DNA of 64,000 nt from Thalassobacillus devorans MSP14 (GTDB lineage: Bacteria; Bacillota; Bacilli; Bacillales; Halobacillaceae): assembly GCF_000496835.1 (NCBI RefSeq), contig NZ_KI543238.1, positions 201,984 to 265,983 of the forward strand. The letters are read 5' to 3'. The position numbers were made by a program, and so were the translations under genes. Shown here piece by piece: positions 1 to 64,000 of the stretch. Position 1 is the stretch's first letter. Every line of letters starts with the position of its first letter. The notes below the pieces were generated by a model that worked only from the letters and a program-made list of their open reading frames with translations, was not told the DNA's origin and made no database searches.

Positions 1-429
1 TTCTTCGAGAATAGTTTTGACTCTTTCCTGTTCCATGTCTACTGAAATAGCACCATTGTAAGTTTTGATTCCTGCTGCCATAGAAGTAGCGGTAGCGGCA
101 GAGTCAGGGATATTTTCTTTGACGTCTCCTTCGCCGCCTTCAAAATAAGGATCCCAGGAGTAAGTAGATTGCATGCCTACAAGATATGGATCAAATGCTG
201 TCGGTTCCATATTCTTAGTAGAGGGGTCATCTTGCATATAACGGTGCATGGTAGTGAAAGATGGCCCCATTCCGTCACCAACCAGGAAAATGATATTCTT
301 AATTTCATAATTATGTTTTTTGTCGTTTTTCGCATCAACATCTGGCGTACTGCCTGCGAACCCACCAAGAACCAGGCTGGTTACAGCCGCTGCAGATAAC
401 AACTTCTTACCGAATGATTTTTTAATCAA
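1..429 (-). CDS. Alkaline phosphatase, N-terminal part (runs off the window)
   Basis: Only the first 143 codons are present; the gene continues beyond the left edge. The start is a TTG with a long purine-rich ribosome binding site (AGGAGGAGG) seven bases upstream. The protein opens with a signal peptide (charged start, hydrophobic stretch to about residue 25). It then has the alkaline phosphatase metal-site motif IIFLVGDGMG and, near residue 110, the nucleophile region DSAATATSMAAG with the catalytic serine. It should be an exported phosphomonoesterase acting outside the membrane to release phosphate. It is transcribed in the same direction as the met operon but separated from it by a 317-base gap and a hairpin. 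Resemblance to Bacillus PhoA/PhoB is clear; which paralogue it is cannot be decided. Confidence 0.9.
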   Translation of the reverse strand, partial: MIKKSFGKKLLSAAAVTSLVLGGFAGSTPDVDAKNDKKHNYEIKNIIFLVGDGMGPSFTTMHRYMQDDPSTKNMEPTAFDPYLVGMQSTYSWDPYFEGGEGDVKENIPDSAATATSMAAGIKTYNGAISVDMEQERVKTILEE

Positions 430-460
430 CGCACTTCCTCCTCCTGTTGAAATAATAAAA

Positions 461-476
461 ATGTATGCGCATACAT
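461..476. promoter_or_regulatory. Perfect 16-base palindrome upstream of the phosphatase
   Basis: ATGTATGCGCATACAT is a perfect palindrome 32 bases before the TTG start of the phosphatase, inside the gap 430-746. It could bind a dimeric regulator or form a small hairpin in the leader. I do not see clear tandem TT(A/T)ACA repeats of a PhoP box. The rest of the gap is AT-rich and shows no gene. Confidence 0.4.
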
Positions 477-719
477 TTCACCGTAATGTTATTTAATCAC
501 AATTTGTCTATTTTATGGGTAATTTGAAAGAAAATAGTAATTTACAACTAGTAGATTGGTAGAAAATACGGGTGAAAAAAAGAGTGGATAAAGAGGATAT
601 GAGAACGGGCATAAGTCCTATTCTAATCAAAGTACCTGCTATCGCGTATTTATAAGACCAGGGAAAAGTGAATACGGAGAGTGTACTTGTATCTATAAAA
701 TTACTGATTTTATAGAGAA

Positions 720-741
720 GGCAGCGACCAGGTCGCTGCCT
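720..741. terminator. Hairpin at the end of the met operon
   Basis: GGCAGCGACC and its reverse complement are separated by a single base just beyond the metH stop. On the minus strand the stem is followed by a weak T-rich tail (TTCTCTAT); on the plus strand by TTTGCTTTAAT. It probably ends the met operon transcript. Confidence 0.6.
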
Positions 742-746
742 TTGCT

Positions 747-3700
747 TTAATATACGTTAAAATATCTTGCATCAGGATGTGCGAATACGATGGCGGTGAC
801 GGAGGCTTCCGGTTCCATCATGAATCCATCGGTCAGCTCGATGCCGATCTGTTCAGGGCTTATCAGCTTGAATAATTTTTCCTGATCTTCTAAATCCGGA
901 CAGGCTGGGTAGCCGAATGAGTAACGCTGGCCTTGATATTTAGCCGAGAACCGCTGCTGCATCGTGAAGTCGACAGGGTCCGGGAACCCCCACTTATCTC
1001 GCATCTGCTGGTGGACCTGTTCGGCTAGTCCTTCTGCGGTTTCGAGTGCCAGCGCCTGAAGTGCATGGCTTTCCAGGTATTCTCCGTGTTCCTTTAATGC
1101 TTCCGCCCGGTCGCGAATCCCTTTTCCGGCAGTAACTGCGAAGAATCCAACATAATCCACTTCCCCGCTGGATACTGGACGCAGGTAATCTGCCAGGCAG
1201 AGGAATGGTTCCCTTGGCTGGCGCGGGAAGGTGAACCGCTCGATTTCAGTCTTTTCATCAGACGGATCATAGATGATGACATCATCTCCTTCTGACTGGG
1301 CAGGAAAAAACTGATAGAGGGCAGAGGGCTCGATCCAGCGCTCTTTTTTAGCTTTCGTCAGCAAATCATCGACTACACCTTTCAAGTGGACGGCTTTTTC
1401 ATTGTTCTCTGCAATCAGTCTGGAAAACTTGCCTTTCAGCCCAAGGTGATGACCAATCAGCATCTGCATATTGATATAGGGTTCAATATGATCGACCGAA
1501 TAATTCCGGAGCACATGCTGCTTATAATCCTGTGGCTGGTAGACAGGCACCTCTGTTGAAACGGCAGACTTCGGCTTGACAGCCACAGCAGTCGCCCCTT
1601 GAGATTGTTCCCGCTCTGCATTTTTAGTCAGGGCAGCCTGCTGTTTTTCATGGAGCTCACCGACCAGTGCTTCCCGTTCTTCTTCGTTGCTGAGGCGGTT
1701 GGAAAGTGCCAGGCCATCCATGGCATCTTTCGCATAAAAAACCGGTCCTTCATATTGCGGTAAAATTTTCGTCAATGTGAATTTACGGGACAGGGCAGCT
1801 CCACCGACAAGAATCGGAATGGAAATCTTTTGCTGGGTCAGATCCTGTGCTGTCAGCACCATCTGCTGGGCTGACTTGACGAGCAATCCGGACAATCCCA
1901 CAAAATCAGGATTTTCCTGATTGATTTGATTGATCAACTCTGATGGAGTCACTTTAATACCAAGATCAACCACTTCAAAACCATTGTTGCTTAAAATGAT
2001 TTCGACGAGATTCTTTCCAATATCATGAACGTCACCTTTGACGGTGGCGAGCAGAACTTTTCCTTTTTTATTGGAGGAATCCGCTACTTCCATGTGTGGC
2101 TCCAGGAATGCGACAGATGCTTTCATCACTTCCGCGCTTTGCAGAACTTCTGCGACAATCAGCTGATTGTCGTTGAACAATCGACCGACTTCAGCCATTC
2201 CCTCCATTAATGGTCCATTAATGACCTCGAGTGGAGCAGAGTACTCTTCAAGTGCCTGCTCCAAGTCAGGAAGCAGTCCTTCTTTTGTCCCCTCGACGAC
2301 ATAATGCGCAAGCCGCTCGGCAAGCGTCATTGTCTCGGTCGGAACTTTCGTCTCTTTTTTCTTGCCACGGTAAAAGGCGGTAAAGGCCGCCAGTGTTTCG
2401 TCATTTGTATCAAACAGCAGCTTATTGGCCTGCTCAATTTCCTCTTCGGGAATCGAAGCGAACCTTTCTAATTTTTCCGTGTTTACAATCGCGTAATCGA
2501 GACCTGCCTTGGTACAGTGATAGAGATAGACGGCGTTCAGTACCTCACGTCCTACAGGTGGCAGGCCGAACGATACGTTACTGACACCAAGCACAGTCTG
2601 ACATTCCGACAAATCTTCTTTGATTAGACGGATCCCCTCAATTGTCGCCTCGGCAGAGCCAATATACTGCTCATCTCCGGTACCGACAGGAAAAACAAGT
2701 GGGTCAAAGATAATATCGGCTGGATCCAGACCGTATTCGCCCACGAGGATGTCATAGGAGCGTTTGGCTACTTCGAGCTTCCGTTCAGCTGTGACTGCCA
2801 TCCCTTCTTCATCAATGGTACCGACCACTACCGCCGCTCCGAATTTTTTCACGATGGGCAGCACTTCTTTGAAGCGTTCTTCCCCGTCTTCGAGGTTGAT
2901 CGAGTTGATGATCGCTTTTCCCTGGGAATACTTGAGTGCCTTCTCGATGACCTCCACATCTGTCGAGTCGATGACCAAAGGTACCTTCACTTTGTTGACA
3001 ACCTGTTTCATGAATGCTTCCATATCCTGTACTTCATCACGGTCAGGGTCGGCAAGACAGATATCGATGACCTGGGCGCCTTTTTTTACCTGAGCACGGG
3101 CGACTTCTGATGCTTCCTCGAACTTCTCCTCAGCAATCAGACGCTTGAACTTCCGGGAGCCGATGACATTCGTCCGTTCACCGACAAGAATCGGCCGGTC
3201 GTTCTTGTCATCATATAAAAATGGCTCAATTCCTGACACGGCGTGGGGATGGGCATCCGGTGCGGTGCGTGGTTCCAACCCTTCCACAGCGTCAGCGATC
3301 GCTTTAATGTGTTCCGGTGTCGTCCCGCAACATCCACCGACGAGATTCAGCCAGCCTTTTTCTGCAAAACCGGCAATTTTTGCAGCGAGTGACTGTGGTG
3401 TTTCATGGTAATTTCCTTCTTCATCGGGAAGTCCGGCATTGGGATAGCAGCTCGTTGCAGTCGTAGCCAGGTCTGAAAGGGAGCGGAGGTGGTCGCGCAT
3501 GAATTCCGGTCCTGTGGCACAGTTCAGGCCAACCACAACCGGGTTCATATGCTCCAGTGAAATATAAAAGGCTTCAATGCTTTGGCCGGCAAGCGTCGTC
3601 CCCATCGGCTCGATTGTTCCGGAAATGATTAGCGGCAGTTCAGTGCCAGTCGTTTCAAAAGCCCTTGTTATCCCTAGGTAGGCTGCTTTTACGTTCAGCA

Positions 3701-4199
3701 TATCCTGGGAGGTTTCCAATAGCAGTAAGTCGACACCACCGGTAATCAGGCCGCGAGCCTGTTCTTCATATGCCTCTGCCAGTGCATCAAAGGTCGTTCC
3801 CCCTGTGACAGACAAGGTCTTTGTCGTCGGCCCCATCGCACCAGCTACAAAGCGTGGTTTCTCTGCCGTTGTAAAAGAATCAGCTGCGTCTTTGGCAAGC
3901 TGTGCTGCTTTGATGTTGATCTCCTCTGCTAAGTGGCCAAGGTCATATTCGTCTAAAACGAGGCTGGTAGCCCCGAAAGTATTGGTCTCGATAATATCTG
4001 CCCCAGCTTCCAGGTATTCGGTATGAATCCGTTCCAGCACATGGGGAGCGGTTATATTCAAATATTCATTGCATCCGTCATAAGCTTCCCCGCCAAAATC
4101 TTCAGGTGTCAGGTCAGCCTGTTGAAGCATCGTTCCCATTGCACCATCCAATACTAGTATTCTGCTGGCCAGTTGTTCCTTAAATAATGTTGATGCCAT
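747..4199 (-). CDS. metH: Cobalamin-dependent methionine synthase
   Basis: Transfers a methyl group from 5-methyltetrahydrofolate via cobalamin to homocysteine, giving methionine in the cytoplasm. At 1150 residues it has the four MetH modules in order. The homocysteine/zinc domain covers about 1-325, with Cys in GLNCATG and the [10 protein letters not shown] pair. The pterin domain covers about 330-600. The cobalamin cap and B12 domain cover about 620-880, with the cobalt-ligand motif DVHDIGKN. The AdoMet activation domain lies beyond about 900. It is somewhat shorter than the E. coli enzyme. Its ATG start overlaps the end of the upstream yitJ-like gene by 20 bases, so translation is probably coupled. 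It is the last gene of a three-gene operon behind a SAM-I riboswitch, which fits repression when S-adenosylmethionine is plentiful. Confidence 0.97.
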
Positions 4200-6039
4200 T
4201 GGAAATCTTCCTTTCCTGCTTTGCGGTTTGTTGGTTGATATATTCCGTTAATTCTACAGTCATTTCATATCGTAGAAAAGGAGTAATCAGGTAAATACCG
4301 TTAAATAAATCAAGTGCCGCGTCAATCAATGATTTGGCAATTGCAATTCCCTCTGCCTGAGCGCGTTCTTTGTCGTGGCTGTGTTTTTCCATGCTTTCCC
4401 GGATTTCTGGCGATAGTTTGATACCTGGAACTTCATGATGTAAAAACTCCGCGTTTCTCGAACTGGTTAGCGGCATAATACCGATATAAACAGGTGTATC
4501 GAGATGTTTGGTAGCTTCATAGACATCGGCTATCTGCTTTTCGGAGAATACCGGCTGACTGATAAAGTAGTCGGCACCATAAGAAATCTTTTTCTCTAAT
4601 CGGCCCACCGCGCGGTTCAGGTTACGTACATTCGGGTTAAATGCAGCAGCAACAGAGAAATCAGTTTTTTCCCCCAGTGATTTACCAGAAAAAGAGATAC
4701 CCTCGTTTAGCTGCTTGATGTAATGGATCAGGTCGAATGACGATAAGTCATACACGGAAGTGGCCCCGGGAAAGTCGCCGATTTTCGTAGGGTCACCGGT
4801 TACGGCGAGCACCTCGCGGATACCTAGTGTGTGCAGCCCCATCAGGTGCGATTGCAGACCGATCAAATTCCGGTCACGGCAGGCAATATGAACAAGCGGA
4901 TTTATATCGTATTCCTGCTTGATGATTGTTGCCATCGCCGTATTACTGATGCGTGGGGAGGCAAGAGAGTTGTCTGCCAGTGTAACAGAATCGACTCCGG
5001 CGTCTCTTAAAGCTTTTGCCCCGCGAAGATATTTTTCTGTATTCAATTTCTTCGGAGGATCCAGTTCGACTATAATGGAACGCTTTTTCTGTGCTATTTC
5101 ATGAAGGTGCGCCTCGCGATTGCTGTCGTCCGGCTTTTTCGGAACAGATGGCTGTTTGAAAGGGACGACTTTTTCGGTAATCGGTTTTCTGCCTTTTACT
5201 TCTTTAGCGACAGCAGCAATATGCTCGGGAGTCGTACCGCAGCATCCGCCGATCAGGCGTGCACCCTGCCTGTATAAATCCAGCGCACTTTTTCGGAAAT
5301 AATTCGGATCAGTGGGATAAATCAACCTTCCATCCTCGTAATCTGGCAGACTGGCATTCGGATATGCGGAAAGTCCTGCTTTTTCAGGGAGAGGTACGTC
5401 TTCCAGTGCTTGAATCATATGATAAGGGCCGAGCCGGCAATTGACGCCGACCACGTCAGCACCTTTTTGTTCCAATAGTTGAAGAGCATCTGCGAGCGGT
5501 GTGCCATTTTGCATCACTCCGGGTTCATGCATCGATACCTGGGTGATCAATGGAAGATCAGTTTCCTGACGTGCGATCTCTAATACAGTTGTCAGTTCCT
5601 CCAGGTCATAAAAGGTTTCGAAAATCAGTCCGTCAATATCCTCCATCAGCAGGCAATAGAGCTGCTCACGGAAACTGCGTTTCAGTTCGTCCATCGTTGG
5701 AATTTCTTTTTGTATATCTCTGATGCCGCCTAAGGTACCTACTACATAGGCCTCTCCATCCGCAGCTTCTTTTGCCAGACGTACGGCAGCCGTATTGATT
5801 GTTTTCACTTGGTCTTCCAGCCCATAGCGGGATAGTTTAATATAATTGGCTCCATACGTATTAGTCTGAATAACATCGGCTCCGGCACGGACATAAGCTT
5901 TGTGTACGTTCTGTACTTCTTTTGCATGGGACAGGTTCAGTTCCTCGAAGCAGCGGTCGACCCCATACGAATAGAGCAGGGTCCCCATTGCGCCGTCTCC
6001 AATAAGTGTCTTTTCCTGAAGTGCTTGTTCTAATCTCAT
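4180..6039 (-). CDS. yitJ: Bifunctional homocysteine methyltransferase / methylenetetrahydrofolate reductase
   Basis: A 619-residue fusion. Residues about 1-285 are a homocysteine S-methyltransferase domain with the zinc cysteines VNCRLGP and [10 protein letters not shown]. Residues about 320-600 are a methylenetetrahydrofolate reductase (TIM barrel, FAD), with VTGDPTK and the conserved YFISQPVFS stretch. The reductase makes 5-methyl-THF, the methyl donor for the neighbouring MetH, so the operon carries both donor supply and methyl transfer. The architecture matches B. subtilis YitJ. Its N-terminal domain is homologous to the first MetH domain, giving two homocysteine-binding modules in one operon. 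Three bases separate it from the lyase gene upstream. Confidence 0.94.
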
Positions 6040-6042
6040 TCG

Positions 6043-7224
6043 TTATCCTCCTATTTTGACTTCCCGCTTAGTGGTTTGGTGTAAAGCCTGCTCAAAATCT
6101 TTGATGATATCTTCCGGTTTTTCAAGACCGACAGATAGACGCAGCAGGCCATCGGTGATACCCCGTTTCAGCCTTTCCGGTTCAGGCATGGAGGCATGGG
6201 ACATCTTCGCCGGATAGGAGAGGATGGACTCCACAGCTCCCAGACTAACAGCGAATACCGGAATTTCTACATGTTTGGAAAATTCACGGACGGCTGCTTC
6301 ATCCTTCAGTCGGAACGAAAGGACAGCACCGGGGCCGTCTGCCTGATAGTTATGGATCGAATAGCCCGGGTGGCTGGTCAGGCTTGGGTGATATACTTCT
6401 TCAACCAACGGATGGCTGGCGAGATAGTTTGTTATTTTGATTGCTGATTCGGTTGACTGTTTCAATCGACAGTCCAAAGTCTTTAGTCCTCGTAAAACGA
6501 GCCAGGAATCATGCGGTCCAAGAATCGAGCCGAATGCATTCTGCAAATATGGAAGTTGATCGGCGATCTCCGGGTGGTTCGTAACGGCAAGACCAGCCAC
6601 GACATCACTATGACCTGCAATGAATTTAGTGGCACTATGCAGAACCAGGTCGGCACCAAGTTCGAGCGGCCGTTGCAAGGCCGGAGTCATAAATGTATTA
6701 TCGACAAAGGTGTAGCATCCGTGTGCTTTTGCCAGCTTAGTAACTGCACTGATATCTGTTATGTTTAAGAGTGGATTTGCTGGTGTCTCGATGTACACTA
6801 CTTTAGTATTTGGCTGAATGGCTGTCGCTACCGCATGCAAATCCGTCATATCTACGAAAGTATGCTCGATGCCGAACCGATGAAGGACGTCGTGAACCAG
6901 TCTAAATGTTCCTCCGTAGACATCTTCTGTAATGACCACGTGGTCGTTTTTAGACAACATCATGAATGAGGTGGAAATGGCAGCCATACCGGATGCGAAC
7001 GCAAGCCCTTTATCGCCGCCCTCGAGTCTGGCAATTTCTTCTACCAAGGCTTCTCTTGTTGGGTTTCCGGAGCGGCTGTAATCATATTTTCCTGGATTGT
7101 CAAAGTCTGCTTGATGAAAAGTGGACGCCTGCTGAATTGGCACGCTTACTCCGCCCGTAGTTGGATCGAACTTATGATTTCCATGAAGCACGCGTGTCTG
7201 AAATGAATACGGATGATCGGTCAT
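6043..7224 (-). CDS. metC: PLP-dependent Cys/Met metabolism enzyme, probably cystathionine beta-lyase
   Basis: A 393-residue fold-type I PLP enzyme of the Cys/Met metabolism family. Visible features are the substrate-binding YSRSGNPT, the glycine-rich ASGMAAIST, and [12 protein letters not shown] with the PLP lysine near residue 200. Position at the head of a riboswitch-controlled methionine operon points to homocysteine formation, either as cystathionine beta-lyase (MetC) or as an O-acetylhomoserine thiolyase/cystathionine gamma-synthase (MetI). The sequence alone does not separate these fully; I favour MetC because no second PLP gene precedes it. The start is ATG with GGAGGAATTAT upstream, 40 bases after the riboswitch terminator. 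Confidence 0.85.
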
Positions 7225-7263
7225 GTATAATTCCTCCTCGTTGAAAAAACATGGATAAATATA

Positions 7264-7294
7264 AAAAAAGCCTTCCCATAAGAAGAAGACTTTG
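7264..7294 (-). terminator. Riboswitch-controlled terminator
   Basis: On the minus strand AAGTCTTC pairs with GAAGGCTT (one G-T pair) and is followed by seven T. The 5' arm (TCTTCTTAT) is also perfectly complementary over nine bases to ATAAGAAGA in the 3' strand of the aptamer P1 helix, so terminator and antiterminator are mutually exclusive. Confidence 0.85.
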
Positions 7295-7308
7295 TAATGA
7301 TAAGTTCC

Positions 7309-7421
7309 TCTTCTTATCTTCCAAGTTATCGGTACAACTTGCTGGAATTAGCACCTTTCTGGTATCACCAGTGGTTGCTGAGGCTTCAACGGGCCAGTCC
7401 CTCTGCCTCTCTAGATAAGAA
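7309..7421 (-). promoter_or_regulatory. SAM-I (S-box) riboswitch aptamer
   Basis: Read on the minus strand the segment has the S-box signature. The P1 strand is CTTATC followed by GAGAGG. Next come the highly conserved GAGGGACTGGCCC and the GAAGCC block, then CAGCAACC. A GAAAGGTGCTAATTCC region follows, and the P1 return strand is GATAAG. It precedes the methionine operon. Binding of S-adenosylmethionine should stabilise P1, freeing the terminator downstream to stop transcription. Confidence 0.96.
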
Positions 7422-7592
7422 ATAATCGAGTTAGTATTTAATTGGTTCTCACTAACTTACACTAAAGCGATAAATTTTACAAGGGGAAGAAGAGAATTTT
7501 TCGAATTTTCTAGTAGAAGAGAATGATTGACAACGGTGTAATCGGGGAAGGTAAAATAGATAAAGCACTTTTATCACGAAAAGGAGAATGAG

Positions 7593-8072
7593 ATGATGAG
7601 TGAAGAAAAAAATTATAATAAAAAACTGAAGAATTTCAATCCCGCCAAAGCAGTTGAAACCGGGCGTAAATATTTTTCCGAGAGCAGTTTTTTTGCTAAA
7701 ATGGGCCGCTACGCAATGTTACTCGGCTCCAAGATCGCTTACTATAGTTTTCTTTTATACTACACATTCAAGAGCCCAAAAACCCCGAAAAAAGACAAGC
7801 TGACGATTGCGGGGGCACTTGGTTACTTGATATTTCCGGCCGATGTCATTCCTGATTTCATTCCGGTCGTCGGTTTTGCTGATGACAGTCTTGCTATCAT
7901 TTATGCTATTTACAGTGTTGTTTCCCACATTGATGAGTCGATCAAAGCAAAAGCCCATGTCAGCATGGTGAAGTATTTCGGCGAAAACTTCAGTAAAGCT
8001 GATATCGATGAAAGATTTATGGTTGATGAATCGAAAGAGGATGATGAAGAAAATAGATCGCAGGCTCAGTAA
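7593..8072 (+). CDS. DUF1232 (YkvA-like) membrane-associated protein
   Basis: A 159-residue protein with a DUF1232 core at about 65-110: a hydrophobic segment followed by GYLIFPADVIPDFIPVVGF and DDSLAI, the family hallmark PxDxIPDxIPxxGxxDD. A hydrophobic stretch at about 36-52 may be membrane-embedded. The tail is highly acidic. The function of the family is unknown. Start ATG with AAGGAG seven bases upstream; a second ATG follows directly. It stands alone between the met leader and purU and is followed by a strong terminator. Confidence 0.85.
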   Translation: MMSEEKNYNKKLKNFNPAKAVETGRKYFSESSFFAKMGRYAMLLGSKIAYYSFLLYYTFKSPKTPKKDKLTIAGALGYLIFPADVIPDFIPVVGFADDSLAIIYAIYSVVSHIDESIKAKAHVSMVKYFGENFSKADIDERFMVDESKEDDEENRSQAQ

Positions 8073-8139
8073 CTTTATTGGGCCAGTTGCAAATAAATGT
8101 ATGAAAGTCGCTAATATATACAAAATGCAGCAAGTAAAA

Positions 8140-8186
8140 CAGCAAATCAAAATCCCCTCCGGAGGTGAGGGGATTTTGATTTGCTG
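8140..8186 (+). terminator. Terminator-like hairpin with a 20-base-pair stem
   Basis: A perfect 20-bp inverted repeat (CAGCAAATC...GATTTGCTG) with a 7-base loop lies between the DUF1232 gene and purU. The 3' arm contains GATTTTGATT; there is no long T run after it. Likely ends the upstream transcript. Confidence 0.7.
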
Positions 8187-8263
8187 TCCGCATTTATTTT
8201 GTTATAGGATAGAGCGATAAGATAAAGACTACATTAACAGTAATATATGTAAAGGAGATTATT

Positions 8264-9166
8264 ATGGCTGAAACAACACACCAACATCTAAGAAAATTTC
8301 AAGAAGCAAATAAAGATAAAGGACGACTGCTGATCTGCTGTCCGGACCAGCCGGGGATTGTGGCGGCTGTTTCTAATTTCCTATTTCAAAATGGAGCCAA
8401 TATCATGGAGTCCAGCCAGTATACGACCGATGCTTATGAGGGCACATTCTTCCTGCGGATCGAATTTGATTGTCCGGGTTTGCATGGAAAAGAAGAAGAA
8501 ATGAAGAGCCGGTTTCAGGCGATTGCGGAAAACTTCAACATGAAGTGGGATATAAAATTCGTTTATGAACTGAGGAGAACGGCAATTTTTGTCTCCAAAC
8601 AGCTCCACTGTTTGCGTGAGTTGTTATGGGAATGGCAGAGCGGCGAGTTAGTAACCGAGATAGCGGTTGTCATCAGCAACCATGAAGATGCAAGAGAATT
8701 GGTTGAATCATTCGATATCCCGTTTCATCATGTTCCAGCCAATAAAGATATCCGCGAAGAAGCAGAGGTAAAACAGCTTCGGCTGCTGGAAGAGTACAGC
8801 ATCGACCAGATTGTTTTGGCTCGTTACATGCAAATTCTGACCCCTGAGTTCGTATCTACTTATCCATCACAAATCATCAATATTCACCATTCGTTTCTGC
8901 CGGCATTTGTCGGGGCGAACCCTTATGGGCGAGCTTATGAGCGAGGAGTAAAACTGATCGGTGCGACCTCTCATTATGTCACCAATGATCTGGATGAAGG
9001 GCCAATTATTGAGCAGGATATCATGCGTGTCGATCACCGCGACAGTGCGGAAGATTTGAAAAAAATCGGACGTAAAGTAGAACGCAGTGTGCTTGCCCGT
9101 GGTGTGAAATGGGATTTAGAAGACCGCATTCTCGTTCATCGAAATAAAACAATCGTATTCAATTAA
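8264..9166 (+). CDS. purU: Formyltetrahydrofolate deformylase
   Basis: Hydrolyses 10-formyltetrahydrofolate to formate and THF, balancing the one-carbon pool. At 300 residues it shows an N-terminal ACT domain (about 20-95, CCPDQPGIVAAVSNFL) and a C-terminal formyltransferase-fold domain (about 105-300). The active-site residues NIHHSFLP (His 208-209) and LDEGPII with the catalytic aspartate are present. Length and order match PurU. Start ATG with AAAGGAG. It is monocistronic between two strong hairpins. It sits near the MetH/MTHFR operon, which uses the same folate pool, but under separate control. Confidence 0.95.
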   Translation: MAETTHQHLRKFQEANKDKGRLLICCPDQPGIVAAVSNFLFQNGANIMESSQYTTDAYEGTFFLRIEFDCPGLHGKEEEMKSRFQAIAENFNMKWDIKFVYELRRTAIFVSKQLHCLRELLWEWQSGELVTEIAVVISNHEDARELVESFDIPFHHVPANKDIREEAEVKQLRLLEEYSIDQIVLARYMQILTPEFVSTYPSQIINIHHSFLPAFVGANPYGRAYERGVKLIGATSHYVTNDLDEGPIIEQDIMRVDHRDSAEDLKKIGRKVERSVLARGVKWDLEDRILVHRNKTIVFN

Positions 9167-9176
9167 CTTATGTAAA

Positions 9177-9226
9177 AAACTGGAGGACCTGGGGTGTTAG
9201 ATCTAACACCCCAGGTCCTCCAGTTT
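9177..9226. terminator. 50-base perfect palindrome between convergent genes
   Basis: Two 25-base arms (start AAACTGGAGG, centre TTAGATCTAA) are exact reverse complements with no spacer. It lies between purU (plus) and the ABC ATPase gene (minus), flanked by A- and T-containing ends, and should act as a bidirectional terminator. Confidence 0.8.
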
Positions 9227-9264
9227 ATGGAAAATAGGTTTGGCTGTCGGGCGTAACGTGAGGG

Positions 9265-10092
9265 TCAATAGCTATTATTAAAATCAATGGATCGATTATT
9301 ATGTGGTTGTATACGAATCCAGGGCCGATCATTATCCCACTCAAGAGCTAATGGAAGTTCAAAGGTATCTTGCAAATTTTCTTCGCTTAACGTTTTATAT
9401 TTTTCTCCACTAGCGACTATACTGCCCTCGTGAAGCAGCAAAGCATGAGAAATCGATGGGATGACTTCTTCTATATGGTGTGTCACGTATATCAATGTAG
9501 GACCGTCCTCTGACCGGTTCATCTGATCCACTGTCTGCAGCAGCTCTTCTCTAGATAAGATATCCAGTCCGCTGCATGGCTCGTCCAGAATCAACAGTTC
9601 TGGTGACGCCATCAACGCCCTTGCAATCATGGTTTTTCGCTTTTCACCCTGAGATAGAGAAGAGAACTTTTGCTCACCAAGATGCCCAATTCGAAATTGT
9701 TGTAAAAGATGGTTGGCTCTGTTTAAATCTTCTGCTGTGATTTCATCATAAATACCGATGGTAGCATGTATCCCGCTCAACACTACCTCGCTCGCAGTTT
9801 CTCCGCCATGATGCTTGAAACGTTCATCCAGTGAAGTGCTGACCCAGCCGATAGATTTACGCAGTTTTAGAATATTCGTTTCGCCAAACCGCATGCCTAA
9901 TACGTTGACTTCACCATTCGTCGGCCATTGGTAGCCGGTAATCATATTGAGTAGGGAGGTTTTGCCTGAGCCGTTCAACCCCAGCAGCACCCAGTGTTCT
10001 CCTTTTTCAACATTCCAGGTAATATCTTTTAAAATGGTCTTATCCTTCTGTTTCCACTCAATTCCTTTTAACGAAATAATATGACTATTCAT
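9265..10092 (-). CDS. ABC transporter ATP-binding protein (YlmA-like)
   Basis: A stand-alone ABC ATPase of 275 residues. It shows Walker A GLNGSGKTSLLN near residue 40, signature LSQGEKRK, Walker B LLILDEPCSGLD and the switch histidine in YVTHH. It resembles B. subtilis YlmA and the E. coli ModF-type group of orphan ATPases. No permease or binding protein is adjacent, so its partner and substrate are unknown. I chose the ATG at 10092 because GGGAGGT lies six bases upstream; a longer in-frame reading from 10131 lacks a ribosome binding site. It is convergent with purU and divergent from the methyltransferase gene. Confidence 0.87.
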   Translation of the reverse strand: MNSHIISLKGIEWKQKDKTILKDITWNVEKGEHWVLLGLNGSGKTSLLNMITGYQWPTNGEVNVLGMRFGETNILKLRKSIGWVSTSLDERFKHHGGETASEVVLSGIHATIGIYDEITAEDLNRANHLLQQFRIGHLGEQKFSSLSQGEKRKTMIARALMASPELLILDEPCSGLDILSREELLQTVDQMNRSEDGPTLIYVTHHIEEVIPSISHALLLHEGSIVASGEKYKTLSEENLQDTFELPLALEWDNDRPWIRIQPHNNRSIDFNNSY

Positions 10093-10252
10093 TACTGTAC
10101 CTCCCTGGACGTTTTTGTTAGGGTAACACATTTTCGAAAGGACAGAAAAAAACTTTTTTTCTTAAAATGGAGGATATTTATGGAAAAAATGGTGAAATTA
10201 TATGCTAAAGTATTAAGAGAGATAGTTTTAATTGAAAAGGGAGAAGATGGAT

Positions 10253-11029
10253 ATGAAACTGATAAAACATAATCAAAAGGCTTGGGATAAAAAAGTGGAA
10301 GATGGAGTCGTCTATACAAAACCGGCAAGCAGAGAAACAATTGAAAAAGCGAAAGCTGGGGAGTGGGAAATAACAGTCACTACTGAAAGACCAGTACCAG
10401 GATCATGGTTTCCATCCTCTTTAAAAGGAATCAAAATTCTTTGTTTAGCTTCCGGGGGAGGGCAGCAAGCCCCTATACTGGCAGCTGCGGGTGCCGATGT
10501 ATCGGTGGTCGATATATCCGATATGCAATTGGCACAGGACAGGTTTGTGGCTGAGCGGGATGGGTTGTATCTGGAGGCGATACAAGGCGATATGGCTGAC
10601 TTGCATTTCTTTGAGGATGGTTCGTTCGATCTCATCGTCCACCCTGTTTCCAATGTATTTGTAGAAAATATATTGCCTGTATGGAAAGAGACTGCCAGGG
10701 TGTTAAAGACTGGTGGTACGCTTATATCAGGGTTTACAAATCCATTGTTATACTTATTTGATGATGAGCAGGAGGAAAAAGGTATCCTCGATGTAAAACA
10801 CTCCGTTCCATTTTCCGGTCTAACAGCAATTTCCGAAAAAGAACTACAGCGTCACCTGGATAATAATTTGACAATCGAGTTTGGTCATACACTGGAGGAC
10901 CAGGTTCAAGGCCAAATTGATGCAGGCTTTGCCATCACTGGTTTTTATGAGGATGATTTTGGTGGGAATCGACTGATCGATAACTACATCAAAACCTTTA
11001 TTGCTACAAAAGCCACCAAAATATTATAA
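10253..11029 (+). CDS. Class I SAM-dependent methyltransferase
   Basis: A 258-residue protein with a Rossmann methyltransferase core. Motif I (ILCLASGGGQQ) lies near residue 62, an acidic ribose-binding residue is in VVDIS, and FDLIVHPVSNVF matches the post-motif strand. A C-terminal cap region follows. Related to Methyltransf_11/UbiE-like small-molecule methyltransferases. The substrate cannot be read from the sequence. AAGGGAG at 10237-10243 is nine bases from the ATG at 10253 but only three from another ATG at 10247, so the later start is preferred. Confidence 0.85.
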   Translation: MKLIKHNQKAWDKKVEDGVVYTKPASRETIEKAKAGEWEITVTTERPVPGSWFPSSLKGIKILCLASGGGQQAPILAAAGADVSVVDISDMQLAQDRFVAERDGLYLEAIQGDMADLHFFEDGSFDLIVHPVSNVFVENILPVWKETARVLKTGGTLISGFTNPLLYLFDDEQEEKGILDVKHSVPFSGLTAISEKELQRHLDNNLTIEFGHTLEDQVQGQIDAGFAITGFYEDDFGGNRLIDNYIKTFIATKATKIL

Positions 11030-11127
11030 CAAATTGGATTATCGGCGCGAAATTGAAAATTATTGCGCGGGAAATAATGAATTGAGTCACTAATTTGGTT
11101 TGATTTGTCGAAGTGGAAGGAGATTAT

Positions 11128-11598
11128 ATGGGATCGCGACGGAGTTTGTACTTGTTATTGTTTATTCTCTTACTAAGCGGATGTAAGGATAGCAGTGAAG
11201 AAATTCAACAATCTCACATCCAATTTGCTTTGGATGGCGAAAGTGAACATTGGGAGATAGAAAGTTATGAGCTGCTGTATGACGGGAAGCGATATGAGGC
11301 TGGAAATGGTAAAATAACAATGAAAAATACTGATGAGTATGTTTCTGATTTCTTTTCCATCAGTATACAGGTGGTAATTGATGGAGAGAGTGAAAAAATT
11401 CAAAGCCAATCCGTATCGGGGGGCGATATGGATATCGGTGAACACCAAATTGGTACGATAAATGGAAATAGAACAGATAGTAATGAAGCTATTCATAAAG
11501 AGGACATCGATCAGATATATGCAACTGTTATTTGGCGGGACAATGAAGAGAAAAAGGATGTAAAAGAGACAATAATATTATATAAAAGTAGCACTTGA
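11128..11598 (+). CDS. Small lipoprotein of unknown function
   Basis: A 156-residue protein with a lipoprotein signal: charged start, leucine-rich stretch and lipobox LLSGC, giving a lipid-anchored cysteine near residue 18. The mature part is acidic and beta-rich with no motif I recognise. AAGGAG lies five bases before the ATG at 11128; the in-frame GTG at 11113 lies ahead of that site. It follows the methyltransferase by about 100 bases with no obvious terminator between, so the two might be co-transcribed. The gap 11599-11811 after it shows nothing I can name. Confidence 0.8.
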   Translation: MGSRRSLYLLLFILLLSGCKDSSEEIQQSHIQFALDGESEHWEIESYELLYDGKRYEAGNGKITMKNTDEYVSDFFSISIQVVIDGESEKIQSQSVSGGDMDIGEHQIGTINGNRTDSNEAIHKEDIDQIYATVIWRDNEEKKDVKETIILYKSST

Positions 11599-11811
11599 CA
11601 TTGATTGAACTCCAATATTTTTACCCGGAATGATATTGATCAATTACTCCAATGAGTAGATTGTGAAAAATTCAAATGCAGTGGGCCGGTCCTTCCTTTC
11701 ATTATCCCTTAGATGATCATCAGTTGAAAAAGGAGCCAATGTTGCCCAGACTGATAAACTAATCTACAAAGTTGAACAACTGGTTTTAATAACCAATTGC
11801 GCAGAATCAAT

Positions 11812-11849
11812 AAAAAAGCAGAGCACAGTAGGTTTTGGCTCCGCTTCGG
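11812..11849 (-). terminator. Terminator of the small membrane protein gene
   Basis: On the minus strand AAGCGGAGC pairs with GCTCTGCTT (one G-T pair) followed by TTTTTTATTG. It lies 25 bases past the stop of the minus-strand gene ending at 11874. Confidence 0.8.
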
Positions 11850-11873
11850 TTCTATCTTATCTATAGAACAACA

Positions 11874-12128
11874 TCACGCGAGGTCATGATATCGCTTTTC
11901 GTTGGACCGCCAGCTGACCCAGCCATATAAAGCCCCGGCGATCACCCCGATGACAATACGCTGCACGACATAATCAAATGTAATGCTGTCTTCCCGGAAT
12001 GCCTGGAACAGAAGGGAAACGGATACAAACACGCCTCCAAAACCAAGCAATCCATAGAGGGCTATGTATTTTCCTTTTCCTGCTTGTCTTGTTTTCTCCC
12101 ACTTAGTTTTTCTGGGCTCATCTGTCAT
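11874..12128 (-). CDS. Small two-helix membrane protein
   Basis: An 84-residue protein with a basic N-terminus (KTKWEKTRQAGKGKY) and two hydrophobic segments, about 22-42 and 54-72, the second ending in SWRSNEKR. This suggests a small integral membrane protein. I do not recognise the family. The ribosome binding site is modest (GGTGA, five bases before the ATG). It has its own terminator downstream and sits between a lipoprotein gene and a small DNA-binding protein gene on the other strand. Confidence 0.65.
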   Translation of the reverse strand: MTDEPRKTKWEKTRQAGKGKYIALYGLLGFGGVFVSVSLLFQAFREDSITFDYVVQRIVIGVIAGALYGWVSWRSNEKRYHDLA

Positions 12129-12303
12129 TTTGTCACCACTCTCTATGGGTTTGTTTCTGAATAAGGTTATTTCTATAAAGTGATTATACCAAAATGATAA
12201 AGTGATATAATATTAATAAAGGGTTTTAGATGCCACACATAGTGACTTTAGAAAACATAGGATTGATTAGTGTGATAATTTTAAAACAGGGGCAGGTGGT
12301 CGG

Positions 12304-12534
12304 ATGTATTTGACGATACAGGAAACTGCTGAATATCTGGATGTCCCAGTATCTTATATTCACAAAATGGTTTTAAAAAATAAAATAAAAACGATTGATG
12401 ATGGTTATCAGGTCTTGATTAACAAAGACCAGTTTTCAAATTATTTTGACCAAGTGGAGAAGTATCGTGCTACGATACAGGAATACTTGAGTGAGCCAAT
12501 TCCTCCTGATCCGGACATTAAAGATGAAGACTGA
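12304..12534 (+). CDS. Excisionase-like helix-turn-helix protein
   Basis: A 76-residue protein whose first 50 residues match the HTH_17/excisionase fold: LTIQETAEYLDVPVSYIHKMV followed by a wing with IKTIDDGYQVLINKDQ. Such proteins bind DNA as small MerR-like winged helices, in phage excisionases or as stand-alone regulators. No integrase or phage gene is nearby, so a stand-alone role is more likely. The tail is proline/aspartate-rich. Start ATG; GCAGGTGG lies seven bases upstream. Its own terminator follows directly. Confidence 0.75.
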   Translation: MYLTIQETAEYLDVPVSYIHKMVLKNKIKTIDDGYQVLINKDQFSNYFDQVEKYRATIQEYLSEPIPPDPDIKDED

Positions 12535-12565
12535 AAAGCAGAGCCTCCGTGCTCTGCTTTTTTAT
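12534..12565 (+). terminator. Rho-independent terminator
   Basis: AAAGCAGAG and CTCTGCTTT flank an 8-base loop and are followed by a T run. It starts at the stop codon of the helix-turn-helix gene. Confidence 0.9.
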
Positions 12566-12755
12566 TTTGGCAGAGCTTAAACTGGAACTTTATCACATTA
12601 ACGTGAAAAACTAAGGATGAGCGAGCATAAGCCACTCTATTTAACCTAAAAGAGGTTATACCTGAAATGTTACCGCTTTAATGAAGTTTGAGAAATGATT
12701 GTGCATCCTTAATAATCAGAATAATTCAATTTTAAAGGAGTGGTACATTATCAGC

Positions 12756-14141
12756 ATGACAGTAGAGAAAGAAAAAGTAGTATATTCTGTAGCGGGAGAA
12801 GAAGCAATCGGCACGTTTTCATTGATGTCACAAGAAGAGGTCAATCAGGCAATTACAAAGGCCAGTGAAGCCCAACAGTCCTGGGCCGAAACAGAGGTAT
12901 ATAAGCGAGCGGACATTCTACATAAGTGGGCCGATCGTTTACTCGAACAGCAAGAAAAAATTGGTACGTTGATATACAAAGAAGTAGGAAAAAACAAAGC
13001 TTCAGCAATGAAAGAAGTCAAACGAACAGCTGACTTAATTCGCTATACTGCTGAGGAAGGCTGCCGTATTCATGGAGACATGCTCCGTGGTGATTCATTC
13101 CGAGGTGGAAGCTCAAATAAAATAGCGATGGCGGACCGTGAGCCTCTCGGTGTCGTTTTAGCAATATCCCCATTCAACTATCCAGTTAACTTAGCCGCAT
13201 CAAAAATTGCCCCAGCATTGATTTCTGGAAATTCAGTGGTTTTTAAACCGGCATCCCAAGGCGCTCTTAGCGGCCGTCTCATGATTGATGCATTGCTTGA
13301 AACTGATATACCGGAAGATATTGTCCAACTGGTCACAGGGAAGGGATCTGAAATTGGAGACTTTATTGTTACCCATCCAGAAATCAGCATGATCACATTT
13401 ACAGGAAGCACAGAGGTCGGTCAATCCATCTCAGAAAAAGCGAAAATGGTTCCTGTGGTTCTCGAATTAGGCGGTAAAGATCCAGCAATCGTATTGGATG
13501 ATGCTGATCTGGATCTAGCTGCCGATCAAATCGTCAGCGGTGCTTATTCTTATTCCGGCCAGCGCTGTACTGCCATTAAGCGTGTATTGGTTGCTGACTC
13601 TGTCGCCGACCAGCTTTCTGAAAAAATCAAACAGAAAGTCGAAGCGCTGACAGTTGGAAATCCGGAAGACGATGCAGCTGTGACTCCGCTGATCGATGAC
13701 AAAGCAGCAGACTTTGTTCAAGGTCTGATTGATGACGCCCTTGAAAAAGGTGCAACATTAGTAACAGGTAACAAGCGCGAAGGCAAATTAATTCATCCGA
13801 CACTAATAGATGATGTTTCTTCTGATATGGATATCGCCTGGGAAGAGCCGTTCGGTCCAGTACTTCCAATCATACGAATTACGGATGAAAAAGACTTCGT
13901 AGCTCTTGCTAATCAATCTCAATATGGCTTACAGGCGAGTATTTTTACAGCAGATGTCCAAAAAGCAATGGACATTGGAGGAAAGCTTCACGTCGGCTCA
14001 GTTCAATTGAATGCAAAAACCGAACGTGGACCAGACCATTTCCCTTTCATCGGAGCGAAAAATTCGGGACTGGGTGCACAGGGCATCCGTCGGAGTATTG
14101 AATCCATGACTCGCGATAAGCTATTTGTGCTTAATATGTAA
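12756..14141 (+). CDS. gapN: Non-phosphorylating NADP-dependent glyceraldehyde-3-phosphate dehydrogenase
   Basis: An aldehyde-dehydrogenase-family enzyme oxidising glyceraldehyde-3-phosphate to 3-phosphoglycerate with NADP, yielding NADPH and bypassing ATP formation at phosphoglycerate kinase. Family evidence is strong. AISPFNYPVNLA, the catalytic glutamate in LELGGKD and cysteine in YSGQRCTAIKRVL, and WEEPFGPVLPIIR all match GapN closely. From this ATG the protein has 461 residues, slightly short at the N-terminus. The start is unclear: AAAGGAG at 12734-12740 is fifteen bases from this ATG but nine from an in-frame ATC at 12750 and six from an ATT at 12747. It stands alone with a terminator after it. 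Confidence 0.93.
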   Translation: MTVEKEKVVYSVAGEEAIGTFSLMSQEEVNQAITKASEAQQSWAETEVYKRADILHKWADRLLEQQEKIGTLIYKEVGKNKASAMKEVKRTADLIRYTAEEGCRIHGDMLRGDSFRGGSSNKIAMADREPLGVVLAISPFNYPVNLAASKIAPALISGNSVVFKPASQGALSGRLMIDALLETDIPEDIVQLVTGKGSEIGDFIVTHPEISMITFTGSTEVGQSISEKAKMVPVVLELGGKDPAIVLDDADLDLAADQIVSGAYSYSGQRCTAIKRVLVADSVADQLSEKIKQKVEALTVGNPEDDAAVTPLIDDKAADFVQGLIDDALEKGATLVTGNKREGKLIHPTLIDDVSSDMDIAWEEPFGPVLPIIRITDEKDFVALANQSQYGLQASIFTADVQKAMDIGGKLHVGSVQLNAKTERGPDHFPFIGAKNSGLGAQGIRRSIESMTRDKLFVLNM

Positions 14142-14148
14142 ATGATTA

Positions 14149-14183
14149 ACGCCAGCCGTAGTAATCTCACGGCTGGCGTCTTT
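14149..14183. terminator. Terminator between gapN and ctaG
   Basis: ACGCCAGCCG and CGGCTGGCGT form a ten-base-pair stem with a short loop, followed on the plus strand by CTTTACT. It lies between convergent genes and may serve both. Confidence 0.85.
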
Positions 14184-14190
14184 ACTCCGT

Positions 14191-14967
14191 TTAACTATTC
14201 TGCCATGTTACTTGTGCTGAACGTTTCCGTGGCCGTACCGCCCGATACCAATGCAGGCAAAGCAGGAAAATGATGATGACATCTATTAAATCGCCGCCAT
14301 AGTACATCAGCCTGCTGCCAGTCTGCGCCTGGTCAGCTGGTACTCCGGCAGGAGGGTTAGCATAAATGAATTTTGATAAAATACTATGACCCGCGACAGC
14401 TATGACCAGTACAATCGAACGGTACAGGTAGCTGCGCCGGTGCGGGATCGGGTCGATGTAGAGGAGCGAAATAGTAAATAAGTAGCCTGCTAAAAATACA
14501 TGTATGTGTATGAAAACATGTAAGAATAAGCTGTGATGCATTATCTGATACAAATTCGTCGTGTATAAGAGCCATAGACCGCCGATATTTAGTATCGTTG
14601 CTGTGACAGGATCACTTAGGATACGAATCATCGTGCTCCGGAGTATATTTGTAATTCGTCGAGCCGCTTTTACAGGAAGTGTTCTCAGAAGTAAAGTCAT
14701 GGGAGCAGCCAGCGCCATCAATAAAGGGGCCATCATTCCTAATAATAGATGACCAAGCATGTGTGCGGTGAAATTCCCATGTGCACGCTCTGCTAAAGGG
14801 CCTGCTACTGATAGAATGGCAAGGAAAATCCCAACCGTCCATAAGACACTGCGGTATAATGGCCAATGTTTGTGATGGCGGTTGGAAAAGTAGACTGCAC
14901 CCATGTACAGTCCTAGCAATAACATAAAAGGAACACTTAATATGAAAGCTGCGATCGTATTATTCAT
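14191..14967 (-). CDS. ctaG: Cytochrome c oxidase assembly factor of the CtaG family
   Basis: A 258-residue membrane protein with about seven hydrophobic helices. It has the CtaG_Bacillus-type pattern of histidines at helix ends: AHMLGHLLLGMMAP, IMHHSLFLHVFIHIHVFLAG and AVAGHSILSK. In Bacillus such proteins help assemble caa3-type cytochrome c oxidase, probably through copper handling. The start overlaps the end of the upstream DUF2243 gene by eight bases, and there is no independent ribosome binding site, so translation is coupled. No cytochrome oxidase genes lie in the window. Confidence 0.88.
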   Translation of the reverse strand: MNNTIAAFILSVPFMLLLGLYMGAVYFSNRHHKHWPLYRSVLWTVGIFLAILSVAGPLAERAHGNFTAHMLGHLLLGMMAPLLMALAAPMTLLLRTLPVKAARRITNILRSTMIRILSDPVTATILNIGGLWLLYTTNLYQIMHHSLFLHVFIHIHVFLAGYLFTISLLYIDPIPHRRSYLYRSIVLVIAVAGHSILSKFIYANPPAGVPADQAQTGSRLMYYGGDLIDVIIIFLLCLHWYRAVRPRKRSAQVTWQNS

Positions 14968-15448
14968 GGGAAAGTGGGTTAGTCACTCCTCCCGTACCCG
15001 CCTGCCGCCGTGTCTTTAACAAGATGATCGAACCGGCAATAACCATAACGATTGCGGTGATATTCCATACCAGGTCATAAGGCAGAATATTGACATTATA
15101 ACGGATTTGATGGAGCTGCATGAGTTTATGATGGACTGTCCCATCATATAATTGGAAGGCGCCCAGCCCGAGAAGTACGCCGCCCCACCATCTCGTTTTC
15201 CATAGCGCCCGCCGCCGGCGGAGATCGGCGTACATAAATAGTCCACCAATCGTCGCGAACCAGCTGAAGGCATGGAAGAAACCATCCGAGATAATTCCTA
15301 TTTGGGTAGTGGATTTATCATAAAAATGATGCCAATTCAGCAGCTGGTGGAAAACGGCTTCATCAAAGAAAGCGACAAGACCAAGTCCGAATAAAAAGCC
15401 TGACCAAAGATTTCGGCCATAATATGGATTTCGTGTGCCGTTAGCCAT
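14960..15448 (-). CDS. DUF2243 four-helix membrane protein
   Basis: A 162-residue protein with four hydrophobic helices. It has the DUF2243 pattern: GFGLVAFFDEAVFHQLLNWHHFYD in helix 1, histidines in ISDGFFHAFSW, and YDGTVHHKLMQLHQIR between helices 3 and 4. The many conserved histidines suggest metal or haem handling, but the family's function is not known to me. It is paired with CtaG by overlap, an arrangement common in Bacillaceae, which hints at a respiratory role. Start ATG with AAGGAGGATCCT just upstream. Confidence 0.87.
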   Translation of the reverse strand: MANGTRNPYYGRNLWSGFLFGLGLVAFFDEAVFHQLLNWHHFYDKSTTQIGIISDGFFHAFSWFATIGGLFMYADLRRRRALWKTRWWGGVLLGLGAFQLYDGTVHHKLMQLHQIRYNVNILPYDLVWNITAIVMVIAGSIILLKTRRQAGTGGVTNPLSHE

Positions 15449-15598
15449 AGGATCCTCCTTTTAAAGATACTCGTAATGATTTATATCCCAATTATGGAAA
15501 GACGAAACAATGAGACAAATGAATGATGACAACTTCCATATGTATTTAACATGCATATACTTTAAGAGGAGTGAAATTGAAGGGGAGGAGACATGAAC

Positions 15599-15988
15599 AT
15601 GTATCCGATCTATTATCCATATACGCCATACTACCAAGCTGGCCATGAATATTATCCATATATGCCGAGGAGGTATCCAGAAAAACCGGCCTATCCTCCA
15701 GTAGATTCCAGCCTTTTTTCTGATTCTGCAGCAGCTATGGAAAAACTACTGGATCAAGCCAGCCTTGTACTGCGCCGCCTTGCTGAATCAAAAACATTCG
15801 CCCATGACGTGATGCAGGCAGCCCAGGTTAATGATATGAAGAAAGTTGATGCCTTATTGAAGTCGACGGGCATCCATTCTGGTGTCCAAACGAAAGTGAA
15901 TCCTGATGGTATCAATTTGCAGCTTACTTCTGAAGTAGAAGGTGTCGATTGTTGTCATTTGACAATTGCGCTGAGATGGAGGATATGA
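15599..15988 (+). CDS. Small tyrosine/proline-rich protein, possibly spore-coat associated
   Basis: A 129-residue protein with a Tyr/Pro-rich N-terminus (PIYYPYTPYYQAG) and a conserved C-terminal region containing EVEGVDCCHLTIALRW. It resembles the small Bacillus YuzC/YppG-type proteins, some of which are reported from the spore coat. That assignment is from memory of the family and is tentative. GGGGAGGAG ends eight bases before the ATG at 15599; the ATG at 15593 is too close to the site. It is divergent from the DUF2243/ctaG pair. Confidence 0.65.
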   Translation: MYPIYYPYTPYYQAGHEYYPYMPRRYPEKPAYPPVDSSLFSDSAAAMEKLLDQASLVLRRLAESKTFAHDVMQAAQVNDMKKVDALLKSTGIHSGVQTKVNPDGINLQLTSEVEGVDCCHLTIALRWRI

Positions 15989-15993
15989 GAAGA

Positions 15994-16022
15994 GAGGAGC
16001 CAGGTCGTATGACTGGTTCCTC
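15994..16022 (+). terminator. Hairpin after the Tyr/Pro-rich gene
   Basis: GAGGAGCCAG and CTGGTTCCTC form a ten-base-pair stem with one G-T pair and a nine-base loop. There is no T run after it, so it is only a possible terminator. Confidence 0.45.
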
Positions 16023-16143
16023 AAAGCTTAGTAAAACAAATTAGAAGAATTTGAAACTTTTCATTATGAAACTCGTATAGTATATGGACAAGTCGTTGTA
16101 ACATGGTAGAATTTAAGATAGTACATAAAAGGGAGTAATTCAT

Positions 16144-16737
16144 ATGAAGCTCTGGTTGAGAAAAGTTTCAGTCGTATTGATTGCCATTCTTACCCTTGGT
16201 TTATATATACCACCGACTTATGCTGATGCGGAAACACCTGCGAAAAAAGAGGTGGCCTCACCGAAGGAAAAAGAAGATGACTACCTGACAGCTGATGCCG
16301 TCATCCCTGAAGAAGAAATACCCGTCGAACCATCCACGGATGATTATATCGATGTCCTGACTGAGCGCGCCAGGGAGCAGGCGGTCACAAAGCTGGGCCC
16401 TAAAATCGCGACCAAAGTGGAAGATGAATTTGCTACTGTCATCCTGCCTGGAATCGAAGAAGTGGTCACAGCTCTTTTGGAAGAATCTGAAGAGGAAGTA
16501 CCATACTATGAAATCTCAGAGCAGCCAGCGGCAGGGTATGGAGAGAAGATATTTCACCTTTCTGATTACCGGACCAAAGAGGAGATTGCCAGATTTGATG
16601 TGCGCCGGGAAAAACGGCCGGGCGAAGGATACTGGTTCAATTTTCATTATCACCTGAGCAAAGATGAATTTGAAAAGCACCATGATATCGGTGAGATCTA
16701 TTGGGATAAAAATACTCCACCAAAATGGATGGCCTGA
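16144..16737 (+). CDS. ypjP: YpjP-like exported protein
   Basis: A 197-residue protein with an N-terminal signal sequence (MKLWLRKVSVVLIAILTLG) and an acidic, low-complexity linker to about residue 60. The conserved C-terminal domain contains ILPGIEEVV, GYWFNFHYH and IYWDKNTPPKWM. These last motifs match my recollection of B. subtilis YpjP closely. The function is unknown; it is probably a cell-surface or secreted protein. Start ATG preceded by AAAGGGAG. It is a single gene with its own terminator. Confidence 0.87.
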   Translation: MKLWLRKVSVVLIAILTLGLYIPPTYADAETPAKKEVASPKEKEDDYLTADAVIPEEEIPVEPSTDDYIDVLTERAREQAVTKLGPKIATKVEDEFATVILPGIEEVVTALLEESEEEVPYYEISEQPAAGYGEKIFHLSDYRTKEEIARFDVRREKRPGEGYWFNFHYHLSKDEFEKHHDIGEIYWDKNTPPKWMA

Positions 16738-16768
16738 ACACCTTCTTCTTAAGAGGGTGTTTTTTATT
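16737..16768 (+). terminator. Rho-independent terminator of ypjP
   Basis: AACACCTTC pairs with GAGGGTGTT (one G-T pair) across a seven-base loop, followed by TTTTTATT. Confidence 0.85.
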
Positions 16769-16853
16769 AATTTTAACTGAAACGATCAATTATTAGCCTT
16801 AATCGCCTAAATCAATGAATAACTCGCCTATTTTCAGTAGATAAAGATAATCA

Positions 16854-16890
16854 AATAATAAAGCCGAGCCACAGGCCCGGCTTTATTATT
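16854..16890. terminator. Terminator overlapping the ridA stop codon
   Basis: AATAATAAAGCCG and its reverse complement form a 13-bp stem around an 11-base loop. The stop codon of the minus-strand ridA gene lies inside the stem. A and T runs on both sides allow termination in both directions. Confidence 0.85.
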
Positions 16891-17269
16891 TTTCTTTCAC
16901 AGCAATCGCTTCAATCTCCACTTTCGCACCTTTTGGCAGTTTGCTTACTTCTACTGCTGCGCGGGCAGGGTAAGGCTCGCTCAAAAAGCTGGCATATACG
17001 TCATTAACGACAGCGAAATCGTCCATGGAGTCAAGGTAGATGTTTGCTTTTGCGATATGGCTGTAATCAAGGCCAGCTTCCTCCAGGATACCTCCGAGAT
17101 TTTTCATGACCTGCTCAGCTTGCTCTTTCACATTATCTGAGACGAACTCCTGGGTGGATGGGTCAAGTGGGATCTGGCCGGAAATATAGATGACATCTCC
17201 GACATCGACAGCCTGCGAATAGGGACCGATAGCAGCCGGGGCTTTATTTGTAGCAATTGGTTTCAACAT
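16886..17269 (-). CDS. ridA: RidA family enamine/imine deaminase
   Basis: A 127-residue protein that fits the RidA/YjgF/YabJ family along its whole length. It has APAAIGPYSQAV, ISGQIPLDP, AEQVMKNL near the middle, and the terminal PARAAVEVSKLPKGAKVEIEAIA with the arginine that binds the substrate carboxylate. Such enzymes hydrolyse reactive enamine/imine intermediates released by PLP enzymes, for example from threonine and serine dehydratases. Start ATG with AAGGAG nine bases upstream. Not linked to purine or threonine genes here. Confidence 0.95.
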   Translation of the reverse strand: MLKPIATNKAPAAIGPYSQAVDVGDVIYISGQIPLDPSTQEFVSDNVKEQAEQVMKNLGGILEEAGLDYSHIAKANIYLDSMDDFAVVNDVYASFLSEPYPARAAVEVSKLPKGAKVEIEAIAVKEK

Positions 17270-17417
17270 GAATGGTCACTCCTTCTATGTATGATTAGTT
17301 CTATCCTAACATGAGTCTTAAAAATTCGGAATCGATTGACTTTGGTCCTTTAAACTCTTGTAGTGAGAAGAACGAAATGATATTTTCATATACAATAGTG
17401 TGATAGGAAGTGATTTT

Positions 17418-18620
17418 GTGGGAAACCAACAGCGTACATATAAAAATGGCTATACCTCCAAGGATAGACCTTTTTGGATGGCGATCATAGCACTTGCAGC
17501 GGCTTCGGTCATGGCTTTTTCCAACATTTATATGCTGCAGCCAATCCTGCCGATATTCACCAGGGAATTTGAGGTATCGCCTACCGCATCCAGTCTGTTA
17601 ATCTCCCTTACCATCGTTTCCTTAATCATTGGGCTGCTTGTATTTGGTTTGCTGTCCGATCGCTGGGGCAGGGTGAAACTGATGAAAGTCACCATGCTCC
17701 TCTCCATCATCCCGTTATTCATCATGCCTTTCCTGGAATCTTTCTCGCTTCTATTAATTTTGCGGTTCATACAGGGGTTCTTTGTTGCTGGATTACCGGC
17801 AGCAGCTATTGCCTATATCGGAGAGGAATTTGAACAGCGCAGCGTCCGAATCGGGATTTCTTTTTATATAGCGAGCAATGCAGTCGGCGGCATGTTCGGG
17901 AGGGTATTCGTTGGTTATATATCTGAGTTTGCTTCCTGGCAGGCTGCCTTATGGCTGCTCTTTGTATTAGAAGCGTTGTTTTTTATAGCGTTCTTAATCC
18001 TGCTGCCCGAATCGCGAAACTTTCAAACGAGCGACCTTCCTATCAAGGACGACTTGGCGGGAATGTTCATCCACTTAAAAGATAAAAACCTGATTCCTGC
18101 TTTTTATATGGGGATTGTCATACAATTAACGTTTACTGGTATCTGGACCTATTTACCATTTTACTTAAGTGATGAGCCTTTCTATTTGTCGATCGGTACG
18201 ATTACATTCGCTTATTTCGCTTATGGTTTGGGGCTTGTCAGCTCCCCTGCAGCCAGTAAATTATCCCTCTCCTTCGGTATGGCCAAGGTTGTGGTTACGA
18301 GTGTCCTTGTCATGGTTACTGGAATTCTCCTGACTGCTGTTCCGGTCGTTCCACTCATTTATGCAGGTCTCGGACTGATGTGCTTCGGTTTTTTCGTCGT
18401 CCATTCGATGGTGGCAGCTTCTGTTAATCAGGCTGCTACCCACCATAAAGGGGGAGCATCCAGTATCTATCTTGTAAGCTACTATATCGGTGTGGCTGCA
18501 GGCGGGACATTCACCGGGTTTTTATGGGGAGCAATTGGCTGGTTCGGGGTCATAGCCCTGGCCATCTTACTGGTGCCAGGGGTGGTATGGGGGCGCCGGA
18601 CATACTTACGTACCGTTTAA
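17418..18620 (+). CDS. MFS transporter, probable drug/metabolite exporter
   Basis: A 400-residue major facilitator superfamily protein with about twelve hydrophobic helices. The loop 2-3 motif LLSDRWGRVKLMK and ILRFIQGFFVAGLPAAAIAYIGEEF in helix 4 match DHA1-type exporters of the YnfM/YgaY kind. The substrate is not predictable. The start is taken as GTG 17418, because AGGAAGTGA sits just upstream of it; the GTG at 17400 lies ahead of that site. It is a single gene followed by a clear terminator. Confidence 0.88.
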   Translation: MGNQQRTYKNGYTSKDRPFWMAIIALAAASVMAFSNIYMLQPILPIFTREFEVSPTASSLLISLTIVSLIIGLLVFGLLSDRWGRVKLMKVTMLLSIIPLFIMPFLESFSLLLILRFIQGFFVAGLPAAAIAYIGEEFEQRSVRIGISFYIASNAVGGMFGRVFVGYISEFASWQAALWLLFVLEALFFIAFLILLPESRNFQTSDLPIKDDLAGMFIHLKDKNLIPAFYMGIVIQLTFTGIWTYLPFYLSDEPFYLSIGTITFAYFAYGLGLVSSPAASKLSLSFGMAKVVVTSVLVMVTGILLTAVPVVPLIYAGLGLMCFGFFVVHSMVAASVNQAATHHKGGASSIYLVSYYIGVAAGGTFTGFLWGAIGWFGVIALAILLVPGVVWGRRTYLRTV

Positions 18621-18640
18621 AACTTTATTAAAACCTATTT

Positions 18641-18676
18641 AAAATGCTCAGGTATTACGCTTGAGCATTTTATTGT
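18641..18676 (+). terminator. Rho-independent terminator of the MFS gene
   Basis: AAAATGCTCA and TGAGCATTTT flank a short loop, followed by ATTG. It directly precedes the promoter of the padR gene. Confidence 0.85.
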
Positions 18677-18704
18677 TGACCAGACGGCTAGTTATGTATA
18701 TAAT
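18676..18704 (+). promoter_or_regulatory. Strong sigma-A promoter of padR-chrA
   Basis: TTGACC and TATAAT are separated by 17 bases, close to the consensus. The -10 box ends three bases before the inverted repeat at 18707-18736. Confidence 0.85.
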
Positions 18705-18706
18705 CA

Positions 18707-18736
18707 ATATCGTATTTCGTTATCGGAATTCGATAT
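18707..18736. promoter_or_regulatory. Inverted repeat at the padR transcription start, likely PadR operator
   Basis: ATATCGTATT and AATTCGATAT are inverted with nine of ten matches and a ten-base spacer. The element covers the expected transcription start and ends just before the ribosome binding site of padR. PadR proteins usually repress their own operon through such repeats, so autoregulation is likely. Confidence 0.65.
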
Positions 18737-18752
18737 AGGGAGGGATAATTAA

Positions 18753-19058
18753 TTGGATAATAAAATTTTGCGGAAATTATTTTTAGGATTCATTCATATT
18801 CACATTCTGCACCATGCAAAAGAAGAAGCTATATATGGATCATGGATACTGGAAGAACTTCGGGAACATGGCTATGATATCAGTCCAGGAACATTGTACC
18901 CAATCCTTCATCATATGGAAGTCGATGGCTTGTTAGATAAAGAAGAAAAAAATGTCAACGGGAAAATCAGAAAATATTACCGGATTACCACCCATGGAGA
19001 GACCATTCTCGAAGAGGCCCGCGCGAAAGCTTATGAATTATTTAAAGAAATCAAGTGA
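18753..19058 (+). CDS. PadR family transcriptional regulator
   Basis: A 101-residue winged-helix protein of the short PadR type. It shows FIHIHILHHAKEEAIYGSWI, GYDISPGTLYPILHHMEVDGLL, then the wing GKIRKYYRITTHGE. It starts with TTG, preceded by GGGAGGGA at about ten bases. Twenty bases separate it from the chromate transporter gene, and a promoter plus operator candidate precede it. It probably represses this two-gene operon and responds to the transported oxyanion or a related stress; the inducer is not known. Confidence 0.92.
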   Translation: MDNKILRKLFLGFIHIHILHHAKEEAIYGSWILEELREHGYDISPGTLYPILHHMEVDGLLDKEEKNVNGKIRKYYRITTHGETILEEARAKAYELFKEIK

Positions 19059-19078
19059 AAGGCAGGTAACAAAAGACG

Positions 19079-20251
19079 ATGAAAAGACTCTTGGAAATTT
19101 TAGCAGTATCAACGAAACTTGGTCTTACTTCCTTCGGTGGGCCGGTCGCTCATCTGGCTTATTTCAAAGATGAGTACATCGATCGCAGGAAATGGCTTGA
19201 CGACAAAACTTATGCAGACATCATTGCCTTGTGCCAGTTTCTTCCGGGACCGGCAAGTTCACAGGTAGGTATATCCATCGGCATGCTGCGGGGAGGTATC
19301 CTGGGTGGTTTTGTTGCATGGTTCGGGTTCACTGTACCTTCAATTATTGTACTCATTATTTTTGCAATGTTGTACCAGACATTTACGTTAGGCGACGCTG
19401 GGTTCATCCACAGCTTGAAAGTAGTGGCGGCGGCGGTGGTACTACATGCATTAATCGGATTAGGGAAAAAGCTGACTCCGGACAAAACACGAATAGCAAT
19501 CGCTCTTGTTGCAGCAGCGATCATGTTGTTATATCCTTCCGCCTGGATGCAGATCATCATTATCGTAGCTGCTGGGTTGCTCGGGATAAAGCTATTCAGT
19601 GACAAAGCAGAACCAAAAGTACAGACATTCCAGGTGAATATTTCTAAAAAGCTTGGAATCACCTCGCTTGGAATCCTGGTGTTTACGCTTGTTATATTGC
19701 CGGTGATAACAAAAATGACAGATAATCCGCTTTTAAGCATTTTTGATACTTTTTTCCGTGTTGGATCCCTGGTCTTCGGCGGCGGTCATGTCGTGCTTCC
19801 AATGATCGAGCGGGAAGTTGTACCCCAGGGGTGGCTGACTGCGGATGAATTCCTGGCTGGATATGGAATGGCACAGGCAGTACCTGGCCCGTTATTTACT
19901 TTTTCCAGCTACCTGGGAACGATGATAGAAGGAATACCCGGCGCGATCGTTGCAACTGTTGGTATCTTCCTGCCTTCCTTTCTATTGATTATAGCTGCTT
20001 TACCATTCTTGAACGAATTACGTAAAAGAAAAGATTTCCAAGGCATTCTGATGGGTGTCAATGCCAGCGTGGTGGGCATATTACTGGCGGCATTTTACGA
20101 TCCAGTAATCAAAAGTTCTATTTTTGATGCCGCTGATTTTGCACTAGGCGCCATCCTGTTTGCATTATTGAATATTTGGAAAGTTCCTGCCTGGATGATT
20201 GTAATTCTTGGTGTGGCAGGGGGTTATCTCTTTAGTTTCATTAATTTTTAA
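19079..20251 (+). CDS. chrA: Chromate transporter, CHR family (long form)
   Basis: A 390-residue membrane protein made of two homologous CHR halves. The first has LTSFGGPVAHLAYFKDE and QFLPGPASSQVGI; the second has VFGGGHVVLPMIEREVV and AQAVPGPLFTFSSYLG. About ten to twelve hydrophobic helices. Long-form ChrA proteins export chromate and may carry sulfate-like anions. Co-transcribed with padR, an arrangement seen in other Bacillaceae. Start ATG with AGGCAGG about twelve bases upstream. A terminator follows. Confidence 0.92.
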   Translation: MKRLLEILAVSTKLGLTSFGGPVAHLAYFKDEYIDRRKWLDDKTYADIIALCQFLPGPASSQVGISIGMLRGGILGGFVAWFGFTVPSIIVLIIFAMLYQTFTLGDAGFIHSLKVVAAAVVLHALIGLGKKLTPDKTRIAIALVAAAIMLLYPSAWMQIIIIVAAGLLGIKLFSDKAEPKVQTFQVNISKKLGITSLGILVFTLVILPVITKMTDNPLLSIFDTFFRVGSLVFGGGHVVLPMIEREVVPQGWLTADEFLAGYGMAQAVPGPLFTFSSYLGTMIEGIPGAIVATVGIFLPSFLLIIAALPFLNELRKRKDFQGILMGVNASVVGILLAAFYDPVIKSSIFDAADFALGAILFALLNIWKVPAWMIVILGVAGGYLFSFINF

Positions 20252-20280
20252 AAAGCTGCAGTTCACCTGCTGCTTTTTTA
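20249..20280 (+). terminator. Terminator of padR-chrA
   Basis: AAAAAGCTGCAG and CTGCTGCTTTTT pair with one mismatch over a five-base loop and end in a T run. Confidence 0.8.
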
Positions 20281-20489
20281 TCGGATGTATTGCTCAACAT
20301 TTCACGATACGATCGCCAACCCGGTCAATCTCAAATTAGATGATTTCGTTATCAATAATAAGAAACAAGCAACTGCAGTATAAAAAAGCAAGGATAAAGG
20401 CTGGCGATCAGACTCCCCGGTTACTGGTTCTTTTTTTGTCACAACCCTTCATATAGTAAAAGAGAAAAATAGGATGGAGGGGTACGTCT

Positions 20490-20915
20490 ATGCAATTTTA
20501 CTATGGACACCAAATGCCATTGCGTGTCCTTGACGAAGCAGAGTTTTGGAAACACCAGGAAGAGGAGCATACCGTCGTCATTCGGGAATTAGTACCTAAC
20601 CTGGAACAAAATTATGTACAAGCATTAACCCAGTGGGAAAAAGATTTCGCGGTCGCTCACCAGCAAGTAGTACGATATATTGAAACAGTAAACCGATCGA
20701 AAGGACAAGTTACAGCAAATCTATACCAGGATATTATGCAGCTTGTCTCATTTTGTCTCTTGCAAAGCCAGCAATTCATCAACTTCTGCCGCAGCTTGAT
20801 GGAAGAAAGCGAACCCATCAGCAATAACCCGACCGCCAAAGTAGTATTGAACCATATCATGGTCGAATCGGAATATTTTATTGGGATCGCCCAGACAATC
20901 CTGTACCAGTGTTAG
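20490..20915 (+). CDS. DUF2935-like protein
   Basis: A 141-residue, mostly helical protein. Its N-terminal VLDEAEFWKHQEEEHTVVIREL resembles the DUF2935 family start, in which a histidine/glutamate-rich helix probably binds metal. The C-terminal half repeats the pattern (LNHIMVESEYFIGIAQ), suggesting a four-helix bundle. The function is unknown. Start ATG with GGAGGGG upstream. It stands alone; the 240 bases before it hold no gene I can support. Confidence 0.7.
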   Translation: MQFYYGHQMPLRVLDEAEFWKHQEEEHTVVIRELVPNLEQNYVQALTQWEKDFAVAHQQVVRYIETVNRSKGQVTANLYQDIMQLVSFCLLQSQQFINFCRSLMEESEPISNNPTAKVVLNHIMVESEYFIGIAQTILYQC

Positions 20916-21067
20916 AATTATCAGTGCATCCTGTTGATATGGGGTGCACTTTTTTTATCACATTAAAAGGGGATTACAGGAAAATAGTAGAATAACTAAA
21001 TTATTACCTTTATTGAGGAGGGTGAGGGGGAGAGTTGAGAGAAATCACCAAATAAGGAGAACTGGAT

Positions 21068-21526
21068 ATGAATGAGGCAGCACAAAAATACTGGAATGAC
21101 TATTTACTCGAACATCCCGAAGAAAAGACAACTCCTGTCACCGCCTGGCAATTTGGAGCTGATCCGGATGAGCTGGCGCAATTAGTGATTGACGGGTATA
21201 AAACCGCTACTTGCTCCGGGCATGTTTTTTATGAATTGGAAAGTGAGCCTATCCCGGCAGTTGGGGAATATAGCATCATCTTGAACAATGAGGACTTACC
21301 AGTTGCCATTATTAAAACCATACAAGTAGAAATATTGCCGATGAATGAGGTGTCGGAAGAGTTTGCAATCGCAGAGGGAGAAGGCGATAGGACCTATCGT
21401 TATTGGTGGGAGGCTCACGAAAGATTTTTTAGACGAGAATTACACGAAGTCGGAATGGAGTTTTCTGAGAATATGCTGCTCGTATGCGAGCGATTTGAAT
21501 TAGTGGACGTTTATAAAAACTGTTAA
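21068..21526 (+). CDS. ASCH domain protein
   Basis: A 152-residue protein with an ASCH fold: WQFGADPDELAQLVIDGYKTATCSG, a beta strand with PAVGEYSIILNN, AIIKTIQVEILPMNEV, and a C-terminal EGDRTYRYWWEAHERFFRREL. ASCH proteins are PUA-like and are thought to bind RNA or modified nucleosides; one E. coli member is an N4-acetylcytidine amidohydrolase, but this longer type is not that enzyme. Start ATG with AAGGAG. It is probably in one transcript with the following DUF1801 gene, 48 bases away. Confidence 0.85.
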   Translation: MNEAAQKYWNDYLLEHPEEKTTPVTAWQFGADPDELAQLVIDGYKTATCSGHVFYELESEPIPAVGEYSIILNNEDLPVAIIKTIQVEILPMNEVSEEFAIAEGEGDRTYRYWWEAHERFFRRELHEVGMEFSENMLLVCERFELVDVYKNC

Positions 21527-21582
21527 TCAACGATTTCCCCTAGTATTATACCCAAAGTTTCACTGGAAGGAGGGTGTGGACT

Positions 21583-22005
21583 ATCGCATATGAACTGAAA
21601 ACCAAGCAAAACGATAACAGTGTTCTTGATTTTATTAGAAGTGTGGAAAGCCCGAAGAAACGGGAGGATGCCTGCCAGTTATTAGACATCTTTACAAAAA
21701 CGACTGGGTATAATGCCAAGATGTGGGGAACGAGTATTATCGGCTTCGGCAGCTATCATTATAAATACGCTTCCGGACATGAAGGTGACGCCCCATTGGT
21801 CGGTTTTTCTCCTCGGAAAGCGAAGATAAGTCTGTACTTTGCCACAGGAGATGATAACGAAGAGCTGCTGCAAGATTTCGGCAAACATACCAAAGGAAAA
21901 GCGTGTGTCTATATCAATAAATTGACTGATGTAGATGTTGAGGTATTAAAAAAATTGATCGATCAATCTGTGAACTTCCTGAAAAAGACATATCCTGATC
22001 AATAA
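21583..22005 (+). CDS. DUF1801 (YdhG-like) protein, apparent ATC start
   Basis: A 140-residue protein of the DUF1801 fold, with KMWGTSIIGFGSYHYKYASG and GDAPLVGFSPRKAKISLY as clear family marks. The function is unknown. The start is odd. AAGGAGG occupies 21568-21573, and nine bases later comes ATC GCA TAT GAA, where relatives typically begin with Met-Ala. The only conventional start nearby is GTG 21574, which directly abuts the ribosome binding site and would be unusable. I therefore place the start at the ATC, as an inference. A terminator follows. Confidence 0.8.
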   Translation: MAYELKTKQNDNSVLDFIRSVESPKKREDACQLLDIFTKTTGYNAKMWGTSIIGFGSYHYKYASGHEGDAPLVGFSPRKAKISLYFATGDDNEELLQDFGKHTKGKACVYINKLTDVDVEVLKKLIDQSVNFLKKTYPDQ

Positions 22006-22013
22006 TTCAAAGA

Positions 22014-22041
22014 TAGGGCTGATTGAATCACAGCCTTTTTT
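22014..22041 (+). terminator. Terminator of the DUF1801 gene
   Basis: AGGGCTG and CAGCCTT (one G-T pair) with a nine-base loop and a T run. Confidence 0.8.
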
Positions 22042-22115
22042 CATGTATTAGGGTGGTCAGTAGGACGAGCTTCCTATAAGATAAAAGGAAAAGATTGTTA
22101 ACGGGGGATACATCG

Positions 22116-22988
22116 ATGAAATGGGGTTCATACATAGCACGAGAGGTGACTAAGCCTCTCTTTTTAATCATTGGGATATTTATTGTAAGCGTTTCACCTA
22201 TGTTCATGTCTGTGGAGGGGTTTGTCTGGCCTGGTTTACAAGTGTTCACTGATGTCTGGAAGCAATTGATGGAGCCGGGTTCATTGATATATGTCAACCC
22301 GACATCCGGGGTTGAAAGAGATTTATTTCCTTTCATATTCAACGCATTCAGAAGTTCCATGACCATTCTGGGAATCGCTCTTTCTGCTTCATTTTGTATC
22401 GCGCTACTTGGAACGATACTTTTATGGCGAGCTTCGAAAAAGGTATATAACGGTTTTGTGGCTACAACCTCTTTTTTGCAAAGCATTCCAGATATAGTGT
22501 TTGTAGTAGCAGCACAAATGCTATTAGTCTGGCTGTATCAGAAAACGGGGATGAATGTTGCGAAAGTTTCAGGTGCTGGTGCAGAAGAAGCTGTCCTGGC
22601 ACCAGCGGTAGTATTGGCAGTACTGCCGACGATGTATTTCTTCCAATCCATGCTGGAACTGGTGGAAGAAGAACGGAAAGAACATTATTATGAACTTGCT
22701 GTCAGCAAGGGGTTGACTAAATCCTACATACTGTTATCGCACATTTTGAGAAATATGCTCGTCCGGCTGGCCTACCAGGCGAAGTTTCTGGTCAGTATCT
22801 TGATCAGCAATCTTTTGATCATTGAGTACTTGTTCAACAATCTTGGAATGACATCATTTTTATTAGATTATTCACAGCCTCCGGTATTCTTCGTGACAGC
22901 TTTACTTTTCTTCATTCCAATTTACCTATTTCTTAAGGTGATTGAGTTAGCACTTTACTTGTCAACGAAGCAGGAAGTCTCCTTATGA
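22116..22988 (+). CDS. ABC transporter permease, OppB/DppB-like
   Basis: A 290-residue membrane protein with about six hydrophobic helices. The permease EAA loop region is visible in HYYELAVSKGLTKSYILLSHILRNML. It belongs to the binding-protein-dependent permeases related to the oligopeptide/nickel family. GGGGGA lies seven bases before the ATG at 22116. It overlaps the next permease by four bases (ATGA), so the two form a heterodimer-like pair. No ATPase or substrate-binding protein lies nearby, so the system is incomplete here and its substrate unknown. Confidence 0.85.
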   Translation: MKWGSYIAREVTKPLFLIIGIFIVSVSPMFMSVEGFVWPGLQVFTDVWKQLMEPGSLIYVNPTSGVERDLFPFIFNAFRSSMTILGIALSASFCIALLGTILLWRASKKVYNGFVATTSFLQSIPDIVFVVAAQMLLVWLYQKTGMNVAKVSGAGAEEAVLAPAVVLAVLPTMYFFQSMLELVEEERKEHYYELAVSKGLTKSYILLSHILRNMLVRLAYQAKFLVSILISNLLIIEYLFNNLGMTSFLLDYSQPPVFFVTALLFFIPIYLFLKVIELALYLSTKQEVSL

Positions 22989-24007
22989 TGAAGATAATTG
23001 TCAGACAACCGATGCTGGTAGCTGGTCTTGGATTTGTTGTTGTGATGTTGGCGGCAAGTTTTATCCATATGGGTTTCTTTGATTCTTACGTAGCTAAAAC
23101 ACCTTATCTATATGATAACGATAATAATATGATCGGTGCCCCATTCGCTCCTTTCGACTATTCTATTCTGGGGACAGACTTTAATGGCAATCATCTTATT
23201 TATTATATATTGAAGGGTGCCAAATACACGATTTTAGGTGCTTTTTCCATTGGACTGGTAAGCTTTTTTATTGCTTTTTTAATCGGGGTACCTCTTGGTT
23301 TCAAGTTCAAAGGGACAGCCAAGATAGTAGAAAATACTATTTCTGTCCTGTATTTTATACCTGCCTCACTTATTGCTTATAACTTATTAAAGCCTTTGCT
23401 TTGGCAGCCGTTTGAGGGGTTTCCGACAAGCCTTGCTTTCCGGCTCACTTTGGAGGTGCTGGTGATCAGCATGTTGCTGATTCCACCTGCTGCTATATTG
23501 ATTGCGAGTGAAACGAGCGTGATTTTAAAAAGAGATTTTGTCATCTCCAGTAGAGTGTTAGGAGGGAAGCCATACCATTTATTCCGCTACCACTTGTTCC
23601 CTCACTTGAAGCAGAGTTTCATTAACTTGTTTACCAGGCAAACGATTCAAGCCATATTAGTAATGACCCATTTAGGAGTATTTGAACTCTTCTTTGGCGG
23701 AACGCTGGTAGATTACAGTTTGATGGGAGGCCGTCCGGTTCCTGTCACCTACGATTGGGCTTCACTGATTGGTATGTACTATTATAATCTACAGACTCAT
23801 GCACCCTGGTTAGTAGGGATTCCACTGATTTTTCTTGTATTGTTCATTCTTTCTCTCCTGGGAATCGCTCGTGGAGTGAAGAATATCATAACCCCTGCAC
23901 TCCTTCCTGCAGGGCTAAGGGATAAGGCACAAACAGAAAAGAGCACGGAGCCACAAATGGATCCGTCTAATTTTATGATGGTAAGTGGATCAAATTCACA
24001 TAAGTAA
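22985..24007 (+). CDS. ABC transporter permease, OppC/DppC-like
   Basis: A 340-residue permease with an N-terminal helix, an extracytoplasmic segment (about 30-75, YDYSILGTDFNGNHL-like region) and five further helices. The EAA loop reads SSRVLGGKPYHLFRYHLFPHLKQ. It translates from an ATG overlapping the stop of the OppB-like gene. The extracytoplasmic GTDFNGNHL matches the GTDxxGRD motif of OppC-type permeases. Together with its partner it makes an orphan permease pair. The C-terminal 40 residues are polar and unusual for the family. Confidence 0.85.
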   Translation: MMKIIVRQPMLVAGLGFVVVMLAASFIHMGFFDSYVAKTPYLYDNDNNMIGAPFAPFDYSILGTDFNGNHLIYYILKGAKYTILGAFSIGLVSFFIAFLIGVPLGFKFKGTAKIVENTISVLYFIPASLIAYNLLKPLLWQPFEGFPTSLAFRLTLEVLVISMLLIPPAAILIASETSVILKRDFVISSRVLGGKPYHLFRYHLFPHLKQSFINLFTRQTIQAILVMTHLGVFELFFGGTLVDYSLMGGRPVPVTYDWASLIGMYYYNLQTHAPWLVGIPLIFLVLFILSLLGIARGVKNIITPALLPAGLRDKAQTEKSTEPQMDPSNFMMVSGSNSHK

Positions 24008-24033
24008 AACCATGGATAAGGAAGGATGGCGTA

Positions 24034-24446
24034 ATGATGAAAGAAAAACTATTGCGAGTAGGGACTACGTATATTCCAGTTGCTGATGTCGAGAAAGCCA
24101 AAAACTGGTATGTGAATATTTTGGATGCCGAATTAAGCTATCAAGATGAAGATAAAGCAATTATCAATCTAGCAGACCAGAGCTTTTTTTAGTGAAAACG
24201 CAAGAAAACGAGACAGCTAATTTCATAGACCAGAAAGGAAAGGAACACTTTTCGTTGACATTTGAAGTGGATGGATGGAATGCGCTGGAAGCACTACATA
24301 AAGAATTAAGAGGCAAAGGAGTAAGGGTGGGGGAAATAGAGGACCGCGGGCATCCAGGAAACAATTTTGTATTCCGGGACCTGGATGAAAATCTATTTGA
24401 TGTATGGAGCGAGTTAAGCCCTGCCTTCAAAAAGAGAAAGCAATAA
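24034..24446 (+). pseudogene. VOC (glyoxalase-like) protein gene with a frameshift
   Basis: The first frame reads MKEKLLRVGTTYIPVADVEK and ends at TAG within a run of seven T (24184-24190). The continuation SLTFEVDGWNALEALHKEL...GHPGNNFVFRDLDENLFDVW, typical of the second half of a VOC domain, is in the frame reached by adding one T. One-base loss in a homopolymer is the simplest explanation. Merged, the protein would be about 137 residues, the normal size of a single-domain VOC protein. Sequencing error or slippage-dependent expression cannot be excluded. Start ATG with GGAAGG upstream, 26 bases after the permease pair. Confidence 0.8.
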
Positions 24447-24641
24447 AAAGTAACTTTCTATGCAATCGATTCATAACTCTTCCCATTCATTTACTGATGG
24501 GAGGAGTTTTTTTGCCAATTGGTTTACTGGAACCAGCTGAAGTTTATAGTTTGACAGTGTATTTTAAACGTATTATATTTATCTTGAAATCGAAGTAATT
24601 CAGATGTTCAGATAGTTACAATGGAAACAGGAGGCATGACC

Positions 24642-25625
24642 ATGAATAATTTAAAAGGAATCCATCACGTTACAGCGATTACGAGCAGTGCGGAAAAGAA
24701 CTATGAATTCTTCACCTACGTGCTCGGTATGCGTCTTGTTAAAAAGACGGTCAACCAGGATGATATCCGCACATACCATTTGTTTTTTGCTGACGATAAA
24801 GGGAGCCCGGGAACCGATATGACGTTTTTCGATTTTCCTGGAATTCCAAAAGGTACCCATGGTACAAACGAAATAGCTAAAACATCATTTCGCGTACCCG
24901 ATGATGCAGCGCTTGATTACTGGGTGAAGCGCTTTGATCGACTGGAAGTGAAGCATGAAGGTATCAAGGAACTGTTTGGCAAGAAAGTGCTTCCGTTCGT
25001 TGATTTTGACGACCAGCAATATCAATTGATTTCTGATGAAAATGACAATGGCGTAGCTCCAGGCACTCCTTGGCAGGATGGACCGATTCCGTTAGAATAT
25101 GCGATTACAGGGTTAGGGCCGCTGTTTGTTCGTGTCGACAATATCGATTATTTCAAAAAAATGATGGAGAAAGTGCTGCTATTTAAAGAAATCGGTCAGG
25201 ACGGCGCATTCCATTTGTTTGAAGTAGGAGAAGGCGGTAATGGCGGTCAGGTAGTTGTCGAATATAATACAGTTCTGCCACCTGCTCGCCAAGGGTTCGG
25301 CACGGTTCACCATGCTGCCTTCCGGGTGGAAGACCGCTCCGTACTTGACGAATGGCAGGAGCGAATGGAAAGCTTCAACTTCCGGACATCCGGCTATGTC
25401 AATCGCCATTTCTTTGGGTCTCTATATAGCAATGTGGCTCCGCAAATCTTATTTGAATTCGCAACCGACGGACCTGGATTCATGGGGGATGAACCCTATG
25501 AAACTTTAGGAGAAAAATTATCCCTGCCTCCATTCCTGGAGCCGAAGCGGGAAGCCATTGAAGCTAAAGTACGGCCAATTGATACCGTAAGAAGTACAAA
25601 AAATATTGAAAAAGAATATGAATAA
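24642..25625 (+). CDS. Ring-cleaving (VOC-type) dioxygenase, MhqO/MhqE-like
   Basis: A 327-residue protein with two VOC modules. Metal-ligand candidates are His in GIHHVTAI at the start, His in GTVHHAAFRV near residue 215, and Glu in ILFEFATDGPGF. This matches the Bacillus hydroquinone-type extradiol dioxygenases (MhqE, MhqO), which open quinol or catechol rings in quinone defence. ACAGGAGG lies about seven bases before the ATG at 24642. It is a single gene with a terminator; no MhqR-type regulator is next to it, unlike the B. subtilis operons. Confidence 0.88.
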   Translation: MNNLKGIHHVTAITSSAEKNYEFFTYVLGMRLVKKTVNQDDIRTYHLFFADDKGSPGTDMTFFDFPGIPKGTHGTNEIAKTSFRVPDDAALDYWVKRFDRLEVKHEGIKELFGKKVLPFVDFDDQQYQLISDENDNGVAPGTPWQDGPIPLEYAITGLGPLFVRVDNIDYFKKMMEKVLLFKEIGQDGAFHLFEVGEGGNGGQVVVEYNTVLPPARQGFGTVHHAAFRVEDRSVLDEWQERMESFNFRTSGYVNRHFFGSLYSNVAPQILFEFATDGPGFMGDEPYETLGEKLSLPPFLEPKREAIEAKVRPIDTVRSTKNIEKEYE

Positions 25626-25632
25626 TAGACTT

Positions 25633-25668
25633 AGAGGCGTCTTCTTGAAATAAGAAGGCGCCTTTTTG
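25633..25668 (+). terminator. Terminator of the dioxygenase gene
   Basis: AGGCGTCTTCTT and AAGAAGGCGCCT (one G-T pair) around a five-base loop, followed by five T. Confidence 0.88.
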
Positions 25669-25738
25669 CAGGAATTAAAAGGGAAAAGGAGAATTTATTA
25701 ATAAGCGAGTATAAAAATTAAATAAGGAGATGGTGTGG

Positions 25739-25918
25739 TTGAGCAAGGAGAAGTGCCCGAAATGCAGTGGAACGAAACTTGTGGAAGGTACAGATTACAC
25801 ACATGTAAGACCCTTGGGTAAACCAATGAGCATGGGCTCCAATAAAATTTACACCTATTGTGTCAACTGTGGAGAAATTGTTTCCATTCGTATCGAATAC
25901 CCGCACAAAATTGGATAA
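25739..25918 (+). CDS. Small zinc-ribbon-like protein
   Basis: A 59-residue protein with two CxxC pairs, CPKC near residue 6 and CVNC near residue 43, spaced as in a zinc ribbon. The middle reads GTDYTHVRPLGKP. The function is unknown. The start is taken as TTG 25739, nine bases after AAGGAG; the earlier ATG 25730 directly abuts that site and GTG 25733 is only three bases from it. It stands at the head of a run of small genes. Confidence 0.72.
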   Translation: MSKEKCPKCSGTKLVEGTDYTHVRPLGKPMSMGSNKIYTYCVNCGEIVSIRIEYPHKIG

Positions 25919-25960
25919 TAGCACGCGTCTTGTTCAACTTACAACAGATTGGGAGGTGAA

Positions 25961-26098
25961 ATGCTTTTTGAGTATTACCTCTATTGTTATGGTAATAGCA
26001 GGAGAGATAATGGCATGGGAATTCCTATTGCTCTGATAGTTGCCATGTTCCTCTTGATTAAGAAAAGTATACGGCTTAATGCAACAAAGAATCACTGA
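25961..26098 (+). CDS. Possible 45-residue membrane peptide
   Basis: From ATG 25961, preceded by GGGAGGTGA, a frame encodes 45 residues with one hydrophobic helix, MGIPIALIVAMFLLIKKSI. A second frame from TTG 25968 encodes LSITSIVMVIAGEIMAW and then stops. Joined at about 26017 they would give a two-helix protein, so a one-base frameshift in a small membrane gene is possible. Coding status is uncertain. Confidence 0.35.
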   Translation: MLFEYYLYCYGNSRRDNGMGIPIALIVAMFLLIKKSIRLNATKNH

Positions 26099-26118
26099 TA
26101 ATGCTGGAGGATTTTTTT

Positions 26119-26286
26119 ATGGGAGTTTTATTATACATATTTTCTATTGTTATTTTTTATTTGGTAGTGAAAATGGCTGTTAGAGATGGTATCAACAGTT
26201 CTAAAATCGGTCAATCGATAGAAGAGAAGGATGAGATAAAACAAAGTCTGAAAGCTTCTTTTCTGGATAATGATTTAGATAATTAA
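26119..26286 (+). CDS. Small single-helix membrane protein
   Basis: A 55-residue protein: one N-terminal transmembrane helix (MGVLLYIFSIVIFYLVVKMAV) and a charged cytoplasmic-like tail with EEKDEIKQSLKASF. TGGAGG lies eight bases before the ATG at 26119; the ATG at 26101 precedes that site and is not used in my reading. The family is not recognised. It may be co-transcribed with the zinc-ribbon gene upstream and the acetyltransferase gene downstream. Confidence 0.65.
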   Translation: MGVLLYIFSIVIFYLVVKMAVRDGINSSKIGQSIEEKDEIKQSLKASFLDNDLDN

Positions 26287-26377
26287 GAAATTGGTTTTTT
26301 CCAAAAAAGCTGAAGCATTCGGTGATAAAGAAGAACGACTACAACCAGAAAACTGAGAACAGAGGTGTTTAGAGAAA

Positions 26378-26884
26378 ATGCAAATTTATACAGAAAGAAG
26401 ATTAGATGTCCGTTCCTATGAAGATGAAGATATGGATTTCCTTGCAGGTATGCTGTCAGACCCTCAGATGGTCCGTTATATCGGTGAGGGAACTCCGAAA
26501 AACAAGGATGAAGCGAAAGAGTTTTTAAAATGGATTTATCGTACATATGAGCATGGCGAGGATATGGGTTTTAAGGTTCTCGTCAGGAAAGAAGATAATG
26601 TTCCGGTAGGACATGCCGGTCTGGTTCCCCGGGAATTGGATGGCGCCGAGGAAATTGAAATCGGTTATTGGATTGCGCGTGACTATTGGGGACAAGGGTA
26701 TGCGACAGAAGCAGCCAAGGCATTCCTTGATTATGGTCACTACCAGCTAGGTATTAAACGGTTCATCGCCATCATCCAGCCTGCCAACATGGCTTCCCGC
26801 CATGTGGCACAGAAAATCGGCATGCATCTGGAAAAGAGAATGGTGCTGGCTGGACAGGAAGTTTACGTCTACGCGAAGGATTAG
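26378..26884 (+). CDS. GNAT N-acetyltransferase (RimJ/RimL type)
   Basis: A 168-residue acetyltransferase of the Acetyltransf_3 group. It begins with YTERRLDVRSYEDEDMDFL. The core strand IEIGYWIARDYWGQGYATEA contains the acetyl-CoA pyrophosphate-binding loop (Q/RxxGxG/A in WGQGYA). Then come KRFIAIIQPANMASRHVAQKIGM, the typical asparagine/serine pair. The substrate is unknown: protein N-terminus, amine or antibiotic. Start ATG with AGAGGTG about ten bases upstream. Confidence 0.88.
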   Translation: MQIYTERRLDVRSYEDEDMDFLAGMLSDPQMVRYIGEGTPKNKDEAKEFLKWIYRTYEHGEDMGFKVLVRKEDNVPVGHAGLVPRELDGAEEIEIGYWIARDYWGQGYATEAAKAFLDYGHYQLGIKRFIAIIQPANMASRHVAQKIGMHLEKRMVLAGQEVYVYAKD

Positions 26885-26910
26885 AACAGTAAGCGTGAAG
26901 CAGGTGAGCG

Positions 26911-27510
26911 GTGTTGAAAGCAGAAGTCGATAAACTGGCAGATTTTATTAAAGACAAGGTAATTGATCATCAAAGATACGTAGTAGGAATAGATGGCTTA
27001 AGCCGTTCTGGTAAAACCACTTTTGCCAACGAACTGGGGGAAAGGCTTGAAGCGGAGAATATTCTTTATCGGACAATCCATATGGATGATCATATTGTGG
27101 AACGGGAAAAACGTTATGATACTGGTCAGGAAGAATGGTATGAATATTATCGTTTACAGTGGAATGTAATGGGTTTACGCGAAGAACTCTTTGAAAAGAT
27201 CAGGAATTTATCTCAGGTGACATTGGACTTTTATGATAAAGACTCGGATACAAGCCAAAGACGCACGATCACCCTTCCGGAAAATGGTCTCATTATCATC
27301 GAAGGAGTATTTCTTCAAAGAAGTGAATGGAAAGAATACTTTGATTATATGGTATATCTTGATTGTCCACGGGAAAAAAGGTTCCTTCGAGAGAAAGAGG
27401 CAATCAGAGCGAATATCTCGAAGTTCATCAACCGCTACTGGAAAGCAGAAGAATATTATATCGATAAGGAGCAGCCGATAGAAAATGCCGATATGGTCGT
27501 AGATGGCTGA
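26911..27510 (+). CDS. Uridine kinase-like P-loop kinase
   Basis: A 199-residue P-loop kinase with Walker A GLSRSGKTTFANEL near residue 28, HMDDHIVEREKRYD as the substrate-binding DE-type loop, and IIIEGVFLQRSEW like Walker B. A lid region follows with CPREKRFLREKEAIR. It resembles the AAA_18/uridine kinase group (YhjX-type small kinases), with nucleoside or similar small-molecule phosphorylation likely. The start is GTG 26911 or TTG 26914; AGGTGA upstream serves either. It is followed 39 bases later by the cupin gene. Confidence 0.82.
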   Translation: MLKAEVDKLADFIKDKVIDHQRYVVGIDGLSRSGKTTFANELGERLEAENILYRTIHMDDHIVEREKRYDTGQEEWYEYYRLQWNVMGLREELFEKIRNLSQVTLDFYDKDSDTSQRRTITLPENGLIIIEGVFLQRSEWKEYFDYMVYLDCPREKRFLREKEAIRANISKFINRYWKAEEYYIDKEQPIENADMVVDG

Positions 27511-27549
27511 AGTGAACAGCATTATCGCCATAGAAAAGGGAGGAATCTC

Positions 27550-27906
27550 TTGGACTTTTACCGATTTGATAAAAAAGCAGGGCATTCGATTACCAAATTT
27601 GAATCAGATTTCATGATGAGCCGTATTTTGCAAACAGAAAACCCTCTACATATAGGAGCCATGCATTTGGAAGCTGGAGGAAAAATAGGATATCATCAAG
27701 CGGTTGTTGACCAGATCATGCTTATCGTTAGTGGTGAAGGGGAAGTATGTGGAACTGATAAAGTATTTCATCATGTAAAAAGTGGAACAGCTATTTTCTG
27801 GGAGCAGGACGAATGGCATGAAACGCAATCTGAACATGGGTTGATGGCTATTGTAATCGAAGGTGAGGAATTAAACCCTTCTCATATGACTTTACTTAAA
27901 AGGTAA
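27550..27906 (+). CDS. Cupin domain protein
   Basis: A 118-residue single-domain cupin. Motif 1 is approximated by GAMHLEAGGKIGYHQAVVDQIMLIVSGEGEV and motif 2 by GTAIFWEQDEWHETQSEHG. Motif 1 histidines are reduced, so metal binding is uncertain. TTG start with GGGAGG six bases upstream. It likely shares a transcript with the preceding kinase; a terminator lies 60 bases downstream. Its role, enzyme or small-molecule sensor, cannot be decided. Confidence 0.8.
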   Translation: MDFYRFDKKAGHSITKFESDFMMSRILQTENPLHIGAMHLEAGGKIGYHQAVVDQIMLIVSGEGEVCGTDKVFHHVKSGTAIFWEQDEWHETQSEHGLMAIVIEGEELNPSHMTLLKR

Positions 27907-27962
27907 TACTTTCTTTGACAAACAAAGCAGAGATTTGGTTCCTAGTAAAATAGCAGTGATAG

Positions 27963-27997
27963 AGCAGTGGCTTACATATTATGCTCACTGCTTTTTT
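27963..27997 (+). terminator. Rho-independent terminator
   Basis: AGCAGTG and CACTGCT with inner GC pairs and a T run of six, after the cupin gene. Confidence 0.85.
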
Positions 27998-28091
27998 GAC
28001 TTATAGGCAGAACCATGCGAAGGAGCAGAAATATGAACTATTATTGCTCAAGTGGAAGGGTGCTACACATATATTATGGAGAATCTAACTC

Positions 28092-28514
28092 ATGAGAATA
28101 GTAGATAATTGGACCAGGGAAGACTATGACCTGGTGAAGAAGAAAGTGATCGAACATAATATGGAGCAGTTACCTGACCATATTAAAACGGCTAATGAAA
28201 CAATTGGTTTCATGTTGAAAGATGAGGAAGGAATCGTGAAGGGTGGCATCACCGGCAACATGTTCTGGTATCATATGCATATTGATTTTCTCTGGGTTGA
28301 TAAAAGCTTAAGGGGGAAAGGGTATGGGAGGGAGTTACTTAGAAAACTGGAAGAATTCGCCGTCGAAAGTGAATGCAGGCTGATTTATTTAGATACATTC
28401 AGTTTCCAGGCTCCCGATTTTTATCAGAACAATGGATATCAAGTATTCGGCGTAATTGAAGACCATCCTGAGGGCTTTAATCAATACTTCTTACAAAAGC
28501 GGTTGACTGAATAG
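28092..28514 (+). CDS. GNAT N-acetyltransferase
   Basis: A 140-residue acetyltransferase. The core reads HIDFLWVDKSLRGKGYGRELLRKLEEFA with the acetyl-CoA loop RGKGYG. RLIYLDTFSFQAPDFYQNNGYQVFG is the usual fifth-strand region. This short form resembles stand-alone GNATs annotated as histone-acetyltransferase-like. The substrate is unknown. Start ATG with ATGGAGAA upstream. It is the last plus-strand gene before a 740-base decayed region. Confidence 0.86.
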   Translation: MRIVDNWTREDYDLVKKKVIEHNMEQLPDHIKTANETIGFMLKDEEGIVKGGITGNMFWYHMHIDFLWVDKSLRGKGYGRELLRKLEEFAVESECRLIYLDTFSFQAPDFYQNNGYQVFGVIEDHPEGFNQYFLQKRLTE

Positions 28515-28585
28515 GTTTGTGCTTAACAGGAGGTTACTTATACAAGATCACTAATCTTTTTCCATCTTATTGGCTGGTCTCTTAA

Positions 28586-28690
28586 ATGTAATAGAAGAAA
28601 TTTGTGCTTCGTGTCAGTATACATATCGATAGCCTGCATACCAAGTTCACGGCCAAATCCGCTTTGTTTTGCCCCTCGGGCAAAAAGAAG
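28586..28690 (-). pseudogene. Aldehyde dehydrogenase C-terminal remnant
   Basis: On the minus strand about 35 codons read LLFARGAKQSGFGRELGMQA followed by IDMYTDTKH, the highly conserved C-terminal end of NAD(P)-dependent aldehyde dehydrogenases. No catalytic domain precedes it; upstream codons give a hydrophobic non-homologous stretch. It is what is left of a deleted gene. It lies next to a folded intergenic repeat. Confidence 0.7.
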
Positions 28691-28990
28691 TTTCACATCG
28701 GTGCGAATAATCACAATAATGCTTATAAATATCGTAATTAGCCAATAAAATAGAAGTCTGACAGTCATTTTAGTAAGAAAAAACACTCGTAGCAATTCGA
28801 GGCCACTGAAGAACTGAAGATCTTTGAAAACTAGAATTTAAAAAAGGTTTGCTACCTTTATTCCTTCATTAGTTTAACGGTTCGTTTCACATTAGCTGTG
28901 AAAATCGCCATTCGTACTGACTTAAATTCATGGATAATTGACGGTCTAACATCGAATCCCTCACTTTTATGTATTACTTTCATTGTACAA

Positions 28991-29038
28991 GAAAAAGAGA
29001 GACTTTCTTTTATAAATCAAAGAAAGTCTCTCTTTTTC
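28991..29038. terminator. Perfect 20-base-pair hairpin
   Basis: GAAAAAGAGAGACTTTCTTT and its exact reverse complement flank an eight-base loop. The T-rich ends on both strands make it a possible bidirectional terminator. It sits eleven bases from the repeat element at 29049. Confidence 0.75.
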
Positions 29039-29048
29039 GTTATATCTC

Positions 29049-29197
29049 TGTTGATTCCACGGTGAGCGTTCGGTGGTGACGCCTGCGGGAACAGCGCGAG
29101 TCGAAGATCCACTTGGTCAAGTGATCTTCTTGACCAAGTTAGCTGAGGCCGTGCCCGCGGCAAGCATCCACCGACAAGCGATTCGTGAGAATCAACA
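29049..29197. repeat. Highly structured intergenic repeat-like element
   Basis: About 150 GC-richer bases bounded by TGTTGATTC and GAATCAACA. Nested inside are CGGTGG/CCACCG, GCGGG/CCCGC and a ten-base hairpin ACTTGGTCAA/TTGACCAAGT. The nested arms allow a long cruciform. It carries no ORF. The design resembles dispersed palindromic repeats of Bacillaceae; copies elsewhere cannot be checked here. The rest of the gap 28515-29253 holds only the aldehyde dehydrogenase remnant and the hairpin. Confidence 0.6.
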
Positions 29198-29253
29198 ACA
29201 AACGTTGACAGCCCCTTAAGGTTATAAAGGACTTTTTCAGTGACCTCTAGCAA

Positions 29254-30471
29254 TTACGAGTGCTTTTTAAGTGGAGTGGCTTGCACGCCCTCTTTCTTTG
29301 GCAAAACCGGAATCATTACGCCGATTAAAGCGATAGCTGCGCAAGCCAGGAACATCGGTGTAAAGCCTGATAATGCCATTCCGCTTACCGATAGAAAAAT
29401 GATAATATCAAACCCGGAATCCAAAATCGATAAGAGCGATATGGTAGTCGCCCTTACGTTAGAAGGGATGATATCGTTGGATAGCTGGGAGTAAACGGGA
29501 TACCTTATGGCGTTGACTACCTTCAGCACGAGTAACACACCTAATACCACCCACAAGTAAGCATGGAAAACAGCTACTGCGGCCAGGGCAGCAACAGCAA
29601 GCATACCAGTTATGAATAATAGTGTTACCCGGCTGATTTTTCCGGTCATCCAGCCAATCGTGTGCGAAGCGACAAACCCGCTGAACGCACTAGCTGCATA
29701 TACGATACCGATTAAGTACACCGCAAGACCGGCGTCCACCAATAATTTCTGATCGAATTTTTCAAAGATGGCTGCAGCTGGAATGAAAACAAGGGAAACA
29801 TTCATGAACATCCAGAGCACTTGAGGGTTTTTCTTAATGGCAAGAAACCCCTCTTTTAACTGGGAATGCACATGTTCGGTGTAATTACCTTGCCGGGGTG
29901 GATTTTTAATAAACAACAGTAACACAAACTCAACCGACATAAAAACAACACCAAGCAGAATCAAACGTTGGAATTGCTCGTTCGTCAAATCCTTAGCTAA
30001 AATTGCCCCAATGATCACTACGATAATGTATACTAAAAAAGTAGCGGAACCAATCTGACCCATAGCTTTGTCCATGCGGTTCTGTTCATTGGATAATGTC
30101 AATGATTCATAGATTAACGCTTCATCGGCACCACTGAAAAAAGTGGCTGCCAAACCAGTAAGTGCACTGCTGACAAAGAACACCCAGGGTTCATAAGCAG
30201 CAAGCAATAAAGCGTGACTACCGATTCCGAGCAATGATCCGAATAAAAAAGATGTTTTTGCACCAAAGCGATCGGCAAATATGCCTGTTGGAATCTCTCC
30301 TATTAAAACTCCTATACTGAAGAATGTCATCACAAAAAGTATTTGTGTTTCATCCAATCCACGTGAAAAGTAAAAAAGAGTCAATACCGGCGCAATAAAC
30401 CGGATGCTGCCGAAAATTTTTGATAAGAATAAAAATTTAATGTTATGAGCTGCTAACGTATTTTTCTTCAT
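29254..30471 (-). CDS. MFS transporter, probable exporter with attenuated leader
   Basis: A 405-residue major facilitator protein with about twelve helices. IGVLIGEIPTGIFADRFGAKTSF carries the loop 2-3 motif (GxxADRxGxK), and a long central loop KNPPRQGNYTEHVHSQLKEG joins the halves. It resembles Mef/TetA-type drug exporters of Gram-positive bacteria; the substrate is not known. The ATG is five bases after GGAGG. That ribosome binding site lies in a hairpin, and a short ORF with a strong ribosome binding site lies 69 bases upstream, pointing to translational control by an inducer, as in known antibiotic-resistance leaders. Confidence 0.87.
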   Translation of the reverse strand: MKKNTLAAHNIKFLFLSKIFGSIRFIAPVLTLFYFSRGLDETQILFVMTFFSIGVLIGEIPTGIFADRFGAKTSFLFGSLLGIGSHALLLAAYEPWVFFVSSALTGLAATFFSGADEALIYESLTLSNEQNRMDKAMGQIGSATFLVYIIVVIIGAILAKDLTNEQFQRLILLGVVFMSVEFVLLLFIKNPPRQGNYTEHVHSQLKEGFLAIKKNPQVLWMFMNVSLVFIPAAAIFEKFDQKLLVDAGLAVYLIGIVYAASAFSGFVASHTIGWMTGKISRVTLLFITGMLAVAALAAVAVFHAYLWVVLGVLLVLKVVNAIRYPVYSQLSNDIIPSNVRATTISLLSILDSGFDIIIFLSVSGMALSGFTPMFLACAAIALIGVMIPVLPKKEGVQATPLKKHS

Positions 30472-30476
30472 TTTTT

Positions 30477-30515
30477 CCTCCTGCTATAGTTGGTTATTTC
30501 TTTGGTATGCAGGAG
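30477..30515 (-). promoter_or_regulatory. Hairpin sequestering the MFS ribosome binding site
   Basis: On the minus strand CTCCTGC (30515-30509) is complementary to GCAGGAG (30484-30478), which contains the ribosome binding site of the MFS gene. The CTCCTG arm can alternatively pair with CAGGAG inside the upstream leader ORF (30559-30554). Confidence 0.55.
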
Positions 30516-30539
30516 TTAAGAGGCGAGCTCAAATATGCT

Positions 30540-30596
30540 CTAACGTACTCTCCCTCCTGGCAGTAGATTAGGAATTCTGATAAATGTTTTTAGCAT
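30540..30596 (-). CDS. Possible 18-residue leader peptide of the MFS gene
   Basis: ATG at 30596 is preceded by AGGAGG seven bases upstream. It encodes MLKTFIRIPNLLPGGRVR and stops 69 bases before the MFS start. A strong ribosome binding site on such a short frame, followed by alternative pairings, is the layout of translational attenuators. Too short for family evidence. Confidence 0.5.
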   Translation of the reverse strand: MLKTFIRIPNLLPGGRVR

Positions 30597-30745
30597 GTGA
30601 AATTACCTCCTATGTGTTGGTAACTTTTATTTTACGATACACGGCCAAAAATTAGTATAAGATTATCTATTAATATACTTTTTACTGATTGGGCTCGTTA
30701 TATATGAACAATAAGTGAAAACTCTGAATCTAGTTAGCGAGCAGG

Positions 30746-30801
30746 TTGACAATGAGAATCATTCTCTATATAATTATTTTTGCAAATGAAATTCATTATC
30801 A
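30746..30801 (+). promoter_or_regulatory. Sigma-A promoter with two Fur-box-like elements
   Basis: TTGACA (30746-30751) and TATAAT (30769-30774) are consensus boxes with a 17-base spacer. The spacer contains GAGAATCATTCTC, a perfect 6-1-6 palindrome matching the Fur/7-1-7 pattern. A second element TGAAATTCATTATCA (30787-30801) has 13 of 15 matches to TGATAATCATTATCA. Iron-loaded Fur would block this promoter. The next gene starts at 30831. Confidence 0.85.
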
Positions 30802-30830
30802 ATTAATACATAAGCGCAGGAGGAAACGAA

Positions 30831-32039
30831 ATGTTTAAAAAGAGTGTGCTGTTATATCTGTTGTTAGCTATTGGACTCGTTCTATCTGCATGTGGACAAA
30901 GTGATCAGGGTTCTAAAGAGGATCAAAGTAAAGAAGAAACGACTCAAGGAGACAGTGAGGAGAAATCCTCTGAAGAAAATGGCAGTGAGAGTGAAGAAGC
31001 CAATGATAAAGAAGAAGACGCTGATTTTGTAGCTGCCTACAAGAAAGGTAAAGAAGAGCTTGCAAAAGCAGGCGAAGGCGAAAAAGTAGATTACCAAAAA
31101 GTGATCGATCTTTATAATAACCAATTACAGCCATTGGTGGCAAAACGTGACGGCAAGATCGATCAGCAGATTTCTACAGCTTTAGAAGCTGGAAAAAATG
31201 GTGAAATGGATGGTCAAGTCGTCAAGCAGATCTTTGACAAATTGACTCAGAAAGTTTTCTATTTGACAATCAAGCATGAGTTCCACGAAATCGACGAAAA
31301 CTGGGGTAAGAAAGAGGTAGTCAAAGAAGAGATTGCTGAAGCGAAAGAATTTTATGAAGTATTGAAGGAAACAGTTGAAAAGCGTGATGCTGCTTATGAA
31401 ACCAATATGGTGGATCAGATTGACGCTGGATTCAATGAAATTGAAAAAGCAGTTGAAAATGATGATAATCTTGGGTTCCAACTAGGTAAGCAGGTCGTTG
31501 ACAAGACATTGATGAAGACATTCTACCTTGCAGCAGGAGCTGTGCCTAACGGTTACGCAACAAAAGCTGCTAAAGAAGCAGAAGAAGATCCGGATAAAGC
31601 AAAGGTAGAACAAGCGGAAGGCTGGGCATTCTATCAATCTATCTCTGAATACATCACGAAGTATGCGGAAGAAGATGCGAAAATTATCGAAAAGAACTTC
31701 AACCTTGAAACAGATGTGAAAGAGCTTGACCCTGAAGCAGTAAACCATGCATTTGTCCGTGGCTTATCTAAAGTAGCTCTTCACGAATATGAAGAAAGTG
31801 AAGAATATTGGGGCGAAGATAAATCAGTCATTACGGCTCTTGAGGGTGCACTGTTCATCGATATGATCGCCAGTGACATTAAACGTATGCAAGGGGAAGA
31901 GACATACACTACGTTGAATGAGCAGGCACAAACTTATTTAGACGCCGTAAAATCAGACGAGAAAGAAAAAGCGATGGAAGTACTGGAAAAGATCGAAGGA
32001 ACCCTTCACTCCATCATTGAACGAAGTAAAGCGGCCTGA
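30831..32039 (+). CDS. Fur-regulated lipoprotein, probable iron-uptake component
   Basis: A 402-residue lipoprotein with lipobox VLSACG (anchored Cys near residue 21). A very acidic Ser/Glu/Lys linker runs to about residue 60, followed by a helical domain rich in Glu, His and Tyr. Similar segments recur: KVFYLTIKHEFHEIDENWGKK and KVALHEYEESEEYWGEDK, suggesting internal duplication. Its promoter carries Fur boxes, and an FTR1 permease and a related extracytoplasmic protein lie 4 kb downstream. I infer a surface iron-binding or iron-delivery role, like EfeM or the soluble domain of fused FTR1 proteins. I do not recognise a named family with certainty. Start ATG with AGGAGG. Confidence 0.75.
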   Translation: MFKKSVLLYLLLAIGLVLSACGQSDQGSKEDQSKEETTQGDSEEKSSEENGSESEEANDKEEDADFVAAYKKGKEELAKAGEGEKVDYQKVIDLYNNQLQPLVAKRDGKIDQQISTALEAGKNGEMDGQVVKQIFDKLTQKVFYLTIKHEFHEIDENWGKKEVVKEEIAEAKEFYEVLKETVEKRDAAYETNMVDQIDAGFNEIEKAVENDDNLGFQLGKQVVDKTLMKTFYLAAGAVPNGYATKAAKEAEEDPDKAKVEQAEGWAFYQSISEYITKYAEEDAKIIEKNFNLETDVKELDPEAVNHAFVRGLSKVALHEYEESEEYWGEDKSVITALEGALFIDMIASDIKRMQGEETYTTLNEQAQTYLDAVKSDEKEKAMEVLEKIEGTLHSIIERSKAA

Positions 32040-32061
32040 AATAGGTTATGATAGATGTAAG

Positions 32062-32092
32062 AAACCTTGTTTCCTCAGAACAAGGTTTTTTA
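32062..32092 (+). terminator. Terminator after the Fur-regulated lipoprotein gene
   Basis: AAACCTTGTT and AACAAGGTTT pair perfectly around a seven-base loop, followed by TTTACTTT. The next gene begins only 30 bases later with no visible promoter. Confidence 0.9.
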
Positions 32093-32122
32093 CTTTGAAA
32101 ACCGATGATTGAGGTGGCAAGG

Positions 32123-33067
32123 TTGCGTATATTAGTTACGGGAGGAGCAGGTTTTATTGGATCACACCTCTGCTCCAGACTCCTTAGAGAAAATCATGAA
32201 GTTACGATTGTTGATAATTTTGATCCTTATTACGACCCTGGGAGAAAGAAGAAGCAGTTGGAACTAGTGAAACGTGCTGGTAATTTCCAATTCATACAAG
32301 CTGATCTGATGGATAAACAGGCGTGCCGGAAAGTATTTCAAACAAAGCGCTTCGATGTGGTCATCCATCTGGCTGCACTGCCGGGGGTAGCATACTCTGT
32401 GAAGGAACCTCTCGCATATGTTCACTATGACATAGAAATGACCATCAATGTACTGAAGTGTGCAGGAGAAACTGGGGTTTCCCATGTAATATTTTCTTCC
32501 TCATCGTCTGTATATGGAAATAAAGCAGATAAGCCGCTAGCAGAGGATATGGTGGATGGAAAAGTAGTTTCTCCTTATGCAGCGTCTAAATATGGAGCTG
32601 AATCTTTCTGTCATTCTTTCCAGCACCTATATGGATTTCAGTTGTCCATCCTGCGTTTTTTCACTGTCTATGGACCATGGGCGCGTCCCGACATGGCGAT
32701 TCCCAAGTTTGCAGAGCGGTTATCCAAAGGATTGCCTATAGAGATATATGGCAGTGGGACATCACGTGATTACACCTATATTGATGATATTGTGGATGGA
32801 GTCCATGCTGTACTAAATACAAACCACGAGAATGAAACTTTCAATATTGGTTATGGCGAACCCATTTCAATGGAGCGGTTACTTGATAATTTCCGAAAGT
32901 TTTATCCAGACATGGAAGTTATTCAAAAACCTTGGCGAACAGGGGATGTAGTTTCCACATGGGCGGATATTGCAAAAGCAGAAACCCGACTTGGATACAA
33001 GTCCAAAGTATCTATTAAGGATGGAATAGAAAAAGTGGTCCGATGGATAGGTTCATGCAGCGATTGA
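32123..33067 (+). CDS. NAD-dependent sugar-nucleotide epimerase, probably UDP-glucuronate 4-epimerase
   Basis: A 314-residue extended SDR protein. It has the NAD-binding GGAGFIGSH, substrate-contact SSSSVYGN, catalytic YAASK near residue 147, and RFFTVYGPWARPDMA, which is typical of uronate epimerases (GAE/CapI type). Together with UDP-glucose dehydrogenase at 39565 it could make UDP-galacturonate from UDP-glucose. I chose TTG 32123 because GAGGTGG lies five bases upstream; ATG 32105 lacks a ribosome binding site. Its end overlaps the next gene by 25 bases. Transcription probably comes from upstream read-through. Confidence 0.88.
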   Translation: MRILVTGGAGFIGSHLCSRLLRENHEVTIVDNFDPYYDPGRKKKQLELVKRAGNFQFIQADLMDKQACRKVFQTKRFDVVIHLAALPGVAYSVKEPLAYVHYDIEMTINVLKCAGETGVSHVIFSSSSSVYGNKADKPLAEDMVDGKVVSPYAASKYGAESFCHSFQHLYGFQLSILRFFTVYGPWARPDMAIPKFAERLSKGLPIEIYGSGTSRDYTYIDDIVDGVHAVLNTNHENETFNIGYGEPISMERLLDNFRKFYPDMEVIQKPWRTGDVVSTWADIAKAETRLGYKSKVSIKDGIEKVVRWIGSCSD

Positions 33068-33981
33068 AGCAGTTTGTCATGTGGGGAGGCAGGCTGGTTG
33101 TCGGCATATGCTTTATTTGGTTGACCTACCTGGTATTCGACCTTTCCTATATATTAGCTGAAGTAAAGCAGCTATTCAGAAACTTCTGGTTAGTGGTGTC
33201 AATGACATGTTTTTATTTAGCTGCTTTTATTATTCGGGCAAAAGCCTGGCAGCTGTATGTGGGAAAGCAAATAAGTTTGAAAGTGTTCATAGATGGAGTA
33301 CTATACAGTCTGTTCATAAACCATCTCCTTCCCATTAAGGCCGGAGATATTGTGCGAACCGGCCACCTGGCTCAGTCGGGGAAAGTAGCATGGAAAACTG
33401 CTTTGCAATCAGTCGTAGTCATGAGGCTGCTTGATTTATTGATTTTAGGACTGATCGCTATCATCGGAATCCTTTATTTAGGGTTATCGTTATCCTACCT
33501 GTTTCTTACAATGGTGTTGATTGGCGGGGGTCTTCTTTTAGGTTTATTATTACTTAAAGAAAAATGGCGAAATATGCTCCTGGTTCACATCAGGCAGATC
33601 ATATCTATTTTATTCTCGGCCAAAGGCATCATAATCTTCACGCTTATTACAGTAAGCTGGTGTCTGGAAGCTGTGGTCATATTCGCAGTGACTACCGAGT
33701 TCAGCCTATCATTATCCTATCTGCAATCTCTTTGGGTAAACAGTTTTACGATTGCCGGTCAGGTTTTTCATTTTTCACCTGGAGGAATCGGTACTTACGA
33801 GAGCTTTATGAGTTTGGCGTTGGCGGCCTATCAGGTACCGATCAAGGAAGCTTATACCATAGCGGTCATTACCCACGGGTTTAAATTCATCTTTTCCTTT
33901 GCAGCAGGTATTTATCTTATTTTAAGTGTTCCTATTTCATGGACAACGATCAAGCATTGGGTGAAAAGAAAGGAAGATTAA
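33043..33981 (+). CDS. Flippase-like membrane protein (LPG synthase TM / AglD family)
   Basis: A 312-residue protein with about eight helices and the UPF0104/lysylphosphatidylglycerol synthase TM-region marks NHLLPIKAGDIVRTGHLAQ near residue 90 and HFSPGGIGTYESFMSLAL near residue 245. Family members are linked to lipid-linked sugar or phospholipid translocation. Located among glycan genes, it may flip a lipid-linked sugar. The start (ATG 33043 or 33055) lies inside the epimerase gene, showing tight coupling; the next gene begins one base after the stop. Confidence 0.85.
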   Translation: MDRFMQRLKQFVMWGGRLVVGICFIWLTYLVFDLSYILAEVKQLFRNFWLVVSMTCFYLAAFIIRAKAWQLYVGKQISLKVFIDGVLYSLFINHLLPIKAGDIVRTGHLAQSGKVAWKTALQSVVVMRLLDLLILGLIAIIGILYLGLSLSYLFLTMVLIGGGLLLGLLLLKEKWRNMLLVHIRQIISILFSAKGIIIFTLITVSWCLEAVVIFAVTTEFSLSLSYLQSLWVNSFTIAGQVFHFSPGGIGTYESFMSLALAAYQVPIKEAYTIAVITHGFKFIFSFAAGIYLILSVPISWTTIKHWVKRKED

Positions 33982-33982
33982 T

Positions 33983-35479
33983 ATGAAGCAGGCATCCACA
34001 TTCGAGGTGATCGCTGCACGAGGCTGGAATTTGTTGAATGAAGGGAAGCCGTTTACGCCAATCTTTGTCGTCGGCACGATGCTCCTCTTTTACATAGGGG
34101 AATGGGGAAACCCTTCTTTCTGGCAAACGACCGGTTTCAGTTTCTTGTTAACGGTGCCATTGTTGGCACTCTATTATCACTTTGATTTCCCTTTATTATT
34201 ACGTAACTATTTATGGCTTCCTTTTGTCGCCTATTTGATTCTATGGGGGGATGTGAATCTCTCTCTATTAACGTTTGCACTTGGCCTGTATTTCTTTTTC
34301 ACGGTCTTTTTTTGGGGCACATTTTACTATCATTTAAGAATCGGCACCTCATGGCTGAATTTCACGCGTTTCTGGAAGCTTGTATTGAAAAATAGTGACT
34401 CAACAAGCGGAAATGCCCAGGAACAGCTGCCTAAGTTTCTGTTGATTCTTTCCTTATGGAATTTGTTTTATGAAAAGCTCGGCAGCGGCATGGCGGTGGA
34501 CTATCTATCATACGCATTTTTTCTGCTAGGAGTATGGGCGTTAAGCTGGATTCTTCACCGCTACTTGTTTGATTGGAAGCCGGAGTTGAAGCGGAATTTT
34601 ACAGAACCTGTTACAGACAATGGTGAGAAAAGTGACAAAGTAATCATGATTGTCATCGATGGAATGAGAAAGGAACGTTTCCAGGAAGCAAATACTCCTT
34701 TTTTGGACAAACTTCGTAAAAATGGTACGGAATATGCGCAGATGGAAACCGTTTACCCCGCAAGGACTGTCGTCTGCTTTTCATCCATGATGACCGGTAC
34801 CTATCCACAGGAGCATGGTATCAAATCGAATATGGTATGGAAGCTCGGCATCAAGGTGGAATCAATTTTTGACTCGTTACGCAAAATAGGGAAGAAAGGC
34901 CGTCTTCTGGGTGTGGCTCATCTGATTGATGCCATGGGAGACGACGTAGATGCCTATACGGCTGTCATGGACAATGATTCTGTCGATAAGGGAATCCTGG
35001 AAAATGCAAAACGCATCATGGAAAAAGAAGACTTGGACTTTTTTAATATACAATTGATCAGCACAGATCAAACAGGACATAGCCGGGGTGTTCTTTATGA
35101 TGAATATATCCAAAAAATCGAGGAGGCTGACCACCTGATCGAGGAGTTCGTTTCCTGGATGGACACGAAGGGATATATGAAGAATACCACATTACTTATT
35201 TGTGCAGATCATGGCCAGGCAGACGGTATCGGAGGACATGGTCACCTCGATGAAGGAGAGCGCTATGTACCCTTCTTCATGTATGGACCGCAGATTGAAC
35301 AAGGTAAAGTCATTGACGATAAACATAGTTTGATTTCTGTAGCCCCAACCGTAGCTCAATTATTAGGAGCTCCTTATCCAAGTCATAGCAGAGGCGCTGT
35401 CCTTACTGATGCACTCAAAAATGCAAGAAAGGAACAAAAACATGAATCAGAAAGTCATCGTATTTCTACCAGCTCATAA
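33983..35479 (+). CDS. Membrane-anchored phosphodiesterase (nucleotide pyrophosphatase/alkaline phosphatase fold)
   Basis: A 498-residue fusion-like protein. About six hydrophobic helices lie in residues 25-195, followed by an alkaline-phosphatase-superfamily domain (about 218-480). Metal and catalytic residues are IVIDG (Asp 226), nucleophile Thr 262 in ARTVVCFSSMMTG, STDQTGHSRG and CADHGQADGIGGHGH. The domain resembles NPP/ENPP phosphodiesterases. Whether the catalytic domain is cytoplasmic or outside depends on helix number. Its place between a flippase-like gene and a glycosyltransferase suggests removal or transfer of a phospho-sugar or lipid phosphate. The end overlaps the next gene by 38 bases. 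Confidence 0.82.
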   Translation: MKQASTFEVIAARGWNLLNEGKPFTPIFVVGTMLLFYIGEWGNPSFWQTTGFSFLLTVPLLALYYHFDFPLLLRNYLWLPFVAYLILWGDVNLSLLTFALGLYFFFTVFFWGTFYYHLRIGTSWLNFTRFWKLVLKNSDSTSGNAQEQLPKFLLILSLWNLFYEKLGSGMAVDYLSYAFFLLGVWALSWILHRYLFDWKPELKRNFTEPVTDNGEKSDKVIMIVIDGMRKERFQEANTPFLDKLRKNGTEYAQMETVYPARTVVCFSSMMTGTYPQEHGIKSNMVWKLGIKVESIFDSLRKIGKKGRLLGVAHLIDAMGDDVDAYTAVMDNDSVDKGILENAKRIMEKEDLDFFNIQLISTDQTGHSRGVLYDEYIQKIEEADHLIEEFVSWMDTKGYMKNTTLLICADHGQADGIGGHGHLDEGERYVPFFMYGPQIEQGKVIDDKHSLISVAPTVAQLLGAPYPSHSRGAVLTDALKNARKEQKHESESHRISTSS

Positions 35480-36200
35480 TGAAGAAGAATCTATTGTACA
35501 GGTGATTCGTAAGGTACCTCGCAACTTTCACCCCCAAGTTGATGTCGAAATTCTAGTCATCAATGACGGATCGACGGACAGGACGGTGGAAGTGGCGAAG
35601 GAAGCAGGAGCCGACCATATTTATACACACACCGTTAATAAAGGGTTAGGCGCTTCTGTTCGGGAAGGTCTCAAGCAATCATATCAGCTGGGAGCCGACA
35701 TCGCTGTCATGATCGATGCCGATAACGAGTATCCTGCCTGGGAAATCCCTGAGTTGATCCAGCCTATTTTAGATGGAGAGTACGACTACACTATGGGTTC
35801 CAGGTTCCTCGGCACAATAGATGGAATGAGAATCCATCGACGTCTGGGCAATTATTTCTTTACTTTTCTTCAGTCCGTTCTGCTTCGAAAGTGGATCTAT
35901 GATGGTCAGTCAGGCATGCGCGCGTTTTCAAGGCAGGCCATTCAACATGCGGAAATCATCCATGATTATAATTATGCGCAAGTAGTGACATTGAACCTGG
36001 TTAGAAAAGGATTCCGGGTCAAAGAAGTCCCGATTACGTATAAAGTACGATCTAAAGGGCAGTCGTATATCAAATTCCGTGCCTATATGACATCGGTATT
36101 TCCTGCGATTGTCAAAGAGATGTCCCGTTGTCACAAAAAAGTCGATATTGTACGTAAACCGTTAGAAACTAAGCGTTCGGTCGATAAAAAGACTGGTTGA
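35442..36200 (+). CDS. Family 2 glycosyltransferase, DPM1-like
   Basis: A 252-residue GT-A protein: FLPAHNEEESI at the start, VINDGSTDRTVEVA, the metal-binding DAD in MIDADNEYP, and YTMGSRFLG. The acceptor region QSGMRAFSRQAI and a C-terminal GQSYIKFRAYM match dolichyl/undecaprenyl-phosphate sugar transferases without C-terminal helices. It probably charges undecaprenyl phosphate with a sugar from a nucleotide donor. The start chosen is ATG 35442, nine bases after AAAGGA, inside the phosphodiesterase gene. No terminator follows before the Fur-box promoter at 36216. Confidence 0.88.
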   Translation: MNQKVIVFLPAHNEEESIVQVIRKVPRNFHPQVDVEILVINDGSTDRTVEVAKEAGADHIYTHTVNKGLGASVREGLKQSYQLGADIAVMIDADNEYPAWEIPELIQPILDGEYDYTMGSRFLGTIDGMRIHRRLGNYFFTFLQSVLLRKWIYDGQSGMRAFSRQAIQHAEIIHDYNYAQVVTLNLVRKGFRVKEVPITYKVRSKGQSYIKFRAYMTSVFPAIVKEMSRCHKKVDIVRKPLETKRSVDKKTG

Positions 36201-36215
36201 ATGCGCTTTTTTTCA

Positions 36216-36244
36216 TTGACATTGATATTGATAATCTTTATCAT
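36216..36244 (+). promoter_or_regulatory. Second Fur-box promoter
   Basis: TTGACA (36216-36221) and TATCAT (36239-36244) are spaced by 17 bases. TGATAATCTTTATCA (36229-36243), with 14 of 15 matches to the 7-1-7 Fur consensus, overlaps the spacer and -10 box. It lies 25 bases before the gene at 36269. Confidence 0.85.
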
Positions 36245-36268
36245 TTAATTTGACAGGAGATGCTATCG

Positions 36269-37033
36269 ATGAAGAAATTCAATTTATTCTTAGCAATCAT
36301 GGTATTGCTGACATTTTCCATACAAACAAATGCAGCGGCATACTCTTATGGTGATCCCAGTGAAGAAAAGATCGCACAGGTCTATGAAAAGATGGTAGCG
36401 AAATTGAACCAGTCCCCGCCAGACTTCCAGGAAGCCGAAGCATTGTTTAATACGGTAAAAGAAGAAGTCGATATGCACATGGGAAAAGGGGCATCGGAGC
36501 TGGTATTGAACTCCCTTGAAGATGAAGATAAAGAAGCTACGATCAACAATATGCAAAAGCTGTTAGGCTTGAATATAGCCAGACGCTTGAATGCGATAGA
36601 GAACAATTTTGAAGAGTATGATACGAGTAAAAAGCTTCTGGCCAAGGGGTTTGCTACATATAAAGCTTTATCCCCGGCTATCGAAGAGCAGGATGCCAAG
36701 CTGGATTCTCAAATAAGGGAAGAGTTCGACTTAGCTCTGGAAGCTCTCGGAAATCCCGGTTTGTTCGGGGTAGGGGAGAAAGAATCTGATAAGGAACAGT
36801 TCCTTAAGAGCAAATCTTCCATATTAGAAGCTTTGAAAGAACCGTTGAATATTGAGGAATTTAATGCCGGCCATTTTACGGAGAGTGCCACAGCAGAAGA
36901 AAACACCAGCCAATCCACCAATGATAAGTACACCGATTTCACCGAGTGGAAAAATTGGCTGCCAATCTTGGTCCTGATCGGCATCATAATTGCCGTTGTA
37001 CTATACTTTTTGAAAAGAAGGAAAAGATCTTAA
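36269..37033 (+). CDS. Extracytoplasmic iron-uptake protein with C-terminal membrane anchor
   Basis: A 254-residue protein with an N-terminal signal peptide (FLAIMVLLTFSIQTNA), a mainly helical extracytoplasmic region, a Ser/Thr-rich spacer and a C-terminal helix (WLPILVLIGIIIAVVLYFLKRRKRS). It looks like the detached soluble domain that is fused to the FTR1 permease in B. subtilis EfeU/YwbL. The FTR1 gene follows 21 bases later and the promoter has a Fur box, so it likely delivers iron to the permease. AGGAG is nine bases before ATG 36269; ATG 36260 is too close. Confidence 0.8.
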   Translation: MKKFNLFLAIMVLLTFSIQTNAAAYSYGDPSEEKIAQVYEKMVAKLNQSPPDFQEAEALFNTVKEEVDMHMGKGASELVLNSLEDEDKEATINNMQKLLGLNIARRLNAIENNFEEYDTSKKLLAKGFATYKALSPAIEEQDAKLDSQIREEFDLALEALGNPGLFGVGEKESDKEQFLKSKSSILEALKEPLNIEEFNAGHFTESATAEENTSQSTNDKYTDFTEWKNWLPILVLIGIIIAVVLYFLKRRKRS

Positions 37034-37054
37034 GTATAAAGAGGTGTGGAAATC

Positions 37055-37999
37055 ATGGAAATCCAGGCGCTGTTAATCACCTTTCGTGAAGTGTTAGAAG
37101 CACTCTTGATCATCGGTATAATCACCACCTATCTCAAGAGGACAGAAAATAAACAATACTCGAAATTCGTCTGGCTCGGTGCCGGTCTTGCTGTTGTCGC
37201 CAGTATTGGTGTGGCGATGTTGTTTCAAGTCGTATTTACGAGTTTTGCAGCAATGGGAAGTGAAATGTATCTGAAAGTCACTATCATGCTCGTATCATCC
37301 TTCCTATTGACTCAGATGGTATTTTGGATGGCGAAACACAGCAAAAACCTGAAAGGTGAAATGGAAGGGAAGATGGGGCAGCTCGTCACAACGGGAAATG
37401 TGATCGGGATGGTCATCCACTCCTTTCTGGTCGTCCTTCGTGAAGGTGTGGAAACGGTGTTTTTCTTCGCTGCTATTACAGGCGGAGATATCGGGAAAGG
37501 TTTGCAAGGCTGGGGTGCAATCACCGGGGTAGTCATTGCAGCCACCGTAAGTTACTTGTTCTTCAAGGGAACCATGCGCATTCCTTTGAAAACTTTCTTC
37601 AAAGTAACAGGAGCATTCATTGTCCTGATTGCTGCAGGACTGCTCGTCCAAGGGATTTCCATGATGCAGGACTTACAGATAATCGGAAGTGTCATGCCGC
37701 ATGTATATAATATTACCTGGCTCTTACCAGAGCATCCGATTGATTACGCCCATTACTTGCGTGATACTGGTGTGGCACCGGTATTCTCGGGCGATGTAGG
37801 TATATTCCTAAAAGCATTATTCGGCTATTCATCCATGCCGTCACTTGAAGAAATAATTGCTTATATCGGTTACTTTGTAGTCATTTACCTGCTTGTCCAA
37901 GCAAAAAATGAGACACCGGAAAAGCAAAAAGTGACAAAGCTTAAAAAACAACCGAAAACTGCTTATACAAATAACACTGCAGGACATAACGTTAAATAA
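37055..37999 (+). CDS. FTR1 family iron permease
   Basis: A 314-residue membrane protein with about seven helices and the two iron-binding REXXE motifs of FTR1/EfeU: REVLE at residues 11-15 and REGVE at 129-133. It is shorter than the fused B. subtilis protein, because the soluble domain is encoded separately upstream. It imports iron through the membrane. No DyP-type peroxidase (EfeB) gene lies nearby; the lipoprotein at 30831 may be another partner. Translated from ATG 37055 with AGAGGTG upstream. A terminator follows. Confidence 0.92.
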   Translation: MEIQALLITFREVLEALLIIGIITTYLKRTENKQYSKFVWLGAGLAVVASIGVAMLFQVVFTSFAAMGSEMYLKVTIMLVSSFLLTQMVFWMAKHSKNLKGEMEGKMGQLVTTGNVIGMVIHSFLVVLREGVETVFFFAAITGGDIGKGLQGWGAITGVVIAATVSYLFFKGTMRIPLKTFFKVTGAFIVLIAAGLLVQGISMMQDLQIIGSVMPHVYNITWLLPEHPIDYAHYLRDTGVAPVFSGDVGIFLKALFGYSSMPSLEEIIAYIGYFVVIYLLVQAKNETPEKQKVTKLKKQPKTAYTNNTAGHNVK

Positions 38000-38010
38000 T
38001 TTGATTTACT

Positions 38011-38045
38011 ACAAGGCGTAATTTTATTACGCCTTGTTTTGTGTT
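38011..38045 (+). terminator. Terminator after the FTR1 gene
   Basis: ACAAGGCGTAAT and its exact reverse complement with a three-base loop, followed by TTTGTGTTT. The next glycan gene starts 24 bases later without a visible promoter. Confidence 0.9.
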
Positions 38046-38068
38046 TAATAAAAGAAGGAGAAGAACCC

Positions 38069-39550
38069 ATGAAAAAGGCTGGATATCCTATTAATAAAAC
38101 GAAATTATTGGCATGGGCTGTATTCCTGGCATTTTTAGGACTCACCTTCTATTTTCGTGTCACTTTTGCAAGTCCATTTGCCAGATCATGGGATCAGGTT
38201 GATTTTGCTTTAGGGGTAACCGATTTTGATCTGTTTACGATGCAGCCGCATTTTCCTGGTTATCCCTACTTTGTGTTAGGCGGGATGCTAATCAACCGCT
38301 TTTTAGATCATCCTGTGCGGTCTCTTGCCATTTTTAATACCGTGCTGACCGCTTCCTCTGTCGTTCCGATATACCTTTTATTCAGAAGAAGGTATGCTAC
38401 AGCAATAGCCTTACTGTTTGTTGCTGTTATTCATTCCATGAGTTATATGTGGGTAATGAGTACAGAACCAATGAGTGAAGCGGCTGCAGTGGCTGTGCTA
38501 TGGTGGTATGTTTGGAGTATATACCAGGCTTACAGGAAGTCCTCATTTTATTGGATGATGCTGCCTTTGTTTCTATTCAGCATACTTATGGGGATACGCT
38601 TGTCTTATCTTCCATTCGGATTGGGAATCCTGTTGTTATGGTGGAATAAGAGAAACCAATTTAATACAAGGAAATCCTATACCTGGTTTATTTTAAGGCA
38701 TACCCTTTTAGCGATAGCTTTTCAGATGGTTTGGGCAGCCGGATTGGTTCTCTCTACTGGAGGCATCGCTACATTCATGGAGCTCGCCATGGGATTCATC
38801 AATGGTCATTTTACCGAATGGGGCGGAGCCGTTACGGCGGATTCTGTGCCGATATGGAAGCGGATATATATCCTTTTGTTCCATAATCTATTATGGAAGG
38901 CATGGTTCGTGGAGTCATGGCCAATCGCTGGATTGTATACAGGCCTGCTCCTAATAGTAGTTTTTTTATCTATTAGAAATAAAGGTGCTATGAAAAAAAT
39001 TGATCGCTGGCTGTTGGTTTTATTGTGCTGCTATTTTGTATGGGCGTTATTTGCGCAGAATGTAGATAAACCGAGGCATATCCTGCCACTGACTGGTTTT
39101 TCGGTATACTTATTGCTTGTGAACATTGCGGGTAAGGTGAAGCTTTTGACGGTCAGCCTGTGCTTTGTTTTGATCACTACCCAGTCCTGGCACGGGCTGG
39201 CTTTAGCTAGTGAAAAAGCAACAGAACTGCCGGCTGTTTATCAGCTTTCCAATTATTTGTCTCAACTTAACGAACCTTTAATTATTTATACATGGGAAGA
39301 ATCAAGGGTCATGGAATATCTTGACGTTGAATTTTCTCATAAGAAATTATACACTTACGAATATTTTGAATCGAGATTATCTTATAGTAAAGAAAAACGG
39401 ATATTTTTGACGGATCACGTAGTGAAAGGCTTTGAAATGCAGGGACACCCGGTACAGGATAACATACGAAAAGTTGCTGTATTTCAATCGGATGATCTGT
39501 TTAATCCGGTTTATCACGATATTCAACTGTATGAATGGATCGGTGAATGA
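38069..39550 (+). CDS. GT-C-like membrane glycosyltransferase
   Basis: A 493-residue protein with about ten to eleven helices and a C-terminal soluble part (about 395-493). An early loop after helix 1 holds SWDQVDFAL, an acidic motif at the place of the catalytic aspartate of GT-C enzymes (GT39/PMT-like). HFPGYPYFVLGG and NVDKPRHILPLTG are other conserved-looking loops. Such enzymes transfer sugar from a polyprenyl-phosphate donor on the outer membrane face, which fits the DPM1-like enzyme at 35442. The family is inferred from topology and motif. AAGGAG is eight bases before ATG 38069. Confidence 0.72.
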   Translation: MKKAGYPINKTKLLAWAVFLAFLGLTFYFRVTFASPFARSWDQVDFALGVTDFDLFTMQPHFPGYPYFVLGGMLINRFLDHPVRSLAIFNTVLTASSVVPIYLLFRRRYATAIALLFVAVIHSMSYMWVMSTEPMSEAAAVAVLWWYVWSIYQAYRKSSFYWMMLPLFLFSILMGIRLSYLPFGLGILLLWWNKRNQFNTRKSYTWFILRHTLLAIAFQMVWAAGLVLSTGGIATFMELAMGFINGHFTEWGGAVTADSVPIWKRIYILLFHNLLWKAWFVESWPIAGLYTGLLLIVVFLSIRNKGAMKKIDRWLLVLLCCYFVWALFAQNVDKPRHILPLTGFSVYLLLVNIAGKVKLLTVSLCFVLITTQSWHGLALASEKATELPAVYQLSNYLSQLNEPLIIYTWEESRVMEYLDVEFSHKKLYTYEYFESRLSYSKEKRIFLTDHVVKGFEMQGHPVQDNIRKVAVFQSDDLFNPVYHDIQLYEWIGE

Positions 39551-39564
39551 AGGAGTGGCATCTA

Positions 39565-40881
39565 GTGAAAATAAGCATAATAGGAACTGGTTATGTCGGG
39601 TTGGTTACAGGAGCTTGTCTGGCAGAGATTGGCCACTTTGTGACATGCGTAGATATTGATGCACAAAAGGTTGAAATGATGCAGTCAGGACGCTCGCCCA
39701 TCTATGAAGCCGGTTTGGAGAAATTAATGCAGAAAAATATAAAAATGGGGAAGTTATCTTTCACCACAGATTCCCGCGCAGGCTTAAACCATGCAGATGT
39801 CATCTATATTGCCGTAGGAACTCCACAAAACCCTGATGGTACAACTGATCTGGCGGCTGTAGAGATGGCAGCAGAACTTGTAGCACAGCATGTAGTCAAA
39901 GATGTCATTGTCGTGACAAAAAGTACAGTGCCGGTCGGAACGAATGCCTGGGTGAAAGAAAGGATCAGGCAGCATGTGCGGGGCGGTATATCGGTGGAAG
40001 TAGTACATAACCCGGAATTTTTACGGGAAGGATCAGCTGTATATGATACATTCCATGGGGACCGGATCGTAATTGGAGCAGACAACCATGAATCAGCGAT
40101 GATTATTGAAAAAATAAATGAACCTTTTGATATTCCTGTTTTTATAACAGACATCAATAATGCGGAGATGATCAAGTATGCTTCCAATGCTTTTTTAGCC
40201 ACCAAAATCAGTTTCATCAATGAAATTGCTAATATATGTGAAAAAATTGGAGCCGACGTGGAAGAGGTGGCCTATGGAATGGGGCTGGATAAACGGATCG
40301 GCCCTCAATTTTTACAAGCGGGTATCGGTTATGGTGGTTCCTGCTTCCCGAAAGATACAAGCGCTCTTGTCCATTTGGCCGGTGGAGTAGAACATGATTT
40401 TGAACTATTGAAGTCTGTCATTCGCGTGAACAATCATCAGCAGGCTGCATTGGTTGAGAAGGCAAAACAGCGCTTTGGCTCTCTTGCTGGAAAACGGATT
40501 GCGGTCCTGGGTCTTGCCTACAAACCTAATACAGATGACATGCGAGAGGCAGCATCATTGACAGTCATAGAACGGCTGGTTGAAGAGTCCGCAACTGTGA
40601 TTGCATATGACCCACAGGCCATTGAAAAGGCAAAACCCTTACTGCCGCGGAGGGTAGTGTTTGCAGGTTCATTGCGAGAAGCACTGACCGGGGCTGATGC
40701 TGGATTTATACTGACCGAATGGGAAGAAATCAAATATTTTCCGTTAAGCGATATGAAGAACCTGATGAATAATCCGATCATATTTGACGGGAGAAATTGC
40801 TTGCAGTTAGAAGAATTGCGCAAGCATAAAATCGAATATCATTCTATCGGGCGTCCAAGCATAGGAAGAGCGTTCCTGTAA
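39565..40881 (+). CDS. ugd: UDP-glucose 6-dehydrogenase
   Basis: A 438-residue enzyme oxidising UDP-glucose to UDP-glucuronate with two NAD. The N-terminal Rossmann domain begins with IIGTGYVGLVTGACLAE. The catalytic cysteine is in GYGGSCFPKD near residue 258, and the C-terminal UDP-binding domain has VLGLAYKPNTDDMREA. The family includes B. subtilis TuaD and YtcA. GTG 39565 is used, nine bases after AAGGAG. It is coupled to the GT-C-like gene and supplies the substrate for the uronate epimerase at 32123. A terminator follows. Confidence 0.95.
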   Translation: MKISIIGTGYVGLVTGACLAEIGHFVTCVDIDAQKVEMMQSGRSPIYEAGLEKLMQKNIKMGKLSFTTDSRAGLNHADVIYIAVGTPQNPDGTTDLAAVEMAAELVAQHVVKDVIVVTKSTVPVGTNAWVKERIRQHVRGGISVEVVHNPEFLREGSAVYDTFHGDRIVIGADNHESAMIIEKINEPFDIPVFITDINNAEMIKYASNAFLATKISFINEIANICEKIGADVEEVAYGMGLDKRIGPQFLQAGIGYGGSCFPKDTSALVHLAGGVEHDFELLKSVIRVNNHQQAALVEKAKQRFGSLAGKRIAVLGLAYKPNTDDMREAASLTVIERLVEESATVIAYDPQAIEKAKPLLPRRVVFAGSLREALTGADAGFILTEWEEIKYFPLSDMKNLMNNPIIFDGRNCLQLEELRKHKIEYHSIGRPSIGRAFL

Positions 40882-40900
40882 TAAACAGGACGCTTTTTTT
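40868..40900 (+). terminator. Terminator after UDP-glucose dehydrogenase
   Basis: AGCG(T)TCCTGT and ACAGGACGCT pair with one bulged base, followed by seven T. The stem begins inside the last codons. Confidence 0.85.
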
Positions 40901-40950
40901 AAATTCATTAATGAGGAACATGGCTTATAATGGAGATGGAGGTGGAGAAA

Positions 40951-41502
40951 GTGGAAAGAATTATGGTGGTAGGGGTCTCGGCAGGGGTAGGGAAGTCTAC
41001 TTTTGCCCGAAAAATGGGAGAAGCATTGCAAATAGATGTTTACCATTTAGATGCACTATATTGGAAACCGGGCTGGATGGAAGCTTCCCTGAATGAGTTT
41101 GAGAAGGCGCAACAGGAAATTGTAAAAAAAGAAAAGTGGATTATAGAAGGCAATTACAGCAAGACTTATGACATCCGTATAACAAGCGCAGACACGATTA
41201 TATATTTAGAACTTCCGCGCTATATTTGTCTTTATCGTGCAATTAAACGATGGCTGATGAACATTGGAAAAACGCGTCCTGACATGGGGGCGGGTTGTAA
41301 GGAAAAATTAGATTGGAATTTCCTTAAGTATATTTACACCACTTATAAATCACGGAGGAGTAATATGAAAGAAAGACTGCGTACTCTTCAAGCACAGCAA
41401 CATACCAAAAATATCATTACTTTGAAAAGCAGAGATGAAATGGAGTCGTATCTGGAAAGTTTATTAAAGAAAAATGACAGGCCATTTTCTATCATTTCCT
41501 AA
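40951..41502 (+). CDS. FlaR-like P-loop kinase
   Basis: A 183-residue P-loop protein: IMVVGVSAGVGKSTFA with Walker A, VYHLDALYWKPGW typical of the FlaR/'DNA topology modulation' group, and EKWIIEGNYSKTYDIRI. A basic region follows with RRSNMKERL. These proteins look like adenylate-kinase relatives; the topology role is a historical name and the true substrate is unknown. GTG 40951 is taken as start, five bases after GGAGGTGG, giving Met-Glu-Arg-Ile as in relatives. The terminator at 41621 follows after a 118-base gap. Confidence 0.82.
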   Translation: MERIMVVGVSAGVGKSTFARKMGEALQIDVYHLDALYWKPGWMEASLNEFEKAQQEIVKKEKWIIEGNYSKTYDIRITSADTIIYLELPRYICLYRAIKRWLMNIGKTRPDMGAGCKEKLDWNFLKYIYTTYKSRRSNMKERLRTLQAQQHTKNIITLKSRDEMESYLESLLKKNDRPFSIIS

Positions 41503-41620
41503 TTATTTTAAAAAACATGAGTAATAGGTTTAGTCAGAAAAGGATGCTACCCATAAAATAACAGCATGATGCCGTATTAAATCGCGCTCCGGCCACACCT
41601 TGTCGGCATAACATTCTCAT

Positions 41621-41657
41621 AAGAAAGCTCTTCCGTCTGGAGGGCTTTCTTTCTTTG
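41621..41657. terminator. Bidirectional terminator
   Basis: AAGAAAGCTCTTCC and GGAGGGCTTTCTT pair with wobble, followed by TCTTTG on the plus strand. It lies between the FlaR-like gene and the small minus-strand gene. Confidence 0.75.
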
Positions 41658-41663
41658 TGATCA

Positions 41664-41831
41664 TCAACAATAGCTTGTAACTTTCCAAAGCAGGTTATCT
41701 TTCGTATAAGTATTCAATTTTGCGGCTAACTGTTTTGCCTCTTGATAATCATCAAAGATTTTAACGGTTTGATCCATTGGGTCTTTTAATATATCTGTCC
41801 TGAGAGAATGATTCCTGACAAGTGTGTACAA
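41664..41831 (-). CDS. Small protein of unknown function
   Basis: A 55-residue frame starting at TTG 41831, preceded by AAGGAG nine bases upstream. The conserved-looking part is QTVKIFDDYQEAKQLAAKLN followed by TYTKDNLLWKV, a small beta-alpha-beta pattern as in short Bacillus proteins of unknown role. The longer reading from 41936 has no ribosome binding site. The region 41832-42110 upstream is AT-rich; TATACA-type -10 sequences for this gene are present there, and nothing else is supported. Confidence 0.6.
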   Translation of the reverse strand: MYTLVRNHSLRTDILKDPMDQTVKIFDDYQEAKQLAAKLNTYTKDNLLWKVTSYC

Positions 41832-42110
41832 ATTGGACAACTCCTTATTGTATAATATTTGTATAACGTAAGTATAACTTATTTTGGTGAAAATGCAATG
41901 TTTTCGTATTCCATTAAACAAAAGTGACAGGAACACGAATCGCCTCAGGATTTTCCTTTTATTAGAAATAGTCTTTTTGGTAAAAAGAAGTTTCTTAAGA
42001 AATTCACTGGTTTTGGGGAAGCTTTTTTTAAATTGTAAAAAGATGTTGAAATATCAGGAAATTATAGATACAATGACGTAATATTTTATTTTCGGCATAG
42101 GGGGCAGGAG

Positions 42111-42884
42111 ATGAAACAGGAAATTGCGGTAAAGAAGATCGTTGAGAGTTTGAAAAAGGACTCCAGTGTTAAGAGTATATTTTTAAAAGGGTCGATGGGC
42201 AGAGGGGAATATGATGAGCATTCCGATGTAGATTTATATTGTCTCGTTAAAGAAGGTGAAGAAAAAGAATTTCTATTACGTCGTCTGGAGCATCTGAAAG
42301 CCTACAAAGAAATCATCTTTTATGATGATATTTTTATCATAGCTCCGCAGATAATAGCAGTTTACGAGGATTGGCTGCATATTGACTTATTTACCGTGAC
42401 AGAAAAAAACATACAAAGTAAAGATTATTTCACCGTATTGTTCGATCCGGAAGGTGTGATGGAAAGCTATGAGTCTGAGCAGCATTTGACATTGAGCGAA
42501 GAGGAGTTCCGTGATCATGTGCTCGATACAGCATGGTTCCTTTTTCAGTATAAGAAGGCCGCTGAACGAGGGAATCTTACCTGGGCAGTAGAAATGCTAC
42601 GCTATGTTATGAGGCACCTGTCCTATGTGTTGTTACATCACTATGCACCGGACCGGGCCTTACTGGGATTGAAGGCTGTACATAAATTTTTGCCCAGCGA
42701 GAAGCGGGACAGATATGAACGTATATATGAAACAGTGACTCCTTCCTCTTATGCAGTGGCTGTTAAAGATATCGCTCTGTTATTGAATGATGAATTTGAA
42801 TGGATTCGATCCCAGATAAAATCAGATGCCCAAACAGTCTCTTTTCTTAAGTTGATGATGGACACATTTATAGGGGAGATTTAA
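42111..42884 (+). CDS. Nucleotidyltransferase domain protein
   Basis: A 257-residue protein with an N-terminal nucleotidyltransferase core: FLKGSMGRGEYDEHSDVDLYCLV near residue 25 contains the GSxxxG and DxD metal site. A third acidic residue sits near IDLFTV. A C-terminal helical region follows (VEMLRYVMRHLSYVLLHHYAPDR). It resembles the aminoglycoside-nucleotidyltransferase-like proteins common in Bacillus; the substrate is not known. AGGGGG lies six bases before the ATG. A 27-codon frame and a Nudix gene follow closely. Confidence 0.82.
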   Translation: MKQEIAVKKIVESLKKDSSVKSIFLKGSMGRGEYDEHSDVDLYCLVKEGEEKEFLLRRLEHLKAYKEIIFYDDIFIIAPQIIAVYEDWLHIDLFTVTEKNIQSKDYFTVLFDPEGVMESYESEQHLTLSEEEFRDHVLDTAWFLFQYKKAAERGNLTWAVEMLRYVMRHLSYVLLHHYAPDRALLGLKAVHKFLPSEKRDRYERIYETVTPSSYAVAVKDIALLLNDEFEWIRSQIKSDAQTVSFLKLMMDTFIGEI

Positions 42885-42891
42885 GCTAAAG

Positions 42892-42975
42892 ATGATCCAG
42901 ACGTTTGATGAATTTGAAATCCCTGATACATATAAGAAGGAAGTGTTTTTATCTCTGACTACACAAAGGAAATAA
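42892..42975 (+). CDS. Possible 27-codon ORF overlapping the Nudix start
   Basis: ATG 42892 opens MIQTFDEFEIPDTYKKEVFL and stops at 42975, overlapping the apparent ATC start of the Nudix gene in another frame. Its ribosome binding site is poor. It might couple translation of the Nudix frame, or be the 5' part of a frameshifted gene. No homology recognised. Confidence 0.25.
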   Translation: MIQTFDEFEIPDTYKKEVFLSLTTQRK

Positions 42976-43397
42976 GAAATCTAATCGGAACCAGACCGCT
43001 AATTTTACCTGGCTCTACCTTGCTTGTATTCAATGATGCTCAAGAGTTATTACTGCAGCACCGCTCCGATACCAAGGAATGGGGATTGCCTGGTGGTAAC
43101 ATGGAGCCTGGAGAAAGTCTGGAGCAGACAGCCAGGCGGGAATTATTAGAAGAAACAGGCTTGCAGGCGGAAGAATTACAATTAAGAAATTTGCTGTCCG
43201 GTGAGGACTATTATTTCAAGTATCCAAATGGGGATGAAGTTTACAACGTCATTGGAGTTTACGAGGCAATCAACCCATATGGGAAATTAGTGATGGAAGA
43301 TGGGGAGAGTTTAGCACTCAAATATTTTCCATTACATGACTTGCCAGAAATAATGGACTATCGGGCAAGGCTTATCATCAAAAAGACATTATTATAA
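42951..43397 (+). CDS. Nudix hydrolase, apparent ATC start
   Basis: A 148-residue Nudix protein. The Nudix box reads GGNMEPGESLEQTARRELLEETGL and is intact. Homology extends upstream of the first conventional start (TTG 43020): the codons before it read YTKEIRNLIGTRPLILPG, the usual N-terminus of this group. An in-frame TAA lies just before, and between them there is no ATG, GTG or TTG. AAGGAAG followed after seven bases by ATC TCT GAC TAC is the only plausible start, matching Met-Ser-Asp-Tyr in relatives. Probably hydrolyses a nucleoside diphosphate derivative; the substrate is unknown. Confidence 0.8.
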   Translation: MSDYTKEIRNLIGTRPLILPGSTLLVFNDAQELLLQHRSDTKEWGLPGGNMEPGESLEQTARRELLEETGLQAEELQLRNLLSGEDYYFKYPNGDEVYNVIGVYEAINPYGKLVMEDGESLALKYFPLHDLPEIMDYRARLIIKKTLL

Positions 43398-43430
43398 TAT
43401 TTTTAGGTGAACCTGGAATAGGGGAAGCAA

Positions 43431-44153
43431 ATGAAACCATATAAAAAACTGGATCCAGTAAAAGCAGCGCATAAGTTTGCAAATCAATATTATCCGGATT
43501 GCCAGGGTGCCATATTAGCTGGCAGTGTTGTCCGGGGGGAAGCTACAGAAACTTCCGACCTCGATATAATCATTTTCGATCGTATGCTTTCTTCATCTTA
43601 TCGGGAGTCATTAATTGAATTTGATTGGCCAATCGAAGTTTTCCTCCATAACTTCACTTCTTATAGACAATACTTTAAAAGCGATTGCGAAAGGGCAAGA
43701 CCATCCTTGCCCAGGATGGTGGCTGAAGGAATTGTCCTGAAAGACGATGGGATAATCGGCTCTATTAAGCAAGAGGCTCAAGCTTTGTTGGAAAAAGGAC
43801 CAGAAGAATGGCCTGCAAAAACAATTGAAATGAAACGTTATTTCATTACAGATACACTGGAAGATTTAATCGGCAGTTCTCATAGGGATGAACAATTATT
43901 CATAGCTAATACCCTGGCTGAGCTGGTGAGCGAATTCGTTTTACGTACAAACCGAAGATGGATTGGCACATCCAAATGGACGGTGCGAGCGCTGAAAAAC
44001 TACGATGAAAAATTTGCTAATGAGTTTGTAGAGGTGTTTGATGTTTTCTATCAAACCGACGATAAAAGCAGCATTATTCGTTTAGTGGATGAAATTTTGA
44101 AGCCTTATGGAGGAAGGCTGTTTGAAGGGTTTTCATTAGGAAAAGATAAATGA
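43431..44153 (+). CDS. Nucleotidyltransferase domain protein
   Basis: A 240-residue protein. ILAGSVVRGEATETSDLDIIIFD near residue 30 is the nucleotidyltransferase active-site loop, with two of the three metal-binding acids. The rest is helical with many conserved-looking charged residues. It differs from the neighbour at 42111 and is closer to kanamycin-nucleotidyltransferase-like orphan proteins. Start ATG; GGGGAAG lies six bases upstream. The Nudix gene between the two transferases may be part of the same transcript. Confidence 0.8.
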   Translation: MKPYKKLDPVKAAHKFANQYYPDCQGAILAGSVVRGEATETSDLDIIIFDRMLSSSYRESLIEFDWPIEVFLHNFTSYRQYFKSDCERARPSLPRMVAEGIVLKDDGIIGSIKQEAQALLEKGPEEWPAKTIEMKRYFITDTLEDLIGSSHRDEQLFIANTLAELVSEFVLRTNRRWIGTSKWTVRALKNYDEKFANEFVEVFDVFYQTDDKSSIIRLVDEILKPYGGRLFEGFSLGKDK

Positions 44154-44173
44154 TGAACAAAAGTTATAGAGAG

Positions 44174-44206
44174 ACGCTTGTCCGGAAATGGAGAAGCGTT
44201 TTTATT
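44174..44206 (+). terminator. Rho-independent terminator
   Basis: ACGCTT(G)TCC and GGA(G)AAGCGT form a stem with a six-base loop, followed by TTTTATT. Confidence 0.8.
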
Positions 44207-44402
44207 ATGGGAGAAAGTATTGTGATAACCTTCGGAATTTGAAATAATTGGTATTGGTGGAGAGCAGGTGTGCAAGGAGGGACATGAGTTGAACTTTGTA
44301 ACGGAAAGGGCTGGTTTTGGTAACTTCCTTCCAATAAAGAAAGTGGTCCGTCTGATGTAATGAAAGCCATTGAAAAACGATTATAACAAGGGAGGGGTTA
44401 TT

Positions 44403-44591
44403 ATCTCTTATAAAAAAGAAGATCGGCCAATCAATGATGCTATGGAACACTTATCAAAACATGAAGGCTATCCGACAAAGCGGGCTAATCTGAATCAATT
44501 GCCCAAAGGGGTACGTTATATAGGCTATTTTATTATCGGCTGTGTTGTATTGATGTTTCTAAGTGTACTAGTAAGTTTCCTTCTTAACTGA
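44403..44591 (+). CDS. Small C-terminally anchored membrane protein, apparent ATC start
   Basis: A 62-residue protein with a polar N-terminal half (SYKKEDRPINDAMEHLSKHEG) and one C-terminal transmembrane helix (YFIIGCVVLMFLSVLVSFLL). The family is not recognised, but the composition is coherent. The reading frame has no ATG, GTG or TTG after the ribosome binding site GGGAGGGG (44390-44397); ATT 44400 and ATC 44403 are the codons at starting distance. The TTG at 44370 lies ahead of the site. I place the start at ATC, giving Met-Ser-Tyr-Lys. Confidence 0.6.
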   Translation: MSYKKEDRPINDAMEHLSKHEGYPTKRANLNQLPKGVRYIGYFIIGCVVLMFLSVLVSFLLN

Positions 44592-44715
44592 TTTCGTAGT
44601 AACAATCATGATGAAATGGTAATGCTGTGGGATTTTGAATTTTATTTACCTGATGTCGATAAAAGATGGCTGACCCAATGGTTTTTAAAAAAAACACTCA
44701 TTCCGATTATTTCAA

Positions 44716-44748
44716 CGACAAAAGGCGGTCTATTGCCGCCTTTGTTGG
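44716..44748. terminator. Bidirectional terminator
   Basis: AAAGGCGG and CCGCCTTT around a seven-base loop, with TTGTTGG on the plus strand and TTGTCG on the minus strand. It ends the minus-strand XRE-cupin gene. Confidence 0.75.
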
Positions 44749-44779
44749 TTCAGAAAAGGTTGTGGGGTTATAAGTGATA

Positions 44780-45334
44780 TTATAGTGTATCTTCCAGTTC
44801 CATATCCGTGTGCTGCGCAATCAACACCACGGCTGGTTCGTCCCCAATATTTTTCACAAAATGGGGTACGCTTGCGTTCCAGCTGAATGAATCCCCTTCC
44901 TCTAAAATATAGGAATCTTCTCCTTGCTGGGCAAAAACCTTTCCTTCCAACACCAGATGAACCTCTTCTCCCTGGTGTGCATGTCCTTCAGCTGTAGAGA
45001 CACCAGGAGGAATTTCAACCCGTTTCATTCGTAGACCACCCTTGGAAGTTAAATGTTCGACCTTCAATTTTCCTTTATTATGAGTGGTAATTTCACGCTC
45101 ATTTTTTCTTATTACACCCATACGTTGATTTTTTTCTAACAGTAAATAAGGCAGAGGAATTCCCAGGAATTGGGCAACTGTCTGTAATGTAGAAATAGAC
45201 GGCGATGTGTTGTTATTTTCCATGTTGCTGATGAAGCCTTTAGACAGGCCAGTTCCTTCGCTAAGTTGTGCGATGGTAATCTGTTTTCTTTTCCTGACTG
45301 CTCGAATGGTTGATCCTATATCCATGGTATTCAC
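44780..45334 (-). CDS. XRE-family regulator with cupin sensor domain
   Basis: A 184-residue protein. Residues about 8-60 are an XRE helix-turn-helix (IGSTIRAVRKRKQITIAQLS; GLSKGFISNMENNNTSPSI). Residues about 110-180 are a cupin (EGHAHQGEEVHLVLEGKVF; LEEGDSFSWNASVPHFVKN) with metal-binding His/Glu. Such regulators sense small molecules and usually control the adjacent gene. It is divergent from a LigB-type dioxygenase gene, and a direct repeat lies between them, so that dioxygenase is the probable target. Confidence 0.9.
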   Translation of the reverse strand: MNTMDIGSTIRAVRKRKQITIAQLSEGTGLSKGFISNMENNNTSPSISTLQTVAQFLGIPLPYLLLEKNQRMGVIRKNEREITTHNKGKLKVEHLTSKGGLRMKRVEIPPGVSTAEGHAHQGEEVHLVLEGKVFAQQGEDSYILEEGDSFSWNASVPHFVKNIGDEPAVVLIAQHTDMELEDTL

Positions 45335-45345
45335 CTCGTCTGTTC

Positions 45346-45364
45346 ACTTATATGAAACTTATAT
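45346..45364. promoter_or_regulatory. Direct repeat in the divergent promoter region
   Basis: ACTTATAT occurs twice with starts 11 bases apart, just upstream of the XRE-cupin gene. It is a candidate operator for that regulator. Confidence 0.35.
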
Positions 45365-45384
45365 CTATATTAACAAAGTAATCG

Positions 45385-45414
45385 TTGACATTCCAGTCAT
45401 CATAATGTTATTCT
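45385..45414 (+). promoter_or_regulatory. Probable promoter of the dioxygenase gene
   Basis: TTGACA and TATTCT are separated by 18 bases, about 50 bases before the dioxygenase start. Confidence 0.5.
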
Positions 45415-45467
45415 ATAGTAAATTATTATTCATATTAAGAAACATAAAATGGAGGTGGAGTAACGAT

Positions 45468-46253
45468 ATGATGCCATCTTACTTTATTGCACATGGTGCA
45501 CCATTACTGGCACTTGAAGATAATCCGTATACCAGATTCTTGAAAGATTTAGGGGGTTCTTTACCCCGGCCAAAAGCGATTGTGTTATTTTCCGCTCATT
45601 GGGAATCAAGGATTCAACAGGTGAGTGAGGCAGAGGAATACAGCACGATTTATGATTTCGGGGGTTTTTCAGAAGCTTTGTACCAGATCAAGTATCCGGC
45701 AAAAGGTAACCAAAGGATTTCCGAAAGAATCAAAAAAGCATTTTCGCAGCATGATGTACCATTTGAAGTGGAAACTGCAAGAGGGTTAGATCACGGAGCC
45801 TGGGTGGTACTGCGGATGCTTTATCCTGAAGCAGATATTCCTGTTATTTCCATGTCGGTGGATCCGGAGTTGCCACCACAACAGCAGTACGCGATCGGAA
45901 AATCCCTGGCTGCTTTGCGTCAGGAAGATGTTCTGATTATTGGAAGCGGCGGGACTGTCCATAACCTGGGAGCTGTTAAATTCCAACAGGACAACGGGCA
46001 AGTCGATAGCTGGGCCGTAGAATTTGATGATTGGCTGGAGAAGCAATTGCAGCGATGGAATTTAGAGGCTTTGTTCAATTATCAACAGGAAACTCCTGTC
46101 GCTGAGCTTGCGGTTCCTCCATACGGAAACGAACATTTCATCCCGATTTTTTATGCAATGGGAGCGGCTGATGATGAAAAAAATGCCTATTTAGCTCATA
46201 GAAGTTACCGTTATGGCAATCTAAGCCATAGTGTCTGGCAGTTCGGCAAGTGA
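45468..46253 (+). CDS. LigB-type (class III) dioxygenase, YgiD/DODA-like
   Basis: A 261-residue protein of the class III extradiol dioxygenase fold. AHGAPLLALEDN near the start holds the first metal histidine, LFSAHWES the second, and GLDHGAWVVLRMLYPEADIPV a conserved HGxW. GSGGTVHNLGAV is the last family mark. Relatives include DOPA 4,5-dioxygenase-like YgiD. It probably opens a catechol ring, though the natural substrate is unknown. GGAGGTGGAG precedes ATG 45468; a second ATG follows directly. A convergent terminator follows. Confidence 0.9.
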   Translation: MMPSYFIAHGAPLLALEDNPYTRFLKDLGGSLPRPKAIVLFSAHWESRIQQVSEAEEYSTIYDFGGFSEALYQIKYPAKGNQRISERIKKAFSQHDVPFEVETARGLDHGAWVVLRMLYPEADIPVISMSVDPELPPQQQYAIGKSLAALRQEDVLIIGSGGTVHNLGAVKFQQDNGQVDSWAVEFDDWLEKQLQRWNLEALFNYQQETPVAELAVPPYGNEHFIPIFYAMGAADDEKNAYLAHRSYRYGNLSHSVWQFGK

Positions 46254-46272
46254 ATATTCCGGTGAATATGAT

Positions 46273-46303
46273 AAGAGCAGCGGATTCGTTCGCTGCTCTT
46301 AAA
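46273..46303. terminator. Convergent terminator
   Basis: TAAGAGCAGCG and CGCTGCTCTTA flank an eight-base loop between the dioxygenase gene and the minus-strand lipoprotein gene. Confidence 0.85.
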
Positions 46304-46306
46304 TAA

Positions 46307-46609
46307 TTATTGACCACGACGTTCTTCTGAAGGTTCTTCATCAGGGTCTGGTTCTTCTTCATCCATGTTATTAGGAGAGTCTGGTTCACCTGGTTCTTTT
46401 ACATCACGAGGGTCTGTGTCCATATCAGGTCCTCGTCTGTCATTATCAAGGTCATTATTCATATCATTATCCTGGTTATCATAACGTACCGGATCATAAT
46501 CAATATCTTCAGGCTGATCGTTCATTTCGTTGTCATCTACGTTACACCCGGCCAGAATACCAGTTGAGAGCGCGAAAGACATCATGAGAAGCATCCATTT
46601 TTTCTTCAT
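46307..46609 (-). CDS. Asp/Asn/Glu/Pro-rich small lipoprotein
   Basis: A 100-residue protein with lipobox ILAGC (Cys near residue 22), followed by a low-complexity acidic tail: repeats of Asp, Asn, Arg and Pro such as DNQDNDMNNDLDNDRRG, then EEPDPDEEPSEERRGQ. The tail is probably unstructured and negatively charged, perhaps a surface spacer or a cation-binding tail. ATG 46609 is chosen because GGAGGTGAAACG lies directly upstream. Confidence 0.75.
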   Translation of the reverse strand: MKKKWMLLMMSFALSTGILAGCNVDDNEMNDQPEDIDYDPVRYDNQDNDMNNDLDNDRRGPDMDTDPRDVKEPGEPDSPNNMDEEEPDPDEEPSEERRGQ

Positions 46610-46713
46610 CGTTTCACCTCCAAACATAGAAAAATGAGATCATTTTTAATGTTTGCATGTCTAGCATTTTTTACTCACTTTCGATTTGAATATTGAATGA
46701 TTATTTTTTGGGA

Positions 46714-46743
46714 AAATAAAAAAAGCAGCGATTTCGCTGCTTT
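46714..46743 (-). terminator. Terminator of fdhD
   Basis: On the minus strand AAAGCAGCG and CGCTGCTTT form a stem with a short loop, followed by seven T in total. Confidence 0.88.
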
Positions 46744-46768
46744 GCCAGGGAAAGTTCATTCAATTTTT

Positions 46769-47554
46769 TTAATGGGTAATACGCTCGAGATGTGTATAGA
46801 CATTAAATGATCCACCGCGGATAAACCCAACAGCAGTGATATTCAAATCATTAGCCAGTTCGATCGCTAAATCGGTCGGGGCAGATTTTGATAGTACAAT
46901 TCCGACTCCGATTTTGGCAGCTTTGGTTAACACTTCGGAAGAAATCCTGCCACTGAACACGAGAATCTTGTCGCGAACGGAAATTTTATTCAATAGGCAA
47001 TGCCCATATAATTTGTCCAGAGCATTGTGTCTGCCAATATCAGCTCTGCCGACAATCATTTTTTCGCTGGTGCAAATGGCTGCATTATGCACACCGCCAG
47101 TTCCTTTGAAAACATGGCTGCTCGCTTGCATCATATCCATTAGTTTGATACATTGATCTGCTGAAATGGTAGTACTTGAGGTAGAGGTCTTGGTTGTCTT
47201 GACATCATTTTGAAAATAAAACTGCCTGCTTTTCCCACAACAGGAACCGATGAATCGTTTAGAAAAATCACGTTGTGTATTGATGGTTCCCTCTATTTCA
47301 ATATAGGCGAAGCCTTGTTCTTCATCAATTTGGAAATTTTTAATTTCTTTTCGAAACCGAATGACCCCTTCTGATGCCAAAAATCCGATCACCATTTCTT
47401 CGAGGTGAGCAGGGGTACAGACCATTGTAGCGAATTCCTCATCATTAATATAAATCGTCAATGGGAACTCCGTAACGATGTCATCTTCAACAGACTGGAA
47501 CTCTCCATCATCGTATCTTAGAATTGGTTTTTTTATACTTTTTTGGTCTCTCAC
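46769..47554 (-). CDS. fdhD: Formate dehydrogenase accessory sulfurtransferase FdhD
   Basis: A 261-residue FdhD protein. It has MVCTPAHLEEMVIGFLASEGVI, the cysteine-loop FIGSCCGKS with two adjacent cysteines (about 107-108), GVHNAAIC, IGRHNALDKLYGH and the C-terminal VGFIRGGSFNVYT. FdhD transfers sulfur from a cysteine desulfurase to the molybdenum cofactor of formate dehydrogenase-type enzymes. GTG 47554 is used, seven bases after GAGGTG. It is divergent from the antiporter remnant and the YdeP-like oxidoreductase, its probable client. A cre-like site lies in the shared upstream region. Confidence 0.93.
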   Translation of the reverse strand: MRDQKSIKKPILRYDDGEFQSVEDDIVTEFPLTIYINDEEFATMVCTPAHLEEMVIGFLASEGVIRFRKEIKNFQIDEEQGFAYIEIEGTINTQRDFSKRFIGSCCGKSRQFYFQNDVKTTKTSTSSTTISADQCIKLMDMMQASSHVFKGTGGVHNAAICTSEKMIVGRADIGRHNALDKLYGHCLLNKISVRDKILVFSGRISSEVLTKAAKIGVGIVLSKSAPTDLAIELANDLNITAVGFIRGGSFNVYTHLERITH

Positions 47555-47774
47555 TTCTTTCACCTCACTTGTAATCGGCGTTGTAAATTTCTCGTTATTA
47601 AAATATACCGAGTAGAACAGACAAAATACAAGCGATAAGAATTGATAAAAGTAAAATTCAGAAAAAGAATTGAAATTCTGGCAAAAAACAGCTATGATAA
47701 TTTATGTTCATAAAATTGTAACATTTAGGATTCGAGATAGCGATCCTGTCGTCGATTTTAAATGCAGCAAACAA

Positions 47775-47788
47775 TGTAAACGATTACT
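47775..47788. promoter_or_regulatory. Near-consensus cre (CcpA) site
   Basis: TGTAAACGATTACT matches TGWNANCGNTNWCA except the last base. It lies in the gap 47555-47887 between fdhD and the antiporter remnant, so either side could be repressed by CcpA. Nothing else beyond the hairpin at 47823 is supported there. Confidence 0.4.
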
Positions 47789-47822
47789 TTGGTTTTGCCA
47801 GTAGTGTACCTGCTTGGAGCTA

Positions 47823-47886
47823 AAAACGTCGTCATTTTCTTTTGCGTGGGAAAACATGCAAAAGTGAAGTGAGGCGTTTTTTTATT
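47823..47886 (+). terminator. Long imperfect hairpin with T run
   Basis: AAAACG...CTTTTGC and GCAAAAG...GGCGTTTTTTT pair imperfectly over about 20 bases around a 12-base loop. It ends in seven T just before the antiporter remnant, so it acts as a terminator or a leader attenuator. Confidence 0.6.
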
Positions 47887-47887
47887 T

Positions 47888-48084
47888 GAAAAAGGGACGG
47901 TTTGGTCGGACCGATCTTAGCATCATGGATCAGAGAAGTGACTGCCAGCTATGCATTGATGTTGTCGATTTTTGGAGGGATGTTTATTGCAGCGCTTCTA
48001 ATATCCCCCGTTATCCGCATGGATATCAAACAATTGAAAAAAGAACAGAAATTATCACCTGCTGAGCAGAAGCTTTCTAGTTGA
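47888..48084 (+). pseudogene. Remnant of an oxalate/formate-type (OFA) antiporter
   Basis: About 65 codons encode GPILASWIREVTASYALMLSI followed by a helix and a basic tail, the usual C-terminal end of OFA-family MFS antiporters. The rest of the transporter (about 350 residues) is missing. No start or ribosome binding site is present. The remnant lies in a formate-related neighbourhood (FdhD, YdeP-like oxidoreductase), which fits deletion of a formate or oxalate transporter. Confidence 0.65.
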
Positions 48085-48144
48085 TTTTTTACTCCTGTGG
48101 GAATACGATTTAATAAGTATATCTTAGAAAAGGTTGAAGCAGCG

Positions 48145-48501
48145 ATGAATAAATACGAAGCAGAATTCAGCAATCTTGTTAAAGCTTTTCGTAAACGGCA
48201 TATGGGAAAAGGGCCGAGTAAAATCAGTACGACTTTTTGTAAGAATTGGGCCATCTGCGAGATGGAAGGCAATCTGTCCCCAGTGGAAAAATTCATTGCC
48301 AATGCAGACGATGGCAAGCAAATGGTGCGTGCCGCTCGAACGGAAATGGTCAAAAACATGTACCGTCAGAACCATCCTGTGGAAATGGAAGAATTTCTGC
48401 AATGTGACTTCGTCGATCTATTTGTCGACATCGATATTGAAAAAGATTTTGGGATGTCCATATTCGTATTCAGTGAAGATTTAGAAAAGAAGTTTTTATA
48501 A
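48145..48501 (+). CDS. DUF2294 family protein
   Basis: A 118-residue protein of the DUF2294 (Na-translocating-decarboxylase-like name) family: YEAEFSNLVKAFRKRHMGKGP near the start, CKNWAICEMEGNLSPVEK, then GKQMVRAARTEMVKNMY and FVDLFVDIDIEKDFGMSIFVF. The function is unknown. In Bacillaceae these genes often lie next to formate-dehydrogenase-like genes, as here. The start is ATG 48145; the ribosome binding site AAAAGG is rather far (13 bases). A strong hairpin separates it from the oxidoreductase gene. Confidence 0.85.
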   Translation: MNKYEAEFSNLVKAFRKRHMGKGPSKISTTFCKNWAICEMEGNLSPVEKFIANADDGKQMVRAARTEMVKNMYRQNHPVEMEEFLQCDFVDLFVDIDIEKDFGMSIFVFSEDLEKKFL

Positions 48502-48540
48502 CAGTAAGGTTTGGTACTTCGCAGCGACCCTGCAAAAGGC

Positions 48541-48598
48541 TTAACCACCATTCTCCGTTGTTGATGACATAACTCCTGGAGGGTGGTGGTTTTTTCTT
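48541..48598 (+). terminator. Long-loop terminator before the oxidoreductase gene
   Basis: AACCACCATTCTCC and GGAGGGTGGTGGTT pair with two G-T pairs over a loop of about 20 bases, followed by TTTTTC. It separates the DUF2294 gene from the YdeP-like gene. Confidence 0.8.
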
Positions 48599-48634
48599 TG
48601 GTAGGTTGAATAAAGAAAGTAAGGAGAAATAAAT

Positions 48635-50995
48635 ATGGGACAAACAAAACACCAGGGACCAATGAAAAAATCAAAAATACCAGCACCGCAGCATTGGGTG
48701 AGCCCAATTCCGTTCGGGCTGGGAAAAGTGAAGCCGAAACACATCAGGGATACCATGAAAGTAGCATGGGATAACAAAGATAACTTAGGGTATGCCAAAA
48801 ACATCATAACCAAAGGTGTTTGTGATGGTTGCGCATTAGGCGTTTCGGGTCTTTACGATCAGACGCTGACGGGTCCGCACATTTGTACAACACGATTAAA
48901 CGTGCTCCGGTTGAATACAATGCCAGCTATTGATGAAGAGATTCTTCACGCTGATATAGATGAATTACGTCAATATTCCAGCACAGAATTGAGGGAGCTT
49001 GGCCGTATTCCTTATCCGATGATACGAAGAAAAGGGGAGCGCAAGTTTTCCCGGCTCACCTGGGATGATGCTATGGATATGATTGCAGGTAAAATGAAGC
49101 ATCTTGACCCGAAACAGTATGCTTTTTACCTGACATCCAGGGGTATCACGAATGAATCCTATTATGTAGCGGGAAAAGTGGCACGTTTTCTAGGAGCGAA
49201 TCATATCGACAACGCATCCCGGATCTGTCATTCGCCTAGTAAGACAGCTTTGAAGCGTTCCGTTGGCGTGGGTGCTTCGACGGCGAACTACCAGGATTGG
49301 ATCGGGACAGATGTCCTGTTGTTCTGGGGGAGTGTCGCTTCGAATAGTTCCCCTGTATCGACGAAGTACATGCTCGAAGCAAAGAAGAAGGGGACGAAAA
49401 TCATCGTCATCAACCCTTACCGTGAACCTTCGATGGACAAGTATTGGATTCCATCCAACCCGGAGTCCGCTTTATTCGGGACAAAAGTAGCAGATGATTT
49501 CTACCAAATTAATATTGGTGGAGACATTGCCTTCATGCATGGAATCATGAAACACTGGTTCGATATGGAAGAAGAGCAGTATGGTGCTGCCATCAATCAT
49601 TCCTTTGTAGATGAACACGTAAATGGCTATGAAGAATTGAAGCAGGAAGTGACATCCCAATCATGGGAAGAAATTACTGCCTCATCCGGCGTGACGAAAG
49701 AGCGTGTCATTGAACTTTCAGAGTTGTTGGCGAACAGTAAAAATGCTGTCTTCGCCTGGGCGCTTGGATTGACGATGCACTCCTTCGCTACAGATAATAT
49801 TTCCCAAGTGGCCAACCTGGCGCTGCTCCGTGGGTTTTTAGGTCGTGAACACAATGGGCTGATGCCGTTTCGCGGCCACTCCAGTGTCCAGGGAAGTGGC
49901 GAAATGGGAGCGGATCCATTTGTCTTGCCTGGTGGTGATTTCAAGGATGACAATATCAGACGAATCGAAAAACTATGGGGATTTGAGCTTGCGAAGTGGC
50001 AGGGCGATGTAGTAGGGGTGACGCTCGAGAATATTTTGCTGCCCGAAGATCATGAACGAAAAGTGAAACTTTACTACTTATCCGGCGGTAACTTCTTAGA
50101 GACAATGCCGGATCCGGAGTTTGTTGAAAAAGCATTATCGGAGCTTGATATCCGCGTCCACCAGGATATAATCCTGAATACATCCACCCTCGTTGATGCC
50201 AAGGAAGCCGTCATCGTGCTGCCGGCAAAAACCCGCTATGAACAGGAAGATGGCGGAACTTCTACTTCCACGGAGCGGATGGTTTATTTTTCACCGGAAA
50301 TCGAAGGGAATAAAAATAAAATAGAAGAAGCACGGACAGAATGGAAGATCTACATTGATCTAGCCAAGCGTTTGAAACCGGAAACCGCTCACTTAGTCGA
50401 TTTCAAAGACGGACAGGCAGTTCGCGAAGAGATTGCTAAGGCGAACCCAAATTATGATGGTGTCCAGCACTTGAAGAAACAGGGGGATGTCTTCCAGTGG
50501 GGTGGTGCCTGGTTATGCGAAGGCGGTGTGTGTCCGACACCGGATGGGAAAGGCAATTTGATACCTGTAGAGATTCCAGACTTGAACAAAAAGCCAGGAG
50601 ATTTTTATCTTACGACACGCCGCGGCAAGCAGTTCAATTCCATGGTATACAAAGAGACCGATCCGATTAACGGAGCGGAACGGTATGATGTTTTGTTGAA
50701 TGCTGAAGATGCTGAGGAGAATAGAATTCAAGATGGAGAAGCTGTCGTGCTGTACAATCAGTATGGGGTTTTTCAGGGACGTGCTAAGCTTGCCAGCATT
50801 GCAAAAGGGAATCTCGGAGTCCATTTTCCGGAAGGCAACTTCTTACTTCCAAAAGGCCGTTATGAACAATTCGCTAAAATTCCTGATTATAATATTGGAG
50901 TGAAGGTCGAGAAAGCGGAGAAGTTCAATGCAAGGAAAGACACACAGTATTTAGAGAAACGAATTGATGATCTGGAAGATACACCAGGAGCATAG
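48635..50995 (+). CDS. FdhF/YdeP family molybdopterin oxidoreductase
   Basis: A 786-residue molybdopterin enzyme. A [4Fe-4S] site is formed by cysteines 63, 66 and 84 (CDGC...ICTTR). The molybdenum-ligand region SRICHSPSKTALKRSVGVG has a cysteine, not selenocysteine, in the position of formate dehydrogenases. GHSSVQGSGEMGADP and the C-terminal dinucleotide-binding domain (TRRGKQFNSM, VHFPEGNFL) complete the architecture. It lacks the ferredoxin-like N-terminal domain of NAD-linked formate dehydrogenases and fits the FdhF/YdeP group, whose substrate is uncertain. FdhD nearby suggests sulfur-activated cofactor. Start ATG with AAGGAG. Confidence 0.9.
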   Translation: MGQTKHQGPMKKSKIPAPQHWVSPIPFGLGKVKPKHIRDTMKVAWDNKDNLGYAKNIITKGVCDGCALGVSGLYDQTLTGPHICTTRLNVLRLNTMPAIDEEILHADIDELRQYSSTELRELGRIPYPMIRRKGERKFSRLTWDDAMDMIAGKMKHLDPKQYAFYLTSRGITNESYYVAGKVARFLGANHIDNASRICHSPSKTALKRSVGVGASTANYQDWIGTDVLLFWGSVASNSSPVSTKYMLEAKKKGTKIIVINPYREPSMDKYWIPSNPESALFGTKVADDFYQINIGGDIAFMHGIMKHWFDMEEEQYGAAINHSFVDEHVNGYEELKQEVTSQSWEEITASSGVTKERVIELSELLANSKNAVFAWALGLTMHSFATDNISQVANLALLRGFLGREHNGLMPFRGHSSVQGSGEMGADPFVLPGGDFKDDNIRRIEKLWGFELAKWQGDVVGVTLENILLPEDHERKVKLYYLSGGNFLETMPDPEFVEKALSELDIRVHQDIILNTSTLVDAKEAVIVLPAKTRYEQEDGGTSTSTERMVYFSPEIEGNKNKIEEARTEWKIYIDLAKRLKPETAHLVDFKDGQAVREEIAKANPNYDGVQHLKKQGDVFQWGGAWLCEGGVCPTPDGKGNLIPVEIPDLNKKPGDFYLTTRRGKQFNSMVYKETDPINGAERYDVLLNAEDAEENRIQDGEAVVLYNQYGVFQGRAKLASIAKGNLGVHFPEGNFLLPKGRYEQFAKIPDYNIGVKVEKAEKFNARKDTQYLEKRIDDLEDTPGA

Positions 50996-51000
50996 ATGAT

Positions 51001-51039
51001 AAACCTGATTGGGCTTAGAAAGTTCAATCAGGGGTTTTG
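51001..51039 (+). terminator. Terminator of the oxidoreductase gene
   Basis: AAACC-TGATTG and CAATCAGGGGTTT pair with a small bulge around a 12-base loop, ending TTTTG. Confidence 0.65.
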
Positions 51040-51071
51040 ATATATAGAAGGAAATTATCCAGGTTATTATT

Positions 51072-51112
51072 ACAAAAAAACGAGATGGTTCGTCCATTGA
51101 ACCATCTCGTTT
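51072..51112 (-). terminator. Terminator of the DUF3243 gene
   Basis: AAACGAGATGGTTC and its exact reverse complement with a seven-base loop. On the minus strand it is followed by seven T. Confidence 0.92.
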
Positions 51113-51123
51113 ATAACTATATA

Positions 51124-51423
51124 TTAATTGGTGGAGTCAGCAAGCTTTACCAACACATGTGCCATATGCTTCCTTTCTTCTTCGTCAGCGAATTTCCAAA
51201 GTTCATTAAGCAATTTTTCCTCGCGGTTTCTTGGATCTTCATTCTTGGCGAGGTAGTCACCCACACGCTTGGCGCCTTTAGTAAGTCCTTCTTCCCCTAA
51301 TCCAAGTTTCTCACCTTTGTTCACCTGGTCGCCTAAATAATCCTTGAACGTCTGGAAACTTTGCATGATATCGTCTTTTTTATCTTCGCTCATATTAGCT
51401 GCTGCATCACGTGGATCTTTCAT
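51124..51423 (-). CDS. DUF3243 family protein (YmfJ-like)
   Basis: A 99-residue protein of the DUF3243 family: DIMQSFQTFKDYLGDQVNKG, a segment with TKGAKRVGDYLAKNEDPRN, then LLNELWKFADEEERKHMAHVLVKL. It is helical and charged, and its function is unknown. B. subtilis YmfJ is a homologue; this copy is a separate single gene. AAAGGAG lies ten bases before the ATG at 51423; the longer in-frame reading upstream has no ribosome binding site. It is divergent from the LysR-family gene. Confidence 0.85.
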   Translation of the reverse strand: MKDPRDAAANMSEDKKDDIMQSFQTFKDYLGDQVNKGEKLGLGEEGLTKGAKRVGDYLAKNEDPRNREEKLLNELWKFADEEERKHMAHVLVKLADSTN

Positions 51424-51573
51424 GTTATCAAGCTCCTTTTTGTGTAATGGTAGACAATACCACTTACTGGTGAGATTGAAACATTTGGAAATGGTAAGTG
51501 GCAAGGTAATTTACATAAGAAAGAATTTTAACTAAAGTAATACTATAAACATTCCTGAGGATTAGGTGAACAT

Positions 51574-52467
51574 ATGGATATCAGACACTTGAAATATTTC
51601 ATAGAAGTATCGCGATTCGGCAGTTTCACTCGTGCCGCTGATCATTTATTTGTAACACAGCCGACAATCAGTAAGATGATAAAAAACTTAGAGTCAGAAC
51701 TTGGAGTAGAGCTATTTGACAGAACCAGAAAACAGCTGGTCCTTACAGATGCCGGCCGGGTGATTTTAAATCAAGCGCAAACGATTGATAAAGCCTTCGA
51801 TAACCTGCAGACGGAGCTTGATGATTTGATTGGCCTGCAGAAAGGGCATATCAGAATTGGACTTCCGCCAATTATGGACGCCGATCACTTTTTTCGGATT
51901 TTGGGAAAGTTTCATCAACTTTATCCTAAGATAACTTTCCAGCTGATGGAAAATGGGACAAGAAAAATTGAGGAAGATATCATAGAAGATAACCTTGATG
52001 TCGGGATTGCTGTTCTGCCGACCGAAGGGGAAGAATTTGATCAATTTTCTTTTATGAAGGAAGAATTGCGTGCAGTTGTTCCTCCTTCCCATAAACTAGC
52101 CGCAAGGAAGCAAATTAAACTGGAAGAACTTAAGGATGAATTATTCATTCTTTTCAACAAAGATTTCGCACTGAATGACAGGATCAGGGGGGCCTGTAAG
52201 GAAGCGGGCTTTATACCCCAGGTCGTATCGGAAAGTTCACAATGGGACTTTATTGGTAAAATGATTACCTCTGAATTAGGTATCTCGATATTGCCCTATA
52301 GTGTGTCCAAGTTGTTGAAAGAAGACGTTCGTACGATCAAAATAGTTAAACCAATGATTGAGTGGGATTTGGCGATTATTTGGAGGAAAAATCATTATTT
52401 GTCTTATGCAACTAAAGAATGGTTGAAGTTTACCCAGGATAGGTTGATGCCGGGCACCTCGGAATAA
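51574..52467 (+). CDS. LysR family transcriptional regulator (CidR-like)
   Basis: A 297-residue LysR protein with an N-terminal helix-turn-helix (about 1-60): MDIRHLKYFIEVSRFGSFTR, VTQPTISKMIKNLESELGVELF. The effector-binding domain covers about 90-295. The sequence resembles the CidR/YwbI branch, whose members control holin-like cidAB genes in response to acetate or pyruvate. No cidAB genes lie next to it here, so the target is unknown. A Ser/Gln-rich substrate region SSQWDFIGKMITSELGISILP is visible. Confidence 0.9.
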   Translation: MDIRHLKYFIEVSRFGSFTRAADHLFVTQPTISKMIKNLESELGVELFDRTRKQLVLTDAGRVILNQAQTIDKAFDNLQTELDDLIGLQKGHIRIGLPPIMDADHFFRILGKFHQLYPKITFQLMENGTRKIEEDIIEDNLDVGIAVLPTEGEEFDQFSFMKEELRAVVPPSHKLAARKQIKLEELKDELFILFNKDFALNDRIRGACKEAGFIPQVVSESSQWDFIGKMITSELGISILPYSVSKLLKEDVRTIKIVKPMIEWDLAIIWRKNHYLSYATKEWLKFTQDRLMPGTSE

Positions 52468-52482
52468 GGGGTGCTTTTTTTA
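52453..52482 (+). terminator. Terminator of the LysR-family gene
   Basis: GCACC and GGTGC form a short stem with a T run of seven; the stem begins inside the last codons. Confidence 0.65.
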
Positions 52483-52651
52483 ATAGATGATTTTACCATT
52501 CAGATACTTGCCGTGCATAGCTGAAAGCATTTGCATAGATAGTATCTATGTTTCCCATGATTAATATCCATTTCACTTATAGGAAACACAGGCTTACACT
52601 TGGAATATCAAACGTTTGAGAAACACTACATCAAAGAAAGGATCATTAATT

Positions 52652-53185
52652 ATGATTGAAACAAAAAGTCCAAAAGAAAGCCTGATCGTGAATACTGATC
52701 AAGTGATGATCAACGATTTGAATAATTACAATACATTGTTCGGTGGTGTATTGATGAAAAAATTAGATAATAATGCGACTTTGTCGGCACGCCGGCATGC
52801 GCGGGCAAAAGAATGTGTGACTGCATCCACCGACTCGATTGATTTCCTGTATCCGATACATCAGACAGATTCCGTTTGTGTAGAATCATATGTATCCTAT
52901 ACCGGCAGCAAGTCGATGGAGATTTTTTGCAAAGTAATTGCGGAAGATATGATCACTGGTGAACGGCGGATGGCAGCCACAGCTTTTCTCACATTCGTTG
53001 CGCTTGATGAGAATAAAAGACCGATAAAAGTTCCTGAGATTGTACCGGAGACAGAAGAAGAGAAGTTTTTATATGAATCCGGAAAAGAACGTGCGGAGCG
53101 ACGCAGAGTCCGAAAAGAACATAGTAAAGAATTGACTAAAATCATCGGTTTGGAGAAACCCTGGGAAAAAGGAGAGGAAGTATAA
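52652..53185 (+). CDS. Acyl-CoA thioesterase (hot-dog fold)
   Basis: A 177-residue acyl-CoA hydrolase of the YkhA/ACOT type. The hot-dog motif NNYNTLFGGVLMKKLDNNAT has the catalytic Asn/Asp region, and ECVTASTDSIDFLYPI is the second family stretch. The acidic-basic C-terminal tail (GKERAERRRVRKEHSKEL) is an extension. It hydrolyses medium- or short-chain acyl-CoA. Start ATG 52652; AAAGGAT lies upstream. It ends one base into the ATG of the next gene, so translation of both is coupled. Confidence 0.85.
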   Translation: MIETKSPKESLIVNTDQVMINDLNNYNTLFGGVLMKKLDNNATLSARRHARAKECVTASTDSIDFLYPIHQTDSVCVESYVSYTGSKSMEIFCKVIAEDMITGERRMAATAFLTFVALDENKRPIKVPEIVPETEEEKFLYESGKERAERRRVRKEHSKELTKIIGLEKPWEKGEEV

Positions 53186-53559
53186 TGGCCAACATGCTTG
53201 CTGGTTTGAACGACTTGTACGAAGCGAAGGAAGATTTGGATGCATTGAAGCAGGATTGCCCCGAATTAAGTGACCATCTGGTGCATGTCGTCAGCTTGAC
53301 CAGACAGCTGCAGATCAAATATGGCTACATGGGCTCGTTATTGATGGATGAAGACCTGCCGGAATATAAGCCCAAGTTTGTTAGAGGTTCGATTCTTCAC
53401 CTATATCAACAAGAAGTACAAAAACTGAAAGACCACCCTCGTATAGATGAGCTGAAAAGTGTAATGAGGAAACATCGGGCCATCAGTGACTCTAAACTAT
53501 TTTTATTGACACTAGGCGCAAAACCCGAATTGCTCCAAGGTTCCACGATAATAAAATAA
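53185..53559 (+). CDS. Uncharacterised protein coupled to the thioesterase
   Basis: A 124-residue protein, mostly helical and charged, without a family I recognise. Notable segments are DLYEAKEDLDALKQDCPELSD and KLKDHPRIDELKSVMRKHR. There are no signal peptide or membrane segments. It starts on the TAATG shared with the thioesterase stop, and a strong terminator follows, so the two genes form an operon and may work together, for example as partner or regulator of the hydrolase. Confidence 0.7.
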   Translation: MANMLAGLNDLYEAKEDLDALKQDCPELSDHLVHVVSLTRQLQIKYGYMGSLLMDEDLPEYKPKFVRGSILHLYQQEVQKLKDHPRIDELKSVMRKHRAISDSKLFLLTLGAKPELLQGSTIIK

Positions 53560-53608
53560 AGCATGAAAACAGCCAGCAGAAAATCTGCTGGCTGTTTTCA
53601 TGCTTTTA
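53558..53608 (+). terminator. Terminator with a perfect 22-base-pair stem
   Basis: AAAGCATGAAAACAGCCAGC plus AG and its exact reverse complement around a five-base loop, ending in TTTTA. Confidence 0.92.
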
Positions 53609-53714
53609 TAGAGTGACTGCGGATAGGGAAGCTCGCAAATATTGGGAGATTGATTGAAATCGCTCTCATGATAAAATAGATAAGAAAGATTTCAATCATC
53701 AGGAGCGTGGACGA

Positions 53715-55079
53715 ATGCTGGAGATATTAGAAAATTACCGGGACGGCATACTGGAGACGATTTTCGGGAATGTCAACCATAGTATTGTAGTGGTTGATCG
53801 CAATGGGTTTGTTTCTTATATGAATGATAGTTATTGTGACTTTCTCGAAGTAGATAAAGAGAATGTCCGTGGCAAGCATGTGACTGAGGTAATTGAAAAT
53901 AGCCGAATGCACATCGTGGCAGAAACGGGTAAAGAAGAACTTGCAGATCTCCAATATATACGTGGTAATTATATGATTGCCCACCGGATTCCGCTCCGGG
54001 CGGATGGAGAGGTGGTCGGTGCTCTTGGAATGGTATTATTTCGGGATACCGAAGAATGGCTTAAATTGAACAGTCATATCAAAGATTTGTTTCTGGAACT
54101 GGAATCCTACCGAAATCAAATGAAACAACTGAACGGTGTTTCTTATTCGTTGCATGATATCATCAGCAGTTCCTCGGAGATGCATGTATTAAAGGATAAA
54201 ATAAAAAAAATAGCACCCGGCGATGTCTCGGTACTGCTTCGGGGGGAGAGTGGAACAGGTAAAGAACTGTTTGCCCATAGCATCCACCACCTTAGTGAAC
54301 GGAATATGAAGCCCTTCGTTAAGGTCAATTGTGCGGCAATTCCCGCAGACCTTCTCGAGTCTGAGCTGTTCGGGTATAAAGAAGGTGCTTTTACTGGTGC
54401 CAAAAAAGGAGGCAAGCCGGGGAAATTCCAAATGGCAGATGGCGGGACCCTTTTTCTTGATGAAATCGGAGATATGCCGCTTCAGGCACAGGTGAAAATT
54501 CTCCGTGTCCTTCAGGAAGGGGAAGTTGAAGCAATTGGATCGGTTACACCGCAGAAAGTGGATGTAAGGATTATAGCGGCGACCAATCAGCCGCTCGAAG
54601 AATTAATAGCACAACAGAAATTCCGGGAAGATTTATTTTACCGGATAAATGTGGTCCAGATTGATATACCGCCGCTTCGAAAACGGCCGGAAGACCTCCG
54701 GGTGCTGGCAAAATATTTACTAGAAAAGGTAACCGAGCGGGTCGGTAAACGGGTTGTCGATTTTGAGCCCATCGTGTATGACTGTTTCCTGGAATATCAC
54801 TGGCCAGGTAATGTCCGAGAGCTGGAAAACGTTATCGAGGCTGCTGTCCATCTCACGAACAATGAAACCATTGAACTGGAAGATCTGCCCGATCGCATTA
54901 AGCCAGATACACTATTAATGGAGGAAGATCGAAGTTTGAAGGCGATTTTGGAAACGGCAGAACGCCAGGCGATTGAAAGAGCATTGAAAAAAGTCCATGG
55001 TGACAAAGGAAAAGCTGCAACAATGCTTGGTATAGGAAAAACAAGCTTATATGATAAAGTGAAAAAATACCATTTATAA
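53715..55079 (+). CDS. Sigma-54-dependent transcriptional activator (PAS-AAA-HTH)
   Basis: A 454-residue activator. An N-terminal PAS domain (about 12-120) is followed by an AAA+ domain with Walker A GESGTGKE, the sigma-54-contact motif GAFTGAKKGG, Walker B GGTLFLDEIGD and the sensor region WPGNVRELENVIE. The C-terminal Fis-type helix-turn-helix reads GDKGKAATMLGIGKTSLY. It drives transcription from -24/-12 promoters; the ketone-body operon directly downstream has one. The PAS domain probably senses a metabolite such as acetoacetate or 3-hydroxybutyrate, which is inference. Confidence 0.95.
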   Translation: MLEILENYRDGILETIFGNVNHSIVVVDRNGFVSYMNDSYCDFLEVDKENVRGKHVTEVIENSRMHIVAETGKEELADLQYIRGNYMIAHRIPLRADGEVVGALGMVLFRDTEEWLKLNSHIKDLFLELESYRNQMKQLNGVSYSLHDIISSSSEMHVLKDKIKKIAPGDVSVLLRGESGTGKELFAHSIHHLSERNMKPFVKVNCAAIPADLLESELFGYKEGAFTGAKKGGKPGKFQMADGGTLFLDEIGDMPLQAQVKILRVLQEGEVEAIGSVTPQKVDVRIIAATNQPLEELIAQQKFREDLFYRINVVQIDIPPLRKRPEDLRVLAKYLLEKVTERVGKRVVDFEPIVYDCFLEYHWPGNVRELENVIEAAVHLTNNETIELEDLPDRIKPDTLLMEEDRSLKAILETAERQAIERALKKVHGDKGKAATMLGIGKTSLYDKVKKYHL

Positions 55080-55098
55080 ACCATTCCGGAAATTCGGA

Positions 55099-55134
55099 AA
55101 ACCATTCCGATATTCTGGAATGGTTTATTTTTTG
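55099..55134 (+). terminator. Terminator of the activator gene
   Basis: AAACCATTCC and GGAATGGTTT around an eight-base loop, followed by ATTTTTTG. The same CCATTCCG unit occurs 20 bases earlier (55081), so the segment may also serve as activator-binding DNA. Confidence 0.8.
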
Positions 55135-55206
55135 TTATATGATAAAGGGCTTTCATTGTTGTGATTGTAGTATTATGTTTAATTTTCCGAAAATCCGTAA
55201 ATTATT

Positions 55207-55220
55207 TGTTAGCGCTTACA
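55207..55220 (+). promoter_or_regulatory. cre (CcpA) site before the ketone-body operon
   Basis: TGTTAGCGCTTACA fits TGWNANCGNTNWCA completely and lies 45 bases upstream of the -24 element. It suggests repression by glucose. Confidence 0.6.
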
Positions 55221-55264
55221 AGTGAATCGTCCTTCATCAGTGAATTTTCATTCACTTTAAAAGT

Positions 55265-55281
55265 TGGCATGCTTCTTGCAT
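55265..55281 (+). promoter_or_regulatory. Sigma-54 (-24/-12) promoter
   Basis: TTGGCATGCTTCTTGCAT has GG and GC separated by exactly ten bases, as in TGGCACN5TTGC. It lies 26 bases before the first gene of the operon and downstream of the sigma-54 activator gene. Confidence 0.88.
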
Positions 55282-55306
55282 AAATAAAAGGTGAAGGGAG
55301 TGTAGC

Positions 55307-56005
55307 ATGATGAAAACTATTTATACATCATTTGAAGAAGCAGTAAAAGATATCAAAGATTACTCGACAATCATGGTTGGAGGATTTGGTCTGGTTGGTA
55401 TTCCGGAGAATCTGATTCTTGCATTAGTAGAATCAAAGGTAAAGCATTTAACGGTGATTTCCAACAACTGTGGCGTTGATGATTGGGGGCTGGGACTGCT
55501 CCTTGAAAATAAACAGATTGATAAAATGATCGGCTCTTATGTCGGTGAAAATAAGGAATTCGAACGTCAGGTGCTGGCCGGAGAACTGGAAGTAGAACTG
55601 ACTCCACAAGGGACTTTGGCAGAACGTATCCGTGCCGGCGGAGCAGGCATACCTGCATTCTATACACCAGCTGGTGTAGGAACGCCGATTGCAGAAGGAA
55701 AAGAAGTACGTAATTTTGATGGAAAAGACTATTTGATGGTGACAGGTCTGAAAGCAGATTTCAGCCTCGTCCGTGCTGCCAAAGGCGACCGGCTGGGTAA
55801 CCTTGTCTATAACAAGACGGCCCGTAATTTTAACCCGGAGATAGCAGCTGCAGGTACTACAACAATTGCAGAGGTGGAAGAGCTGGTGGAAGTCGGAACA
55901 TTGCATCCGGATCATATTCATACCCCTGGTATTTATGTACAAGGGTTGATCGAAGGTAAACAGGAGAAACGAATCGAACGTCTGACGCTGAGAAAAGAAG
56001 CATAA
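55307..56005 (+). CDS. scoA: 3-oxoacid CoA-transferase subunit A
   Basis: A 232-residue CoA-transferase family I subunit A. It shows [56 protein letters not shown] and the [20 protein letters not shown] block. With subunit B it transfers CoA from succinyl-CoA to acetoacetate (or a related 3-oxoacid). It is the first gene of a five-gene operon behind a -24/-12 promoter. Start ATG 55307 (a second ATG follows) with GAAGGGAG upstream. Glucose repression is suggested by the cre site. Confidence 0.94.
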
Positions 56006-56019
56006 TAGGAGGGAACAGC

Positions 56020-56694
56020 ATGGCAGTTAATGTGGATAAAGCACTAGTAAGAGAGAAAATCGCAAAACGAGCAGAGCGCGAAATTGAAAACGGTTTCTAT
56101 GTCAACTTAGGGATCGGAATGCCGACGATGGTAGCGAACTACATCCAGGAAGATAAAGAAATCGTTCTTCAGTCTGAAAATGGTCTGGTGGGAATCGGAC
56201 GCTCTCCGTATGAGAACGAAGTGGACCCGGACTTAATCAATGCTGGAAAAGAAACGGTCACAGCAGCGGTCGGAGCATCTTATTGCAGCAGTGCTGAATC
56301 ATTTGCGATGATTCGGGGAGAACACTTGGATCTTGCCATTCTTGGTGGTATGGAAGTCTCTGAAACCGGTAATCTGGCAAACTGGATGATCCCAGGAAAG
56401 ATGATCAAAGGTATGGGCGGTGCGATGGACATTGTCCACGGTGCTAAGAAGATCGTCATTATCATGGATCACGTAAATAAACATGGAGAGCCGAAAATTC
56501 TAAAAGAATGCAGTCTCCCTTTAACTGGTGAAGGTGTCGTGGATCGCATTATCACCGATCGTGCTGTCATCGATGTTACAGACGACGGGCTAGTACTGGT
56601 TGAAGTAGCAGAAGGATGGACAGTAGAAGAAGTAGTAGAAGCGACTGGCGCAGATCTTCAGGTCAGCGAAAATCTATTATCGGCAACGTTCTGA
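56020..56694 (+). CDS. scoB: 3-oxoacid CoA-transferase subunit B
   Basis: A 224-residue subunit B carrying the catalytic glutamate in [12 protein letters not shown] (SENG motif). Other blocks are [38 protein letters not shown] and [14 protein letters not shown]. It forms the active CoA-transferase with the upstream subunit A, fourteen bases away. The pair converts acetoacetate to acetoacetyl-CoA, which the thiolase downstream can split to acetyl-CoA. Start ATG with AGGAGGGAACAGC. Confidence 0.95.
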
Positions 56695-56720
56695 TCTTTT
56701 AATCAAGGGGGATAAATGGA

Positions 56721-57497
56721 ATGGTAGATAACAAGGTAGTATTCATAACAGGTGCAGCAAGTGGAATCGGCCACGAAATCGGAGTAGAGTTCGTGAAAAA
56801 CGGCGCGAAAGTCGCGTTCAGTGACATCAATGAAGAAAAATTGCAGGAAGCGACAAAGAAGCTTACGGATGAAGGATATGACTGCATCGGCGTGAAGTGC
56901 GATGTTACAAAAGAAGAAGAATTGCAGCAGGCAATTGACCAGACAGTGGAAAAATACGGCCGGCTCGATGTCTTGATCAATAATGCCGGACTTCAACATG
57001 TAGCATCGATCGAAGACTTCCCGACAGAAAAATTCGAATTCATCACAAAAGTTATGCTGGTGGCCCCATTCATGGCAACGAAGCATGTTTTCCCGATCAT
57101 GAAAAAGCAAGGCTTTGGACGTATTATCAATATGGCGTCAATCAACGGACTTGTCGGTTTTGCCGGGAAATCTGCGTATAACAGTTCCAAGCATGGTGTC
57201 ATCGGATTGACAAAAGTTACCGCATTAGAAGGTGCAGAGCATGGTATTACCGTAAACGCGGTATGCCCAGGCTATGTCGATACGCCGCTTGTCCGCAACC
57301 AGCTGGAGGACCTGGCGAAAAATCGTAACGTGTCATTAGAGAAAGTACTGGAGGAAGTGATCTATCCATTAGTTCCACAAAAACGCTTGCTTCAAGTACA
57401 GGAAATTGCCGACTATACATTATTCCTCGCCAGTGATAAATCAAAAGGCGTCACCGGGCAGGCAGTCGTCATTGATGGTGGCTATACAGCACAATAA
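56721..57497 (+). CDS. 3-hydroxybutyrate dehydrogenase (SDR)
   Basis: A 258-residue short-chain dehydrogenase. NAD-binding TGAASGIGHEIG, active-site NNAGLQHV, Ser in NMASINGLVGF, and YNSSKHG with Tyr/Lys near residue 155 are present. AVCPGYVDTPLVRNQLEDLAK followed by VIDGGYTAQ at the C-terminus is characteristic of D-3-hydroxybutyrate dehydrogenases. It oxidises 3-hydroxybutyrate to acetoacetate, the substrate of the CoA-transferase encoded upstream. In operon order it is third, 26 bases after scoB. Confidence 0.93.
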   Translation: MVDNKVVFITGAASGIGHEIGVEFVKNGAKVAFSDINEEKLQEATKKLTDEGYDCIGVKCDVTKEEELQQAIDQTVEKYGRLDVLINNAGLQHVASIEDFPTEKFEFITKVMLVAPFMATKHVFPIMKKQGFGRIINMASINGLVGFAGKSAYNSSKHGVIGLTKVTALEGAEHGITVNAVCPGYVDTPLVRNQLEDLAKNRNVSLEKVLEEVIYPLVPQKRLLQVQEIADYTLFLASDKSKGVTGQAVVIDGGYTAQ

Positions 57498-57518
57498 ATG
57501 AAAGGGAGGAGTAACAGC

Positions 57519-58697
57519 ATGGAAAACGTTTATATTTTAGAAGGTGCACGGACAGCATTTGGAAGCTTCGGTGGGTCACTAAAAGACGTCGATCCGACCG
57601 ACCTTGGGGTGACCGTCAGTAAAGAAGCAGTCAAGCGAAGCGGCATCACTCCGGAAGATGTTGATTTAACTGTGATGGGGAATGTCATACATTCCGCAAA
57701 CAACGCACCATACATGGTCAGACATATCGCATTGAAGTCCGGGGTGCCGATGGAAAGCCCGGCGCTTACGGTTAACAGACTATGTGGGTCCGGACTGCAA
57801 TCGGTCGTATCTGCAGCCCAGTCTATTAAGCTGGGAGAAGGGAAAGTCGCCCTGACTGGCGGGGTGGAGAACATGAGCCAATCCCCGTATGCCATGCGTG
57901 GCAGCCGTTTCGGCACCAAGCTTGGCACGCCGAAAATCGATGACATGCTCTGGGCAGCATTGACAGATGAATATATTGGAAAAGGTATGGGCGTTACAGC
58001 AGAGAATCTATCAGAAAAATACGAAATTAGTAGAGAAGACCAGGACGCATATGCGGCAGAAAGCCACAAACGTGCAGCAGAAGCGCGCAACAGTGGAAAG
58101 TTCGAAGAAGAAATCGTTCCGGTAGAAGTGAAATCTCGCAAAGGTACCAGTGTTGTAGATACCGATGAACATATCCGTGAAGATACAACGCCTGAAGGGC
58201 TGGCAAAGCTGAAGCCTGCCTTCAAAAAAGATGGTACTGTGACCGGTGGAAATGCAAGCGGTATCAATGACGGTGCCGGAGCAGTCGTATTAGCAGGCGA
58301 GAGTTTTGTGGAAGAAAAGAACCTCAAGCCATTAGCTAAAATTGTATCCTGGGGAGTAGCCGGTGTTGATCCAGCCTACATGGGAATCGGTCCGGTACCC
58401 GCCATCAAAAAAGCATTGGCTCAAACGGACTTGTCTTTAGATGATATTGCTTTGATTGAAGTCAATGAAGCATTTGCTGCCCAGTACCTGGCAGTAGAAA
58501 AAGAACTTGGCTTAGACCGAAGCAAAGTGAATGTCAACGGAGGAGCTATTTCGCTTGGCCACCCGATCGGGGCAAGCGGCACGCGTGTTTTATATACAGT
58601 CATCAAAGAATTAAAACGCAAAAATGAAAAGTACGGGATCGCATCTCTATGTATAGGGGGAGGGCAGGGAATCGCGATGCTCGTAGAAATCGTATAG
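57519..58697 (+). CDS. Acetyl-CoA acetyltransferase (thiolase)
   Basis: A 392-residue thiolase. The nucleophilic cysteine lies in LTVNRLCGSGLQSV near residue 88. The His of EVNEAFAAQ and the Cys of ASLCIGGGQGIAMLVE near the end complete the active site, and GGAISLGHPIGASG is the usual glycine-rich block. It cleaves acetoacetyl-CoA to two acetyl-CoA in this catabolic operon. GGGAGGAG precedes ATG 57519; the upstream in-frame start lacks a ribosome binding site. Confidence 0.95.
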   Translation: MENVYILEGARTAFGSFGGSLKDVDPTDLGVTVSKEAVKRSGITPEDVDLTVMGNVIHSANNAPYMVRHIALKSGVPMESPALTVNRLCGSGLQSVVSAAQSIKLGEGKVALTGGVENMSQSPYAMRGSRFGTKLGTPKIDDMLWAALTDEYIGKGMGVTAENLSEKYEISREDQDAYAAESHKRAAEARNSGKFEEEIVPVEVKSRKGTSVVDTDEHIREDTTPEGLAKLKPAFKKDGTVTGGNASGINDGAGAVVLAGESFVEEKNLKPLAKIVSWGVAGVDPAYMGIGPVPAIKKALAQTDLSLDDIALIEVNEAFAAQYLAVEKELGLDRSKVNVNGGAISLGHPIGASGTRVLYTVIKELKRKNEKYGIASLCIGGGQGIAMLVEIV

Positions 58698-58751
58698 ATA
58701 AACAGATAAAAAAGGTTTGGGAGAAACTATTCAACTAGTGGAGGAATCAAC

Positions 58752-60038
58752 ATGTTTGGAATATTATTAGGTCTCATTGTATTGATGGTACTGGCCTATC
58801 TCGGCTGGTCCATCATCTGGGTGGCCCCGATCGCTGCGGGAGTCGTAGCGGTCACAGGCGGCCTCGATTTGTTAGAAGCCTATAAAGATACGTATATGGG
58901 CGGGTTCGTTGATTTTGCTAAAGCATGGTTCCCTGTCTTCATGCTTGGGGCTATTTTTGGAAAACTGATGGAAGACACAGGCATGGCCAGGTCTGTCGCA
59001 GTTGCACTGACAAAACTGTTAGGAACAAAACGCGCCATTCTCGGGGTGCTTGCTTCCTGTGCTGTATTGACTTATGGCGGTGTCAGCTTATTTGTTGTCG
59101 TATTTGCTGTCTATCCACTCGCATTGTCATTATTCCGTGAAGCAAATATCTCCAGAAAGCTGATCCCGGCAACTGTCGCATTAGGTTCTTTTACCTTTAC
59201 GATGACTGCCATCCCGGGTACACCACAAATTCAGAACCTGATTCCGATGCAATATTTTAAAACAGATGCCATGGCAGCCCCGGTTATGGGGATCATTGCA
59301 GCCATCATCATGGGGGTCGGAGGATATTTATACTTAAGGTGGCAGGAAAAGAAACTGACCCAAAAAGGGGAAGTATTTACCGAGCCAAGCGATAAAAATA
59401 TGATGCAAGTGGAAGAAGAGGACGATCCTAATTTCATCCTGTCTATATTACCACTTTTGACTGTACTTATAACCTTGAATGTATTCGGATGGGACGTCGT
59501 CGCAGCCTTGATCGCAGGTATCCTGTTAATCATGGTATTGAATCCAGGCAAGTTCAAGCGCTTCATTTCATCGATGAACAAAGGAGCGAACGGCTCTGTC
59601 ATCGCCATCATCAACACTAGTGCTGCGGTAGGTTTCGGTACCGTTGTGCGTGAAGTGCCAGGCTTCGAACGTCTGACTGAATTGCTGATGGGCGTCAAAG
59701 GGCATCCGCTCATTTCAGAAGCAATCGCGGTAAATATTTTAGCTGGTGCTACTGGTTCCGCATCTGGGGGGATGGGAATCGCACTGGAAGCACTCGGTTC
59801 CAAATATTACGAAATAGCACAGAACACCGGCATCAGTCCGGAAGCCTTCCACCGGATTGCTTCCTTGTCATCCGGAGGTCTCGACGCCTTGCCGCATAAC
59901 GGTGCGGTATTGACGTTGTTCGCAATTACTGGCATGACCCATAAAGACAGCTATAAAGATATCTTTGTAGTAGCTGTCCTGATTCCGGTCATCTCTGTTG
60001 CAGTTGTTATCATGCTGGCAGCTATCGGAATTTTATAA
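58752..60038 (+). CDS. GntP family permease, probably for 3-hydroxybutyrate or a short-chain acid
   Basis: A 428-residue membrane protein with about twelve helices of the GntP/ion-transporter fold. Indicators are MLGAIFGKLMEDTGMARSVA, GVSLFVVVFAVYPLALSLF, the re-entrant-like TMTAIPGTPQIQNLIPM and GGLDALPHNGAVLTLFAITG. In this operon it most likely imports 3-hydroxybutyrate, acetoacetate or another short-chain hydroxy/keto acid. Start ATG with GGAGGAATCAAC. The operon ends here with a strong terminator. Confidence 0.9.
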   Translation: MFGILLGLIVLMVLAYLGWSIIWVAPIAAGVVAVTGGLDLLEAYKDTYMGGFVDFAKAWFPVFMLGAIFGKLMEDTGMARSVAVALTKLLGTKRAILGVLASCAVLTYGGVSLFVVVFAVYPLALSLFREANISRKLIPATVALGSFTFTMTAIPGTPQIQNLIPMQYFKTDAMAAPVMGIIAAIIMGVGGYLYLRWQEKKLTQKGEVFTEPSDKNMMQVEEEDDPNFILSILPLLTVLITLNVFGWDVVAALIAGILLIMVLNPGKFKRFISSMNKGANGSVIAIINTSAAVGFGTVVREVPGFERLTELLMGVKGHPLISEAIAVNILAGATGSASGGMGIALEALGSKYYEIAQNTGISPEAFHRIASLSSGGLDALPHNGAVLTLFAITGMTHKDSYKDIFVVAVLIPVISVAVVIMLAAIGIL

Positions 60039-60049
60039 TTATAGAAAAT

Positions 60050-60089
60050 AACCAGGTTTCCGCAATCCGGGCGGAGACCTGGTTTTTTT
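60050..60089 (+). terminator. Terminator of the ketone-body operon
   Basis: AACCAGGTTTCCGC and GCGGAGACCTGGTT pair with one mismatch over a seven-base loop, followed by seven T. Confidence 0.93.
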
Positions 60090-60121
60090 GAAATTTCAGC
60101 ATAATTTAGCACTCATAAAGT

Positions 60122-60170
60122 AAAAATGGCTAAGCAGATATTGTAGAGAAGCAGCTTAGCCATTTTTTTG
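60122..60170 (+). terminator. Second hairpin with T run
   Basis: AAAAATGGCTAAGC and its exact reverse complement around an 18-base loop, followed by a T run. No gene lies between this and the terminator at 60050, so it is a back-up terminator or the end of a small transcript. Confidence 0.8.
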
Positions 60171-60337
60171 ATGCAAAAGAGCCTAAATTAAGCATTCGCC
60201 CATTACACTTCTGCCCATATTACATAGATTGTAGTGAATAAAAGAAAGGGGTGGATACCATTGCCTTCCAGGAAGAAAAGCAACCTGCATCGTTATCAGA
60301 CATTTAGAGAGAAACTATTAAAAATAATTAATCTTGT

Positions 60338-60374
60338 AACCTATCCTGAGTGTAATGACAGGGTAGGTTTTTTG
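60338..60374 (+). terminator. Third terminator in the gene-free stretch
   Basis: AACCTATCCTG and CAGGGTAGGTT (one G-T pair) around a ten-base loop, then TTTTGG. The stretch 60171-60337 before it contains a ribosome-binding-site-like AAAGGGGTGG at 60244 but no convincing gene. Confidence 0.8.
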
Positions 60375-60434
60375 GTGTTGTACAATCTATCAAAAAGGGA
60401 ATACTACATAAAACATGATTAGCAGGTGATTACA

Positions 60435-60860
60435 ATGAAAAAGCTATCTGCAGGGCTTATTTTGACAGATGGAGAATGGTTCCTCGGCTGTCATTCAACC
60501 GGAAATTGGTTTTATGATTTGCCTAAAGGAGAGGTAGGACGAGACGAAAATCCAAAAGAGACATGTATTCGGGAAGCCAAGGAAGAGACCAATCTGGATG
60601 TTCCAAAAGAGCAATTGGTCGATTTAGGAGTGTTTGATTATAACCCCAAGAAGAATCTTCATCTGTTTTTATGGAAGGTGAAAGAACTCCCAGACATAAA
60701 TGAAATGAGCTGTTTATCCTTTTTCATACATCGTTATACTGAAAAAGAGACACCGGAAGTGGATGGATATAAGTATATTCGGTTTGGGGAGCAAGCGAGC
60801 TTTATGACGAAGAATATGGTAAAAGTGATTAAGGAGGTACAAACCTTAAAGCATAACTAG
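60435..60860 (+). CDS. Nudix hydrolase
   Basis: A 141-residue Nudix protein. After LSAGLILTDGEWFLGCHST the Nudix box runs GEVGRDENPKETCIREAKEETNL, with the RExxEE core and its preceding glycine-glutamate. The substrate is unknown; it differs from the Nudix protein at 42951. AGGTGAT lies five bases before ATG 60435. It is a single gene with a terminator at 60884. Confidence 0.88.
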   Translation: MKKLSAGLILTDGEWFLGCHSTGNWFYDLPKGEVGRDENPKETCIREAKEETNLDVPKEQLVDLGVFDYNPKKNLHLFLWKVKELPDINEMSCLSFFIHRYTEKETPEVDGYKYIRFGEQASFMTKNMVKVIKEVQTLKHN

Positions 60861-60883
60861 CAATCCTCCTAAAATTAATAATC

Positions 60884-60921
60884 AATAGGCAGTGAATCGA
60901 CAGATTTACTGCCTATTTTCT
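60884..60921 (+). terminator. Terminator of the Nudix gene
   Basis: AATAGGCAGT and its exact reverse complement around a 14-base loop, followed by TTC and TTATTT. Confidence 0.8.
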
Positions 60922-61021
60922 TATTTAAAATATCAGAATAAAGAAATTAGTCGATTAAATCAGAAATTTTTAAAATGTATACTGAAATATCATAATATGA
61001 AATTTTGAGCTTTTTACTATT

Positions 61022-61040
61022 TCACTATTTTGTATAGTGA
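61022..61040. promoter_or_regulatory. Inverted repeat over the hpaC promoter -10 region
   Basis: TCACTAT and ATAGTGA are perfect seven-base arms with a five-base spacer. The right part overlaps TGTATAGT, an extended -10 sequence. An IclR-family regulator is encoded downstream, so this may be its operator. Confidence 0.5.
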
Positions 61041-61075
61041 TAACAGAAATTAATTATGGAGGTGGAATAACAAAA

Positions 61076-61558
61076 ATGGATGTACGCGATTTAAGAAATT
61101 GTTTAGGAAGTTTTGCAACCGGTGTGACGGTTGTTACGTGGTATGAAGATGATGTGGTTAAGAAAGGCATTACGGTTAACTCTTTTACATCTGTATCCTT
61201 GGATCCCCCTCTGATTTTGGTATCCATTGATAAGAATGCTAAGTCTTATGAAAGTCTTAAGAATAAGAGTTTTATCGTGAACATCTTATCCTCAGGACAA
61301 GAAGCGATTGCCTGGCAATTTGCCGGTCGTGAACAGCAAGGGTTAAATATCGAATGGGAAGAAAGTGAATACGGTCCCAAAATCAAAGGGGCATTAGCAA
61401 CCATTGAATGTACTCCATGGAAGGAATATGAGGGCGGAGACCATGTTTTATTTTTAGGTGAAGTAAAAAATTATACGTATCAGGAAGATGATGGATTAGT
61501 GTTCTTCAAAGGTAAATTTCGTCAGACAAAAGCTATTGAAAACTATGTTACAGATTAA
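61076..61558 (+). CDS. hpaC: Flavin reductase component of 4-hydroxyphenylacetate monooxygenase
   Basis: A 160-residue flavin reductase-like protein: [15 protein letters not shown] at the start, [21 protein letters not shown] as the flavin-binding block, and [14 protein letters not shown] near the end. Such HpaC-type proteins reduce flavin with NADH and hand FADH2 to the oxygenase. The oxygenase gene follows 20 bases later, which fixes the role. ATG 61076; GGAGGTGG lies about a dozen bases upstream. Confidence 0.9.
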
Positions 61559-61578
61559 TTGAAGGAGGCACAACTGTT

Positions 61579-63054
61579 ATGGGGATTCGTACTGGAGAGG
61601 AATATATAGAAGGTCTGAAATCACGGCAGCCTGAGGTATGGCTTGGTGGACAAAAAGTTACGGACGTATACAACGAACCTGTTTTTCACCAGCCAGTTAA
61701 GGAAATTGCCAAACTTTATGATATGCAAAACGATCCTGCATATCGGGATGAAGTCACTTATATTTGTGAGGAGAATGGGGAGCGAGTTTCACAGGCTTTT
61801 AAAGTACCAAAGTCATATGAAGATTTGAAAGCGCGTTCAAAACTTTTTGAGATTTGGGCAAGAGCTACTTTCGGGTTAATGGGCAGGACACCTGACTTTT
61901 TGAATGTAACAGTAACCGCAATGGCTAGTAACTCTTGGTTCCTTAAACAGTATGATCCCGAATGGGCTAAGAATATGATCGACTATCACAAGTACATTCG
62001 TGATCATGATCTCTTTTTAACGCACGCCATAATCAATCCTCAAAATGATCGAAGTAAAGCTTCTCATGAGCAAAATGATGAGTTTACTCATTTAGGAGTG
62101 GTTGAAGAAAGAGAAGACGGATTTGTCGTACGAGGAGCAAAGATGCTGGCAACTCTGGCCCCGATCACAGACGAAGTTATCATCTATTCTTTTCCTGGAT
62201 TTAAACCAGGAGATGAAAAGTATGCCATCGCATTTGCTTTACCACTAGATACACCAGGGCTGCAAATCATTTGCCGGGAGCCGGCGCAGGATGGCAAACG
62301 TTCTCTGTTCGATCATCCGCTTTCCTCCCGATATGAAGAAATGGATGCCCTGCTTGTATTTGATGATGTCTTCGTTCCAAAACATCGAATATTCATCAAT
62401 CAAAACGTGGAGGCTGCTAACCTGCTTTATCCTAAAACGGGCATTGGGCAACAGCCTGCACATCAATCGGGTGTTAGAGGGTTAATCAAGCTTCAATTTG
62501 CTGCGGAAGTGGCTGCCCGGGTCGCGGACTCTATAGGCGTGGATGGATATTTAAATGTCCAGACTCAGCTGGGAGAACTGATGCAGTCAGTGGAAGCTAT
62601 AAGATCATTACTCCGTGTCTCTGAATATGAGTATGAAACATTGCCTCATGGGGAAGTTATGCCGGCAGGTACCCCGCTGGAGGCCATCCGTGGTATGCTA
62701 CCCAAAATGTATCCGAGAGCAGTTGAAGTCATTCAGACTATCGGTGCTGGCGGCTTGCTGATGTCTCCATCAGAAGCAGACTTTGTTAATCCGGAGCTCA
62801 GGGGCGTTACAGAAAAATATTATGTAGGACGTGAAGGAGTTTCTTCAGAAGAAAGGGTACAATTATTCAAGCTTGCCTGGGATTTGAGTGGAGAAGCCTT
62901 CGGTCAACGCCTGCTACAATACGAGCGTTATTACTCGGGTGATCCTGTCAGAAGGCTGGGACGATTTTATGCCGGATTTAAACGCAAGAATAAATTTGAA
63001 ATGGTAGATGAGGCATTGAAAGGAACAAAAATCGACCAGGTTCAAACGACCTAA
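61579..63054 (+). CDS. hpaB: 4-hydroxyphenylacetate 3-monooxygenase, oxygenase component
   Basis: A 491-residue FADH2-dependent aromatic monooxygenase of the HpaB group: [21 protein letters not shown] at the start, [39 protein letters not shown], and C-terminal [22 protein letters not shown]. It ortho-hydroxylates 4-hydroxyphenylacetate (or a similar phenol) to the catechol. The exact substrate could differ, since HpaB relatives act on other phenols. Followed by an IclR-family gene; no ring-cleavage genes lie within the window, but the sequence ends 0.9 kb on. Confidence 0.92.
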
Positions 63055-63166
63055 TTGTACATTTTCGTCAGGGCTGGTTAGCGTTTAGTTGAGTAATTCC
63101 TTTATACTGGGTGATATGGGAAAAATTACTTATAAACGTTATTGGAATGAGGGGGAAGGAAGCTCA

Positions 63167-63916
63167 GTGATCTCGTCTGTCCGAAAAGTTTCCAAAATTC
63201 TGAATTGTTTTACTAATGATGAGCCTGCACTTGGCAATTTAGAGATTGCAGAAAAGTTAGGGATGAATCCAAGCACGGTGAATCACCTTGTACGTACTTT
63301 ATGCCAGGAAGGCATTTTAATACAAGATAGCCGCCGAAGATATCGTTTAGGCTGGAAGCTGCTTGAATGGAGTAATCATGTGATGTACCAGCAGGACATC
63401 TACAATGAAGCCACCCCGTTTTGTGAACGGCTAGTCAGAAAGTTTAATGGTACCGTGCATATTGGAATGTTTGATGCAGGGGAAGTTCGTTTTGTCCTTA
63501 AGGTGCAGTCGAAAGAATCCCTCCCTGTGCCAACTTACATTGGTGCTACCAAACCAGCCTATTGTACGAGTACTGGAAAAGTATTACTAGCTTATAACCC
63601 ATCCTTTCTTAAACCGACGATATCCAAAGGTCTATTGAAACTGGCTCCAAATACAATTACAGATCTTGATACGTTGAAAAAAGAGTTAAGACAAATTAAA
63701 AAACAAGGTTATGCAATAAGTAATAATGAAAATGAACTTGGTTTATATGGAATAGCAGCGCCTATCCGTTCCTATACAGGGCAAATTATCGCCTCGTTAA
63801 ATATGGTAGGGCCAATCACTTATATGAACGGCAGGAACCGTGAAGATATGATTAAAAATGTTGTGAGTACGGCGGAAAACATCTCGAAAGATTTGGGCTA
63901 TATCAGCGCTTTATGA
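63167..63916 (+). CDS. IclR family transcriptional regulator
   Basis: A 249-residue IclR protein: an N-terminal winged helix (about 1-60, VRKVSKILNCFTNDE; LEIAEKLGMNPSTVNHLVRTL) and a C-terminal effector domain (GMFDAGEVRFVLKVQS; KPAYCTSTGKVLLAY). It probably controls the adjacent hpaCB genes or the next gene. GTG 63167 is chosen because GGAAGGAAG lies about five bases upstream and the length then fits the family; a TTG at 63089 gives 26 extra residues without a ribosome binding site. Its stop codon overlaps a cre site. Confidence 0.9.
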   Translation: MISSVRKVSKILNCFTNDEPALGNLEIAEKLGMNPSTVNHLVRTLCQEGILIQDSRRRYRLGWKLLEWSNHVMYQQDIYNEATPFCERLVRKFNGTVHIGMFDAGEVRFVLKVQSKESLPVPTYIGATKPAYCTSTGKVLLAYNPSFLKPTISKGLLKLAPNTITDLDTLKKELRQIKKQGYAISNNENELGLYGIAAPIRSYTGQIIASLNMVGPITYMNGRNREDMIKNVVSTAENISKDLGYISAL

Positions 63917-63927
63917 AAGCGTTTACA
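63914..63927 (+). promoter_or_regulatory. cre (CcpA) site
   Basis: TGAAAGCGTTTACA fits TGWNANCGNTNWCA completely and starts at the TGA stop of the IclR gene, 37 bases before the next start. It suggests glucose repression of the gene starting at 63964. Confidence 0.6.
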
Positions 63928-63963
63928 ATAATGGTGATTTTTAATAAATAAGGAGGATTTTTG

Positions 63964-64000
63964 ATGTCCACTAAATCTACATCTTTTTTACAATCCAGAG
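63964..64000 (+). CDS. Start of an unidentified gene (runs off the window)
   Basis: ATG 63964 is preceded by AAGGAGG eight bases upstream and reads MSTKSTSFLQSR to the edge. Only 12 codons are present, too few to name the product. Position after hpaCB and IclR suggests another gene of aromatic catabolism or a transporter. Confidence 0.7.
   Translation, partial: MSTKSTSFLQSR

Follow-up and report, generated by a model that had tools for sequence, protein, structure and literature searches.

An FTR1 iron permease locus with Fur-like boxes is linked to a candidate transmembrane glycosylation gene set in Thalassobacillus devorans and related genomes

The window analyzed is a 64,000-nt stretch of the Thalassobacillus devorans MSP14 genome (assembly GCF_000496835.1, contig NZ_KI543238.1, positions 201,984-265,983 of the forward strand), and all features described here map to its plus strand. 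The locus at 30746-40881 contains iron genes (LP, M75 and FTR1) interleaved with glycan genes (EPI, FLP, PDE, GT2, GT-C and UGD), and both the family matches and the coordinates bear out the original prediction of such an interleaved arrangement of iron and acidic-glycan genes. The first unit has its promoter and Fur boxes at 30746-30801 and begins with the lipoprotein gene LP (30831-32039), which a terminator-like hairpin (32061-32089) separates from the glycan unit. The latter is composed of EPI (32105-33067), a UDP-glucuronate 4-epimerase-like gene with a possible alternative TTG start at 32123 preceded by GAGGTGG; FLP (33043-33981), for a flippase-like membrane protein; PDE (33983-35479), which combines a hydrophobic N-terminal part with an NPP-type phosphodiesterase domain; and GT2 (35442-36200), for a DPM1-like polyprenyl-phosphate sugar synthase. 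A second promoter with a Fur box (36216-36244) precedes M75 (36260-37033) and FTR1 (37046-37999). Another terminator-like hairpin (38011-38037) separates FTR1 from GT-C (38069-39550), a membrane glycosyltransferase-like gene, and from the TuaD-like UDP-glucose 6-dehydrogenase gene UGD (39547-40881), and the hairpin scan found a third one at the 3' end of UGD (40874-40890).

FTR1 is a short FTR1/EfeU permease that matched PF03239 with 129.9 bits (cut-off 25.3) and the NCBIfam EfeU model with 192.6 bits, under the cut-off of 255 for that model. Residues R14, E15 and E18, and R132, E133 and E136, were found in at least 96% of 78 sequences, and correspond to the two RExxE motifs. The M75 protein contains a signal peptide, a helical domain, a flexible stalk and a C-terminal hydrophobic helix, and is only weakly imelysin/M75-like (16.8 bits, below the cut-off of 23.5). 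Its stalk, located ahead of the last helix (residues 208-227, pLDDT below 50), has Ser/Thr in many homologues and is poorly conserved in sequence. The HXXE motif is not conserved in M75: the residue after an invariant His73-Met-Gly is Lys in the window, and it is Glu in just 4 of 25 sequences. LP has a lipobox with Cys21 (identified by eye), an all-helical predicted structure (mean pLDDT 86.9) and a weak relationship to the NCBIfam "FEA1-related lipoprotein" (29 bits, below the cut-off of 250). Foldseek searches with the LP and M75 models gave no match at E 0.001 or better, and sequence searches against solved structures reached at best E 0.01 for LP, covering its N-terminal part, and E 0.15 for M75. 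The VIA-align 2 rows in the LP/M75 fold comparison are common helical bundles.

Most of the glycan genes exceeded the cut-offs of their families: EPI in PF01370 (211 bits), FLP in PF03706 (99.8 bits), PDE in PF01663 (104 bits), GT2 in PF00535 (85 bits) and UGD in TIGR03026 (464 bits). FLP also matched TIGR00374, "flippase-like", with 32.6 bits, under its cut-off of 43.2. The nearest solved relative of GT2 is 5mlz, a dolichol monophosphate mannose synthase. GT-C, whose hydrophobicity was judged by eye, matched PMT_2 with 21.6 bits, below the cut-off of 26.1, and had no sequence match among solved structures up to E 1; its residues W41, D42, V44 and D45 (WDxVD) are conserved in 78 sequences. The hydrophobic N-terminal part of PDE was likewise recognized by eye, and across 76 sequences 195 of the 498 PDE positions show at least 96% conservation, the N-terminal part included. 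The metal site of PDE is complete, with the metal ligands and the Thr nucleophile conserved. A role for PDE as a carrier-lipid hydrolase of the kind in PMC11898649 was rejected, since those enzymes resemble an alpha-beta hydrolase and a metallophosphoesterase whose enzymatic domain is cytosolic. No polymerase was seen among the genes of the set.

Among 299 genomes of the order, FTR1 of this type and PDE of this type were found in the same 78 genomes and neither was found in the other 221, so that joint presence or absence holds in 299 of 299, as raw genome counts that ignore kinship and with orthologue cut-offs chosen after viewing the lists. GT-C is present in all 78 and as fragments in 3 others, which have neither this FTR1 nor this PDE. 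Eight genes are in the same order in 61 of the 78 loci and the core five in 74, and in other orders of the class the gene set is retained, often with a changed order; the linkage is thus conserved in relatives, an outcome strongly in favor of the original prediction, which had named its absence as a refutation. Outside the class, 12 of the 33 matching phylum-sample genomes were examined, together with two genomes that belong to the order but carry a distant FTR1 (L222-L235 in all), and none of them has the glycan set beside FTR1. Within L222-L235, one epimerase lies beside FTR1 in L229 (167 bits), and L234 has a weak GT2 match (21 bits). As far as sequence comparison can tell, the linkage between FTR1 and the glycan genes is no accident. 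A DyP peroxidase (PF04261, E 0.001) was detected in 4 of the 78 module genomes, in each case within about 3 kb of a second, long FTR1; it was never found at the module locus and is absent from the genome of the window.

The donor sugar of the set is likely a uronate. The best PDB match of EPI, 5u4q, is annotated as a dTDP-glucose 4,6-dehydratase and exceeds 6zl6 (173 bits), which we take as the B. cereus UDP-glucuronate 4-epimerase group. Arg194 is present in all 66 EPI sequences and Ser133-135 are conserved, and both align with 6zl6. The carboxylate network of the UDP-GlcA 4-epimerase presumably involves Thr126-Ser128 by our own count. The published description assigns this network to Arg185 and "threonine and serine residues" (PMC12338863), and EPI aligns with the enzyme at the Ser/Thr stretch and at Arg185, although their similarity is moderate (173 bits) and the activity of EPI is a prediction. 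In several lineages the module includes UGD, and a UGD-like gene was found in 75 of the 78 module genomes and in 56 of 80 others, counts that include related sugar dehydrogenases; the 3 module genomes without one also lack EPI at the locus. The conserved carboxylate-holding arginine and the recurrence of UGD make a uronate donor likely. Two genomes (G066 and G109), however, keep the module although their loci contain no EPI and a UGD search at 1e-90 gave no match in them. A uronate can therefore not be a universal requirement, and the uronic-acid product that had been predicted is well supported at the level of the donor (Arg194, UGD) but is not universal.

The promoters at 30746-30774 (TTGACA-17-TATAAT, 12/12) and 36216-36244 (TTGACA-17-TATCAT, 11/12) are the top two of 41 promoter-like matches in 30300-41600 (shuffles 28.5, sd 5.4). 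Against the Fur consensus TGATAATNATTATCA, the boxes are TGAGAATCATTCTCT at 30753-30767 in the spacer (3 mismatches), TGAAATTCATTATCA at 30787-30801 (2 mismatches) and TGATAATCTTTATCA at 36229-36243 (1 mismatch), the last being the sole match with 1 mismatch in the whole window. When as many as 3 mismatches are allowed, the window contains 19 matches where 7.3 are expected, and 1 of 100 shuffles reached 19. Two strong promoters with Fur palindromes in their spacers had been predicted; the promoters and boxes stand, but the 36229 box overlaps the -10 and is not wholly inside the spacer, and at the first promoter the box with the better fit is situated downstream of the -10. A Fur box of at least 12/14 was found upstream of M75 in 76 of the 78 loci (shuffles 0.5%) and one of at least 11/14 upstream of LP in 67 of 73 (shuffles 9.6%), while boxes of at least 12/14 were absent in 4 of the 26 class loci examined, all from family f62. 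Control by PerR instead of Fur is disfavored, as the mean fit upstream of M75 is 13.77 for Fur versus 11.82 for PerR (of 14).

Terminator-like hairpins are present in 56 of the 62 LP-EPI gaps, including that of the window, when the scan lets the T run pair (shuffles expect 1.3; the initial scan found 32 of 62), and in 65 of the 77 FTR1-GT-C gaps (shuffles expect 1.6). The original prediction had overlooked these hairpins. Those in the LP-EPI gaps speak against LP and the glycan genes simply being transcribed together without hindrance, and the conservation of a hairpin after each Fur-driven iron unit suggests that the glycan genes of the window are probably transcribed by read-through. The hairpins could otherwise shield the glycan genes from Fur rather than tune them.

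The module is divided between two places in nine genomes, all of which retain both parts. The glycan unit is separate in seven of them, with a Fur box of 13/14 before six, a fit that no more than 1 of 300 shuffles equalled, and of 11/14 before the seventh. That Fur controls the glycan genes is supported where a separate glycan unit has its own Fur box or where a run of genes lies behind a single box, but most related loci, like the window, have these genes behind hairpins. The sequences themselves show which genes make up the set, that Fur boxes accompany them, that the linkage extends across the class, and that FTR1, GT-C and PDE are retained together even where the module is split.

FTR1 is paired in many Bacillus-like bacteria with one set of genes for adding a probably acidic sugar outside the cell, with iron-control sites on both parts, and iron uptake may therefore depend on a surface sugar. 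No description of this pairing appears among the titles and abstract openings listed from the open-access literature. We consider it fairly probable that the locus encodes FTR1-type iron import under Fur control, equipped with a transmembrane glycosylation branch of its own. The iron genes of the window would be transcribed first and the enzymes after them, by read-through of the conserved hairpins. According to their families, UGD would produce UDP-glucuronate, EPI would interconvert it with UDP-galacturonate, GT2 would transfer the sugar to undecaprenyl phosphate, FLP would aid the membrane crossing of the lipid-borne sugar, and an acceptor on the outer face would receive it through GT-C. 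PDE would belong to this pathway too, cutting or transferring a phosphodiester, perhaps in lipid-carrier release or phospho-group transfer. More speculatively, the acceptor could be the membrane-anchored iron machinery (LP, the M75 stalk or a lipid next to FTR1), and the carboxylates attached to it might keep ferric iron for FTR1, along the lines of the iron-concentrating glycan of the original prediction, substituting for the missing EfeB peroxidase. That FTR1 works poorly or not at all without this self-made uronic-acid modification, a Fur-switched surface chelator replacing the ferroxidase or peroxidase, is a tentative proposal that we hold at somewhat less than even confidence.

The module resembles EfeUOB (EfeU permease, EfeO M75 protein, EfeB DyP peroxidase) in its FTR1/EfeU permease with both RExxE motifs, its helical partners and its Fur boxes, but has no EfeB at the locus and carries the glycan genes in addition. 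Its M75 differs from EfeO/EfeM in the lack of a conserved HXXE and in the C-terminal hydrophobic helix, and the fold match is weak. A multi-component transmembrane glycosylation of the CsbB-GtcA-YfhO type, with the GT-A, flippase and GT-C plan of LTA/WTA systems, is described in PMC8035078; the module shares with it a predicted GT-A polyprenyl-phosphate sugar synthase, a candidate membrane flippase and a GT-C-like transferase. It differs in that the candidate flippase at the locus is PF03706 and not GtrA or Wzx, and in the addition of PDE, a likely uronate donor and ties to an iron permease and Fur. Algp7 of Sphingomonas sp. A1, an EfeO-like M75 protein, binds alginate according to PMC9174327 and PMC3143127, the latter doubting the relevance of this binding to iron uptake. 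It likewise connects an FTR1-associated M75 protein with a uronic-acid polymer, but binds external alginate, whereas here the uronate would be made by the cell, and its similarity to M75 is weak (Foldseek E 3.6).

Alternatively, GT-C could place the sugar on the M75 stalk or on the Ser/Glu-rich N-terminus of LP, mainly stabilizing or placing these proteins rather than binding iron, a reading that we regard as possible but not probable. The PMT_2-like similarity of GT-C and the low-confidence M75 stalk with its Ser/Thr would fit protein glycosylation, as would five genomes (L127, L128, L208, L218 and L219) in which GT-C stays with M75-FTR1 and the remaining glycan genes are elsewhere; in G459 and G488 (L198, L202), however, GT-C is grouped with the glycan genes, apart from FTR1, linkers like the poorly conserved stalk are common, and PDE would have no obvious role. 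It seems unlikely that the sugar instead modifies teichoic acid or another secondary polymer during iron starvation, altering metal binding by the wall, with FTR1 as a mere regulon mate: the plan shared with LTA/WTA glycosylation (PMC8035078) and the TuaD-like UGD are consistent with it, but a shared regulon alone explains neither the joint presence or absence of FTR1 and PDE nor the fixed gene order. We find it similarly doubtful that GT-C and PDE produce a uronic-acid (phospho)glycolipid that stays in the membrane and carries ferric iron for FTR1, a reading favored by the high conservation and full metal site of PDE and by the lack of a polymerase in the set. Functionally uncoupled hitch-hiking at an ancestral chromosomal site is very improbable: same-size flanking ORFs recur in many loci (46 of 78 in a rough comparison of sizes), suggesting that much of the gene order is inherited as a block, but the set survives reordering and splitting, which rules out unrelated neighbors, and the 3 genomes with only GT-C fragments lack both this FTR1 and this PDE.

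The usual explanation of FTR1 systems involves an oxidase or a peroxidase as partner. The Fur-associated system analyzed here is a widespread FTR1 variant in which such a partner is mostly missing, and which has retained a glycosylation set in its place through reordering and splitting. We know of no other glycosylation machinery dedicated to metal import, and this would be the first if our reading is true. If iron uptake does depend on the sugar, the module would represent a new route for handing iron to FTR1, and would provide a function for a conserved phosphodiesterase/GT2/GT-C set that is named only generally in libraries, while the role of surface uronic acids in metal uptake would become testable.

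The nine-gene reading of the locus, all on the + strand, was supported by Pfam and NCBIfam searches: a lipoprotein (LP, 30831-32039), an epimerase (EPI), a flippase-like protein (FLP), a phosphodiesterase (PDE), the transferase GT2, an 'M75' helical protein (36260-37033), the FTR1 permease, the transferase GT-C and UGD, a UDP-glucose dehydrogenase ending at 40881. Most names were confirmed by family cut-offs; LP, M75 and GT-C score under theirs, so these three names should be regarded as leads. The two Fur-box promoters proposed in the original prediction, before LP and before M75, are the top promoter-like matches of the locus stretch. A further Fur-like box with 2 mismatches (TGATGATGGTTATCA, 12396-12410) lies away from the module. 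Judged by FTR1, the closest species-named relative is Thalassobacillus cyri (L015, 96% identical).

The linkage of iron genes (LP, M75 and FTR1) with glycan genes was confirmed by comparison across the order and the class, and is stronger than first noticed. Among 34 named genomes with a near FTR1 relative, several of which recur in the larger genome samples, 27 carry all eight genes in the order LP-EPI-FLP-PDE-GT2-M75-FTR1-GTC. EPI is doubled in one genome (L042), LP or EPI is missing in five, and in Cohnella (L047) the set is reordered, with UGD included and FLP not detected. In the order sample, FTR1 (at least 50% identity) was found in 78/299 genomes and GT-C in 81/299. FTR1 and GT-C occur together in all 78 FTR1 genomes, always on the same strand and separated by no more than 839 bases in 77 (4,234 in the remaining one), and a PDE orthologue is present in exactly these 78. 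Common ancestry of related genomes makes the counts non-independent, which a Fisher test on the co-occurrence does not take into account. The full eight-gene order was found in 61/78 loci and the core five genes in 74/78, and the three genomes with GT-C and no FTR1 hold GT-C fragments only.

Stops or two pieces were listed for 4/78 GT-C matches, and a considerable share of the PDE matches also contain stops. Despite this, the called ORF reaches at least 466 aa in 77/78 loci for GT-C and in 74/76 for PDE. One locus, L151, is truly broken, with PDE in short frames, FTR1 and GT-C open, and no EPI; its genome (G145) has no UGD match and a listed contamination of 6%.

FTR1 falls into two subfamilies, with 69-100% (54 genomes, L079-L132) and 50-55% (24 genomes, L133-L156) identity to the window FTR1; both occupy the same kind of locus, and PDE identities show no such gap. 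Many of these loci are flanked on one side by ORFs of ~258, 257 and 326 aa, and on the other by ORFs of ~594 and 415 aa and then of 150, 203, 588 and 254 aa, a pattern met in 46/78 loci by a crude size test. These sizes resemble those of etfBA and uvrC-lysC-yslB-sdhCAB of B. subtilis. Two of the three genomes with GT-C fragments (L157 and L159, the third being L158) carry them at a site with such flanking ORFs.

In the class sample, GT-C was found in 49/299 genomes, 34 of them outside the order, and the neighbourhood was read in 26 of these. FTR1 lies within the GT-C locus in 21/26; four of the other five genomes, those covered by a genome-wide FTR1 search, have it elsewhere, and the fifth (G408) ends inside GT-C at a contig edge. 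Gene orders vary, for example UGD LP M75 GTC FTR1 PDE GT2 or FTR1 M75 GTC LP EPI PDE GT2, and most of the gene set is retained despite the reordering, EPI and FLP being the members most often undetected.

Fur boxes were scored as matches out of 14. In loci of the order, a box of at least 12/14 precedes M75 in 76/78 and LP in 53/73 (67/73 at 11/14 or more); none of at least 12 was found before FLP, PDE, GT2 or FTR1, and such boxes precede EPI in 0/66, UGD in 0/4 and GT-C in 1/78. At least one box of this quality stands before a unit in 22/26 class loci; the remaining L197, L199, L201 and L204, all from family f62, have none of this quality. Terminator-like hairpins occur in the LP-EPI gap in 56/62 loci (1.3 expected in shuffles; 32061-32089 in the window), in the FTR1-GT-C gap in 65/77 (1.6 expected; 38011-38037), in the GT2-M75 gap in 15/73 and in the M75-FTR1 gap in 0/78. 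The hairpins could insulate the glycan genes, in which case a promoter would lie ahead of the hairpin. In the window ~20 bases separate hairpin from ribosome-binding site, which seems too short for a promoter, and the likeliest reading is that the binding proteins and permease would be strongly driven from the Fur promoters and the enzymes expressed by low read-through of the hairpins.

The best evidence for coupling of glycan and iron genes comes from Fur boxes in split genomes. Seven genomes, probably representing three events by taxonomy (G125, G230; G385, G423, G598; G459, G488), have PDE and GT2 in a glycan unit located apart from FTR1. Six of these units carry a 13/14 Fur box close to where the first ORF starts; out of 300 shuffled sequences, none or one scored as high. 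The seventh unit (L254) has a weaker box (11/14) ~80 bases upstream of the likely start. In G352 and G353, FTR1 lies on another contig than an M75-GTC-PDE-GT2 unit whose opening box scores 13 in the first genome and 12 in the second, and FTR1 itself has a box of 12. The glycan genes therefore appear to share the place of FTR1 in the Fur regulon also in genomes where the two are unlinked. GT-C is the sole glycan gene staying with M75 and FTR1 in five genomes (L127, L128, L208, L218, L219); in L198 and L202 it remains beside the glycan genes instead.

With regard to the sugar donor, EPI was aligned with 6zl6, which we take to be the B. cereus UDP-glucuronate 4-epimerase; Arg185 corresponds to Arg194 of EPI, kept in 66/66 EPI sequences, and the serines of the carboxylate network are conserved. 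In that enzyme, according to an excerpt of PMC12338863, Arg185 holds the galacturonate carboxylate. Unrelated lineages carry UGD in the module, at one end or the other; UGD-like genes in L254-L256 (38 to 52 bits only) were not counted. A UGD-like gene at E <=1e-90, a threshold that also admits related sugar dehydrogenases, was found in 75/78 module genomes and 56/80 sampled others. The three module genomes negative at this threshold (G066, G109, G145) also have no EPI at the locus. A uronate sugar is thus likely in most module genomes; a different sugar is possible in G066 and G109. EPI was undetected in 12/78 loci of the order: L134 is cut by a contig end, L127 and L128 have EPI elsewhere (L252, L253), the L152 stretch begins at PDE, and eight have no EPI in place.

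PDE retains the metal ligands typical of NPP-type phosphodiesterases together with their Thr nucleophile, and its conservation extends over the N-terminal part too. Residues 126-148 (NFTRFWKLVLKNSDSTSGNAQEQ, 34358-34426), far in sequence from the catalytic residues, are nearly invariant in 76 sequences.

The module shares FTR1/EfeU with the known EfeUOB iron uptake system, but differs in the absence of the DyP peroxidase EfeB and in an M75 partner that does not conserve HXXE, a motif taken from an excerpt of PMC9174327. DyP peroxidase was found in 4/78 module genomes, each time within ~3 kb of a second, long FTR1 on the same contig, and for this reason canonical EfeUOB and the FTR1-glycan module look like different systems able to coexist. 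The glycan branch, with the PF03706 protein as its flippase candidate, is predicted to work like the multi-component transmembrane glycosylation systems outlined in part of PMC8035078. One published connection of M75 proteins to uronic acids is Algp7, an alginate-binding protein from an EfeUOB-like operon (excerpt of PMC9174327); a portion of PMC3143127 doubts that this binding relates to iron uptake. None of the literature matches listed describes an FTR1 locus that carries a set of glycosylation genes. From these genome comparisons, the coupling of FTR1 to a dedicated glycosylation set under Fur is well supported, and an acidic glycan that would concentrate iron is a good hypothesis.
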